Below, piece by piece: positions 1 to 41,140 of a stretch of 41,140 nt of DNA. The notes beneath the pieces are model-generated. The model had not been told where the DNA came from and searched no databases. It was given only the letters and a program-made list of their open reading frames with translations. The translations under genes were made by a program, and so were the position numbers. The stretch is from positions 1-41,140 of IMG/VR virus record IMGVR_UViG_3300046474_000206. One strand, written 5' to 3'. Every line of letters starts with the position of its first letter. Positions within the stretch are counted from its first letter, which is position 1. The DNA comes from a virus.

Positions 1-429
1 CGGCACAACCTTGGTTCCGATCGAGCCGTCCGTCTTCAGATAGTCCTCCGTCTCGAACAGGATGCCGACAGGCTTGTTCATCAGATCGGCGAACACTTGT
101 GCGTCGAACTCTTGAACCTGCTGCGTGTCGCGGTCCCATTTCTTCACGACCGCATCGCTCGGCGCGATGTTCTTGACGCGCAGGCATGTCATCAGCGCTT
201 GCAGTTGCTTGAAGCCGAACAGTTCCTTGTTCGCTGTGTTGAACGTCCAGAGGGTGAAGTTCGCCGTCTGCTTGTCTTCGGTCACGAAGGCGAAGTCGAT
301 GCCGCGTGTTCCCTTCGAGCTTTCGATATCCTCGGCTCGCGTGAACTGGCCGACGTACTTGCCGATTTCGGTGATGCGCTCGCTGCGCTGTTCTGCCTGG
401 CGTGCTGCTTGCGGGTTCAATGCGTACAT
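1..429 (-). CDS. Phage ssDNA-binding-like protein, partial (C-terminus outside window)
   Basis: The first 143 residues are present; the reading frame is open at base 1. The start is the ATG at 429, preceded by AAAGGAA. The sequence opens MYALNPQAARQAEQ, followed by a segment with KYVGQFTRAED and GIDFAFVTED. This resembles a small family of phage proteins often annotated as single-stranded-DNA-binding and encoded next to a RecA/Sak4-like ATPase. It lies directly downstream of such an ATPase (484-1134), in the place that a canonical SSB occupies beside Sak4 at 38620-39972. The function is inferred from context and remembered family resemblance; no OB-fold signature can be proven here. Confidence 0.6.
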   Translation of the reverse strand, partial: MYALNPQAARQAEQRSERITEIGKYVGQFTRAEDIESSKGTRGIDFAFVTEDKQTANFTLWTFNTANKELFGFKQLQALMTCLRVKNIAPSDAVVKKWDRDTQQVQEFDAQVFADLMNKPVGILFETEDYLKTDGSIGTKVVP

Positions 430-483
430 ACTGTTTCCTTTGGTCTGGTGGATCTGGCTGTTCTTGGCTCAGATGAAGGGCAA

Positions 484-1134
484 TTAAGCGGCTTGCCCGA
501 TGCCGTAGTAATCAACGATTGCGTCGTCGACGAGATACAGATCGTTCGGAATGCGCTCTTGGCCGAACAGCCCCATCGGGCTTTTAACCGTGTCGCGCCC
601 GCTGTTGCGTGTCGTGAAGGTGTATTCGCCGTCGACAACATCGGTCTTGAGGACGATCGTGAACAGGCCTTCGACGGTGATCTTTTCGTCGAGCAACTTG
701 CCGATCGTCTTGGCCTTGGTGTGTCCCGAATCGAGCTGCTCGCTGTGCGTGAGGATGTACACGCGCACGTCGTCAGGAAGCGTGTTAGCGGCCGTCAGGA
801 CGTCCCAAGCGTGCTTTCCAATGTCCGTGAACTTCTGGAAGCCCGTTTCCCCGCTGCGGCGCATGAATTCGTTCGCAAGCAGGTATTGGAAGTCGTCGAT
901 GATGATCGTCTTGCGCTGCGTCTTGCCTAGAATGCTGACGATGCGCGCGGCGTCGTCAGTGACGAACATGTTTCCGTCCGGGTTCTCTTTGCTCAGGTAG
1001 CTCCAGCCTTTCGCCCGGAAGGGAAGCGGCTTCTTAACGATCTGAATCAAAAGGGTCTGCGCCGGATCGAAATTGCGCAGGGAGGAGGATTTGCCCGTTC
1101 CGCTCTGACCGATGACTAGCGTTGCTGTGCTCAT
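484..1134 (-). CDS. P-loop ATPase, RecA/Sak4-like phage recombination protein
   Basis: 216 aa. Walker A is GQSGTGKS at residues 9-16 and Walker B is IIIDD at 77-81, followed by an alternating beta/alpha layout typical of compact RecA-fold phage ATPases. Proteins of this type assist single-strand annealing or exchange during phage recombination, usually with an SSB. It lies between a small overlapping ORF (1034-1207) and an ssDNA-binding-like gene (1-429). It holds the same position as the clearer Sak4 at 39052-39972 but is about 90 residues shorter and does not look like a close relative. The start at 1134 lacks a strong Shine-Dalgarno sequence (a weak GAGAG lies upstream), so coupling to the overlapping upstream frame is possible. 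Confidence 0.75.
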   Translation of the reverse strand: MSTATLVIGQSGTGKSSSLRNFDPAQTLLIQIVKKPLPFRAKGWSYLSKENPDGNMFVTDDAARIVSILGKTQRKTIIIDDFQYLLANEFMRRSGETGFQKFTDIGKHAWDVLTAANTLPDDVRVYILTHSEQLDSGHTKAKTIGKLLDEKITVEGLFTIVLKTDVVDGEYTFTTRNSGRDTVKSPMGLFGQERIPNDLYLVDDAIVDYYGIGQAA

Positions 1135-1207
1135 GTTCGTTCTCTCGTTCGTGCTGTTCGCGTTCTTCGGAAATTTGCTGTTGCCACCACTCGGCGCCGT
1201 CGCTCAT
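1034..1207 (-). CDS. Small Trp-Trp-Gln-rich overlapping protein (copy 1)
   Basis: 57 aa, starting MSDGAEWWQQQ and continuing as a charged Glu/His/Arg/Ser-rich chain. Its start overlaps the preceding stop as ATGA, which suggests coupled translation. The 3' part overlaps the ATPase gene by 101 bp in another frame. A counterpart at 39857-40051 starts MSGADWWQQQ, stands before the Sak4 gene and overlaps it with the same relative frame. That conserved layout is the main reason for calling it real. Function unknown. Confidence 0.5.
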   Translation of the reverse strand: MSDGAEWWQQQISEEREQHERENEHEHSNASHRSERNGQILLPAQFRSGADPFDSDR

Positions 1208-1284
1208 TGCCACCCCGGCTGTGTAGCCCATAGGAACCAAGCGAGCAGGGCGGCGAAGAAAACCCAATCAAGCGCGGCCCGCAT
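1204..1284 (-). CDS. Tiny membrane peptide MRAAL family (copy 1)
   Basis: 26 aa, starting MRAALDW and followed by a hydrophobic stretch (WVFFAALLAWFLW) long enough for one membrane span. It begins inside the end of the 129-aa gene and ends in an ATGA overlap with the next small gene. A 30-aa counterpart at 40048-40140 starts MRAALEW, is also hydrophobic, and ends in the same ATGA overlap. The rest of the two sequences differs, so the start and the hydrophobic character are what is conserved. Function unknown; a small inner-membrane modulator is possible. Confidence 0.5.
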   Translation of the reverse strand: MRAALDWVFFAALLAWFLWATQPGWQ

Positions 1285-1657
1285 GGCTGATCTCGTCGAT
1301 TTCATCGCGCAGGACGCGCGCACGGTTCACAAGGAGGGAGAGCCAGCCATCGGCGGCGGCTTCAGGAAACATCGATGAAAAGCGACGCCATTCGAGATCG
1401 AAATTCATCAGAAGGGCGTACATGTCCGGCACCTTCTCCGCGATCTGCACCTGACGATGTAGTTCGATCAGTTCGGCGACGGGGCAAAGGTGCTCGTCGC
1501 CGGCCTTGCGCAGTTCCTGCATGAATACTGACTTAGGCACTGAAGCAGCCAGTGTATCCATTGCGGACAAATTTTTACGCGCAACAGGAGCTTGTTGCGG
1601 TCGGAAGGCTTCGATACTGCGTAATAAGCCGTTGCGGGCCAAGGTTTGCGGTTTCAT
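1268..1657 (-). CDS. Conserved 129-aa phage protein of unknown function (copy 1)
   Basis: 129 aa, soluble, mostly helical in appearance; I recognise no domain. The start at 1657 has AAGGAAAC upstream. It is the first gene after the promoter at 1702-1730. The protein is identical over all 129 residues to the one at 40124-40513, while the DNA differs at several synonymous sites, which indicates selection on the protein. In both copies it leads a cassette of MRAAL peptide, Trp-Trp-Gln protein, P-loop ATPase and ssDNA-binding protein, so a role in phage recombination or replication is a reasonable guess. Confidence 0.8.
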   Translation of the reverse strand: MKPQTLARNGLLRSIEAFRPQQAPVARKNLSAMDTLAASVPKSVFMQELRKAGDEHLCPVAELIELHRQVQIAEKVPDMYALLMNFDLEWRRFSSMFPEAAADGWLSLLVNRARVLRDEIDEISHAGRA

Positions 1658-1701
1658 CGATGTTTCCTTCTGGGTTGTTGTTGTGTGTGCTGCTGAGTTG
1701 A

Positions 1702-1730
1702 ATAGTACTTGCGCTGTATTAGTAGCGCAA
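1702..1730 (-). promoter_or_regulatory. Early leftward sigma-70 promoter with shared operator spacer
   Basis: Read on the minus strand: -35 TTGCGC, a 17-bp spacer TACTAATACAGCGCAAG, then -10 TACTAT. The half sites CTTGCGCT and AGCGCAAG form a perfect 8-bp inverted repeat around GTATTAGT, which suggests an operator. The same architecture recurs at 7119, 33723, 38029 and 40558. It drives the 129-aa gene cassette. Confidence 0.7.
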
Positions 1731-1760
1731 GCATTTTCGCCAAATTATTTGTGCGATCGC

Positions 1761-2366
1761 CTACATTTCTTCGCGTGCTAGCCATCCACGGCGTTCGAAC
1801 GCCGGTCGTAACTTCTCGTGCGTCGCCTGGCGCAGCTCTGCGATGGCCGGCCCGATCTTCGCTGCTGCGTTGTATGCGGTGCTTCGGCTTACTCCGCACT
1901 CGTCGGCGATGTGCTGCGCAGAAGGGCAGTAGTGCGCGCCGTAGACGAACTCGCGCATCAGCATCAGGCGAATGACAGCCCGATTGCGCACGATGCCGGC
2001 GAACAGGTGTTCGAGCCGACCGATCGCCGCGTGTCGCTCGCCGTTCTCGCCGCCGTATTCCGCGTCCAGGAGCGCTCGTTGATCGAGCGAGGTATGCGAC
2101 TCGATCACATCGAGGATCAGCCGCGCCTGCGCCCGTTTCTCGCTCGCGGATAGGATCATGCCGCCTTCCTTGCCGATGAATTCGCCGACCTTGCCGACCT
2201 TCACGCCGGCCGCTTGCCGCCACGTGTACGCGAAAGACAGTGCGCTCTCCATAGATCCAAAGAGCGCCATTCTTCGCACCGCTTCGTCATCGGCCGTAGA
2301 CGAGCGCAGAGTAAGTCCGATTCGCCGAAACTGATCTTCCCGATCTGATAAACGCAGCCCTTGCAT
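1761..2366 (-). CDS. Helix-turn-helix regulator of the early operon
   Basis: 201 aa from the ATG at 2366 (GAGGAA upstream). The C-terminal third holds a clear HTH: AQHIADECGVSRSTAYNAA, around residues 142-160. The N-terminal half is helical without a recognised domain. The gene overlaps the Cys-rich ORF 2201-2437 by 166 bp; a shorter start at 2270 would reduce this, so the start is uncertain. A second copy runs off the right end of the window (40828-41140), nearly identical in the shared part. A transcription regulator, possibly an antiterminator-type late activator, fits the position; that role is inference. Confidence 0.7.
   Translation of the reverse strand: MQGLRLSDREDQFRRIGLTLRSSTADDEAVRRMALFGSMESALSFAYTWRQAAGVKVGKVGEFIGKEGGMILSASEKRAQARLILDVIESHTSLDQRALLDAEYGGENGERHAAIGRLEHLFAGIVRNRAVIRLMLMREFVYGAHYCPSAQHIADECGVSRSTAYNAAAKIGPAIAELRQATHEKLRPAFERRGWLAREEM
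1790..2070. repeat. Long direct repeat B, left copy (pairs with 40860-41140)
   Basis: The 3' part of the HTH regulator gene recurs nearly unchanged at the right end, offset 39,070. The offset exceeds that of repeat A by 214 bp because the right copy has an extra Cys-rich gene between regulator and promoter. Confidence 0.9.
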
Positions 2367-2437
2367 GTGGATTCCTCGCGCGCTATTAGTATTTTTAGTG
2401 GGTCGCCGTATTCATGCTGGCGTAACGGTTTGGTCAC
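2201..2437 (-). CDS. Small Cys-rich phage protein (CxxC)
   Basis: 78 aa. The GTG start overlaps the previous stop as GTGA, consistent with coupled translation. CKGC and two later cysteines, the last in RCEEW, form a four-Cys pattern common in tiny phage zinc-binding proteins. A different Cys-rich protein (40628-40831) accompanies the right copy of the neighbouring regulator. The long overlap with the regulator's 5' end lowers confidence in the C-terminus or in one of the two starts. Confidence 0.45.
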   Translation of the reverse strand: MTKPLRQHEYGDPLKILIAREESTCKGCVYQIGKISFGESDLLCARLRPMTKRCEEWRSLDLWRAHCLSRTRGGKRPA

Positions 2438-2613
2438 TCGTATGCGCTCCCGGGCTGACCGGGCTCGTTACTCCCTGTGCATTCGTTCCGGTGATCGTTC
2501 GCCTTTGGGCATCGCTTGTTGCCGCAAGTTGGGCATAGGATCATCCGAATCCTGAGAAAGCAGTCAGCGCCGGCTCTCTCTTGCTCACATCGATGACAGT
2601 CGCATTCGCTCAT
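2434..2613 (-). CDS. Zinc-ribbon-like phage protein
   Basis: 59 aa, with a strong AGGAGGAAG before the ATG at 2613. The N-terminus has CDCHRC, and the centre has CPTCGNKRCPKA followed by a second half ending SNEPGQPGS. This Cys/His pattern and tail are familiar from many proteobacterial phage genomes as a small protein of unknown role. It is coupled to the genes on both sides by stop/start overlaps (ATGA upstream, GTGA downstream). Confidence 0.75.
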   Translation of the reverse strand: MSECDCHRCEQERAGADCFLRIRMILCPTCGNKRCPKANDHRNECTGSNEPGQPGSAYE

Positions 2614-2699
2614 ACTTCCTCCTTCTGCTCGCGTTTCGGCGGATTCCATGCTCGCGCCATGACGTTGAAGAACAGCCACCAGTACAGGGCGGGACTCAT
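2610..2699 (-). CDS. 29-aa overlapping peptide
   Basis: Starts MSPALYWWLFFNVMAR; an aromatic hydrophobic first half is followed by a basic/acidic tail. Both ends are ATGA overlaps with neighbours (2696-2788 and 2434-2613), and the tail codons double as the Shine-Dalgarno sequence of the zinc-ribbon gene. Probably a membrane-touching micropeptide; it may also serve to couple translation. Confidence 0.45.
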   Translation of the reverse strand: MSPALYWWLFFNVMARAWNPPKREQKEEV

Positions 2700-2788
2700 T
2701 TCATGTCCCTCAACATCCAGCCCACAAACAGCCCTAGTCCAAATACGAAAAGGGTCGTCATTCCGACTGCGAATGCCTCGAATGTCAT
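2696..2788 (-). CDS. 30-aa single-span membrane peptide (LFVFG family, copy 1)
   Basis: Starts MTFEAFAVGMTTLFVFG, with the core LFVFGLGLFVG followed by a positively charged end, as in an N-out/C-in membrane span. It is joined by ATGA overlaps to the genes on both sides. A relative with the core LFVFGAGLFVG lies in the late arm at 9143-9232, on the other strand. Function unknown. Confidence 0.6.
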   Translation of the reverse strand: MTFEAFAVGMTTLFVFGLGLFVGWMLRDMK

Positions 2789-3072
2789 GCCGCCTCCAAT
2801 TGGTTAGCCATCAATCGCGCACGGCAAGCGTCTTGCATCGCCCGTAGCGTCTCCATCGCACGAAACACTGGCGGCGTATCCTCGCGCGTGCTAAACCAAA
2901 TGCAGCCCGATCTATCGCGGCGGCCGTTGCATTTCACCTTGCCGCTGGTTTCAAGTCGCGATAGTGCCTGGCGCACCTTCTGAGCCGTAATGTCGATGCT
3001 GTCGGCGATCTGCTGAACGGTGGCGCCCTCGGGCTGCGTGCTGAGGTAATCGCTGATGCGGGCTGGAATCAT
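2785..3072 (-). CDS. Winged-helix DNA-binding protein
   Basis: 95 aa. Residues about 10-55 read as a winged helix-turn-helix (TVQQIADSIDITAQKVRQAL, then a KVKC wing). The ATGA overlap with the helicase-loader gene suggests one transcript and coupled translation. Probably a small transcription or replication regulator of the early operon. Confidence 0.65.
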   Translation of the reverse strand: MIPARISDYLSTQPEGATVQQIADSIDITAQKVRQALSRLETSGKVKCNGRRDRSGCIWFSTREDTPPVFRAMETLRAMQDACRARLMANQLEAA

Positions 3073-3917
3073 GCTGCCTCCGAATCAAGCCCGCCCACGT
3101 CGCGCGATTGGCGCCGGTGGCTCTCCCAATCAAACTTCACGCTGACGCCGGATTCGCTCAAGCGGTCCATGAAGCGCTCGCCGAGATACGCCTTCAGGCT
3201 CGGCACGTCGAGGTTCGTCAGCAGGATGGTGGGCTTGCAATTGAGCCTGCGCGCCTCTAGCAGCTCGTGGAGGGTGCGGATCTCGTCATCCGTTCCGCGC
3301 TGCAATCCGATCTCGTCGAGGATCATCAAATCGATCGACTCGAACTGGCGAAGCATCTGTTCTTCGGTAAGCTCGGAGTTGCGCGACCATGTTCCGCGAA
3401 TCTTGGTAAACAAGCGTGCGGTGGACGTAAAGTAGACGGTGTGACCGCGTGCCATCAGGTAGTTAGCGGCCGCGCATGCAAGGTGAGATTTACCGGTACC
3501 AACTTTGCCTATACCGACTAGGACCGTTCCGCGCTTCAGGTGCAAACTGAAATCCCGAGCGAACATATGGAACCTGTCCCATGCCGCGCACTGCGCCTGC
3601 GACTTCGTTTCGTAGTTTGCAAACGTGCGATCGCGGAACAGCGCCGGGATACCCGCTTGCTCCAGTCGCGCTTCGATCTTCGCCTGACGCTCCATCTGCT
3701 CTTTCTTCGCCTGTATGGCGGCCTCGCGGTCTGCATCTTCCTTCGAGCAGGAAGGGCAGCGCGTCACACGAATGGTGCATTCGCCCACAGAGATTGAGCG
3801 GATAGGGAACTGGCCGTGCTTCTCGCACATGCCGAATTCAGCTGGCGTACCGTCGCACACGCCATGCGTCGAGTTTTGGCACATCACCTTGCAATTTTTT
3901 GCGCAGTAGGCGTTCAT
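3069..3917 (-). CDS. DnaC/IstB-like helicase loader ATPase
   Basis: 282 aa from the ATG at 3917, with AAGGAGGAG before it. The N-terminus carries many cysteines (C5, C9, C13, C21, C31, C47, C54, C57), a likely zinc region. The C-terminal ATPase domain has Walker A GKVGTGKS at 137-144 and Walker B LMILDE at 197-202, with the conserved LTNLD motif later. In this family the protein delivers the host replicative helicase DnaB to the phage origin with an O-like initiator, here encoded just upstream (4277-5020). Lambda P does the same job with an unrelated fold. A real AAA+ loader is likely; the host partner is inferred. Confidence 0.88.
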   Translation of the reverse strand: MNAYCAKNCKVMCQNSTHGVCDGTPAEFGMCEKHGQFPIRSISVGECTIRVTRCPSCSKEDADREAAIQAKKEQMERQAKIEARLEQAGIPALFRDRTFANYETKSQAQCAAWDRFHMFARDFSLHLKRGTVLVGIGKVGTGKSHLACAAANYLMARGHTVYFTSTARLFTKIRGTWSRNSELTEEQMLRQFESIDLMILDEIGLQRGTDDEIRTLHELLEARRLNCKPTILLTNLDVPSLKAYLGERFMDRLSESGVSVKFDWESHRRQSRDVGGLDSEAA

Positions 3918-4240
3918 TTCTCCTCCTTGGCGCAAACCTGCATTGCGTGAATGGCGTTAGCGCACTCTCCAGCGCCATCGGACTGCCCGCCTACATACTC
4001 ATTCCCTCTGAGCGGGCTATCTGCGGGGTGCCGCTTGAATTGGTCCCAATACTCGTTTTCGATTGCGCGGCACTTCTGCACGGCTCGCTCCAGCGCTTGG
4101 CGCTCTGCGGCTTGCCATGCTTCCCACGTGACGCGCGCGGTAGTTGAGGCGAGAGGCAAGCCGTGCGGCGTTTTAAACCACGCTTCGAAGCGCTCGCGGC
4201 TGGATTCACCTTCCGTCTGTGTGGTCGTTAAGTCATTCAT
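3914..4240 (-). CDS. Phage early protein with WQAAERQALERA motif
   Basis: 108 aa from the ATG at 4240 (CAAGGAA upstream). The middle has WEAWQAAERQALERA, a signature of small phage early proteins of unknown role. The same motif occurs in the protein at 31965-32180 in the other early arm, although the rest differs. It overlaps the helicase-loader start by ATGA. Function unknown. Confidence 0.7.
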   Translation of the reverse strand: MNDLTTTQTEGESSRERFEAWFKTPHGLPLASTTARVTWEAWQAAERQALERAVQKCRAIENEYWDQFKRHPADSPLRGNEYVGGQSDGAGECANAIHAMQVCAKEEK

Positions 4241-4276
4241 CGCGGTTCCTTGTTTGTTTTTTTGCGACACTTCTGG

Positions 4277-5020
4277 TTAGAAGAAACTCTCGCTGTAGTC
4301 CATGTCAGCAAGAGATTTTGTTTTACTAGATGATACACCAGATGTTTTAGATTTGGGCGGAAAAATGCCCGCCCAGTTGTTTGCAATCGACGCCTCGACG
4401 GCTCTCCTTACATCGTGGCCAGCAGCATGAACCTCGCTCATGTCTCGCAGCCAGAGTTTCATTGCGTGCTCGCTAGCGGTTCCACGGTCTCGCTTCTTGC
4501 GGTAGGCGGTCCACTCATCCCATAACTGCGGATCAAGCCATTCGGGCAGAGAGGGGCGCGAAGCGCTCTTTTCAGTCTTTACTGCCTTTCTCAGTTCTTG
4601 CTTAGAATCAGTACTTACTAGTGTGGGATTTGCCGTATGCGGTTCATCCGTATCCGGTTCCGCCGTATCCGGGAAATCCGTATGCGGTGGAGATCCGCTA
4701 CCGGATTGGGTTTCCGGTGTTTCCGACACGATGTAATCGACGGATGAGAACTGTCCGGACGTCTTGTTCTGGATGCGACGTAAGTACCCGACCTTCAGCA
4801 GTTCCTTCAGGAGCGCGTAGACGGCATCGCGCCCGGAAGGTTTGTCGCTGTCCCGCGTCTCATTGACGAGAGCGGCCGGAGACACGGACCAATGATCGGG
4901 CTTGCCAAGCAGGTAGATCAGCAGGCCGCGAGCGGCCCATGAAAGGCGCTTGTCCTCGCTGATCCGCTTGTCGAGCTGATACCAGTTGCTTGTTGGGCGC
5001 GGTGCGCGTGTGATGCTCAT
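4277..5020 (-). CDS. Replication initiator, lambda O-like helix-turn-helix protein
   Basis: 247 aa. The N-terminal winged-helix domain (about residues 15-95, including LSWAARGLLIYLLGKPDHW and a DAVYALLKELLKVGYL recognition region) is typical of phage O-type and DnaT-like initiators. A low-complexity Pro/Thr/Asp linker near 115-140 is encoded by four tandem 15-bp repeats (4627-4686). The C-terminal part (about 155-230) probably contacts the helicase or loader. It stands two genes upstream of the DnaC-like loader, as O precedes P in lambdoid phages. It should bind its own gene's iterons and start lytic replication. Confidence 0.8.
   Translation of the reverse strand: MSITRAPRPTSNWYQLDKRISEDKRLSWAARGLLIYLLGKPDHWSVSPAALVNETRDSDKPSGRDAVYALLKELLKVGYLRRIQNKTSGQFSSVDYIVSETPETQSGSGSPPHTDFPDTAEPDTDEPHTANPTLVSTDSKQELRKAVKTEKSASRPSLPEWLDPQLWDEWTAYRKKRDRGTASEHAMKLWLRDMSEVHAAGHDVRRAVEASIANNWAGIFPPKSKTSGVSSSKTKSLADMDYSESFF
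4627..4686 (-). repeat. Four tandem 15-bp iterons inside the O-like gene: candidate lytic origin
   Basis: Four exact 15-bp periods at 4627, 4642, 4657 and 4672 share the core CCGTATSCG (plus strand). They encode repeated units such as PDTAE, PDTDE and PHTAN. Iterons inside the initiator gene followed by a more AT-rich flank (4560-4626) is the arrangement of the lambda origin in gene O. The origin role is by analogy. Confidence 0.7.
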
Positions 5021-5026
5021 CGATCT

Positions 5027-5182
5027 TTATCCGAAAATGGCAGACAGTACTGCCATGAAAACGATGGAGGCGATCCAGCCAAGAATTGCGCCGCGAAACT
5101 CGTTCCCCTCGTCGATCATCATTCCGCCAAGAACCCCAAGGTGCCCGGCGGCGAGGCCTCCAAAAAACCAAATTTCGCTCAT
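5027..5182 (-). CDS. 51-aa membrane protein between Cro-like and O-like genes
   Basis: Starts MSEIWFFGGLAAGHLGVLGG, an acidic short loop follows, then a second hydrophobic segment (ILGWIASIVFMAVLSAIFG). Two membrane spans are likely. The ATG overlaps the Cro-like stop as ATGA, and the stop lies six bases before the initiator start, so it belongs to the same operon. Function unknown. Confidence 0.6.
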   Translation of the reverse strand: MSEIWFFGGLAAGHLGVLGGMMIDEGNEFRGAILGWIASIVFMAVLSAIFG

Positions 5183-5430
5183 GCTTCGTCCTTGCCGGTG
5201 CCAACGACACGCGCCGGAAGATCGCGCAGGCGCAGCAGGTCGACGATCTGCATCCCGTCGCCGGCCGTGATCTCGTCGCTTGCGATAGCGAGCTTCACTG
5301 CGCGATCAGGCGTTACTGGGCGGGCGTAATTCTTGATGTGATACCAAGAGCACAGGCTCATGCCGAGCTTCTCGCGCACCTGGTCGACGATCTTGCGGCC
5401 GTGCTTTTGATGGAACTCGTTTGCATCCAT
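5179..5430 (-). CDS. Cro-like helix-turn-helix repressor
   Basis: 83 aa, start ATG at 5430 with AAAGGAG. Residues 12-55 give a short HTH (KIVDQVREKLGMSLCSWYHI, then RAVKLAIASD), as in Cro/YdaS-type proteins. It is the first gene of the leftward early operon and is transcribed divergently from the CI-like gene at 5698, the classical Cro position. It would bind the operators at 5478-5542 to choose lytic growth. Confidence 0.78.
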   Translation of the reverse strand: MDANEFHQKHGRKIVDQVREKLGMSLCSWYHIKNYARPVTPDRAVKLAIASDEITAGDGMQIVDLLRLRDLPARVVGTGKDEA

Positions 5431-5697
5431 TTTTCGGCTCCTTTCGCCTGTTTGTCTAAGGCTTCCATTGTATTATAAAGCGCTGTAAGTATCCACTATT
5501 TGTAAGCGTAAAGCGCCGTAAGTTAGTGAAAACTCTAGTTTTTTGCTTAGTTCACGCTTGCATTCAGACGCCCGATGTCGCAATATTCAGTTACACGAGA
5601 AAAGCAGGACGGCGAGGGGAGCACGACCGTACCGGTGAGAAAGCGCATGAGGTGCGCACGACGGGGCCAACCCGCGACTAAAACACAGGAACCGAAG
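5431..5697. promoter_or_regulatory. Divergent cro/cI control region with repeated operators
   Basis: Noncoding. AAGCGCTGTAAGT at 5478 and AAGCGCCGTAAGT at 5511 are direct repeats, with a partial third (GTAAGCGTAAAG) between them. On the minus strand the first overlaps the -10 TATAAT at about 5471-5477 (plus strand ATTATA) of the cro promoter. An inverted repeat AAAACT-CT-AGTTTT lies at 5529-5542. The motif ACAGCGC is shared with the spacer of the promoter at 1702-1730. A possible reading extension of the repressor into 5575-5697 is not favoured. Confidence 0.65.
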
Positions 5698-6165
5698 ATG
5701 ACTGTAGAAACGATCGAGCGCATCCGTCAGAGAAACTTCCTTTGGCTGTTTGACCAATTCAAAGAAGACTTCAGAAAGGATTGGCCGAACGAGCCAGATA
5801 GGGGAATGCTCAGACGATTCGCCGACCGCCTCGGCATGGACCAGATCTACGTGTCTCAGATCAAGAACGGCGGGAAGAAGGAGGAGGGCGGTAACGGTCG
5901 AATCATTGGGCCGCTGCTCGCGCGCCGCATAGAGGGCGCTCTGAACCTTCCGGAAGGCTGGCTCGATACAAACCATCAGGCGCCGGCAGAAGTAGAGGAC
6001 GAGGGCTTGGCAGACGTTCTAAACACCGTCCGCGGTCTCTACGAGCATTCGCCTGAAGCAACGCGCGCTGCGCTGATAAAGGTGATGGGCGCTATCGTCA
6101 CAGGAAATCCGATAGAGTCGATCCTTCTGGAGAAGGAGCGGAACAGGCTTGCAAGAAACGGTTGA
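5698..6165 (+). CDS. CI-like phage repressor, short form without peptidase domain
   Basis: 155 aa from the ATG at 5698 (AGGAACCGAAG upstream). An N-terminal HTH (LRRFADRLGMDQIYVSQIKNG) is followed by ARRIEGALNLPEGWLD, the usual end of the XRE-type domain in phage repressors. The C-terminal part is short (about 70 residues) and has no Ser/Lys S24 peptidase, so RecA-stimulated self-cleavage is unlikely and induction must work otherwise. It faces the Cro-like gene. A relative lies beside the plasmid origin (29217-29558). Confidence 0.78.
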   Translation: MTVETIERIRQRNFLWLFDQFKEDFRKDWPNEPDRGMLRRFADRLGMDQIYVSQIKNGGKKEEGGNGRIIGPLLARRIEGALNLPEGWLDTNHQAPAEVEDEGLADVLNTVRGLYEHSPEATRAALIKVMGAIVTGNPIESILLEKERNRLARNG

Positions 6166-6353
6166 CAGACGGGCAGACAAAAGTATTACAACGCTAACAA
6201 TTTTCGTCCTACCAAAGTAATTTTGACTTCTAATACTGCTGAAATGCAACAAAGCGATACAAAAATTTGTTGCGTACCCATATGATAAGCCTTAATGTTC
6301 AGGGGTCGCTTAGTTGAAAGCGTCTCCCCAACAAAAGAGAAAGGCGGGTAATT
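6166..6353. promoter_or_regulatory. Noncoding region with operator-like sites and an inverted repeat
   Basis: Sites resembling the early-promoter spacer occur at 6181-6198 (AAGTATTACAACGCTAAC) and 6226-6240 (contains TTCTAATACTG, also found in the promoter at 7119-7147). A perfect inverted repeat GCAACAAA/TTTGTTGC spans 6246-6273 with a 12-base loop. TTGCGT and TAATGT 17 bases apart (from 6271) could be the promoter of the next small gene. Confidence 0.45.
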
Positions 6354-6536
6354 ATGACCGGTGCGCAAGCTGTCGCTGCAAATAGTGCCAATGTTTTGCC
6401 GGTGTTCGAGGACGAGTTATCGCCTCACGCCTGGAGTGACCACGAATTCATCAACGCGGCCTGCGCCGCCATCCCCGTTCACATGCGTCGGGAGGCGATT
6501 GCCGCGCTCATGTCGATCGTCGGACGACCGCACTAA
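6354..6536 (+). CDS. 60-aa protein of unknown function downstream of the repressor
   Basis: Start ATG at 6354 with AAAGGCGGG nine bases before it. Acidic N-terminal half, then a helical segment (EFINAACAAIPVHMRREAIAALMSIV). No recognised family. It lies between the repressor and the strong promoter at 6554, so it may be expressed in the lysogen. Moderately confident that it is coding. Confidence 0.55.
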   Translation: MTGAQAVAANSANVLPVFEDELSPHAWSDHEFINAACAAIPVHMRREAIAALMSIVGRPH

Positions 6537-6553
6537 TACGCGCAAAGTTTTGG

Positions 6554-6583
6554 TTGACACAACTTGGACTGTTTTGATATGAT
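6554..6583 (+). promoter_or_regulatory. Very strong sigma-70 promoter, late-promoter candidate
   Basis: A perfect -35 TTGACA, an 18-bp spacer and a -10 TATGAT preceded by TG one base upstream (extended -10). It points towards the late genes but is followed within about 70-140 bp by two intrinsic terminators. The design matches a lambda pR'-type late promoter controlled by antitermination. Confidence 0.75.
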
Positions 6584-6589
6584 TGTGTC

Positions 6590-6684
6590 ACCGTGACGTC
6601 ATTGCGACTTAGGTCGTATTCATCACCGGTTCCTTCTGCTGCAAGGCAGTTTCCGGCTCGCAGAAATGCTTGAGCCGGTTTTTT
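6590..6684 (+). ncRNA. Short terminated leader RNA / sRNA candidate
   Basis: A transcript from the promoter at 6554 would start near 6590 and end at the terminator at 6653-6684, giving about 95 nt with no plausible ORF. It contains small hairpins (CTGC-TGCAAG-GCAG). It could be the equivalent of the lambda 6S late leader or an independent regulatory RNA; the start site is inferred. Confidence 0.55.
6653..6684 (+). terminator. Intrinsic terminator T1
   Basis: Stem CCGGCTC/GAGCCGG with inner GCA/TGC pairing, followed by six T residues. Confidence 0.8.
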
Positions 6685-6692
6685 ACAAAGTA

Positions 6693-6725
6693 AGCCGTCG
6701 CTAGAGAAATCAGCGGCGGCTTTTT
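6693..6725 (+). terminator. Intrinsic terminator T2
   Basis: Stem AGCCGTCGC/GCGGCGGCT with one mismatch (T/G), followed by a T run; directly behind T1, giving a double stop before the late genes. Confidence 0.75.
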
Positions 6726-6782
6726 CGTTTTCGCCTAGCGGCTCCCCACCGCTTGACCAGCCGGGAAAGTAGCGGCACAAAC

Positions 6783-6807
6783 AAAAAAAGCCCGCATCGC
6801 GCGGGCC
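6783..6807 (-). terminator. Intrinsic terminator of the small leftward operon
   Basis: On the minus strand GCCCGC-GCGAT-GCGGGC is followed by seven T residues. It lies just after the stop of the 39-aa acidic gene. Confidence 0.8.
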
Positions 6808-6811
6808 TTAG

Positions 6812-6931
6812 TCACTCATCATCCGGATCTTCCTCCGGTTCTTCGTCATCCTCGCCATCTGTCTCGTTGTAGTAGGCGTCAGCCTCCTGATCGAGCCAGA
6901 AATCGTGGCTGCACTTAAACCGCGCGTTCAC
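6812..6931 (-). CDS. 39-aa acidic protein
   Basis: GTG start at 6931 with GGAGG seven bases upstream, inside the end of the preceding gene. It begins with a Cys/His/Trp segment (FKCSHDFWLDQEADAYY) and ends in a run of Asp/Glu. Strong acidity suggests a DNA mimic or a protein-binding inhibitor, but this is only a guess. Second gene of a two-gene operon with its own promoter and terminator. Confidence 0.6.
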   Translation of the reverse strand: MNARFKCSHDFWLDQEADAYYNETDGEDDEEPEEDPDDE

Positions 6932-7091
6932 TGCGCGCCTCCAGTGCGTCAGAGAGGATTTGCAGCATGGCGCGCGCTTCGCCGATTGCGCATGCGCTCT
7001 CGATGGTGATGTGGCCGGACTGCACCAGATCGCGCAGCTTGCCGATCGTCTCGGCTGCTTGCTTCAGGACGTAATTTTCGTAGTTGCTCAT
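6915..7091 (-). CDS. 58-aa helical protein of unknown function
   Basis: Start ATG at 7091 with GGAGA. Starts MSNYENYVLKQAAETIGKL and continues as amphipathic helices. It is the first gene behind the promoter at 7119-7147. It runs against the flanking late genes and shares the early regulon promoter, so it is probably expressed early or in the lysogen. Confidence 0.65.
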   Translation of the reverse strand: MSNYENYVLKQAAETIGKLRDLVQSGHITIESACAIGEARAMLQILSDALEARSERAV

Positions 7092-7118
7092 GGTTGGTCT
7101 CCGCGTTTGCGTGTAGAT

Positions 7119-7147
7119 ATAATACTTCCACAGTATTAGAACATCAA
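7119..7147 (-). promoter_or_regulatory. Leftward promoter of the early-regulon type
   Basis: Minus strand: -35 TTGATG, 17-bp spacer TTCTAATACTGTGGAAG, -10 TATTAT. The spacer keeps the TAATAC core of the regulon. A 10-bp palindrome GTTTGCAAAC lies just upstream at 7153-7162. Confidence 0.7.
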
Positions 7148-7181
7148 GTTTTGTTTGCAAACTGTCGACGCCGTGGATGCT

Positions 7182-7210
7182 TTGCGCGTTCGCTCGCCCA
7201 CATTTAATAC
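7182..7210 (+). promoter_or_regulatory. Possible local promoter of the late operon
   Basis: TTGCGC, 17 bases, TAATAC, 24 bases before the first late gene. A moderate match; late genes could equally be read from 6554 by antitermination. Confidence 0.4.
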
Positions 7211-7234
7211 ATTCACAGACTTATAGGAGCCGCC

Positions 7235-7480
7235 ATGTCTCTCGTCTCGCTTGTCGTTGTCGCGCTTGTGTTGCTGCTGTCTGCGCTTGGCGTGCTGGCT
7301 GTTGCGATGCTCGCAATGGACTTCGCGGAGGACGCTGAAGAAATGGCGCTGTGCCTGGATCAAGAGAGCGCACACGGGGCGCTATTGGGCAGCGTAGAGA
7401 GCGAGAAGCATCGACTGATTGCTGGCGCGATGAAGGCTGATCGCGAGGCGGCACTAAAACGTATCGGGGGCGATGCTTGA
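7235..7480 (+). CDS. 81-aa membrane protein with charged C-terminus
   Basis: TAGGAGCC stands before the ATG. The N-terminus is one long hydrophobic helix (LVSLVVVALVLLLSALGVLA), followed by a Glu/Asp/Lys-rich helical domain. First gene of the rightward late operon; the stop overlaps the methyltransferase start. Function unknown; a coiled or membrane-anchored accessory protein. Confidence 0.65.
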   Translation: MSLVSLVVVALVLLLSALGVLAVAMLAMDFAEDAEEMALCLDQESAHGALLGSVESEKHRLIAGAMKADREAALKRIGGDA

Positions 7481-8250
7481 TGGTTGACTTACGACTTGGC
7501 GATTGCCGAGAGGTATTGCGCACGCTGGCTGATGAGTCAATCGATCTGACGGTGACAAGCCCGCCATACGACAACCTGCGCACGTATAACGGCTACACGT
7601 TCGACTTCGAAGGAATTGCGCGCGAGTTATATCGCGTGACGAAGCCGGGCGGCGTCGTGGTTTGGGTTGTGGGCGATGCGACGGTGAAAGGCAGTGAGAC
7701 GGGGACGAGCTTCAGGCAGGCGCTTTTCTTCCGTGATATGTGCGGGTTCAATCTGCACGACACGATGATTTACGATAAGGGCGGAGCGGGCGGGGCAAAA
7801 GGATCGAACTCTGCGTACTGGAATGGTTTTGAGTACATGTTTGTGCTGTCCAAAGGGGCGCCCAAGGCGTTTAACCCTTTACAGGATAGACCGAACCCTT
7901 CGGCTGGGCGCACGGTGACGACGACGCGACGCAATACAGACGGATCGACGTCAAATCCGCGCACTGTGACGGTTGCCGAGTACGGGCGGCGCTTCAATAT
8001 CTGGACGATCAAAGACGGCAAACGCCAGCACGAACACCCGGCAACATTCCCGGAATCCCTTGCGCGCGACCATATCCTTTCGTGGTCTAACCCCGGCGAT
8101 ACCGTCCTAGATCCGTTCCTCGGCTCCGGCACAACCGGAAAGATGGTTGTCCAGCACGGCCGCAAATTCGTCGGCATCGAAATAAGCCCCGAATATCTCG
8201 CCATCGCGACAAACCGCATCGCCGGCGCTCAGTCATTGGAGGCGGCTTGA
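7480..8250 (+). CDS. DNA methyltransferase (beta-class N4-cytosine/N6-adenine)
   Basis: 256 aa. Catalytic motif SPPY at 27-30 comes first, and the SAM-binding motif DPFLGSGTTG near residue 207 comes at the end: the beta-class order. The SPPY form favours N4-cytosine or N6-adenine modification. No partner restriction gene is adjacent, so it is an orphan methylase, likely protecting phage DNA from host restriction or modifying packaging or regulatory sites. The gene joins the phosphoesterase by a TTGA overlap. A different methylase lies in the early arm (35619-36278). Confidence 0.85.
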   Translation: MVDLRLGDCREVLRTLADESIDLTVTSPPYDNLRTYNGYTFDFEGIARELYRVTKPGGVVVWVVGDATVKGSETGTSFRQALFFRDMCGFNLHDTMIYDKGGAGGAKGSNSAYWNGFEYMFVLSKGAPKAFNPLQDRPNPSAGRTVTTTRRNTDGSTSNPRTVTVAEYGRRFNIWTIKDGKRQHEHPATFPESLARDHILSWSNPGDTVLDPFLGSGTTGKMVVQHGRKFVGIEISPEYLAIATNRIAGAQSLEAA

Positions 8251-9146
8251 TCGATTACCAGAAGGCCATTGAGACGCACGGCAGCATCAAGGCTGCAGCT
8301 CGGGCGAGCGGCATCGCGGAGACGACGTTTCGCGATCGCATGAAGGCGGCGAAGCATCAAGACGTAGTGCTGACGCTGACGGAAAAGAAGCTGACGAACC
8401 GGCTGGCGATTCGCAATGGCTCGATCGTCGTCGGATCTGACGCTCACTACTCACCGAAGCTCATCACGACTGCGCACAAGGCGTTCTGCAATGTGATCGC
8501 GGAACACGCGAGCGATATCAAGGCCGTGATCCTGAACGGCGATTTGCTCGACGGCGCCCGGATCAGCAAACACGCGCGCATTGGCTGGCAAAAGACGTAC
8601 AGCGTCAAGGACGAGCTAGAGGCGGTGCAAGACCGCTTAGGCGAGATCGAGGCCGCTGCGCGCGGTATGAAGCTGCTGCGCACGATCGGCAATCATGACG
8701 TGAGATTCGACAGTCGCCTGGCTCACTCTGCGCCGGAATACGAAGGCATCGCAGGGTTCGCGCTCGCCGACCATCTGCCGGCGTGGAAAGACTCTTACAG
8801 GATCGACGTCAATGACGACACAGTCATCATCCATTCCGTCGCAAACGGGATGCACGCAGCCTATAACAACGTCGTCAAGGGTGCCGGATACCACGTCATT
8901 ACCGGACACACACACCGTCTTCAAGCCGTTCAATTTCGAGGTTTTGGGCGTCTACGCTACGGAATCGAAACCGGCATGCTCGCCGACCCAAGCCAAGACG
9001 AATTTCATTACCTGACCGGGCGCAACGCGAACTGGCAGTCGGGCTTTGCGCTGCTGACGTGGCGCGATGGAGAGTTGCTACACCCTGAGTTCTGCTCGGT
9101 GCGGGATGACGGGCGCGCTTACTTTCGCGGACAGAGGATGGCATGA
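8247..9146 (+). CDS. Calcineurin-like metallophosphoesterase with N-terminal HTH
   Basis: 299 aa. A TTG start at 8247 is chosen because GGAGG precedes it by six bases and it overlaps the previous stop (TTGA). Residues 5-35 form a resolvase-like helix-turn-helix. The phosphoesterase domain shows DAH at 65-67, GDLLD at 98-102, GNHD at 148-151 and a GHTH motif near 220, the full metal-binding set. Such proteins are frequent just before terminase genes in phages; the substrate (nucleic acid or nucleotide) is unknown. Confidence 0.85.
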   Translation: MIDYQKAIETHGSIKAAARASGIAETTFRDRMKAAKHQDVVLTLTEKKLTNRLAIRNGSIVVGSDAHYSPKLITTAHKAFCNVIAEHASDIKAVILNGDLLDGARISKHARIGWQKTYSVKDELEAVQDRLGEIEAAARGMKLLRTIGNHDVRFDSRLAHSAPEYEGIAGFALADHLPAWKDSYRIDVNDDTVIIHSVANGMHAAYNNVVKGAGYHVITGHTHRLQAVQFRGFGRLRYGIETGMLADPSQDEFHYLTGRNANWQSGFALLTWRDGELLHPEFCSVRDDGRAYFRGQRMA

Positions 9147-9232
9147 CATACGACATTCTTGGCATCGGCCTGACTTTCTTGTTTGTTTTCGGCGCCGGTC
9201 TGTTCGTCGGCTTGAATCTGAGATTCGAATGA
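9143..9232 (+). CDS. 29-aa single-span membrane peptide (LFVFG family, copy 2)
   Basis: Starts MTYDILGIGLTFLFVFG with the core LFVFGAGLFVG, matching the leftward peptide at 2696-2788. ATGA overlap with the phosphoesterase stop and TGATG overlap with the next gene. The conservation of such a short membrane peptide in both arms supports it as a real gene. Function unknown. Confidence 0.6.
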   Translation: MTYDILGIGLTFLFVFGAGLFVGLNLRFE

Positions 9233-9444
9233 TGCGCAAGCTCTGCCCGCACGAAGACATTGACACGTTAGCCGACGCGCTCGCAGTGGCGTTCGGCCAT
9301 CTGGTGAACGCCGGCAATCTGGAGCTCGACGGCGAGACGCTTGAAATGCTGATCGGCCGCGCAGAGCAATACGACGAAGGCGACTACGCAGGCTTGTTCG
9401 AGGCGGCGCTATCGATCATGGCGCGGGCAGGGATTACGCATTGA
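9232..9444 (+). CDS. 70-aa acidic helical protein
   Basis: Starts MRKLCPHEDIDTLADALAVA, all-helical and acidic. No recognised domain. It sits in a chain of overlapping genes between phosphoesterase and terminase. Confidence 0.65.
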   Translation: MRKLCPHEDIDTLADALAVAFGHLVNAGNLELDGETLEMLIGRAEQYDEGDYAGLFEAALSIMARAGITH

Positions 9445-9445
9445 T

Positions 9446-9724
9446 ATGAGCGACTACAGAGAAGGCTGCATACACGCAAAGAAGGTGAGGGCGGGAATCG
9501 TTGACCAACGCCCGGTGCCGAATCGCTCCAAGAAGGCGATGCCGATCATCTTGGAGTCGCGTCCGGTCAGTGAGACCAAGCAATTGGCTCGACTGATTGG
9601 CGAAAAGGATGAATGGCGTAAGTGGGCGGCATATCGCAGCGCGCGAGAGGCTGAACAGGCACGCGACAACCTTTCGCGCAAGTATTCGCGGCTTTGGGAA
9701 TTCCGGGTTAAGCCGGAAGCATAA
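9446..9724 (+). CDS. 92-aa charged protein of unknown function
   Basis: One base separates it from the previous stop. Basic overall, with a C-terminal helical segment rich in Arg/Glu (EWRKWAAYRSAREAEQARDN). Common type of pre-terminase phage ORF without known role. Confidence 0.6.
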   Translation: MSDYREGCIHAKKVRAGIVDQRPVPNRSKKAMPIILESRPVSETKQLARLIGEKDEWRKWAAYRSAREAEQARDNLSRKYSRLWEFRVKPEA

Positions 9725-9960
9725 GCATTCAGATCATTGCTCGCGCGAGCGTGGCGCATTGAGCACGCGCGCTCATGGCCAAATCTTCATATGACCACGC
9801 TTCAACCTCGGGCCGTTGGAGCGCGCACCTATTCATCACCCCAGGCACAGGTGGGCAAACAGTGTCAGCTGCACAGGTGTTGGAAGCGCCCTGTCTCCGC
9901 CCGCAAGGGAGCTCTAGGGCGCGCCGGGTGCGGCATCTTCTCAATCACATGGAGCAACAT
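9725..9960. other. 236-bp noncoding stretch rich in hairpins before terminase
   Basis: Contains the palindrome GCTCGCGCGAGC near 9740, TGAGC/GCTCA around 9762-9776, CACC/GGTG pairs near 9830-9850, and a stem GCGCCCT/AGGGCGC (9888-9923) with inner CTCC/GGAG. An open frame through it joins the next gene but lacks a ribosome site. It may be a packaging site or a structured mRNA leader. Confidence 0.45.
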
Positions 9961-10140
9961 ATGAAACTGGTTATCGAGTTCAACGAGCATGAGAGCGTCT
10001 ATGCGGAGATCGACGACCGCATCGCGGGCGATCTGAAGTCGGGCGATGCAACGCGCCTGAAGGTGGCAACCTCCGAAATCAGCCGCGCGCTGTCGCTCCT
10101 TCTCTTGTGCTTCAATCGCGAAAAAGCGCAAAGCACCTAA
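9961..10140 (+). CDS. 59-aa protein of unknown function
   Basis: The ATG at 9961 has GGAG six bases before it. Starts MKLVIEFNEHESVYAEID; a beta strand then helices. An upstream in-frame ATG at 9775 would add 62 poorly conserved-looking residues without a Shine-Dalgarno sequence and is not preferred. Confidence 0.55.
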   Translation: MKLVIEFNEHESVYAEIDDRIAGDLKSGDATRLKVATSEISRALSLLLLCFNREKAQST

Positions 10141-10152
10141 CACGGGTATCAA

Positions 10153-10803
10153 ATGGCGCAGACTGAAAAGACCGCGCCGGATTGGGAGCGCATCGAAGCC
10201 GATTACAGGGCCGGCGTGCTGTCGGTCCGGGAAATCGCTTCCGCGCATGGCGTGTCGCACACGGCCATCAACAAGCGCGCGAACAAGGACGGATGGGAGC
10301 GCGACCTATCCGCAAAGATCAAGGCTAAGGCCGAAGCGCTGGTTTCCAAAGCAGAGGTTTCCAGCGAGGTTTCCAGCAAGAAGGCGGAAACCGATCGGGT
10401 GATCGTCGAGGCGAACGCAGAGGCAATCGCTCGCGTTCGGTTGGCGCATCGATCTGATATCTCGCGCGCTCGCAAGTTGGCGATGTCGCTGCTCTCAGAA
10501 TTGGAGATCGCTACAGACAATCTCGACCTGTTCGAAGAGTTGGGCGAATTCCTGCGCAGCGATGATGACAAGGGCGACGACAAGCGCAACTCCGTGTATC
10601 AGCGTGTCATATCGAGCGTTGGCCGCATCGACAGCATGAAGAAGCTCGCTGACACACTGAAAACGCTTGTAACGATGGAGCGCGAGGCTTACGGCATTGT
10701 CGAGGCGCAAAAGCTCGAACTCAGCGGAAACGTGAGGGCTGACACCGGCGCGGCGATGAGTGCTGAAGACGCATACAAGAGGATGCTCAATGGCGGCGCC
10801 TGA
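10153..10803 (+). CDS. Terminase small subunit
   Basis: 216 aa. An N-terminal HTH (VREIASAHGVSHTAINKRANKDGW, about residues 25-50) opens the protein, followed by a long helical oligomerisation region. This is the usual TerS plan: it recognises phage DNA and regulates the large subunit. It overlaps the large-subunit gene by 14 bp. The packaging site may be inside or just upstream (9725-9960). Confidence 0.8.
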   Translation: MAQTEKTAPDWERIEADYRAGVLSVREIASAHGVSHTAINKRANKDGWERDLSAKIKAKAEALVSKAEVSSEVSSKKAETDRVIVEANAEAIARVRLAHRSDISRARKLAMSLLSELEIATDNLDLFEELGEFLRSDDDKGDDKRNSVYQRVISSVGRIDSMKKLADTLKTLVTMEREAYGIVEAQKLELSGNVRADTGAAMSAEDAYKRMLNGGA

Positions 10804-12301
10804 GTGGTTCGACTTTCGCGCGCCTGATTACGAGCGCGTTTATGCGCTGCGTGCCTCGCGCCTGAAGACGATCCGCGAAACGCCTGGCATGTTGGCGGGG
10901 CTGAAAGAGCATTACAAGGCGAATCCTGTCGATTTCGTCAACGATTGGGGCATGACGTTCGATCCGCGTAATGCGGAAATCGGGCTGCCGACCGTGATTC
11001 CGTTCCTGCTGTTTCCGAAGCAAGAGAAGTTCATCGAATGGACGGTCGAGCGATGGAAAGGGCGTGAGGATGGGCTTGCTGAGAAGTCGCGCGATATGGG
11101 CGTGTCCTGGCTCTGCGTCGCTGCCGCAGTGTGGATGTGGCTGTTTTACACCGGAACCGTCGTCGGCTTTGGATCGCGCAAAGAGGAATACGTCGACAAG
11201 ATCGGCGATCCGAAATCGCTGTTTTGGAAGGTTCGTCAGTTCGTCTCCCTGCTGCCGATCGAGTTTCAGCCGGCCGGATGGGATGAGAACAAGCATGCGC
11301 CGCATATGCGCATTCTCAACCCTGAGAACGGCGCGGCGATCGTTGGTGAGGCGGGCGACAACATCGGCCGCGGCAATCGAACGTCGATCTACTTCAAAGA
11401 CGAATCCGCGTTCTACGAGCACCCGGAAGCGATCGACGCGGCGCTGTCGCAAACGTCGAACTGCAAGATTGACGTCAGCACGCCGAACGGCAACGGCAAC
11501 CCGTTTTACAAGAAGCGTCACAGCGGCAAAACGTCTGTGTTCTCGTTCCATTGGCGCGAAGATCCGCGTAAGGATCAGGCGTGGTACGAGAAGCAGAAGG
11601 CGACGCTTGACGCCGTGATCGTCGCGCAGGAAATCGATATCGATTACGACGCGTCAGTGACGAACGCATGGATCGAGGGTGGTCCTGTCCTGGCTGCGAT
11701 GGCTCGCGGGCCGGCTGACGTGAAGGCGATCGGCGGGCTGCGTGTGGGCGTCGACGTTGCGCGTTATGGCGACGACAAGACGGTGATTACCTTCCGCCGT
11801 GGACGCCTGCTAATCAAGCAAATCGTGCTATCTGGATTGAGCACGACGCAGGTTGCTGCGCGTGTGAAGGTTGAAATCGACGCCTTCCGCGAAATGCCCG
11901 AGCAAATCGCTGTCGACACAATCGGCGTCGGCGCTGGTGTGGCTGATCAACTGCGCGTGTTCTATGAGTGCGTGCAGGACGTCAACAGTTCGATCCGTCT
12001 GTCTGATGGCAAGAACTACAACATGCGCGCGCTGATGTGGCGCGAGATGAAAGACTGGATCAATTCAGGCGTCTCGATGCCGAACGACGGCGAATTGAAA
12101 TCCGAACTCTGCGCGCTTCGCTACAGCTTCAAGGGCGGCGAAATGCTGATCGAGAGCAAGGATGACGCAAAGAAGCGCGGCATCAAGTCGCCTGACCGGG
12201 CTGATTCGCTCGCGCTGACGTTCGCCTATCCGACCGCAACCTATGCCGGCTCAATGCCGATTCAAGCGGCGCAACCCGATAACGACGGCCTATATTTCTG
12301 A
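10790..12301 (+). CDS. Terminase large subunit
   Basis: 503 aa from the ATG at 10790 (AGAGGA upstream). The ATPase domain has a deviant Walker A KSRDMGVSW at 99-107 and a Walker B-like SIYFKDESAF near 200. The nuclease domain shows GVDVARYGDDKT near 318, a VDTIGVGAG segment and DRADSLAL near the end. It packages concatemeric DNA into procapsids at the portal. The stop overlaps the portal start (TGATG). Confidence 0.92.
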   Translation: MAAPEWFDFRAPDYERVYALRASRLKTIRETPGMLAGLKEHYKANPVDFVNDWGMTFDPRNAEIGLPTVIPFLLFPKQEKFIEWTVERWKGREDGLAEKSRDMGVSWLCVAAAVWMWLFYTGTVVGFGSRKEEYVDKIGDPKSLFWKVRQFVSLLPIEFQPAGWDENKHAPHMRILNPENGAAIVGEAGDNIGRGNRTSIYFKDESAFYEHPEAIDAALSQTSNCKIDVSTPNGNGNPFYKKRHSGKTSVFSFHWREDPRKDQAWYEKQKATLDAVIVAQEIDIDYDASVTNAWIEGGPVLAAMARGPADVKAIGGLRVGVDVARYGDDKTVITFRRGRLLIKQIVLSGLSTTQVAARVKVEIDAFREMPEQIAVDTIGVGAGVADQLRVFYECVQDVNSSIRLSDGKNYNMRALMWREMKDWINSGVSMPNDGELKSELCALRYSFKGGEMLIESKDDAKKRGIKSPDRADSLALTFAYPTATYAGSMPIQAAQPDNDGLYF

Positions 12302-14454
12302 TGGATGACACGACCCAAAGCCCCAATTCGCTAGGCGATCCGCTCGCGCTGTGGCTCACGAGCCGTCTTAGCGCGTGGGAGCAGTCGCGCAAGCCGCAAG
12401 AACAGAAGATGCTCGAATGCTACCAGGACGTGATGCGCATTGCGCGCGACACGGACACGGCCGGCACTGGCGCATCGAAGGCGCGTAAGGCCAAATCGCT
12501 GTTCATCGGCTCGACGCGCAACAAGGTTCGTGCTGCACGCGCGAAGATTAACGACGCGCTGTTCGGTGCGGGCAAGATGCCGTTTGACACTGAGCCGACG
12601 AACGAGCAGCTTGCGCCGTTTGCTGACGCGCTCGAAGACATTCTGATCGAGCAGATGCGCCGCGGCAAGTTCAAGGAGACGATCAAGACCGGCGTGAATA
12701 CGCTCGCGACATACGGTACGGGCTTCATCTTTGGCCCGTTCGTGAAGCGCGAGGAAATCGTCGAGACGAGCGTCGACAACAGCTACGGCATTCCGCAGAT
12801 CCAGGAATCGAAGTTCGGTTTCGATCTGCCGTATTTCGAGCTTGGCAACACGCTCGACGTGTATCCGGACCCGGACGCAAAGGATGCGGACGACGGAACG
12901 GGCATCTTTTGGGTATCGCACCTGTCGCCGTACACGATCGCGGATTGGGCGCAGGACAAGAGCTATCAGAACGTTCCGGATGCGCTGAAGTGCATCGAAT
13001 CGCAACGCTCGTCGGAAGGCTCGGATCTCGCCGAACAACTGCGCGCGAACAACGCGTATTGGACGAAGGGCGGTCGCATCAAGGTGGCGCGCTACTTTGG
13101 ACGTGTGCCGAAAAGCTATCTCAACGCGCCGGCCGCTGATGCGCAGCCTGACACGGAAACGGCTGCATCGGCTGACGATGTAAGCCCGCTCGACTACGTT
13201 GAAGCCGTCATCATCATGGCGGGCGGCGTCGTCGTGAAGGCGTCGGAAAGCCCGTACAGCAAGCGCCCGGCAATGCGCAGCCTGTATGAGAGCGTGGAGC
13301 ACGAAATGTGGGGCGTGGGCGTCGCAGAGAACAACGCGCCGCACCAGAAGACGGTCAACGCTGCCTTCCGCCTGTTCATGGACGGCAAGGGCATGGCGCT
13401 GCTCGGCACGAAGTCTGTCGACCGCTCGAAGTTCATGCCGACCGAAGACTTCGTTAAGTATCCGGGCAAGGTGTATGCGTTCAAGCCTGGCCTGACGCCT
13501 GACGATCGCAAGTCGGCGATCATCGATCACGTCGAGCCTGACATTACCGCGGGCTGGCTGGACGTCATCCGCATGTCCGAGCAGTACAGCGACGACGATA
13601 CCGGCATCACGAAGTACACGCAGGGAGACGACGCAAGCCATCTGAACAAGACGGCGACCGGCATCAGCATGATTATGAATGCGTCATCGCTGCCGATTAA
13701 GGAAGTGCTCGACAACATCGATCACTACTGGATCGAGCCGATGATTGACGCGCTGATCGCGTGGAATCTGAAGTATCTCGACGTCGAGACGGTTCGCAAG
13801 ATCCACGGCGACGACATCGCGAAGAACTGGCAGGCGATCAAGGAATTCGGCAAATCCTCGTTCATGACGTGGAAGGCGACCGGCGCACAGACATTCGTGC
13901 AAAAGGAAATCCTCGCGCAGAAGTTGCAGCAGTTCATGAGCATCGCAATGTCGAATCCGGCGCTCGCACAGCTCGTCGACCCGCGCGAATTGCTCGTTCA
14001 GGTGTGGGAAGCGATGCAGATTGGTCGCGAAAGCCCGATCAAGAAGGACGATCAGCATGGCGGCGCACCGCAAGCGCAGGAATTGCAGGCGCATCTCGAG
14101 CAGATGACGCAGCAATTGCAGGCACTCGGCGAGGAATACAACAAGCTGCACGACGAGCGCGATGCGCAACGCGAGCAGCGGTTGATCGAACGCTACAACG
14201 CCGAAACGAACCGCCTGAAATTGCTGCTGCCGGCGCTTGGCCCGCAGACGATCGCGGCTGTCGCACAGGAGTTCGGCATTCAGGTGCTGGATTCGCCGGA
14301 TATCTACCCTGGCGACGGGCAAGAGGCGCCGCAGGAGCCGCCGCAATCGCCTACGCAGCCGTCGGCACCGTCTGAAGCGATGCAGCCGCCTGTAGCGCCT
14401 CCTGAGCAGCCGCAGCAGCCTATCGAGCCGCCGCAGGAGCCAGTGAATGGTTGA
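12301..14454 (+). CDS. Portal protein
   Basis: 717 aa, the size of podophage portals. The body alternates helices and strands; near residue 440 it has a run including HLNKTATGISMIMNASS, a segment seen in P22-type and related portals. The C-terminus (about 580-717) is Gln-rich coiled coil followed by a Pro/Gln tail, as in barrel extensions. It sits directly behind terminase. It forms the dodecameric DNA channel and contacts the 220-aa adaptor encoded at 16862. Confidence 0.88.
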   Translation: MDDTTQSPNSLGDPLALWLTSRLSAWEQSRKPQEQKMLECYQDVMRIARDTDTAGTGASKARKAKSLFIGSTRNKVRAARAKINDALFGAGKMPFDTEPTNEQLAPFADALEDILIEQMRRGKFKETIKTGVNTLATYGTGFIFGPFVKREEIVETSVDNSYGIPQIQESKFGFDLPYFELGNTLDVYPDPDAKDADDGTGIFWVSHLSPYTIADWAQDKSYQNVPDALKCIESQRSSEGSDLAEQLRANNAYWTKGGRIKVARYFGRVPKSYLNAPAADAQPDTETAASADDVSPLDYVEAVIIMAGGVVVKASESPYSKRPAMRSLYESVEHEMWGVGVAENNAPHQKTVNAAFRLFMDGKGMALLGTKSVDRSKFMPTEDFVKYPGKVYAFKPGLTPDDRKSAIIDHVEPDITAGWLDVIRMSEQYSDDDTGITKYTQGDDASHLNKTATGISMIMNASSLPIKEVLDNIDHYWIEPMIDALIAWNLKYLDVETVRKIHGDDIAKNWQAIKEFGKSSFMTWKATGAQTFVQKEILAQKLQQFMSIAMSNPALAQLVDPRELLVQVWEAMQIGRESPIKKDDQHGGAPQAQELQAHLEQMTQQLQALGEEYNKLHDERDAQREQRLIERYNAETNRLKLLLPALGPQTIAAVAQEFGIQVLDSPDIYPGDGQEAPQEPPQSPTQPSAPSEAMQPPVAPPEQPQQPIEPPQEPVNG

Positions 14455-14698
14455 TCCGCACTTTCGCATCGAGGAGATCACGCAATTTCTCGATGCGGTG
14501 CGGGCTTCATGGCCTGCGCTGCAACCGGTGATCGACGCTGAAATCGCCTCGCTAACTGAAAACCTGATCTCCGCGGACAACGCGGAAACGCGTGGGCGCA
14601 TCAAAGCGCTTCGCTGGATCAAAGAATTGCCCTCCGCGCTGCATTCCGAGCGCGAGAGCATCACCGCCGCACTATCCGACGAGTCGGACGCGGCATAG
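14447..14698 (+). CDS. 83-aa protein between portal and scaffold
   Basis: CAGGAG precedes the ATG, which overlaps the portal end. All-helical and acidic, with no recognised domain. Its constant neighbourhood suggests a head-assembly accessory role. Confidence 0.65.
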   Translation: MVDPHFRIEEITQFLDAVRASWPALQPVIDAEIASLTENLISADNAETRGRIKALRWIKELPSALHSERESITAALSDESDAA

Positions 14699-14738
14699 AA
14701 ACATTGGACTATCGGCAGCCGCCGACCCAAGGAGTGTT

Positions 14739-15530
14739 ATGTCTGAAGTGACGCAAGAGAAAAGCTACGACGAGTTGTATCGCGAAGCAGCGGAAGCATT
14801 GGAGGCTGGCGAGCAGCCGAAACCGGTCGAAAAGCCGGTTGAACCTGCGCCAACTACCCCCGCGGCAGAGGAAACGAAGCCGGAAGCGCCCGCTGAACCC
14901 ATAACGCCAGTCGTCGACCCTGTTGAAGAACTGCGCAAGAAGCTCGAAGCGACCGAAAAGGCGTTGAAAGACACGCAACGATGGGCGCACGAGACGAATG
15001 CGAAGCTCAAAAAGCAGGACGAAGACCGGCGCCGCGCTGAATACGAGGCCGCAAAGCCTCAATTGCTGCGTGATAACCCCGAATTCGAGCAAGCGATTAA
15101 GTACGCTACGGCGACTCCGCAAGCCGAACAGGAACCGCAGAAGCCCGTTCAGACGTGGGAAGAAGTCGTTTTCGCTGCGCATCCGGACTTGTCCGAGCTG
15201 CAGACGAAAGATCCTGACCTTTGGAAAGCTGCAGTCGAGCATTTCGAGACGCTTCCGGACAAGGGAAACGACCCATTCAATGCGATTCGCGCACTCAACG
15301 ACGTGAAGCTCGATTTTGCGCAAAAGCGAGCATCCGAAGCGGCCATTCAAAAGGCTGAGGCGGCACGCGCGCAACAGCAGGCAGCAAAGTCGGCGATGAG
15401 TGTCCCAGGCGGAAGCGGCACGGTGCAAACAGCGCCTGTCGATCCGCAGCAAGAACTCGCGCGCAAGATGTGGAACATGTCCGATGAGGACTTTCGCAAA
15501 GAAACCGCCCGCGTAATGGGCAACCGATAG
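14739..15530 (+). CDS. Scaffolding-like head assembly protein
   Basis: 263 aa from the ATG at 14739 with AAGGAG. Highly charged Glu/Lys/Pro/Ala-rich N-terminus (about 20-75), a long predicted coiled coil (about 75-115), and Gln/Ala-rich C-terminal helices. The composition and the location between portal and major capsid genes are those of scaffolding proteins. No protease motif is seen. It would guide capsid shell assembly and leave before packaging. Confidence 0.75.
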   Translation: MSEVTQEKSYDELYREAAEALEAGEQPKPVEKPVEPAPTTPAAEETKPEAPAEPITPVVDPVEELRKKLEATEKALKDTQRWAHETNAKLKKQDEDRRRAEYEAAKPQLLRDNPEFEQAIKYATATPQAEQEPQKPVQTWEEVVFAAHPDLSELQTKDPDLWKAAVEHFETLPDKGNDPFNAIRALNDVKLDFAQKRASEAAIQKAEAARAQQQAAKSAMSVPGGSGTVQTAPVDPQQELARKMWNMSDEDFRKETARVMGNR

Positions 15531-15543
15531 GAATTTTTAACAC

Positions 15544-16539
15544 ATGGCAACGACGACGATTACTCAAGTCCCGCCGGGGACCCAGGCGTACTACGACCGC
15601 AACCTTCTGACGCGCGCTGTACCCGCCGACATTCACGGCCGTTTCGGTCAAACCCGCGCGGTTCCGAAGAACGGCGGCAACCAGATCAAGTTCCGTCGCT
15701 ACTCGGCGCTCACGCCAGCAACGACCCCGCTGACCGAAGGCGTTACGCCGTCCGGTTCCAGCCTGGCCGTGACCGACATTACCGCGACGCTCGCGCAGTA
15801 CGGCGATTTCGTCACGCTGTCGGATATGGTCGACATGGTGAACCAAGATCCGGTGCTGACCGAAGCCGGCAAGGTTCTCGGCGAGCAGGGCGGCACGACC
15901 ATCGACCAGATCCGCCGTGACGTGCTGGTGGCTGGTACGAACGTGTTCTACGCGAACGGTACGACCCGCGTCGGCGTGAACACGGCCCTTACCGCCGCGC
16001 AACTGAAGACCGCGATCCGCTTCCTCAAGAAGCAGAACGCGAAGTTCGTGAAAGAGATGGTCAAGGCTGGCACGGGCATCAGCACGCAGCCGATCCGCCC
16101 TGCGTACATCGGCTTGATCCACCCGGATACTGAGGCGGTGCTGGAAGGCATCACCGGCTACACCCCGGTCACGAACTACAGCGCGCAGATGGATGTGATG
16201 GAAAACGAGTGCGGCTCGTTCCAGAACATCCGTTTTGTGGTGTCGACGAATGCCAAGGTGTTCGCTGACGCTGGCGGGGCGAAGGGCACGCTGATCTCGA
16301 CGACCGGAACGAGCGCCGACGTGTACGCGACGCTGATCATCGCGGCCGATGCTTACGGTATCTGCCCGCTGACTGGTGAGGCGATGCGCAACATCATCAA
16401 GCCGCTCGGCTCGGCTGGTTCCGCTGACCCGCTCGACCAGCGCGCAACGTCGGGCTGGAAGGCGATCACCACGACCAAGATCCTCAACGATGCTTGGCTC
16501 GTCCGCCTGGAACACGGCAACACTGACATTCTGAGCTGA
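15544..16539 (+). CDS. Major capsid protein, N4-gp56 family
   Basis: 331 aa. It has the features I associate with the N4-gp56 capsid family: an N-terminal LLTRAVPADIHGRFGQ segment, GGNQIKFRRYSALTP, and a P-domain-like section with YIGLIHPDTEAVL. HK97-type fold expected. AGGAA precedes the start. The gene is followed by a terminator (16562-16583), giving extra control over the most abundant product. Confidence 0.9.
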   Translation: MATTTITQVPPGTQAYYDRNLLTRAVPADIHGRFGQTRAVPKNGGNQIKFRRYSALTPATTPLTEGVTPSGSSLAVTDITATLAQYGDFVTLSDMVDMVNQDPVLTEAGKVLGEQGGTTIDQIRRDVLVAGTNVFYANGTTRVGVNTALTAAQLKTAIRFLKKQNAKFVKEMVKAGTGISTQPIRPAYIGLIHPDTEAVLEGITGYTPVTNYSAQMDVMENECGSFQNIRFVVSTNAKVFADAGGAKGTLISTTGTSADVYATLIIAADAYGICPLTGEAMRNIIKPLGSAGSADPLDQRATSGWKAITTTKILNDAWLVRLEHGNTDILS

Positions 16540-16561
16540 TCGGCTCACGCGTGACATAGAA

Positions 16562-16583
16562 CCCCGCTTCGGCGGGGTTTTTC
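16562..16583 (+). terminator. Intrinsic terminator after the capsid gene
   Basis: ACCCCGC-TTC-GGCGGGGT stem-loop with a UUCG loop and a five-T tail. It probably makes transcription beyond the capsid gene partial. Confidence 0.85.
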
Positions 16584-16606
16584 ATTTCTGATGGGAGAAA
16601 TACCGC

Positions 16607-16858
16607 ATGGCAAAGGCTGAAGGCAGGAAATTCAAGGTCACGATTCACTCGTCAGATGATGGTGATGGGGCCGATGTGCTGGTTGGCGTGAACGGCAATC
16701 TCGTTCAAGTGCAGCGAAACAAAGAAGTCATTCTCGGCGAGGAATTCGTCGAAGCGCTGAAGAACGCCAAGATCGAGACGTTCACAAAGAGTCCCGACAC
16801 TGGCAAGGAAATGCCGATCACGATTCCGCGCTTCCCGTTCACCGCAGTCGAGGCGTAA
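16607..16858 (+). CDS. 83-aa small head or connector accessory protein
   Basis: GGGAGA before the ATG. Beta-rich start (KFKVTIHSSDDGDGADVLVGVNG), then a helical segment and an end resembling small virion proteins. It lies between capsid and adaptor genes. Function unknown. Confidence 0.65.
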   Translation: MAKAEGRKFKVTIHSSDDGDGADVLVGVNGNLVQVQRNKEVILGEEFVEALKNAKIETFTKSPDTGKEMPITIPRFPFTAVEA

Positions 16859-16861
16859 AGC

Positions 16862-17524
16862 ATGTCGACGACGTGGACGCTGCCGGTATCAGACGTTATC
16901 GATGACGCGCTCGAAATCATCGGCGAACTCGCGACCGGGCAGACCGCGAGCGCTGACCAGTTTGGCGTCGCTCTGAAGGCGCTTAACGCGATCCTCAAAG
17001 AGTTGCCGATTCATGGCGTCGTATGGCCCAAAGTCACGGCCGATCCGGTTGCGCTCACGTGGGACGCTGGCACGCCTAGCAAGATCGCGCTCCCTGCGGA
17101 CTACTACGGCGCCCCGGCATTCAGCTACGTCGACGAGCGCGGCGGCAATGTCTCGCTTGAAGTCATCACGAAGGCGGCGTATGACGCGCTGCCGAACAAG
17201 GCGCAGACCGGTTCGCGACCGACGAAGGTCTACATCGCGCCGAATAACTCGGCAACGCTCTGGCCCGTTCCTGAGTCCGATCCCGCGCTGACGCTCACGT
17301 ATCAGGCGATCGCATCGGATGCGGACATTGCTGCGCAGCCCGACGTCGCGCAGGCGTGGATTGGCGGCATGGGACTGTGGCTCGCTTACGAACTCTGCCC
17401 GAAATTCCAGGTGGATCTCGCCAGCCGCGCGGACATTGAGAAGCGCTTCCTGATGCGACGCAATCTGATGCTCGCATATGCGGCGGAATCGGCGCCGATC
17501 ACCTTCACTGTGGACAACACCTGA
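16862..17524 (+). CDS. Head-to-tail adaptor, P22 gp4-like
   Basis: 220 aa. N-terminal helices (DVIDDALEIIGELATGQT, then a long ALKALNAILKEL) are typical of the gp4-type tail accessory factor that plugs the portal exit. The central region is beta-rich. It stands directly before the gp10-like stabilisation protein, matching P22 order. The start and stop overlap the neighbouring gene. Confidence 0.78.
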   Translation: MSTTWTLPVSDVIDDALEIIGELATGQTASADQFGVALKALNAILKELPIHGVVWPKVTADPVALTWDAGTPSKIALPADYYGAPAFSYVDERGGNVSLEVITKAAYDALPNKAQTGSRPTKVYIAPNNSATLWPVPESDPALTLTYQAIASDADIAAQPDVAQAWIGGMGLWLAYELCPKFQVDLASRADIEKRFLMRRNLMLAYAAESAPITFTVDNT

Positions 17525-18951
17525 TGGCAAACCGCGTTCCGCTCACGAGCGCGTCGTATAACGCGCAAAGCCTGATTGCGAACGCGCAGCGATGCATCAA
17601 TCTGTACCCTGAAGTGAATAAGGCTGATTCTCCGGTCCCGATGACGTTCTATCGCACGCCTGGGCTTCGCCTTTGGTCGACGATTCCCGGCACTGGCCCG
17701 GTTCGCGGCTTGTTTCGCGCGAGCAATGGCGCACTCTTTGGTGTGCGTGGTGCGGATCTGTGCCTATATCAGCCGGAAGATTCGACGTGGCGCAAGCTGG
17801 CGGCGCTCGGGACAGATAAAGGGCCGGTTGTGGCGACGGACAACAGCGTAACGGCCGTCTTCGTCGATGGCACGGCGGCAGCGCCTACTGTGACGCTAGC
17901 CGACAACACGGCGGGGCTAATGTCGGGCGATGGCTGGTACGGGGCTGATTTCGTGCGCTATCTCGACAGCTACCTCGTCTTCAATAAGCCGAATACGCAA
18001 CAGTTTTACATCACCGGGCAGCTTGATTTAACGCTTGACGCGCTCGATTTTGCCAGCGCGGAAGCGACACCGGATAAGCTGATTTCGCTGCTCGTCGACC
18101 ATCGCGAGTTGTGGCTGTTCGGCGAGACGACGACGGAAGTATGGGGCGATAGCGGCGATGCGCTGTTCCCATTTTCCCGCATCAACGGGACCATCATTCA
18201 AGTCGGCTGCTCGGCCAAGCATACACCGGTTCGCATCGACAATAGTCTGATCTGGATCGGCTCAGACGGCGAGGGCGATGTAATGGTGTGGCGCGCTCGC
18301 GGCTATGACCCGGCGCGCATCAGCACGCATGCGCTTGAGTCGGAAATGGCGAGCTATTCGCGCATCGATGACGCATTCGCCTACACGTATCAGCAGAAGG
18401 GCCATGCGTTCTACGTGCTGACGTTTCCGACCGCGGGAAAAACATGGTGCTATGACCCGTCGACGAACGAATGGCACGAACGCGCCTATCGCACTGCAAA
18501 CAACGTGCTTACGCGGCATCGGTCGAGCTGTCATGTTTTCTACGACCGCAAGAATTTGGTCGGTGACTTCGAAAACGGCAATGTGTATGTGCTCGATCCG
18601 GACGTGACGACCGATAACGGTGACGACATGCTCTGGCTGAAGTCGTTCCAACACCTGACGGGCAACGGCGTAAAGCAGTTTTTCGGGCGCTTCACGCTCG
18701 ATGCCGAAGTTGGCACCGGGTCGGTGGCTGGCGACGATCCGATCGTCTCGCTTAGATGGTCTGATGACGGCGGCCGCACATGGTCAAGTCCGATCACTGA
18801 CACATTCGGCGCACTCGGTCAGACGAAAAAGCGCGTGAATTTCTCGCGACTCGGTTCGGGCTATGACCGCGTGTTTGAGGTGTCGGGCACGTCGGCCGCT
18901 CGCGTCGCGCTGCAAGGCGCATTCATTGGCGCAGCGCCGGGGACCGCATGA
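17524..18951 (+). CDS. Packaged-DNA stabilisation / tail hub protein, P22 gp10-like
   Basis: 475 aa, opening MANRVPLTSASYNAQSLIAN with a CINLYPEVN segment, the usual start of this family. Mostly beta, as in a propeller-like hub that closes the portal and receives the tail needle or fibres. The order adaptor, stabilisation protein, tail protein supports the call. Confidence 0.85.
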   Translation: MANRVPLTSASYNAQSLIANAQRCINLYPEVNKADSPVPMTFYRTPGLRLWSTIPGTGPVRGLFRASNGALFGVRGADLCLYQPEDSTWRKLAALGTDKGPVVATDNSVTAVFVDGTAAAPTVTLADNTAGLMSGDGWYGADFVRYLDSYLVFNKPNTQQFYITGQLDLTLDALDFASAEATPDKLISLLVDHRELWLFGETTTEVWGDSGDALFPFSRINGTIIQVGCSAKHTPVRIDNSLIWIGSDGEGDVMVWRARGYDPARISTHALESEMASYSRIDDAFAYTYQQKGHAFYVLTFPTAGKTWCYDPSTNEWHERAYRTANNVLTRHRSSCHVFYDRKNLVGDFENGNVYVLDPDVTTDNGDDMLWLKSFQHLTGNGVKQFFGRFTLDAEVGTGSVAGDDPIVSLRWSDDGGRTWSSPITDTFGALGQTKKRVNFSRLGSGYDRVFEVSGTSAARVALQGAFIGAAPGTA

Positions 18952-20114
18952 GTAACGTATCGTTTCCAAACACCAAGCAACCGTTTCTCGATCCGAATAC
19001 CGGTCAGGTTAGCCGCGTGTGGCTCATGTTCTTTAACGACATGTTCCGACGCATCGGCGGCGGATCTGCGCCGGATCTGTCTGCGCTCATTCAATCGCTC
19101 AACGGCGTGCAAGCCGGCGTCAAGGCGCTCGAATCAGAGATTGAGTCTGCGCCGCCTGCTGGCGCGTTCCTGGCTGGCGTTCTGGCGGCTATCGAGTGCA
19201 TCGGCGCGCAGATTGCAGAGGGGCGCGCCGCATCGGATGTGCAACAGGATGAACGAGGCGAGACGGGCGACGCATCGGGTGTCGCGCATCTTCGCTCGCG
19301 CATCCAGCATCTTGAGGCGCAGATAGAGCAGCTTTCGGGCGCATCAGGAAATGCGCGGATAGACGAGATCGAAGCGGTTGCCGCGGCGGGCGTGACGCAG
19401 GCTGATGCGCCTGTTACGACGGTTGCTGGCCGCACTGGCGACGTGTTGCTTGCCGTTGCTGATGTTTCGGGCGCAGCGCCTACAGCATCGCCAAATTTCA
19501 GCGGCACGGTGACATACGGCACGGTGAGTCAAGTTCTCGTCAACGACGGCTATATGTCGATCGGCGGGGCGCTGGCTAGCAACGCACAGTTGTATATCCG
19601 AGGCGCGAACCAGGGCAACAACGCCAGCCAGTTCGGGGTTCAGGCTAACGGCGAGTTCAACGCAACGGCGACAACCGCGGCGTACACGTTCAACTCTCAG
19701 CCGAAGGTGAAAGATGCGACGTTCACGCTGCCGATCCTGTACGGCTTTCGCGCGACGGCTCCCACAAAAGGCGCTTCGGCCACGATCACCTCATACGAGG
19801 CTGTGTCAGTCGCTGATGCGGCCGTTGGCGCAACGAACATCGCCTATCGCGCAAGCATGGCGTCGGGAACCAACAAATGGAACCTGTACGCAGACGGCAC
19901 GGCGCGCAATTACCTGAATGGTGCATTAAGCATCGGTTCGACGACCGATGACGGCTCGGGCAACAAACTGCAAGTCAGCACCGGTATTTCGATATCTCCC
20001 ACGACGACGACAACTGCGCCCGCTGCTGGCGCTGCTGGTGCTCTGCCGGCCACGCCGACAGGCTACGCAACGATCCGCATCGGCGGCACTGACCGCAAGA
20101 TCGCTTACTACTGA
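18948..20114 (+). CDS. Tail appendage or fibre-like structural protein
   Basis: 388 aa, joined to the hub gene by an ATGA overlap. The N-terminus has FLDPNTGQVSRVWLMFFNDMFRR, a segment frequent at the start of podophage tail proteins, followed by a coiled coil (about 90-140). The remainder is Gly/Ala/Thr-rich beta repeats. A trimeric spike or fibre attached to the hub is likely. Receptor unknown. Confidence 0.65.
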   Translation: MSNVSFPNTKQPFLDPNTGQVSRVWLMFFNDMFRRIGGGSAPDLSALIQSLNGVQAGVKALESEIESAPPAGAFLAGVLAAIECIGAQIAEGRAASDVQQDERGETGDASGVAHLRSRIQHLEAQIEQLSGASGNARIDEIEAVAAAGVTQADAPVTTVAGRTGDVLLAVADVSGAAPTASPNFSGTVTYGTVSQVLVNDGYMSIGGALASNAQLYIRGANQGNNASQFGVQANGEFNATATTAAYTFNSQPKVKDATFTLPILYGFRATAPTKGASATITSYEAVSVADAAVGATNIAYRASMASGTNKWNLYADGTARNYLNGALSIGSTTDDGSGNKLQVSTGISISPTTTTTAPAAGAAGALPATPTGYATIRIGGTDRKIAYY

Positions 20115-20122
20115 GGCAATCA

Positions 20123-20446
20123 ATGATTACGTGGAAACAACTCTGCCAGGCTGTTTTGACGGGCACGCCTGCGGCCGTCTATACGGCTCAGGCCGGTACG
20201 TCGGCAGCTATCCATCAGGCGAGCGCATGGAACCCGACAGCGGGCGTCTTGGCGGTCAAGGTGTACATCGTTCCGGCCGCTGGTTCGGCGACCGATGCGA
20301 CGACCGTCGATACGGTGAATGTGCCGGCCGGTCAATCTGTGCAGCTCTCCCGCCTGCTCGCGCACAAGCTCCAGGCCGGGCAGCAGCTTTTCGCGTCCGG
20401 TAACGGCGTGACGCTCACAGTATCCGGCGCGGAGAACGTGCAGTGA
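20123..20446 (+). CDS. 107-aa tail-associated protein
   Basis: Beta-rich Ala/Thr/Val protein starting MITWKQLCQAVLTGTPAA. Such proteins often follow a fibre gene in phages. Overlaps the next gene by one base. No function known. Confidence 0.6.
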   Translation: MITWKQLCQAVLTGTPAAVYTAQAGTSAAIHQASAWNPTAGVLAVKVYIVPAAGSATDATTVDTVNVPAGQSVQLSRLLAHKLQAGQQLFASGNGVTLTVSGAENVQ

Positions 20447-20913
20447 TGAGTGAATCTAACCCGCTCGCCGTCGTTGCTGGCGACATTGCCGAGCATGAGC
20501 CGGCCGCGCTGCGTAACAAGGTTGTCCGGCTTGAGGGGGAAATGCTCAAGCAGCCGCAAGTTGAGATCGAAACGACGCATCATTTCGCGCCCGGCATCTA
20601 TGCGCGCGAGATCTTCGTTCCGAAAGGCACGCTGCTTACCGGCAAGATTCACAAGACGGGCCATCTGAACATCCTGTCGAAAGGCGACATAACCGTTTTA
20701 ACCGATGAGGGAATGAAACGCCTTAAAGCGCCATGCACGTTCGTCGCGAGTCCCGGAACCAAGCGCGCAGGCTACGCGCACGAGGATTCGGTATGGACGA
20801 CGATTCACGCGAGCGCCGAAACGGAACTCGACAAGCTCGAAGCGGAATTGATCGCGCCGTCGTTTGATGCGCTGCCTGCCGCCGAGGATGTGAAACTGTT
20901 GAAAGAGGGCTGA
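20446..20913 (+). CDS. Cupin-like virion-region protein
   Basis: 155 aa from the ATG at 20446; a GTG at 20443 is an alternative. The centre reads as a single cupin barrel (GTLLTGKIHKTGHLNILSKG, then HEDSVWTTIHAS). This type is widespread in tailed phages between tail genes; its role is unknown and may be structural. Confidence 0.65.
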   Translation: MSESNPLAVVAGDIAEHEPAALRNKVVRLEGEMLKQPQVEIETTHHFAPGIYAREIFVPKGTLLTGKIHKTGHLNILSKGDITVLTDEGMKRLKAPCTFVASPGTKRAGYAHEDSVWTTIHASAETELDKLEAELIAPSFDALPAAEDVKLLKEG

Positions 20914-20915
20914 TT

Positions 20916-21665
20916 ATGTCTTGGGTAGCAGCAGCAGTAGCGGGCGCGGCGGTTGTCGGCGGCGTCACGTCGACGATGGCATCGAATAAGGCCGCAGGCG
21001 CGCAGAAGGCCGCCGCCGACAGTGCGAATCAAGTCCAGTGGGACATGTACAACCAGTCTCGCGAGGATCAAAAGCCTTGGCTCGACGCTGGCACAAACGC
21101 ACTCAAGACGCTTCAGGGTAGGCTGGGCCTAACGGATGGCGGAAGCGGTGATCTCCTGCGCAACTTCAGCGCTGCCGATTTTCAAACCGATCCGGGCTAC
21201 GCATTCCGCCTTTCTGAAGGCGCAAAGGCTGTCAACAACTCGGCCGCAGCACGCGGCGGGCTTCTCTCTGGTGCGGCAGCTAAGGCGCTGACGCAATACA
21301 ACCAGAACTTCGCCAGTAACGAGTATCAGAACGCGTTCAACCGATTCAACACGAACCAGACGAACCAGTACAACCGGCTGGCATCGCTGGCGGGCGTCGG
21401 GCAGACGGCGGCGAACAACGACAGCACGGCGGCGCTCACGACCGGTAGTTCGGTTGCGAACAATACGCTCTCTGCCGGCAATGCGCGCGCATCGGGATAT
21501 GTTGGCACGGCGAACGCGGTCAACAACACGATCACGACCGGCATCAATGGCTATCAGGGCGTTCAATTGACGAACGCGCTGACGCGGAATAACTCGTCGA
21601 CGGGATTCAATCCGACCTATCAGTCGTCCTATTCGGGCTTCGATAGTCCGAGCAACTACGGTTAA
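20916..21665 (+). CDS. Internal virion / DNA-ejection protein (small)
   Basis: 249 aa. The hydrophobic, Gly/Ala-rich N-terminus (AAAVAGAAVVGGVTS) is followed by Asn/Gln/Ala-rich helices, as in P22 gp7-like ejection proteins. First of three consecutive ejection-protein candidates. These are packaged in the head and injected to build a trans-envelope channel. Confidence 0.7.
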   Translation: MSWVAAAVAGAAVVGGVTSTMASNKAAGAQKAAADSANQVQWDMYNQSREDQKPWLDAGTNALKTLQGRLGLTDGGSGDLLRNFSAADFQTDPGYAFRLSEGAKAVNNSAAARGGLLSGAAAKALTQYNQNFASNEYQNAFNRFNTNQTNQYNRLASLAGVGQTAANNDSTAALTTGSSVANNTLSAGNARASGYVGTANAVNNTITTGINGYQGVQLTNALTRNNSSTGFNPTYQSSYSGFDSPSNYG

Positions 21666-21668
21666 TAC

Positions 21669-22979
21669 ATGGCACTTGATCCCAATATTGCGTTGTCTGT
21701 GAAGCCGGTCGAAATCACGAACCCGCTGACACAATACGCGCAGGCAGCGCAGATTCAGAGCGCTCAGAATCAGAACCGGCTCGCCGATCTCGCCTACACC
21801 AAGGCGCAGAAGGACATCAGCGACGAAAATGCACTTTCTGGGCTGTACAGAAGCGCGGTCAGTCCGGATGGCACGCTCGACCGCAATACGCTGCTGACGG
21901 GCGCGGCATCGGCCGGCCTCGGCTCGAAGATCCCTGCGCTGACGAAATCGTTCGCGGACTCGGATAAGTCGGTTCTCGAAGCGCAGAAATTGAAGATCGA
22001 GAACACGCTTCAGCGCTTCGATGTTGGCGCGCGCATCATGTCGGGCGTCAACGATCAGGCGAGCTACGACAAGGCGCGTCAACAGATTGCGGCCATGTTT
22101 CCCGATCAGGCGTCGAGCCTGCCGACTGTCTACGACCCGGCGACGATCGAGCAGAACCGCATCAAAGCGCTGTCTGTCAAAGATCAGCTTGAGCAGCACT
22201 GGAAGCAACTCGATTACAACCTGCGCGGCAGCACGCTTGCCGAAACGCAGCGTCACAACGGCGCGACGGAACAGACGGCGGCCGGTCAACTGGCGGTGGC
22301 GCAGGAAAACGCGCGCAACGGCAAGAACCATTACGACGCGGGAAGCGGCATGATCGTCAACACGACGACGGGCGTCGCAACGCCGGCCGTTGGCGTCGAT
22401 GGGAAGCCGATCGCGGGCAACACGCCGAAGCTCAACGAAGGTCAGGCGAATGCGGTTGCGTTCGGTGCTCGCGCGACTGACGCTCAGGCAACGCTTCGCC
22501 AGCTTGAGGCGGCCGGAACGACGAATTCGGGCATGCTCAAACGCACCGCTGAATCTGTCCCATTCGTCGGTGGCGCTCTCGGATCGGCTGCGAACATCAC
22601 GCAAAGCGACCAACAACAGAGCTACGAGCAGGCCAAGCGCAACTTTATCTCTGCAGTTCTCCGTAAGGAGTCCGGCGCGGCGATCGCGGATACGGAATTC
22701 GCGAACGAGGACAAGAAGTACTTCCCGCAAGCAGGCGATTCGGCGGCGACGATCGCGCAGAAGGCACGCGCGCGTGACTTGGCAATCGAAGCGCTGAAGG
22801 CGCAGGCGGGGCCGGGCGCGTCGATGATTCCCGGCATCATCACAAACACGAATTCGGACACGAAGAACGCGCCGAAAGCCGCGCCAGCCGTCAACGCTGA
22901 TGCAGCAATGGCCGAACTGCGCCGGCGCGCAGCTTCGAATCCCGAACTCGCCAAGAAACTCGCAGCCTTGGGACAATAA
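21669..22979 (+). CDS. Internal virion / DNA-ejection protein (medium)
   Basis: 436 aa, Gln/Ala/Asn-rich and helical, with no enzymatic motif. Size and position between the smaller ejection protein and the large transglycosylase-like protein match P22 gp20-type proteins. The stop overlaps the next start (TAATG). Confidence 0.68.
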   Translation: MALDPNIALSVKPVEITNPLTQYAQAAQIQSAQNQNRLADLAYTKAQKDISDENALSGLYRSAVSPDGTLDRNTLLTGAASAGLGSKIPALTKSFADSDKSVLEAQKLKIENTLQRFDVGARIMSGVNDQASYDKARQQIAAMFPDQASSLPTVYDPATIEQNRIKALSVKDQLEQHWKQLDYNLRGSTLAETQRHNGATEQTAAGQLAVAQENARNGKNHYDAGSGMIVNTTTGVATPAVGVDGKPIAGNTPKLNEGQANAVAFGARATDAQATLRQLEAAGTTNSGMLKRTAESVPFVGGALGSAANITQSDQQQSYEQAKRNFISAVLRKESGAAIADTEFANEDKKYFPQAGDSAATIAQKARARDLAIEALKAQAGPGASMIPGIITNTNSDTKNAPKAAPAVNADAAMAELRRRAASNPELAKKLAALGQ

Positions 22980-25570
22980 TGGCGGATCTCAGCAAACTTT
23001 CGGACGACGACTTGCTTGCGGCGGTTGGCGGTGCGCCGAAAGCCGCGCCGACTGCAACGCCGGCCGCGTTCGCCAAGCAATACAGCGGACTCGCGCAGGC
23101 GGTAGGGCAAAAGCTCGGCGTCGATCCGTCGCTCGTGCTCGGCCAGCTCGGACTTGAGACGGGTTGGGGCAAGTCGGTTATTCCCGGCACGAACAATCTC
23201 GGGAACATCAAGGACTTTTCGGGCGGCGGCACCGCGGCACGCGACAACATGACGGGCAGCAATGACCGTTATCGCCAGTACGCGACGCCTGACGCGTTCG
23301 CTGCTGACTATGCGGATCTGCTCAGGCGCAAGTATCCGGGTGTCGTAGGGGCTGGCGCTGACGCAAACCGCTTCATCGGCGGTCTGCGCGGCTATGCTGA
23401 AGACCCGGCATACGGTCAAAAGCTCGCCGGCACGATCGCAACGGTACGGAAAGCGTCGCCTAGTCTGCTTGCGCGGGCGGGCGATGCCGCAGCAAGTGCC
23501 ATTTCTGGCACTGCGAACGCCGCGACGCCTCAAGATCTGTCCGGAATCAGCGATGACGACCTTTTGGCGGCGCTGGCATCGCGCGGCAAGGGCGCGGCAC
23601 CGCAACAGCCGGCACCGAAGACGAGCATTCTGGATCAGGCCGGCCGCACGCTCGGACTGACGGCGCGATCGGTCGGTCATGGTGTGGCCGATGCGGTCGG
23701 ATTGGTGGCAAACCCGCTGAATGCGACCATCAACACGGTCGGCGGCCTGTTCGGACACAATCCGCACTTGCAAGATGCCGATACGCTTATCAAGCGCGGC
23801 GTCGACGCCGTAACACCTGCGCCGGCGAACGACAACCAAAAGTTAGCGGTCGATATCGGCGGGGCGGTCGCGAATCCGGTCAATTACATCGGCGGTCCGA
23901 TCATGGCGGGCGCGAAAGGCGCTCTGTCGACACTCGGCCGTGGCGCTGTTGCGGGCGCTGTCACGGGCGGGCTTCAGCCTATCCACCAGGGCGACACGGT
24001 AGGCGACGTCGCAACGCGCGTTGGTGCCGGCGCTGTCGGTGGCGCAGCGGGTAGCGCAGCAGGGGCGGCGGTCGGTGCGGTTGCCGACAAGCTGGCGACC
24101 GGTATCAATCGGATCGTCTCGGCCGTGCGCGCGAACTTGCCAAGCACGCAGGCGGCATCGCGGATCAATGCTGACAACCTGATTATCCAGGCGGCGCACG
24201 ATCAGGGCATCGATCTCGCGGCGATCCCGCAATCGATCCGTGACAGCGCGCGTCAACAGGTGGCGGACGCGCTTGCGCACAATCGCACGCTCGACCCTGC
24301 TTCGCTGCTTCGCAAGGCTGAAGCCGACACGATTCTCGGCACCGAAAACAGCCTGACGCTAGGGCAAGCGACGCGCGACCCGATGCAGTTTGCGCGGGAA
24401 AAGAACCTGCGCGGCGTAGAGGGTGCGGGTAATGCGCTGACTGAGCGTTTCGCAAACCAGAACCGCGGCCTTATCAACGTGCTTAACCAGCGCGGCGCGG
24501 CTGCGGCGCCCGGTGAGTTCAATGCCGGGCAGGGCGTTATCAATTCGCTCCAACGCGGCGACGCTGCGGTCCAAGGGCGGATTGGCGGGCTTTACCAGCA
24601 GGCGAACGCGATCAACGGCGGCGACATTCCGCTCGATCACAATGCATTCGTCAACACGGCACGGCAAAACCTGACGTCGCAGATGCGCGATCTGCACCTC
24701 CCGCCGTCTGTGTCGCGCCAGCTTGACCGGTTCGAAAGTGGCGATACGCCGCTCAACGTCAGCACGGCCGAACAGTTCAAGTCGATTCTCGCGCAGGACA
24801 TTGCGAACGCTCAGGCGGCCGGCAAGGGTAACGTCGTTCATGCGCTCGGCATTGTGCGTGATGCGCTCGACAACGTGCCGCCTGTCCCTGGCGCGCAAGC
24901 GAATCAGGGCACCGCGGCAATCGCGGCGTTCGATCGCGCTCGCGCTGCGGCTCGTGCGCGCTTCGGTGAGATCGACAACAATCCGGCGCTGCGTGCGGTC
25001 GTCAATGGCAATGCCGTCCCTGACAACTTCTTTCAGAAGCATGTCATCAACGGCAACGTCGGCGACGTGAATGCGCTTCTCCGGCTTGTTCCGGATCAGG
25101 GCGACGCGCTGCGATCGCAGGTAGTCGAGCACCTGAAGCAAAAGGCGCTCAACGGTGCAAGCGATGAGGTCGGGGTGTTCTCGCAATCGGCCTTCAATAA
25201 GGCGCTGAATTCGATCGGCGATGCGAAGCTCAACGCGCTATTCAATCCGCAGGAAGTCGCGGCATTGAAGCAGATTGGGCGCGTGGCAGCGAACATTCAG
25301 GCGCAGCCTGCGGGCGCGGCGGTGAATAACTCGAACTCTGCGGCGGCGGTCATGAACCTGTTTAGCCAGCTGAGCGGCAAGACGGGTTCACTCCCTGGCG
25401 TCAACATCTTGCGCAACTCGGTTCGGCAGTTTCAGGATGAGCGGGCTGTATCGAATGCGCTCGCGGCGCGCTTCCAGGCGACTGCGAATCCATCGCAAGG
25501 GATTAACGCGCTTAACCGGCTCTTGCCGTACTCGGCTGGTATTGGCGCCGCAAGCGCCCAGCCGAACTAG
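22979..25570 (+). CDS. Large ejection protein with N-terminal peptidoglycan hydrolase domain
   Basis: 863 aa. Residues about 30-165 resemble a glucosaminidase / lytic transglycosylase module (LGLETGWGKSVIPGTNNLGNIK, with the catalytic Glu probably in LETGWG). The rest is Ala/Gly/Asn-rich helix typical of injected proteins, with a glycine-rich, membrane-like zone near 300-380. The motif SDDDLLAA occurs twice, near residues 8 and 188, as if a linker element was duplicated. It would open the cell wall during DNA entry. Confidence 0.78.
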   Translation: MADLSKLSDDDLLAAVGGAPKAAPTATPAAFAKQYSGLAQAVGQKLGVDPSLVLGQLGLETGWGKSVIPGTNNLGNIKDFSGGGTAARDNMTGSNDRYRQYATPDAFAADYADLLRRKYPGVVGAGADANRFIGGLRGYAEDPAYGQKLAGTIATVRKASPSLLARAGDAAASAISGTANAATPQDLSGISDDDLLAALASRGKGAAPQQPAPKTSILDQAGRTLGLTARSVGHGVADAVGLVANPLNATINTVGGLFGHNPHLQDADTLIKRGVDAVTPAPANDNQKLAVDIGGAVANPVNYIGGPIMAGAKGALSTLGRGAVAGAVTGGLQPIHQGDTVGDVATRVGAGAVGGAAGSAAGAAVGAVADKLATGINRIVSAVRANLPSTQAASRINADNLIIQAAHDQGIDLAAIPQSIRDSARQQVADALAHNRTLDPASLLRKAEADTILGTENSLTLGQATRDPMQFAREKNLRGVEGAGNALTERFANQNRGLINVLNQRGAAAAPGEFNAGQGVINSLQRGDAAVQGRIGGLYQQANAINGGDIPLDHNAFVNTARQNLTSQMRDLHLPPSVSRQLDRFESGDTPLNVSTAEQFKSILAQDIANAQAAGKGNVVHALGIVRDALDNVPPVPGAQANQGTAAIAAFDRARAAARARFGEIDNNPALRAVVNGNAVPDNFFQKHVINGNVGDVNALLRLVPDQGDALRSQVVEHLKQKALNGASDEVGVFSQSAFNKALNSIGDAKLNALFNPQEVAALKQIGRVAANIQAQPAGAAVNNSNSAAAVMNLFSQLSGKTGSLPGVNILRNSVRQFQDERAVSNALAARFQATANPSQGINALNRLLPYSAGIGAASAQPN

Positions 25571-25677
25571 GATCGCGTTCACCGCGCCCACGGATGCCGC
25601 GATACATGCGGCTCTAATGAATTCATCGACCATTTTCTTGCTCGCTCCGGCGGGCTTTCTTTTTTTCAGGGGTGTGT

Positions 25678-27963
25678 ATGGCAAACGGCTTGCTGCCTGA
25701 TCCTAAACAGCATTTTTACGACTTGATCGGGCGGCCGCTTGCGCTTGGAAAAGTGTACACATATGCGGCCGGCACGACTACGCCTAAAGCGACGTATCAG
25801 GATCTTGCCGGTACGATCCCGAACACGAACCCAATCACGTTAGACGCCCGCGGCGAGTGCGTTATGTACGGTGACGGCCGCTATCGGATCATCCTGAAAG
25901 ACGTGCTAGGCATCACGATTTGGGATCGCGACAACATCGAGGCGGCGCAATCGACGGTCGATGGCGCGATTAGTTCGCTCAAGGCTGATCTTGCTAATGC
26001 AACGGATGCGGCTAAGGGAGACGCGCTTATCGGCGTGCGTGCGTCGTTTGCCGGCGCAGCCTCGCGAACGCAGCACGACAAAAACGCCGATTCGATCAGC
26101 GCCGCGGACTTTGGCGCCGTTGGCGATGGCGTGACCGATGACACGCTCAAGTTTTCGACGTTCGAGGCGGGCACGACGGGGCAGGTTATCGATTTGCTTG
26201 GCAAGACGTATCTCGTGACGGCCATTCCGGTTGGCAACAAGTACACGAACGGATCATTTAAGGTCGGCGACGTTGTAACGCTCTGCTCGTATGTCGACGC
26301 GGTGCGCTCACTCAATGGGAAGTTGGCGATCGGCGACAACGCGCTTGCCTCGCTGACGGATAGCTACGACATTGGCACAACCGGCTCCGTTGTAGCGCTC
26401 GGCCGCAATGCGCTCGGCGCGACGTCGCAGGTCAAGAAGGCAATCGCGATCGGCGCCTATGCGCAGGGTGAAAGCGATATTTCGCGCGACAACATCGCGA
26501 TCGGCGAAGACGCTTTGCGGTTCGTCTCGGCGCGCACGCCGGACTACGATCAAAACCAGCTTCAGGGCACGCGAAACATTGCCATTGGCGGCAATGCGGC
26601 GCGATTCGTTGGAGAGGGTTACAACAACGTCATCATCGGCCGCAATGCTGGATCGGGCGTCGTCGACGGCGCCTATATGACGATCGTAGGCGCGAACGCT
26701 GCGGCAGGATATGCGCCGATTGGCCTGTCTGGAATCATTGAGAACTGGACGCCGAACAATGGGCCGGATGCGGTAACGGCGATCGGGCAAAAGGCGCTTG
26801 GCCGCACGATTACCGGCTTTAATACGGCAGTCGGTTCTGCTGCTGCGGCGAATCTTGTTACCGGCCGCGGCAATACGATTGTGGGCGATAGCGCACTGAC
26901 CGCGGCTGAATCGGCGAGCGGCTTCAATGGCAACCAGCTCACGACTCTCAATATCTCAGGTTCGTATTCGCAATCGGGTAACACGCTGACTCTTTCGTTC
27001 CCAGGGCACGGGGCATCGGGCGGCGATACGGTGGGCTTTCGTCTGCTCGATGGCGCTTCTCAGACTTTCCAGAACGACGTCGCGCCGGCAGTTGTGACGA
27101 GCGTTATCGACGCGAATACGATCACGGTCACGAACCCGGTAAGCCGCACCGCTACGGGAACCGCATCGCTGTACTGGCGCCTGAACCAGACGGCCGCGAA
27201 CAAAGCTGAAAACAATACTGTTGTCGGTGCGCTCGCCGCTGGCGTGATGACGTGGGGTAACGAAAACACGATCGTCGGTTATCGCGCGCTCAACGATGCA
27301 GTCGACTCGACGAACGGCATTTTCGGCAATGTGGCGCTCGGATTTCGCGCACTCAGCAGTTGGACGGCGCCTAAATACATGACGGCGCTCGGGCGCGACG
27401 CGCTGCGCTTCAAAACGGACGGATCGCTGGCGACCGGGGCAGGATTGAACAGTGCCGGCGTCGGCGCGAGTTCGCGCGTCTCGGGCGACAACCAGGTTCA
27501 GCTTGGCGATTCCGCGACGACAACTTATGTGTATGGCACGGTGCAGAACCGTTCCGATGCGCGCGATAAGGCAGACGTGCGCGATACGTTGCTCGGGCTG
27601 GATTTCGTCAATGCGCTTCGCCCCGTTGATTACAAATGGGACATGCGCGACGACTACATCATCACGAACGATGATGGCACGGTCACGAAGCTGCCGAAGG
27701 ATGGCAGCAAGACACGCAAGCGCTTCCATCATGGCCTGATCGCGCAGGACGTGCAGGCGCTAATCGAAAAGAGCGGTGTTGACTTCGGCGGCTTCCAGAA
27801 CCACGCCGTTGATGGCGGCTGCGATGTGCTCACCATCGGCTATGACGAACTGATTGCGCCGCTTATCAAGGCCGTGCAAGAGCTGTCGGCAAAGGTAGCG
27901 GGGCAGGAGGACATCATTTCTGGCCTCGTCGATCGCATCGCGACGCTGGAGTCTCACGCCTGA
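25678..27963 (+). CDS. Tail fibre/spike with YadA-like repeats and S74 auto-chaperone
   Basis: 761 aa from the ATG at 25678 (AGGGG upstream). Residues 1-90 form a head-binding domain of the KVYTYAAGTTTPKATY type. AADFGAVGDGVTDDT near 140 recalls beta-helix spikes. From about 215 to 620 some fifteen units such as IAIGEDALRF, TALGRDALRF and TIVGYRALND resemble the YadA head beta-roll. The C-terminus carries an S74 chaperone domain with SDARDK near 625, which trimerises the fibre and cleaves itself off. It is the probable receptor-binding protein. Confidence 0.88.
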   Translation: MANGLLPDPKQHFYDLIGRPLALGKVYTYAAGTTTPKATYQDLAGTIPNTNPITLDARGECVMYGDGRYRIILKDVLGITIWDRDNIEAAQSTVDGAISSLKADLANATDAAKGDALIGVRASFAGAASRTQHDKNADSISAADFGAVGDGVTDDTLKFSTFEAGTTGQVIDLLGKTYLVTAIPVGNKYTNGSFKVGDVVTLCSYVDAVRSLNGKLAIGDNALASLTDSYDIGTTGSVVALGRNALGATSQVKKAIAIGAYAQGESDISRDNIAIGEDALRFVSARTPDYDQNQLQGTRNIAIGGNAARFVGEGYNNVIIGRNAGSGVVDGAYMTIVGANAAAGYAPIGLSGIIENWTPNNGPDAVTAIGQKALGRTITGFNTAVGSAAAANLVTGRGNTIVGDSALTAAESASGFNGNQLTTLNISGSYSQSGNTLTLSFPGHGASGGDTVGFRLLDGASQTFQNDVAPAVVTSVIDANTITVTNPVSRTATGTASLYWRLNQTAANKAENNTVVGALAAGVMTWGNENTIVGYRALNDAVDSTNGIFGNVALGFRALSSWTAPKYMTALGRDALRFKTDGSLATGAGLNSAGVGASSRVSGDNQVQLGDSATTTYVYGTVQNRSDARDKADVRDTLLGLDFVNALRPVDYKWDMRDDYIITNDDGTVTKLPKDGSKTRKRFHHGLIAQDVQALIEKSGVDFGGFQNHAVDGGCDVLTIGYDELIAPLIKAVQELSAKVAGQEDIISGLVDRIATLESHA

Positions 27964-27984
27964 ATCTCACATCAGCCTGTCAAC

Positions 27985-28006
27985 AAGCCGCCTCCGGGCG
28001 GCTTTT
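27985..28006 (+). terminator. Intrinsic terminator after the tail fibre gene
   Basis: AAGCCGCC-TCCG-GGCGGCTT stem-loop with a T-rich tail, separating structural genes from lysis genes. Confidence 0.85.
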
Positions 28007-28020
28007 TCATTTCTGCCCCA

Positions 28021-28212
28021 ATGAAAGAAACCGCTTCTGCCGTCGCTCAGACAGTCGCATTAGTCGCGCCCCCATGGTACGCAACGGCGCTCGCGTGGAG
28101 TGACGCGAATTTCCCGCGCGTGTTGCTCGCACTGTCCGTCATCTACACCGCGTTACAGATTTACTCGTCGATCAAGCGCCTGCGCAAAGGGGATGCGAAT
28201 GTCGATGAATAA
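28021..28212 (+). CDS. Small membrane protein of the lysis cassette
   Basis: 63 aa. One hydrophobic span (about 31-50: FPRVLLALSVIYTALQIYSS) with a basic end. Located directly before and overlapping the endolysin gene, where holins or antiholins lie. There is no good Shine-Dalgarno sequence. Holin, antiholin or regulator cannot be decided. Confidence 0.6.
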   Translation: MKETASAVAQTVALVAPPWYATALAWSDANFPRVLLALSVIYTALQIYSSIKRLRKGDANVDE

Positions 28213-28678
28213 CGAGAACCTTCAAAAGCTGATCGCCGAGCTGCGCCGCGATGAAGGCGTTCGGTATGTGGTCTACAAGGACACTAAAAATATCGATACG
28301 ACGGGCGTCGGTAGGAATTTGCAGGCAAAGCCTCTGCCGGCAGGCTGGAAATATCCGCTCAACGACACGCAGGTTAATTCGCTGCTCGATGACGATCTCG
28401 AAGACGTATTCCACGATCTTGACCGCAACTTGCCTTGGTGGACAGAACTGAGCGATGTACGCATGCGTGTGCTCGCTAACCTCTGTTTCAACATGGGCAT
28501 TAATCGCCTTCTCGGGTTCAAGAAGGCGTTGATCGCTATGCGTCAGGGTAAGTTTTCTATCGCTGCCGATGAAATGCTCGACTCGAAATGGGCGCGCGAG
28601 GACGTTGGAATCGGCACGCCTGACAAGCCGGGTAGGGCGCTGCGCCTTGCAAACATGATGCGAACAGGAGTCGCGTAA
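28199..28678 (+). CDS. Endolysin, T4-type lysozyme (GH24)
   Basis: 159 aa from the ATG at 28199 (AGGGG seven bases upstream). The catalytic Glu/Asp/Thr pattern of GH24 is visible: E19 in RRDEG, D28 in YKD, Thr34-35 in DTTGVG. The later LANLCFNMGINRLLGFKKAL block is characteristic. No signal or anchor sequence, so it depends on a holin. It cleaves the glycan backbone of peptidoglycan at the end of infection. Confidence 0.9.
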   Translation: MSMNNENLQKLIAELRRDEGVRYVVYKDTKNIDTTGVGRNLQAKPLPAGWKYPLNDTQVNSLLDDDLEDVFHDLDRNLPWWTELSDVRMRVLANLCFNMGINRLLGFKKALIAMRQGKFSIAADEMLDSKWAREDVGIGTPDKPGRALRLANMMRTGVA

Positions 28679-29220
28679 TGGACTGGAAATCGATACTCGG
28701 CGGCGTCGCGCCGACACTGGCAACGGCCCTGTCAGTCGTCGGCGGTCCTGCCGGCATGGTAGCGGGCGCTGCGTTGCGGGCTGTTAGCGGCGCCGTGCTT
28801 GGTCATCAGGACGGCACAACCGACCAGGTTACGCAGGCGATTCAAGCCGGACTGTCGCCTGACGCGATCGCGGCGCTCCAGAAGGCCGATAACGACTTCA
28901 AGGTCCAGATGGCGCAGATTCAGGCGGCGACCGATCAGAAGGAGATCGGCGCGGCCTCTGAGGCAATCGGCGACGTCAACGTGACGATGCAGGCTGAAGC
29001 GAAGGCGGATCACTGGCCGTCGTACACCTGGCGTCCGTTCATCGGCTTCATGTTTGGCCTCTACGTCGCCTCGCTGTTCATTCTGCCGCTGTTCCACGTG
29101 CAGCCGGTCACGCTGTCGGCAGATATGACGCTGACAATCGGTGCGGTGCTTGGCGTGGCTTCGTTCTTTCGTGGCAAGGCGCAGGCTGACCCGCGTGTGC
29201 AGGCGGATAGCCGCGGCTAG
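28678..29220 (+). CDS. Holin, 3TM-type family
   Basis: 180 aa. An Ala/Gly-rich N-terminal segment (LATALSVVGGPAGMVAGAAL), a charged helical middle, then two hydrophobic segments after HWPSYTWRPF. The Trp-Arg-Pro motif before the membrane segments is characteristic of the 3TM phage holin family. Start and endolysin stop overlap (TAATG). The gene ends tail-to-tail with 29217-29558, sharing CTAG. No spanin gene is recognisable next to it. Confidence 0.8.
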   Translation: MDWKSILGGVAPTLATALSVVGGPAGMVAGAALRAVSGAVLGHQDGTTDQVTQAIQAGLSPDAIAALQKADNDFKVQMAQIQAATDQKEIGAASEAIGDVNVTMQAEAKADHWPSYTWRPFIGFMFGLYVASLFILPLFHVQPVTLSADMTLTIGAVLGVASFFRGKAQADPRVQADSRG

Positions 29221-29558
29221 TTCTGCATCTCGCACAGAACGCCGATAGCGGCGCTCATGGCGTCCTGCCATACCTGTGCATCCCTTTCGCCGTCGTAGGG
29301 CGGCGTTAGGGATGACAGGCGCTCAATTGCGGCCTCAATGCTGCGCGTATGGTCGACGTCGAGCCAGCCTGTCGGTTTCTTGAATGCGACTTCGATGCGC
29401 CGCGCCATAGTGTGACCGATGTTTCGAATCGGATTCGGCCCGATGATGTTATTTGCCTGCGCCTGCGTCATCCCGGCAATCTGCCCGAATGCGGTCGGCC
29501 CGATGCGCTCGGCAAGAAAACGGGCGTTTTTGCGCCGGATCTCTGGTGCTGTTGACAT
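29217..29558 (-). CDS. Second CI-like HTH protein beside the plasmid origin
   Basis: 113 aa from the ATG at 29558; a GTG at 29591 would add 11 residues. The N-terminal part (FLAERIGPTAFGQIAGMTQA) and the signature ARRIEVAFKKPTGWLDVDH match the end of the CI-like HTH domain at 5698-6165 (ARRIEGALNLPEGWLDTNH). The upstream DNA is the iteron region, so it could control rep transcription or copy number, or link plasmid and lytic states. That role is inference. Confidence 0.7.
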   Translation of the reverse strand: MSTAPEIRRKNARFLAERIGPTAFGQIAGMTQAQANNIIGPNPIRNIGHTMARRIEVAFKKPTGWLDVDHTRSIEAAIERLSSLTPPYDGERDAQVWQDAMSAAIGVLCEMQN

Positions 29559-29596
29559 AATAGAATTTATCGGTTCTTTTTTTGCGTTCACGGTGA

Positions 29597-29773
29597 TGAA
29601 CGCTAGGTGTCCGGCAATGGGACGCTAGGGGCCGATTTAGCGTACCTGTAGCCGAACACTACGCTGTATGTGGATAACTTTTGCGTACCTGTGACCGGAC
29701 TCTAGATCTCGTAGCGTACCTGTGGCCGAACTCTAAACCGGCTTAGCGTACCTGTGGCCGGACAAAACCATAC
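29597..29773 (+). other. Iteron plasmid origin
   Basis: Four iterons with the core TAGCGTACCTGTGGCCG begin at 29638, 29681, 29712 and 29744; three keep TAGCG and one has TTGCG. Two degenerate GACGCTAGG-type elements lie at about 29599-29636. A perfect DnaA box is between iterons 1 and 2. AT-rich flanks lie on both sides. The rep gene ends 10 bp after the last iteron. This is a classical theta-type plasmid origin. Confidence 0.85.
29669..29677 (-). promoter_or_regulatory. DnaA box
   Basis: TGTGGATAA on the plus strand, i.e. consensus TTATCCACA on the minus strand, with no mismatch. Confidence 0.8.
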
Positions 29774-30394
29774 TTATATCTCTTCTATATCCTTCGGCGC
29801 TGCCGCGATCCGCCTCCGGGTGTCCATCAAACGGCGCACGGCAGGGTGCGCAGAATCCTCATCAACCTCATCAGGCGGCGTCGCAAGTTCAGTTGTTGGA
29901 AGCGCGGCCTTCAGAACGCCTTCGGCGGAATCCCACCTAAAACCGTCTCCAGGAATGATCTCGCAGTTTGTGAGCGCTTCGGCGTCGACGCGCCCGCGTT
30001 CGTTCACTGCCTCGCCGATTGCCTTTAGACGCTCGCCAATCTTCATAGGGATATAGTCGACCACGATTGTGCACAAAACTCGCGTTCCTAGCCGAATGTC
30101 GAGGCGCTCGCGGGCGATGTATAGCGTCCCTGTCTTGCCCTTTCCTTTCGTGATGACGCGAAGCATCCTGTGTTTTTCGAGGATCTTCACACACTCGGAT
30201 ACGGTGCTCTTCCCCATCCCCGTCATTTCGGCAAGTCGGCGGATTCCCGGTTCGGCCTCGCCAGTGTCGAAGTCGGCGTGGCTTTTGATGGCCTGCCAAA
30301 GACCAAAGGCGCTCATCCCGATCTGTGCGGCAATCCCCGATTCGAACAAGTCTCGCTGCATGGTCTGGAATGTCGTATCAATCTTTGTCTTCAT
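29774..30394 (-). CDS. Plasmid replication initiator (Rep), helix-turn-helix type
   Basis: 206 aa from the ATG at 30394, overlapping the preceding stop (TGATG). A winged HTH (IRRLAEMTGMGKSTVSECVKILEKHRML, residues 51-78) is followed by a beta wing with KGKGKTGTLYIARERL. Placed between an iteron array with a DnaA box and a par operon, it is the obvious iteron-binding initiator. It does not look like a classical RepA/Pi two-domain protein, so it may be one of the shorter initiators of phage-plasmids. It ends 10 bp from the last iteron. Confidence 0.75.
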   Translation of the reverse strand: MKTKIDTTFQTMQRDLFESGIAAQIGMSAFGLWQAIKSHADFDTGEAEPGIRRLAEMTGMGKSTVSECVKILEKHRMLRVITKGKGKTGTLYIARERLDIRLGTRVLCTIVVDYIPMKIGERLKAIGEAVNERGRVDAEALTNCEIIPGDGFRWDSAEGVLKAALPTTELATPPDEVDEDSAHPAVRRLMDTRRRIAAAPKDIEEI

Positions 30395-30642
30395 CACTTT
30401 CCGCCCTGCTTCCGCCGCGCCAGCTCGCGTCGCGCCCCCTCGACAAGCAATTCAGACATGGGCGTGTCGGTCAGCTTCATGAACGCGCGCAATTCCTCAT
30501 ACAAACTTTTTGGCATGTTCACCGCCATGCGCTGCGTTGAATCGCGCTCGCGGAACGTCGGCTGCGCTTCGTTATCCAGCTTTGCCGGTTGCTGGCCAAT
30601 AAAGGCGTCGACGGCGCTGCGGTTAAGTGGAGGATTAGCCAT
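30394..30642 (-). CDS. Ribbon-helix-helix partition protein (ParB/ParG-like)
   Basis: 82 aa. A disordered N-terminus is followed by a ribbon-helix-helix (RMAVNMPKSLYEELRAFMKL, then TPMSELLVEGARREL). Directly downstream of and overlapping parA, the place of the small centromere-binding partner in type Ib partition. It probably binds the palindromes at 31353-31386, stimulates ParA ATPase and represses the operon. Confidence 0.75.
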   Translation of the reverse strand: MANPPLNRSAVDAFIGQQPAKLDNEAQPTFRERDSTQRMAVNMPKSLYEELRAFMKLTDTPMSELLVEGARRELARRKQGGK

Positions 30643-31285
30643 TGAGAACCCCTGCCATCAGCGTTTCGAACTCGTCACTCGCCTTCCCGTCCCGGTATTC
30701 GGGCGGCAACTCCATAACCGAAAGCCCTAGTTTCGCGCCCTTCCGGTATGCCGCGCGGTCGACGATCGTCGGACCTAGTTCGAAGTCTCCCATTTCCTTG
30801 ATTACGTCGATCGATTCGTCAAGTTCCGCCTTGATGTAGTGCGGAACAGCGTTCACGAAGGCGATAGCGCGCACTGGCGCCGTTACCGTCGCCCTTCTCT
30901 GCCTGACTATGTGTGCCGTCTGCGCAAGGCTCCAGGCGTCGAACTGGCCTATGCGCAACGGAATCAAGATTATGTCAGCCAGCGCCATCGCGACGCGCGT
31001 TTCCATATCGAGGTTCGGCGGGCAGTCGATGACGATGTGATCGAAGTTCGGCGCGTCAGCGGTGACGGCATGACCGTAATTCTGGTCGACCCGCACGACG
31101 CTCAGGTTCTGCGGTACCTCAGCATCGATGCGCAACTGTCCCCACTGGTACGCGCTGGACTGGTACGGATTGGCGTCATACAGGCGCACAGAGCCGCCCT
31201 GCATGGCGAGCGTGCCGGCGACGTTGGTAGCGGTCATTGTCTTGCCGACGCCACCCTTCTGCATCACAACCGCTATGATGGTCAT
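30635..31285 (-). CDS. parA: ParA-type partition ATPase
   Basis: 216 aa from the ATG at 31285 (GGGGAAGGAAC upstream). Deviant Walker A KGGVGKT at 10-16 and Walker B IVIDCPPN near 95 define the MinD/ParA family; the lack of an N-terminal HTH points to the short ParF (type Ib) form. It forms a cytoskeletal or nucleoid-bound gradient that segregates plasmid copies. First of the parA-RHH-rep operon. Confidence 0.88.
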   Translation of the reverse strand: MTIIAVVMQKGGVGKTMTATNVAGTLAMQGGSVRLYDANPYQSSAYQWGQLRIDAEVPQNLSVVRVDQNYGHAVTADAPNFDHIVIDCPPNLDMETRVAMALADIILIPLRIGQFDAWSLAQTAHIVRQRRATVTAPVRAIAFVNAVPHYIKAELDESIDVIKEMGDFELGPTIVDRAAYRKGAKLGLSVMELPPEYRDGKASDEFETLMAGVLNG

Positions 31286-31311
31286 GTTCCTTCCCCTGTT
31301 ATTGTGCGCAA

Positions 31312-31340
31312 ATCCTAGTACATACTTGCGCAAACATCAA
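31312..31340 (-). promoter_or_regulatory. Promoter of the par/rep operon
   Basis: Minus strand: TTGATG, 17 bases, TAGGAT, about 27 bp before the parA start. The palindrome TTGCGCAA lies inside the spacer, and a related TTGTGCGCAA element lies just downstream, suggesting autorepression. Confidence 0.55.
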
Positions 31341-31352
31341 CGGGGGAAGTGA

Positions 31353-31386
31353 CGCATACGTATGCGCGTGTGCGCACACGTGTACA
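31353..31386. repeat. Adjacent perfect palindromes, candidate centromere (parS/parC)
   Basis: CGCATACGTATGCG (31353-31366) directly abuts CGTGTGCGCACACG (31367-31380), followed by TGTACA (31381-31386). All are perfect. They stand upstream of parA where type Ib centromeres lie. Binding protein inferred to be the RHH partner. Confidence 0.65.
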
Positions 31387-31884
31387 TCACGCAGCGCGTC
31401 TCAACTCAAACCGTTCCGTCAGCCGTCCCCTGCGTATCTGAACAGCCTTCCCCGCGTCCAGTCGCCGCAGCACTTCATCCGACGCCCGCACGTACTGCCT
31501 GCGCGTCACCGTGTCGACAAGCGCCTCGAATACGTGGATGCCGCCATTGAGCGCCGGCAATCCGCCAGGCCCGAACACAAGTCGCCCCGTCTGGTTGTAT
31601 CGTTCCGCGGCGTCGATCAGCGCGTTCTGTGCGTCATAGAGCGCTTGCAGCCCGACCTCCTTATTGCCGGCTGTCTCGCACAGAATGATGGAAATATTCA
31701 TTGCATAGACAAGTTTGTCCCATGCGTCTTTCTGTCCGTCGCCGCGAGCAAGGGATAGGGCGGCGGCATGGACAGACGTCAGTACGTTTGTGCGCTCGTT
31801 ACCCTGTAGCGGTAAGTCGCCGTTGAAAAGGGTGCTGATTACGTCTTTGCAAGCGACCGGCTTGCGGGCGGTTCTCTTTCTCAT
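31387..31884 (-). CDS. 165-aa early protein of unknown function
   Basis: Start ATG at 31884, overlapping a tiny upstream frame (ATGA). Helical protein with KDVISTLFNGDLPLQGNERTN near the start and an Arg-rich end. Similar hypothetical proteins seem common in Burkholderia phages and prophages, from memory. It is upstream of the par promoter in the same direction and probably ends the early operon that begins at 33723. Confidence 0.65.
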   Translation of the reverse strand: MRKRTARKPVACKDVISTLFNGDLPLQGNERTNVLTSVHAAALSLARGDGQKDAWDKLVYAMNISIILCETAGNKEVGLQALYDAQNALIDAAERYNQTGRLVFGPGGLPALNGGIHVFEALVDTVTRRQYVRASDEVLRRLDAGKAVQIRRGRLTERFELRRAA

Positions 31885-31940
31885 TTCACGTTCCAATGTT
31901 CCCGCATCACGCGCAGGATCGTTTCGATTCGGCTGCTCAC
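31881..31940 (-). CDS. Possible 19-aa leader peptide
   Basis: GTG start with GAGGATCAGAA before it; the sequence reads MSSRIETILRVMREHWNVK and its stop overlaps the next start as ATGA. Too short for confident assignment. It could couple translation. Confidence 0.3.
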   Translation of the reverse strand: MSSRIETILRVMREHWNVK

Positions 31941-31964
31941 TTCTGATCCTCGCTGCTCTGCACG

Positions 31965-32180
31965 TCATTCTCGATAAGCGCCCGGGATAAGGTCAGCCGA
32001 ACTCACCTTGCCGAACCGCTCAAGAACGGCTAGCGCCCGCTCCAGCGCTTGGCGCTCGGCTGCTTGCCAAAAAGACCATGCGACATCCGTGTCGGACCAA
32101 AGATAATTCCCGCTTAGATGCCGGCCAATGGTCATTCCGTATTCGATCGCGACTTTCTCGAACGCTTCGCGGCTATTCAT
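31965..32180 (-). CDS. 71-aa early protein with WQAAERQALERA motif
   Basis: Start ATG at 32180 with GGAGGAAGGG. The motif SFWQAAERQALERALAVLER matches the 108-aa protein at 3914-4240. Family of small phage early proteins; role unknown. Overlaps the previous gene by 8 bp. Confidence 0.65.
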   Translation of the reverse strand: MNSREAFEKVAIEYGMTIGRHLSGNYLWSDTDVAWSFWQAAERQALERALAVLERFGKVSSADLIPGAYRE

Positions 32181-32535
32181 TCCCTTCCTCCCCGGATTGC
32201 CTTGCTCGGTCGATGGCGGCGTCGATGCTATACAAAGTGTGCCCATTGGGTCCATGTGCTGCTTCGTATAGCGCGAACTCTCTGGCAACTTTCAAGCCGC
32301 GAATGAAAGCATCATCCGGCGTGGGGTGGGTGAACAAAGCGCGCTTCCCGCCGTAGTTGCCGAGATCATTGAACTCTTTTTCGCTTATGTCGATCCACCC
32401 GTAACCAGATTGAATCTGATAGATCGGCTTCCTCTCCGCCAATACGCGGGATTCGAGGGCGGCGTTCCAAGCTTTCCGCATGTTTTCGTTGCAGCCGCAG
32501 CGATGCCCTTGGTCAAGCCATTCATCGAAAGTCAT
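32173..32535 (-). CDS. 120-aa early protein of unknown function
   Basis: Starts MTFDEWLDQGHRCGCNENMR; the middle has YGWIDISEKEFNDL, and an AAIDRA segment lies near the end, as in small mosaic phage early proteins. The ATGA-type overlap with the gene before it places it in one operon. Confidence 0.65.
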   Translation of the reverse strand: MTFDEWLDQGHRCGCNENMRKAWNAALESRVLAERKPIYQIQSGYGWIDISEKEFNDLGNYGGKRALFTHPTPDDAFIRGLKVAREFALYEAAHGPNGHTLYSIDAAIDRARQSGEEGNE

Positions 32536-33386
32536 TTGCTCGCTCCCTTGGCGATGGCTGCGTCGATAGCGGCGCGCAAATTCAAACCTCGTCGTTCGGT
32601 AACTGTCCTATCGCCGAAGTCATCGTAGTCAGTCGTCATAATGCAACCCGAATCGAGCCGCGCCTTGTCCGCCTCAAGCGCTTGCATCCGCTCCGCATCA
32701 ATCCTGTCTTGCTCTGCGGACTGGGCGGGAGGGGCGGCGCATCCAAGGTCATAGACGACGATGCCGCCGATTTCGAACTCAGTGCGCCAGATGCCTTCGT
32801 TCGACCATTGATCATCGTCCGCAAGGCTTTCGCGATAGGCTGCGATCGCATCAGTGTCAGCGTCGCGCGGGTCCATGTACTCCATTCCTAGAACCGCATC
32901 CAGAAGCTGTTCACGCTCATTCACGAATGCGGCCTGCGGATGATCCGTCTCGCCATAGCCGATGACGATGTATCGCGCCACCGCCTCTTGCTTGTCGCTC
33001 GGAGTGGCGGGAGTGGCGGGAGTGGCGGCGAGCACATACGCGCCGAAGTCAGTCAGGTAGTGACGGCCACCGGGTGCCGGGCGAACGGCTCCGAATTCAG
33101 CCAGTGAGTGCATATCTTCCTTATCCACATCATGACCGCCCGCCTGAGGGTCTTCGCAGCACTCGTTGAATCTGCGCAACTGAGCGAGCAGTCGCGGCTT
33201 CAATCTAGGCAGCGCCACCGGTTCATCTGAGAGAGGGGCGGGGGTGGCGAGAGCGCGGCGATATGCATCGACAAGGGCTTTGCGCGCTGCGATCCGCTCG
33301 CTCGGCTTGTTCGCGCCGAATGCATCGTTCAACAGGTCGTTGAAGTCCGCTATCAAAACATCTTGTTCGTTTGTTTTCTGATTCAT
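32532..33386 (-). CDS. 284-aa early protein of unknown function
   Basis: Start ATG at 33386. Composite look: an N-terminal helical segment, a winged-helix-like centre (LKPRLLAQLRRFNECCEDP, then MHSLAEFGAVRPAPGGRHYLTDFG), a short Ala-Thr-Pro tandem repeat (encoded by three 9-bp repeats at 33001-33028), and an acidic C-terminal half ending AAIDAAIAKG. May be a mosaic of smaller modules. No enzymatic motif seen. Confidence 0.65.
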   Translation of the reverse strand: MNQKTNEQDVLIADFNDLLNDAFGANKPSERIAARKALVDAYRRALATPAPLSDEPVALPRLKPRLLAQLRRFNECCEDPQAGGHDVDKEDMHSLAEFGAVRPAPGGRHYLTDFGAYVLAATPATPATPSDKQEAVARYIVIGYGETDHPQAAFVNEREQLLDAVLGMEYMDPRDADTDAIAAYRESLADDDQWSNEGIWRTEFEIGGIVVYDLGCAAPPAQSAEQDRIDAERMQALEADKARLDSGCIMTTDYDDFGDRTVTERRGLNLRAAIDAAIAKGASK

Positions 33387-33565
33387 TTCTCTCTCGCTAT
33401 CGGTGTTTCGCCAATCAGGATCACGCACCGCTCGCCGGTCATATCCGCGATCATCCTCGCGAAGCTCGCGCAAGCACGCTGGAGTAGGGCGGGCGGTGGT
33501 TCCTTCGCCAGACACAGCGCATCGAATGATGATCTCGCTGCCTGGCGTGTCGTCGTGTGAATCAT
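33383..33565 (-). CDS. 60-aa early protein of unknown function
   Basis: ATGA overlap with the next gene. Starts MIHTTTRQAARSSFDALCLA, with a hydrophobic strand CVILIGETP near the end. No recognised family. Confidence 0.55.
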   Translation of the reverse strand: MIHTTTRQAARSSFDALCLAKEPPPALLQRACASFARMIADMTGERCVILIGETPIAREK

Positions 33566-33591
33566 GCTGTCTGCTTTAGAGACGACCGACG

Positions 33592-33675
33592 CTATAACCT
33601 CTGTCGGCCGTGTGTGAAGAAGGCGGCCACGTAGACGGACGGGCGTAATAAGGCGAAGCGGGTGTAGTTGTGCAT
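33592..33675 (-). CDS. 27-aa peptide, first gene after the promoter at 33723
   Basis: Starts MHNYTRFALLRPSVYVAAFF; AGAAGGAA stands six bases upstream. The leader between promoter and start (ACACAACA...AGAAGGAA) resembles the leader of the 129-aa gene at 1657. Probably a small membrane-associated peptide or translational leader. Confidence 0.45.
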   Translation of the reverse strand: MHNYTRFALLRPSVYVAAFFTHGRQRL

Positions 33676-33722
33676 GCTGGTTCCTTCTGTTGTGTGGTTA
33701 TTGTTGTCCTGCATTGGTACGG

Positions 33723-33751
33723 ATAATACTTGCGCGGTATCAGTACGTCAA
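33723..33751 (-). promoter_or_regulatory. Leftward promoter of the early-regulon type
   Basis: Minus strand: TTGACG, 17-bp spacer TACTGATACCGCGCAAG, TATTAT. Best -35/-10 match of the set. It would drive the genes from 33675 down to 31387. Confidence 0.75.
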
Positions 33752-33763
33752 GCGTCTGGTGTA

Positions 33764-34123
33764 TTATTTTCGGGCGAGTAAACACAGATCGCGGAAGCCG
33801 TTCTGCGATCGCTCATAGCCAACTAGGTTGTTCTTCATCCAGTCAGGCACATCGAGGCGCTTCGTCTTGCTCTCGATGGCGTCCTGTAAGCGCTCACCTT
33901 CGAGCAGCGCAAACTTCACGCGCGACGAGCTGGCGTTTCGCCACACGGCTCCCTTGCTTACCAGGGCATGCAGAGCGTCACGCACAGACGTCTTCGGAAA
34001 TTCTGGCAGAAGATCGACAACCTGCTCGACTGTGTACTCATAGTTCGGAACCATCGCGTCGATGAGATCTTGCGCGGATACGGTGTTGGTCTTGCCTCGC
34101 GGCGAAATTGCGACGTTCTTCAT
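33764..34123 (-). CDS. Winged-helix protein of the early operon
   Basis: 119 aa. Residues 15-75 (VSAQDLIDAMVPNYEYTVEQ, KTSVRDALHALVSKGAVWR) form a winged helix. ATGA overlap with the YbcO-like gene. The last gene before the promoter at 33723. Probably DNA-binding; target unknown. Confidence 0.65.
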   Translation of the reverse strand: MKNVAISPRGKTNTVSAQDLIDAMVPNYEYTVEQVVDLLPEFPKTSVRDALHALVSKGAVWRNASSSRVKFALLEGERLQDAIESKTKRLDVPDWMKNNLVGYERSQNGFRDLCLLARK

Positions 34124-34548
34124 GCTGCGTCCTTGTTTTCAATTCCCATCTTGCGGGCGCGCACTGGCTCCCATTCGGCATAAGCCTGATTCCACATATC
34201 GCGCTTTTCTTCGCGCGTGAACCGCCGACCCTGGTCGTATTCCGTATGGCACCAATGGCAGGCGGGTAGGGTCAGTTCGTTTGAAACCTTCAGGCCCATG
34301 CCTTTACCTTGGTTGCGGTGCGCTGGAACAACAATGTCGGGGGATGCTTCGCCGCCGCAGATGACGCCCATGTAGCAGCGCTCTCCTTTGCACGCCGCAA
34401 GGTACTTCGACCCTTCGGCGACGGTCGGCTTCTTGATGCGCGACTTCATCGCCGTACGTTTGAGCGTCGTCTTGCGGTCAGCGAGGCCGAACGGCTTCGG
34501 CTCCTTGCGCTTGAAGCCAGTTCGGCGAAGTGGGGTAGAGCGCTTCAT
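34120..34548 (-). CDS. YbcO-like nuclease (DUF1364 family)
   Basis: 142 aa from the ATG at 34548. Basic N-terminus, then CKGERC and the signature PAHRNQGKGMGLKVSN, then PACHWCHTEYDQG, an HNH-like metal-binding arrangement of the YbcO family. These enzymes belong to the lambdoid nin recombination set and can replace Rap/NinG-type endonucleases. It stands two genes from NinB, which fits. Confidence 0.8.
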   Translation of the reverse strand: MKRSTPLRRTGFKRKEPKPFGLADRKTTLKRTAMKSRIKKPTVAEGSKYLAACKGERCYMGVICGGEASPDIVVPAHRNQGKGMGLKVSNELTLPACHWCHTEYDQGRRFTREEKRDMWNQAYAEWEPVRARKMGIENKDAA

Positions 34549-34940
34549 TGCGCCGCCCACAGCAGTTGCGCGAACGGATTCCCCGCCATCGATGCCGCCG
34601 CACGACGGGCCTTCTCGATGGCCTTGTTCTTCTCGTAGTGGCGTGCATGCCTCAGTCTTGCGCAGGTTCGCTTCGACGGCTTCGGCTTGTCCTTGCCTTC
34701 GCCGGCCTTCCATAAGGCCATCACGCGGCCCGGTTCATTGATCTTGTGTTGCCACCCCGATATGTGGATCAAGCCTTCTGCATGCATGGCTCGCATTGCC
34801 TTACGCGCTGTGTCTTGGTGAATCCCCATCGTGTCTGCAACATCGATGCTCGTCATACCCTTATCAATTATCTTGAGCATCGTGCGGTAGTTCGCATACC
34901 GCTTAGATTCCAGGTTAAGGTTGCGCAGTTTTGTCGTCAT
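34545..34940 (-). CDS. HTH DNA-binding protein of the nin-like region
   Basis: 131 aa. HTH near residues 28-55 (GMTSIDVADTMGIHQDTARKAMRAM) with a wing, then a basic tail. ATGA overlaps at both ends join it to NinB and YbcO genes. Probably transcription-related; not recognisable as a named family. Confidence 0.65.
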   Translation of the reverse strand: MTTKLRNLNLESKRYANYRTMLKIIDKGMTSIDVADTMGIHQDTARKAMRAMHAEGLIHISGWQHKINEPGRVMALWKAGEGKDKPKPSKRTCARLRHARHYEKNKAIEKARRAAASMAGNPFAQLLWAAQ

Positions 34941-35335
34941 GCTGCGTACTCCGCGTAATCGGCCGGCGCACTCCAGCGAACGCCATGCTGCGCGCCGAAT
35001 GCATAGATCAGTTCAACGAGATCGGAAAACAGCTTCTTGCCCATCGTGCTAGTCCGATGGCCGCAGATGACGAATCCGCCATCGATGCCGGGAACGGCCT
35101 TCTGGCCTTTGAGCGAAGCTGAGAACACATCCTTCCACTCATCGGCCGTCAACTTCTGGCCGTACCAATTGACCTGGCGCGATACGTCGGCCAGCATCGG
35201 CCACAGCTTGGCGTTCTGGTCGAGCGTGCGTGTCGGCTCGGATAGGGTGAGAATGTGACCATCAGGGCGATGCATCACGGCGCCGATAGCGAAGCGGCGG
35301 TTGCTCTCGTTGAGGATGATGATGTGTTTGTCCAT
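34937..35335 (-). CDS. ninB: NinB-family recombination protein
   Basis: 132 aa from the ATG at 35335. The family core is clear: RTLDQNAKLWPMLADVSRQV, LTADEWKDVF and GGFVICGHRTSTMGKKL. NinB (Orf of lambda) binds ssDNA and SSB and helps load recombination proteins in place of RecFOR. It lies within a recombination gene cluster with YbcO, VRR-NUC, SSB and Sak4. Confidence 0.88.
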   Translation of the reverse strand: MDKHIIILNESNRRFAIGAVMHRPDGHILTLSEPTRTLDQNAKLWPMLADVSRQVNWYGQKLTADEWKDVFSASLKGQKAVPGIDGGFVICGHRTSTMGKKLFSDLVELIYAFGAQHGVRWSAPADYAEYAA

Positions 35336-35622
35336 CACGCATTCCCCCGCGTAACGGCGATCGCCTGCTCGATCGAGTCGACAACATGGATTTCGCCTGA
35401 CCATGCAGCGTGAAATTCTTCCTGTGCCGGCGTCAGCTTGCGTGCGCTCGGCGGCTTGGTGCCGTCCTTGATCTCCAGCAGGAACGTGCGTCCGGCGTAT
35501 TCAACGACAAGATCAGGGAATCCCTGTCCGACCGTGTGAGTCGGAACAACCTTCGCACCGATCTTGCGTAACGCTGCGACGACTTCGGGCTGATTGCGGT
35601 CTGCTTTGGCTGCGTATTTCAT
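35335..35622 (-). CDS. VRR-NUC domain nuclease
   Basis: 95 aa, a minimal stand-alone VRR-NUC (PD-D/EXK) enzyme. Active-site residues are visible as D37 in FPDLVV and E50/K52 in LLEIKDG. Phage members are thought to resolve branched DNA. Coupled by overlaps to the methylase before it and NinB behind it. Confidence 0.85.
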   Translation of the reverse strand: MKYAAKADRNQPEVVAALRKIGAKVVPTHTVGQGFPDLVVEYAGRTFLLEIKDGTKPPSARKLTPAQEEFHAAWSGEIHVVDSIEQAIAVTRGNA

Positions 35623-36278
35623 GCGAGCAACCCCATCTGTTCTTGCTTAACGGCGGGCGGCGGCTCGAATAACGAAACCTGGCGCTGCGCTTCGTCGATG
35701 CGCTTGCACGCAATGTCGAAGTATTTCGGCTCGCGCTCAATGCCGATGAAAGAGCGGCCAAGACGCGACGCGGCGACGCCGGTAGTGCCTGAACCCATGA
35801 ACGGGTCGAGGATCGTTTCTGGAAGCCCTGCGATCTGGATGCACCACTCCATGAGCGCGATCGGCTTCTGCGTCGGGTGAACCTTTCCGCCGTCCATGTT
35901 CATCGGGCGCATGCGGAAGATGCGCGCCACAGCGTCGAAGTCCGTCCACGCAAGTTCGCAGTCGGCGAAATCGCGGCCTTCGTTCTGTTTGTCCCAAATC
36001 AGGAAGCAGCGAGCGGGAGGAAGCTGGAAGTAGTTGCCGCCCCAATAGAGGTGTTTATCGCCTGCCGAGTGCATCAGGGATAAATGCGCATCGCCGATCG
36101 GCTCATCATCCCAACTGTCGGCGGCAAACCCGCGCGACTTGCTGATGCGGTTGCTCTTGGTGATGCTGATGCCATACGGAGGATCGGTGATTACCGCGTC
36201 GACGCGATGGAGCGTCGGAAGTATCTCGCGCATGTCACCTAAATACAGCGTGGCCTCGCCGATGATTTCTTTTTTCAT
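35619..36278 (-). CDS. DNA methyltransferase (DPPY type)
   Basis: 219 aa from the ATG at 36278. DPPY at 32-35 and DPFMGSGTTG at 158-167 give the beta-class order and, with the DPPY form, suggest N6-adenine methylation (Dam-like or CcrM-like target unknown). No restriction partner nearby. It differs from the late methylase at 7480-8250, so the phage carries two orphan methylases in opposite arms. Confidence 0.87.
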   Translation of the reverse strand: MKKEIIGEATLYLGDMREILPTLHRVDAVITDPPYGISITKSNRISKSRGFAADSWDDEPIGDAHLSLMHSAGDKHLYWGGNYFQLPPARCFLIWDKQNEGRDFADCELAWTDFDAVARIFRMRPMNMDGGKVHPTQKPIALMEWCIQIAGLPETILDPFMGSGTTGVAASRLGRSFIGIEREPKYFDIACKRIDEAQRQVSLFEPPPAVKQEQMGLLA

Positions 36279-36454
36279 TGTGCTTTCTTGTCCGAACGTA
36301 TAAACGCCCAAATTTCCTTCTTCGCGCGCTCTGCGGCGCGATCCCCGCTCTTGCCCCTCACGTTTTCGACGATCGCTTTGGCTTCCTCGAATGAGCCGCG
36401 GCGACCGGCGCGTACTGCTGACATGAAGCGGCTTAACGCTTCCTCGCGCGTCAT
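36275..36454 (-). CDS. 59-aa basic protein between ligase and methylase
   Basis: ATGA overlaps at both ends. Starts MTREEALSRFMSAVRAGRRG; helical, Arg/Lys-rich. Tight coupling to the RNA ligase and methylase suggests a common early function, but no family is recognised. Confidence 0.6.
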   Translation of the reverse strand: MTREEALSRFMSAVRAGRRGSFEEAKAIVENVRGKSGDRAAERAKKEIWAFIRSDKKAQ

Positions 36455-36987
36455 GCCGCTTTAGCGAGGCCCTTTGGGATCTCGTCGTTTTCGAGCAGAA
36501 CCTTGAACATCTGCTGAGCGGCCGAGTGATAGACAATGATCCCTTCCGGTTTTGCGAATCCCGGAACGGCTACACTACCCAGATAGCGCAGACGTTCGAG
36601 CACTGTCGACGTATCGGCCATCGTGCCGTGATAGAGAACCGGAACAACTTCGCAGCACGCGGGCGGCGGATTGTGTTCACCCCATCGCGCGGTATTGAAC
36701 AGCGCGAAGCGCTTTTCGCTGAGTCCATATCCCCGCTGAATGCCGCTTCCGTACCATTCGCCGAAGTGCTGGCCGACACCGAGCTTCAGCAGTTCGTCGC
36801 GATTCCCTTGCGCCCATCTCGCAAAGCCGTAGTTGTCGGATTCGGGCGTAATCCATCGATTGCGGCTGCCCGTCAGAAGATCGCCGTCTTCCGTGATGAC
36901 GATCTGCGCATTCGTGCCGTCGATCTTTTCGGTGATGGTGATATCTCGCTTCAGGCGCGGGATCTTGGGGAAAGCAACGAATTCCAT
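36451..36987 (-). CDS. Minimal RNA ligase family nucleotidyltransferase
   Basis: 178 aa from the ATG at 36987 (AAGGAG six bases upstream; the GTG two codons before is less likely). All nucleotidyltransferase motifs are present: I EKIDGTN with lysine 21, Ia-like TGSRNRW, III FGEWYGSG, IIIa FALFNTARW, IV PEGIIVY and V MFKVLLEN. This is the catalytic core of the Rnl2-type family without the usual C-terminal domain (T4 Rnl2 is about 330 aa). It may reseal host-cut tRNA or rRNA as counter-defence, or seal DNA/RNA nicks. Confidence 0.82.
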   Translation of the reverse strand: MEFVAFPKIPRLKRDITITEKIDGTNAQIVITEDGDLLTGSRNRWITPESDNYGFARWAQGNRDELLKLGVGQHFGEWYGSGIQRGYGLSEKRFALFNTARWGEHNPPPACCEVVPVLYHGTMADTSTVLERLRYLGSVAVPGFAKPEGIIVYHSAAQQMFKVLLENDEIPKGLAKAA

Positions 36988-37011
36988 ATTCACTCCTTGT
37001 TGGCGATTTAT

Positions 37012-37125
37012 TCAGCACCAGCACACCCGATCCAGACTCACAGATCGCCGGAAGAACCACGGCCCCGTACCAACGCGGCTGTACTCGGTGTAACTGGCTA
37101 AGTGCGGCAGGATGACGGTATGCAT
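37012..37125 (-). CDS. Possible 37-aa peptide
   Basis: An open frame fills the gap between the Gp157 and ligase genes, starting MHTVILPHLASYTEYSRVG. No good Shine-Dalgarno sequence. Its stop lies 24 bases before the ligase start. Weak support. Confidence 0.3.
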   Translation of the reverse strand: MHTVILPHLASYTEYSRVGTGPWFFRRSVSLDRVCWC

Positions 37126-37133
37126 GGCGTTGA

Positions 37134-37628
37134 TTACTTGATATCGAGACGGCGCCCGCGAACCAGCGAGCAGCCCGGCACCTCGAATCCATCGAGGATG
37201 GCTTTCTTTATGAGCGCCTTATCAGGCATCGGCTTCGGCGGCTCCGGTTCCGTCTTGTACGCATCCGGGATCAGCGATTCGTCTGCGATCTGCACGCTCG
37301 GCGGATTGAGCGCGATCTTGATGCGGAAGTAGGGCGTATCGATCTTCGACACTCTCGCCAGCTTCATGCCGTCGAGCAGGTATTGGCGAATGCGGCCGGC
37401 GCGGTTCTTCATTGCTTTTGCGCGATCGTTCATAGCCTTAGCGGCTTCCTCGATCTGCGCAGCGGTCGCCTCAAGATTTCGGGCAACGAACGCCGTGTTC
37501 ATGCACTTCGTTTCCAGATCGCCGCTGATCGCTTCGAGCGTGTCAGACAGCGTCGTTTCATCCAGATCCAGGTCTTCGAGCTTCGCCGCATCTGCGCGGT
37601 ACTCGCTCGCGATTTCGAAGAGGTTCAT
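37134..37628 (-). CDS. Siphovirus Gp157 family protein
   Basis: 164 aa. Starts MNLFEIASEYRAD; the central coiled coil includes KCMNTAFVARNLEATAAQIEEAAKAM and then RAGRIRQYLLDGM. The C-terminal KIDTPYFRIKIALNPPSVQI is the family signature. Gp157 proteins are early phage proteins often next to recombination genes; one member has been linked to phage resistance in streptococci. Coupled to the gene before by ATGA. Confidence 0.85.
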   Translation of the reverse strand: MNLFEIASEYRADAAKLEDLDLDETTLSDTLEAISGDLETKCMNTAFVARNLEATAAQIEEAAKAMNDRAKAMKNRAGRIRQYLLDGMKLARVSKIDTPYFRIKIALNPPSVQIADESLIPDAYKTEPEPPKPMPDKALIKKAILDGFEVPGCSLVRGRRLDIK

Positions 37629-37960
37629 TCTTGCTCTCCGGTTGCTTTTGCGATCGCAGCGCGGCCGCACTCCAGCGCATCAGCGTATTGGAGCATCATC
37701 GATACGTCGTTCATGTGCTCCGCATCGTTGTACTTGACGAACTTTTCCAATGCTTCCAGCAGCTCAGGCGCGGCGGCGATCAGGGAAGCATTCGCTCTTG
37801 TTTCCTCCGCTTCTCGCGCGTGTACGCCTTCATAGACCGGCGTCAGCACATTTGCGACCTTGTAGCGGCCGCCAAGTCGGGTTCCTCGAATTCGCACATA
37901 CGGCTTGTCGCATTCTTCTGGAAGCGCCCCCCACGGTCCCGGCGTGTGTTTCGTGTCCAT
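37625..37960 (-). CDS. 111-aa HTPGPW-type phage protein
   Basis: Starts MDTKHTPGPWGALPEE, the family hallmark, and has ANASLIAAAPELLEALE later. Found widely in proteobacterial phages, no function known. AAGGAG before the ATG. First gene behind the promoter at 38029. Confidence 0.8.
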   Translation of the reverse strand: MDTKHTPGPWGALPEECDKPYVRIRGTRLGGRYKVANVLTPVYEGVHAREAEETRANASLIAAAPELLEALEKFVKYNDAEHMNDVSMMLQYADALECGRAAIAKATGEQE

Positions 37961-38028
37961 CTCGGCTCCTTGTTGTCATCGCCAGACATAAAGCATCCGG
38001 CGTATCGGTTCTAGCATATTGCCACGAA

Positions 38029-38057
38029 ATAAAGCGTGCGGTGTATTAGTCACGCAT
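38029..38057 (-). promoter_or_regulatory. Leftward promoter of the early-regulon type (weak -10/-35)
   Basis: Minus strand: ATGCGT, 17-bp spacer GACTAATACACCGCACG, CTTTAT. The spacer keeps ACTAATAC and CGCA at the same distances as the other four sites although the hexamers are weaker. It overlaps the stop of the preceding gene. Confidence 0.5.
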
Positions 38058-38238
38058 AAAATTTCGCTATGATTTCGTTCGTGCGATTACGATGCGGTAT
38101 CTCGCGCAGATCGAGGATCAGCCGCAGGGCGTCGCGTCTCATGGTCGCCTCTGCAATGTCGATCTCTGCAATTCGGAGCTGTTCGCGGATATGCTCGATC
38201 GATACGACGGTAACGGGCTGCTTGTTGTCTAAGCTCAT
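38050..38238 (-). CDS. 62-aa coiled-coil-like protein
   Basis: Starts MSLDNKQPVTVVSIEHIREQL and continues as a charged helix. The start at 38238 overlaps the previous stop (ATGA); an in-frame ATG at 38250 is an alternative. Function unknown. Confidence 0.55.
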   Translation of the reverse strand: MSLDNKQPVTVVSIEHIREQLRIAEIDIAEATMRRDALRLILDLREIPHRNRTNEIIAKFYA

Positions 38239-38327
38239 TTGAGTATCCATGCTTTTATGTACGGGGCGATCGCAAGCGCGAGGTCATGCGCACTTAGCGC
38301 AAACAGTACGGCGTTAAACGTTCTCAT
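38235..38327 (-). CDS. 30-aa hydrophobic peptide
   Basis: Starts MRTFNAVLFALSAHDLALAI; AAGGG seven bases upstream and an ATGA overlap downstream. Likely one membrane-associated helix. Third type of sub-40-residue hydrophobic gene in this element. Confidence 0.45.
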   Translation of the reverse strand: MRTFNAVLFALSAHDLALAIAPYIKAWILK

Positions 38328-38330
38328 GAT

Positions 38331-38564
38331 TCATCCCTTAACCAATCCCCTCCATTCGAACCCGCCAGCGTGCTCTGCTGCATCGCTGTGCGTCATCGTA
38401 AATTTGCTCGCAGACTCCGGTGTGCTCGCCGACAAGCACCAATAGAGACCGTTCCAGTAGCTAAACCAGCGCACTATCTTTCCGTTCGCCTTCACGCGCA
38501 CTTCATACACGCCGCGATGAACCGGCGTAATTTCTCGCGGAAACCAATCACTCAACGTCTCCAT
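38331..38564 (-). CDS. 77-aa early protein of unknown function
   Basis: AAGGGG precedes the ATG. Starts METLSDWFPREITPVHRGVYEVR with a beta-rich WFSYWNGLYWCLS core, a type common in phage early regions and probably a small beta-barrel. No role known. Confidence 0.65.
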   Translation of the reverse strand: METLSDWFPREITPVHRGVYEVRVKANGKIVRWFSYWNGLYWCLSASTPESASKFTMTHSDAAEHAGGFEWRGLVKG

Positions 38565-38579
38565 GCTGTTCCCCTTGGT

Positions 38580-38605
38580 GCGCCGCTAGAGCGTGCTAGC
38601 GGCGC
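38580..38605. promoter_or_regulatory. Perfect 10-bp hairpin downstream of ssb
   Basis: GCGCCGCTAG and CTAGCGGCGC around a six-base loop, between the SSB stop and the next gene. No T run follows on the transcribed (minus) strand, so it is not a standard terminator; mRNA stability or processing element is possible. Confidence 0.6.
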
Positions 38606-38619
38606 GGTCGTTGTTAATT

Positions 38620-39051
38620 TCAGAACGGGATATCGTCGTCCATGTCATCGAAGCCACCGCTGGCCGGTGCGCCCTGACTCTGCGCGGGCTTCGCTGCTCG
38701 AGCCGTTTGGCCGCCTTCTGCTCGCCCGCCAAGCATCTGCAGTTGGTCGACGTTCACTTCTGTCGAGTACTTATCGACGCCAGCCTGATCCGTCCATTTG
38801 CGCGTCCTGACACGGCCTTCTATGTAGACGCTCGAGCCTTTCTTCAGATATTCGGCGGCCACTTGTGCAAGGCGGCCGAACAGGTTGCATCGGTGCCATT
38901 CGGTGTGCTCTTTCACGCCGGATGCCTTGTCTTTCCACTTCTCAGTGGTGGCGACGCGCAGGTTCGCGACGGCATCGCCGCTCGGCAGGTATCGAACTTC
39001 GGGATCGGCGCCAAGATTTCCGACGATGATGAGTTTGTTGACGGATGCCAT
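38620..39051 (-). CDS. ssb: Single-stranded DNA-binding protein
   Basis: 143 aa. Classical SSB OB-fold start ([21 protein letters not shown]), [15 protein letters not shown] and [17 protein letters not shown], then a disordered Gln/Gly/Ala linker and the acidic tip DDMDDDIPF that recruits partner proteins. Encoded immediately downstream of Sak4, which in studied phages needs its SSB for annealing. Confidence 0.95.
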
Positions 39052-39972
39052 TTACGCTCCTGCGGTTTCGGTGGTTTGTTGATGCTCTGCGAGTTTTGCC
39101 GCTCGAGCGGCGTCGCGAGCTTCTTTGAATGCGCTGATTGCTTGTGCTGCTTCGCCAAGTCGGGCCTTCGGGAGATCGATTACGCTCGAGATACCGAACT
39201 TCTCGCAGAAGCGTTGAGCCGAAAGCCCGCTATCTGCCATCGCACTGAGCAACTCGTCGCGTTCAACGGGGTTGACCGTCGGCGGCTGCTCAACGCCCGA
39301 CTCGAGCCATGCGAGCAGTTCCGCGCCGGTATCCTGGCTGACCTTGAAGAAGCGGCCGTCAAAGAGGGAAGTGCGGTCTTTGCTCGAGCTGGCGACGTGG
39401 TTCATGTCGATATCGAGCATCACCGTGAATTCGTATTCCATGCCGTCTCGCTGCACCGGTGCGAGTCCGACCTTTTTCGGCGTCTGCTTGCCTCGGTCGT
39501 TTGTCTCGAGCACGTACTCCTGCTTGGCGCGCATCGTCGCGATGACGTGACACGGGCTTTTGAGCATCGCCTCTACCAGAGCGTTGTGCTCAGGCGTGAT
39601 CGTGCGCCATGCCGCAAAGCCGTTAGCCTTCCCGCTGTCTGCGATCTTCCCTTGCTTGTCGAGCAAGCCGCCGTCTCCGGCCCATGCGTGCGTCAGGCTG
39701 TCGATGATGATGGTCGTGTAGCCAGCCACCTCGAACGCCTTGATCGCCTGCAGGTACTTCGGCACTGTGTACGGCGCTTCGATTGAAATAATGTCGTAAT
39801 CGCCGAGGTGCGCGTACAGATCTGCAGATCCGTGCTCGGTGTCGATGACACCGACCTTACCGCCAAGCCCGAAGGCCAAGAGCAGAGCGGAATACGTCTT
39901 GCCCGCACCACTCGGTGCTGCGATGCCAAGCCTCAGTTTTGCCTTCTTGCGCTGCGCTTTCCGGATTTCCAT
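39052..39972 (-). CDS. Sak4-type RecA-like recombinase ATPase
   Basis: 306 aa from the ATG at 39972 (GGGAGA upstream). Walker A APSGAGKT at 19-26, VIDTEHGSADLY after the first strand, and Walker B IIID at 88-91. The later HVIATMRAKQEYVLETNDRGKQ block is typical of the phage Sak4-like ATPase group. It promotes single-strand annealing with SSB and underlies mosaic recombination. Its first 116 bp are overlapped by a small ORF in another frame. Confidence 0.88.
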   Translation of the reverse strand: MEIRKAQRKKAKLRLGIAAPSGAGKTYSALLLAFGLGGKVGVIDTEHGSADLYAHLGDYDIISIEAPYTVPKYLQAIKAFEVAGYTTIIIDSLTHAWAGDGGLLDKQGKIADSGKANGFAAWRTITPEHNALVEAMLKSPCHVIATMRAKQEYVLETNDRGKQTPKKVGLAPVQRDGMEYEFTVMLDIDMNHVASSSKDRTSLFDGRFFKVSQDTGAELLAWLESGVEQPPTVNPVERDELLSAMADSGLSAQRFCEKFGISSVIDLPKARLGEAAQAISAFKEARDAARAAKLAEHQQTTETAGA

Positions 39973-40051
39973 GATGTTTCTCCCGTTGCTCGAGTTCAAA
40001 TAACTGCTGTTCTTCCTGCTGCTGTTGCTGCCACCAATCAGCGCCGCTCAT
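39857..40051 (-). CDS. Small Trp-Trp-Gln-rich overlapping protein (copy 2)
   Basis: 64 aa, starting MSGADWWQQQQQEEQQ. The start shares ATGA with the stop of the tiny gene at 40048-40140. It overlaps Sak4 by 116 bp. The ATPase start lies 79 bp downstream of its own start; in copy 1 this distance is 73 bp, and both give the same relative frame. Function unknown. Confidence 0.5.
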   Translation of the reverse strand: MSGADWWQQQQQEEQQLFELEQREKHHGNPESAAQEGKTEAWHRSTEWCGQDVFRSALGLRAWR

Positions 40052-40140
40052 TGGAAAGCCCCTAGGTTCTGCGCTGCCGCCCACGCCCCGTATCCGAAGC
40101 AGACGAGTAGCGCGATCGTCCACTCAAGCGCGGCCCGCAT
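40048..40140 (-). CDS. Tiny membrane peptide MRAAL family (copy 2)
   Basis: 30 aa, starting MRAALEWTIALLVCFGYGAW; a hydrophobic helix then a polar end. It begins within the 129-aa gene and overlaps the next start. It corresponds to 1204-1284. Confidence 0.5.
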   Translation of the reverse strand: MRAALEWTIALLVCFGYGAWAAAQNLGAFQ

Positions 40141-40513
40141 GGCTTATCTCGTCGATTTCATCGCGCAGGACGCGCGCACGGTTCACAAGGAGGGAGAGCC
40201 AGCCATCGGCGGCGGCTTCAGGAAACATCGATGAAAAGCGACGCCATTCCAAATCGAAATTCATCAGAAGGGCGTACATGTCCGGCACCTTCTCCGCGAT
40301 CTGCACCTGACGATGGAGTTCGATCAGTTCGGCGACAGGGCAAAGGTGCTCGTCGCCGGCCTTGCGCAGTTCCTGCATGAATACTGACTTAGGCACTGAA
40401 GCAGCCAGTGTATCCATTGCGGACAAATTTTTACGCGCAACAGGAGCTTGTTGCGGGCGGAAGGCTTCGATACTGCGTAATAAGCCGTTGCGGGCCAAGG
40501 TTTGCGGTTTCAT
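40124..40513 (-). CDS. Conserved 129-aa phage protein of unknown function (copy 2)
   Basis: Same protein, residue for residue, as at 1268-1657, encoded by DNA with several synonymous differences. Heads the cassette with Sak4 and SSB. Start at 40513 with AAGGAAAC. See copy 1 for description. Confidence 0.8.
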   Translation of the reverse strand: MKPQTLARNGLLRSIEAFRPQQAPVARKNLSAMDTLAASVPKSVFMQELRKAGDEHLCPVAELIELHRQVQIAEKVPDMYALLMNFDLEWRRFSSMFPEAAADGWLSLLVNRARVLRDEIDEISHAGRA

Positions 40514-40557
40514 CGATGTTTCCTTCTGGATTGTTGTTGTGTGTGCTGCTGGTATGA

Positions 40558-40586
40558 ATAGTACTTGGCGTGTATTAATAAAGCAA
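40558..40586 (-). promoter_or_regulatory. Leftward promoter of the early-regulon type
   Basis: Minus strand: TTGCTT, 17-bp spacer TATTAATACACGCCAAG, TACTAT. Homologous to the promoter at 1702-1730 with several changed bases. Confidence 0.7.
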
Positions 40587-40627
40587 GCGTTTTTTCACGC
40601 CGATGTGTGCGATTGGCTACGCTTCCA

Positions 40628-40831
40628 TCAGTTGGCGCCGACAAAGACTCGGATGATCCTGCGGTGCAGTGGCTTACGTGGCGTCCACAACTTCATTTCG
40701 CCGCCTTGCACACACTTGCCGCCGTACGTAGCCTCTGTCTTGCAGAAGTATCCGGTTACCTGGCACTGCCAGAACGTTCTTGCTAGCCCGTAGCGATGCG
40801 CACAGGTAGCGCAGTTGCGTTCATCTTTCAT
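40628..40831 (-). CDS. 67-aa Cys-rich protein
   Basis: Starts MKDERNCATCAHRYGLAR; CATC plus WQCQVTGYFC and GKC give a compact Cys cluster, likely zinc-binding. The ATG overlaps the regulator stop (ATGA). It is missing from the corresponding place of the left copy, where the regulator is followed directly by the promoter. A different Cys-rich gene (2201-2437) lies upstream of that regulator instead. Confidence 0.65.
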   Translation of the reverse strand: MKDERNCATCAHRYGLARTFWQCQVTGYFCKTEATYGGKCVQGGEMKLWTPRKPLHRRIIRVFVGAN

Positions 40832-41140
40832 GCTTCCTCCTGTCGATTGATCCATCCCCGGCGCTCGAACGCCGGTCGTAACTTCTCGTGCGTCGCCTGG
40901 CGCAGCTCTGCGATTGCAGGCCCGATCTTCGCTGCCGCGTTGTATGCGGTGCTTCGGCTTACTCCGCACGCATCGGCGATGTGCTGCGCGGAAGGGCAGT
41001 AGTGCGCGCCATACACGAACTCGCGCATCAGCATCAGGCGGATGACAGCCCGATTGCGCACGATGCCGGCGAACAGGTGTTCGAGCCGACCGATCGCCGC
41101 GTGTCGCTCGCCGTTCTCGCCGCCGTATTCCGCGTCCAGG
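40828..41140 (-). CDS. Helix-turn-helix regulator, second copy, partial at window end
   Basis: The last 103 residues are present; the 5' end is outside the window. Nearly identical to residues ~99-197 of the regulator at 1761-2366, with one changed residue in the HTH (ADACG for ADECG) and a different end (INRQEEA for LAREEM). Confidence 0.75.
   Translation of the reverse strand, partial: LDAEYGGENGERHAAIGRLEHLFAGIVRNRAVIRLMLMREFVYGAHYCPSAQHIADACGVSRSTAYNAAAKIGPAIAELRQATHEKLRPAFERRGWINRQEEA
40860..41140. repeat. Long direct repeat B, right copy (runs off window)
   Basis: Pairs with 1790-2070; the window ends inside the repeat, so its full length is unknown. Confidence 0.9.

Follow-up and report, generated by a model that had tools for sequence, protein, structure and literature searches.

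A putative phage late-promoter switch whose terminated leader RNA is predicted to pair with the ribosome-binding site of an early gene

The late control region of phage lambda consists of the strong promoter pR', a short leader (6S) and the terminator tR', with the Q protein encoded in the early operon and the late genes lying downstream. Small antisense RNAs of phages, such as sar of P22 and c4 of P1, pair where translation of a phage gene begins. The Q-type antiterminator of lambda has been described (PMC9371919), and AlpA of Pseudomonas aeruginosa binds an element between the -35 and -10 elements of the alpB promoter and lets polymerase pass the terminators downstream (PMC7969949, PMC9371919). 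The AlpA element is GGGACGN5GGTA (PMC7969949), and AlpA also requires a -10-like hexamer spanning -1 to +5, of which the bases A(+1) and T(+5) are important (PMC9371919). The anti-terminator of the Caulobacter gene transfer agent, GafZ, has been reported to be without structural similarity to AlpA and Q (PMC11150451).

The locus described here lies in a virus record of 41,140 bases, the whole of which is referred to as the window. Its promoter, leader and first terminator are found again in over 40 related IMG/VR records, which were gathered by a protein scan with the adjoining repressor-like gene (about 5697-6165) and then by later scans. Comparison of the region with named phages gave no relative, and record L034, whose large terminase is 85% identical, has neither the AlpA-like gene nor such a promoter in the stretch scanned. 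The reading considered fairly probable from the sequences and the structure model is that one promoter would do two jobs, its terminated RNA silencing an early gene and its antitermination giving the late transcript. The features of the promoter and leader are as follows.

Positions 6554-6583, + strand: promoter with a -35 element TTGACA (6554-6559), an 18-nt spacer and an extended -10 element TGA-TATGAT (TATGAT at 6578-6583)
Positions 6563-6571, + strand: candidate antiterminator-binding element CTTGGACTG in the spacer (exploratory)
Positions 6589-6594, + strand: -10-like pause hexamer CACCGT, at -1 to +5 of the predicted start A6590
Positions 6590-6684, + strand: predicted leader RNA or small RNA of 95 nt, with stem P1, an exposed linker, hairpin P2 and terminator T1
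Positions 6628-6638, + strand: pairing region GGTTCCTTCTG, the exposed linker with neighbouring P1 and P2 bases
Positions 6653-6684, + strand: intrinsic terminator T1, read directly, a bulged hairpin CCGGCTC-GCA-GAAA-TGC-TT-GAGCCGG-T6
Positions 6694-6725, + strand: intrinsic terminator T2 (GCCGTCGCT, 9 nt, AGCGGCGGC, T5), giving a 136-nt transcript and absent in some relatives
Positions 6730-6776, + strand: two short conserved hairpins (loops CTCCCCA and around GGAAAG), at the place where tRNA-like or other structured RNAs are inserted in relatives

The promoter core (TTGACA-18-TGATATGAT) has 11 of 12 consensus matches, with a TG ahead of TATGAT. Four promoter-like sites were counted in the first 12 kb against 4.7 expected, which is not above chance, and what sets the promoter apart is not the site count but how well it scores and how widely it is conserved, in more than 40 records. 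The start was set by rule as an A at 7 to 8 nt past the -10 element, which in the window is A6590, 7 bases past it, and the predicted transcript from there is 95 nt long to T1, with no open reading frame, and 136 nt long to T2. The computed fold of the T1 hairpin agrees with the drawn structure, and among 16 variants compensatory changes were found at three pairs, with 99.3% of cells paired and a covariation score that was reached in 0 of 500 shuffles, a control in which sequence relatedness stays. T2 is optional in relatives and is missing in L026 and L027. A simple terminator scan listed neither terminator, which is explained by the 2-nt bulge of T1 and the 9-nt loop of T2. The 24 distinct variants of the leader share stem P1 (closed by the 5'-terminal bases of the transcript), the exposed linker (UUCCUUCC and variants), P2 and the bulged T1. 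The sequence-only reading had claimed TTGACA with an extended -10 TATGAT, a leader of about 95 nt without an open reading frame and two intrinsic terminators, all of which were found again here; its term 6S-type for the switch, taken in the sense of SsrS, was not borne out by any Rfam covariance model, the leader having no match at the gathering score and weak, chance-level matches at a permissive threshold.

T1 and T2 might instead be the ordinary terminators of the upstream gene for 60 amino acids (6354-6536), preceded by a promoter-like sequence that arose by chance. No terminator lies between that gene and the T1/T2 region, and the site count given above would agree with a chance promoter, but promoter and start, linker, hairpins and T1 have all been retained among widely diverged sequences, and compensatory changes occur; this explanation is given hardly any credence. 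The 60-residue gene is itself conserved and is preceded within 6242-6536 by a conserved promoter region, in which the repeat GCAACAAA/TTTGTTGC is inverted and which also has a hairpin at the 5' side.

The protein that may act on this promoter is encoded on the opposite strand.

Positions 1761-2366, - strand: protein of AlpA/Q fold, candidate antiterminator, encoded late in the early operon

Its structure model has a mean pLDDT of 76, the N-terminal 26 residues being poor, and in a Foldseek search AlpA of P. aeruginosa was the sole match below an E value of 0.01. Alignment of the model to AlpA (7xya) with VIA-align gave a Z score of 15.8 over 143 residues at an rmsd of 2.9, and the Z scores were 15.8 and 15.0 for two AlpA complexes, 7.2 for Q21, 6.1 for Q-lambda and at most 5.8 for unrelated proteins. 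When the PDB was searched by sequence neither AlpA nor Q was matched, and nothing above cut-off was found in Pfam, NCBIfam, PHROGs and PADLOC where these were scanned. Named phages and plasmids yielded no relatives of the protein, and 84,980 bacterial and archaeal genomes yielded none by protein patterns or by the leader pattern. The model supports the product of 1761-2366 as a candidate AlpA/Q-like antiterminator of the promoter at 6554.

The promoter was compared with the AlpA model at its start and in its spacer. The pair A(+1)/T(+5) was found in 14 of 14 tabulated promoters linked to an AlpA-like gene, held-out clades included, some of these promoters being closely related and 6 of the 14 coming from records gathered after the rule had been noted. 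The hexamers in records with an AlpA-like gene were CACCGT, TACCGT, CACCCT, TATCGT, TAACAT, CACCAT and TACCAT, and those in the later-gathered records were TAACAT, TAGCAT, TAACGT, CACAGT and TACCGT, all with the pair. No AlpA-like gene was found when L021, L026, L027 and L033 (records that may be incomplete) were searched over their whole length, and the two promoter types of these records, TGCGCT and CACCAA, are without the pair; gene presence was judged with fragments such as L028 and L136 set aside, and the independent lineages are fewer than the records. The spacer is conserved within clades, and the candidate element CTTGGACTG keeps a constant distance from the -35 element in relatives. 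A first test of the spacer against the whole helix-turn-helix, aligned on the -10 element, showed no correlation (r = -0.06), and a comparison with the recognition helix, anchored on the -35 element, gave r = 0.62 (p = 3e-4), an exploratory value chosen after the first test had failed.

An AlpA/Q module is recognised by an antiterminator of AlpA/Q fold, a pause hexamer with A(+1) and T(+5) and intrinsic terminators between the promoter and the first gene, and these are present here in the 1761-2366 model, in the hexamer at the rule-placed start and in T1 and T2. The locus resembles that of AlpA and the alpB promoter (PMC7969949, PMC9371919) in the predicted fold of the candidate antiterminator, the -10-like hexamer at -1 to +5 and the terminators ahead of the first gene, and would do so in its candidate element between -35 and -10. 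It differs from the Pseudomonas locus in belonging to phages and standing ahead of virion genes, in having no sequence similarity that could be found, in its spacer element, and in a terminated leader that is a conserved RNA with a covarying target. With GafZ (PMC11150451) it would share an element between -35 and -10 and the antitermination of virion genes, both proposed here, whereas the 1761-2366 model, unlike GafZ, has structural similarity to AlpA and Q.

The second half of the proposal concerns the RNA itself, for which the sites below are the candidate targets.

Positions 1268-1657, - strand: target gene of 129 amino acids, behind an operator-like site (1703-1721)
Positions 1664-1672, - strand: target site CAGAAGGAA, which is the ribosome-binding site of gene 1268-1657 and complements the leader RNA
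Positions 40520-40528, - strand: identical target site, preceding the second copy of the gene (40124-40513)
Positions 33679-33689, - strand: second target CAGAAGGAACC, complementary over 11 nt, before a short open reading frame at 33675

Directly downstream of the AlpA-like gene lies the early gene 1268-1657, whose Shine-Dalgarno sequence the linker UUCCUUCUG complements, and the second target also sits behind an operator-like site (33724-33742). Nothing above cut-off was found for the target protein in Pfam, NCBIfam, PHROGs and PADLOC where scanned, and its model was too poor for a structure search. In the window group the linker TTCCTTCTG faces the target CAGAAGGAA, and in another variant TTCCTTCCG faces CGGAAGGAA. 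An extra T in the linker of L028 is matched by an extra A in its target (CGGAAAGGAACCGA), giving 14 contiguous bases, and in the L172 clade, which was gathered later, the linker (G)TTCCGTTCGT faces the target ACGAACGGAA(C). Further co-changes are TTCTG with CAGAA and, in L122, TCCTCTG with CAGAGGA. Over 11 types the contiguous complementary bases of a linker and its own target summed to 109, against 85 on permutation (p = 2.5e-5, for a set that includes the held-out clades and in which shared ancestry inflates p values); duplex energies of the 11 types agree with this result, and in earlier swap tests on only 7 to 9 pairs p lay between 0.004 and 0.011. The co-change is hard to explain otherwise, because an insertion matches an insertion and a rewritten linker matches a rewritten target. 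Records that lack the AlpA-like gene still have the RNA with its complementarity, so that the RNA is seemingly kept for its own sake.

The leader has what is expected of a small RNA, namely its own promoter, an intrinsic terminator and a conserved, accessible seed that is complementary to, and covaries with, the ribosome-binding site of a target. Pairing of the leader RNA with the early-gene ribosome-binding site is supported by these sequence comparisons. The sequence-only reading had left two alternatives, a late switch needing an antiterminator and a dedicated small RNA, and had put forward the helix-turn-helix protein at 1761 as antiterminator, a link that it called speculative; the first alternative and the protein both gain from the AlpA/Q-like fold, the first also from the AlpA-type pause element, and the second alternative gains from the covariation, in each case on grounds of sequence or predicted fold. 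The leader is like P22 sar and P1 c4 in that a small RNA is predicted to pair at a phage gene's site of translation initiation, and unlike them in being encoded about 5 kb from its target, without overlap. An apparent target in trans also sets it apart from the lambda 6S leader.

The locus could be a late switch and nothing else, that is, a pR'-type antitermination site whose terminated RNA is a by-product and whose likeness to ribosome-binding sites is general. The protein fold and the promoter anatomy would suit this well, the linker does resemble a general anti-Shine-Dalgarno sequence (UUCCUUC), and AGGAACCG-type sites precede many genes; it is nevertheless held to be unlikely, in view of the co-change of the linker with one particular target gene across clades at the p value given above, the matched insertion of L028, the rewriting of both linker and target in the L172 clade, and the retention of the RNA where the AlpA-like gene is absent. 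Ribosome-binding sites of the AGGAACCG type, before the repressor and other genes, were at first accepted as targets and are now treated as incidental, because the CGG half sits in P1 and no co-change was seen in the L172 clade.

Between the leader and the end of the late region the following features were placed.

Positions 6787-6809, - strand: terminator of the convergent small gene
Positions 6915-7091, - strand: convergent small early gene behind a repressor-type operator (7120-7138)
Positions 7235-7480, + strand: first late gene, from which the late region runs on to about 29.2 kb
Positions 16558-16581, + strand: intrinsic terminator inside the late region, directly after gene 15544-16539 (read as the major capsid gene)
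Positions 25640-25655, + strand: intrinsic terminator inside the late region, between genes
Positions 27985-28004, + strand: intrinsic terminator inside the late region, between genes

The promoter and its two terminators do stand ahead of the late genes, as had been read from the sequence, but they do not feed into them directly, the convergent gene 7091-6915 with its terminator and operator intervening, which is awkward for a late promoter. The arrangement is like that of lambda pR' in its strong promoter, short leader, terminator, Q-like protein of the early operon and late genes downstream, and unlike it in this convergent gene and in an early operon that runs the other way. No other promoter-like site on the + strand with at least 9 of 12 matches was found between 6584 and 29300, and the three terminators listed for that stretch are all intergenic. 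In L231 and L232 the regulatory cassette stands ahead of terminase, portal, head and tail genes of families unlike those of the window, on the strand read by the promoter, and a portable late switch fits because unrelated virion modules follow one cassette. Just upstream of the first late gene lies a 21-nt motif, GATGCTTTGCGCGTTCGCTCG (7176-7196), which is nearly invariant between clades, occurs once per genome and could be part of a separate late promoter of another kind.

That motif and the intervening convergent gene would suit a different division of labour, in which the RNA is a dedicated antisense RNA, late transcription begins from a promoter near 7.2 kb and the AlpA-like protein has its site of action elsewhere; the persistence of the RNA and its complementarity without the AlpA-like gene points the same way. 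Against this, A(+1)/T(+5) is kept with the AlpA-like gene and not where the gene is absent, there is no consensus-like promoter on the + strand at 7.2 kb, and terminators lie inside the late region, so that this explanation too is judged improbable.

Behind T2, variable inserts of about 100-400 nt are found in L003, L006, L011, L012, L014, L021, L136 and L161; they are structured RNAs in which the basal stem (CUCUCACG/CGUGAGAG) is conserved and the arms vary, their counterpart in the window lies at 6757-6785, and no Rfam family matched them. Sequences resembling tRNA-Tyr or tRNA-Asn occupy the same place in L014 (7340-7428), L032 (880-963), L002 and L131, and among the tRNA-like inserts of relatives ARAGORN called only two and Rfam none. 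Several relatives carry such inserts, tRNA-like or otherwise structured, on the same strand, which raises the idea that the promoter serves these RNA genes, with the terminators as attenuators. This idea is regarded as very improbable, as the window and several relatives are free of inserts yet keep the promoter, leader and T1, and the inserts match no Rfam family and are mostly not called as tRNA.

Under the reading that one promoter does two jobs, RNA polymerase lacking the phage antiterminator would start at A6590 and stop at T1 or T2, giving an RNA of 95 or 136 nt. The linker of this RNA would pair with the ribosome-binding site that serves the early gene at 1657, a pairing that the covariation favours, and probably also at its relatives at 40513 and 33675, and the pairing would block translation of the target. 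Once the early operon is on, the AlpA-like protein would, to judge from its fold and the promoter anatomy, bind the spacer element and catch polymerase paused at the -10-like hexamer; the polymerase would then pass T1, T2 and the terminators of the late region and transcribe the late genes, presumably crossing the convergent small gene in antisense. In a group of related phages, there seems slightly better than an even chance that a late promoter of the Q/AlpA type yields, when its transcript is terminated, an antisense RNA acting in trans, that this RNA silences the early gene beside the antiterminator gene, and that the antiterminator thereby decides between silencing RNA and late mRNA. A narrow literature search found no description of such a promoter switch combined with an antisense RNA. 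If the proposal is true, antiterminators of the AlpA type, which are known in P. aeruginosa from a cell-death locus, would be late regulators of phages with unrelated virions, the short RNA made when the antiterminator is absent would have a function and a testable target, and the gene 1268-1657 would be a candidate for a product that must stay off.

An operator-like site with two mismatches (6534-6552) adjoins the -35 element; it may make the promoter repressor-responsive, and it may bear on whether the promoter works in lysogens, an activity that we infer. Operator-like sites of the form TAATAC-N7-GTATTA number 12 with at most 3 mismatches against 2.6 expected and lie mostly before early genes; they include those at window positions 1703, 5457, 7120, 33724 and 40559. 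Members of the target gene family in L172, L182, L191, L193 and L203 share a conserved N-terminus of about 30 residues and differ widely in their C-termini, some of which probably contain a transmembrane segment, and from these sequences the family may be read as a regulated leader with exchangeable cargo. The end of the window repeats part of its start (1264-2070 against 40120-41140, 96% identity), the repeat spanning the antiterminator C-terminus, the operator and the target gene, and represents either a real duplication or a two-strain assembly. By sequence, a ParA-like ATPase and a small partner gene are encoded at 30394-31333, and because of this pair a plasmid-like prophage is suggested.
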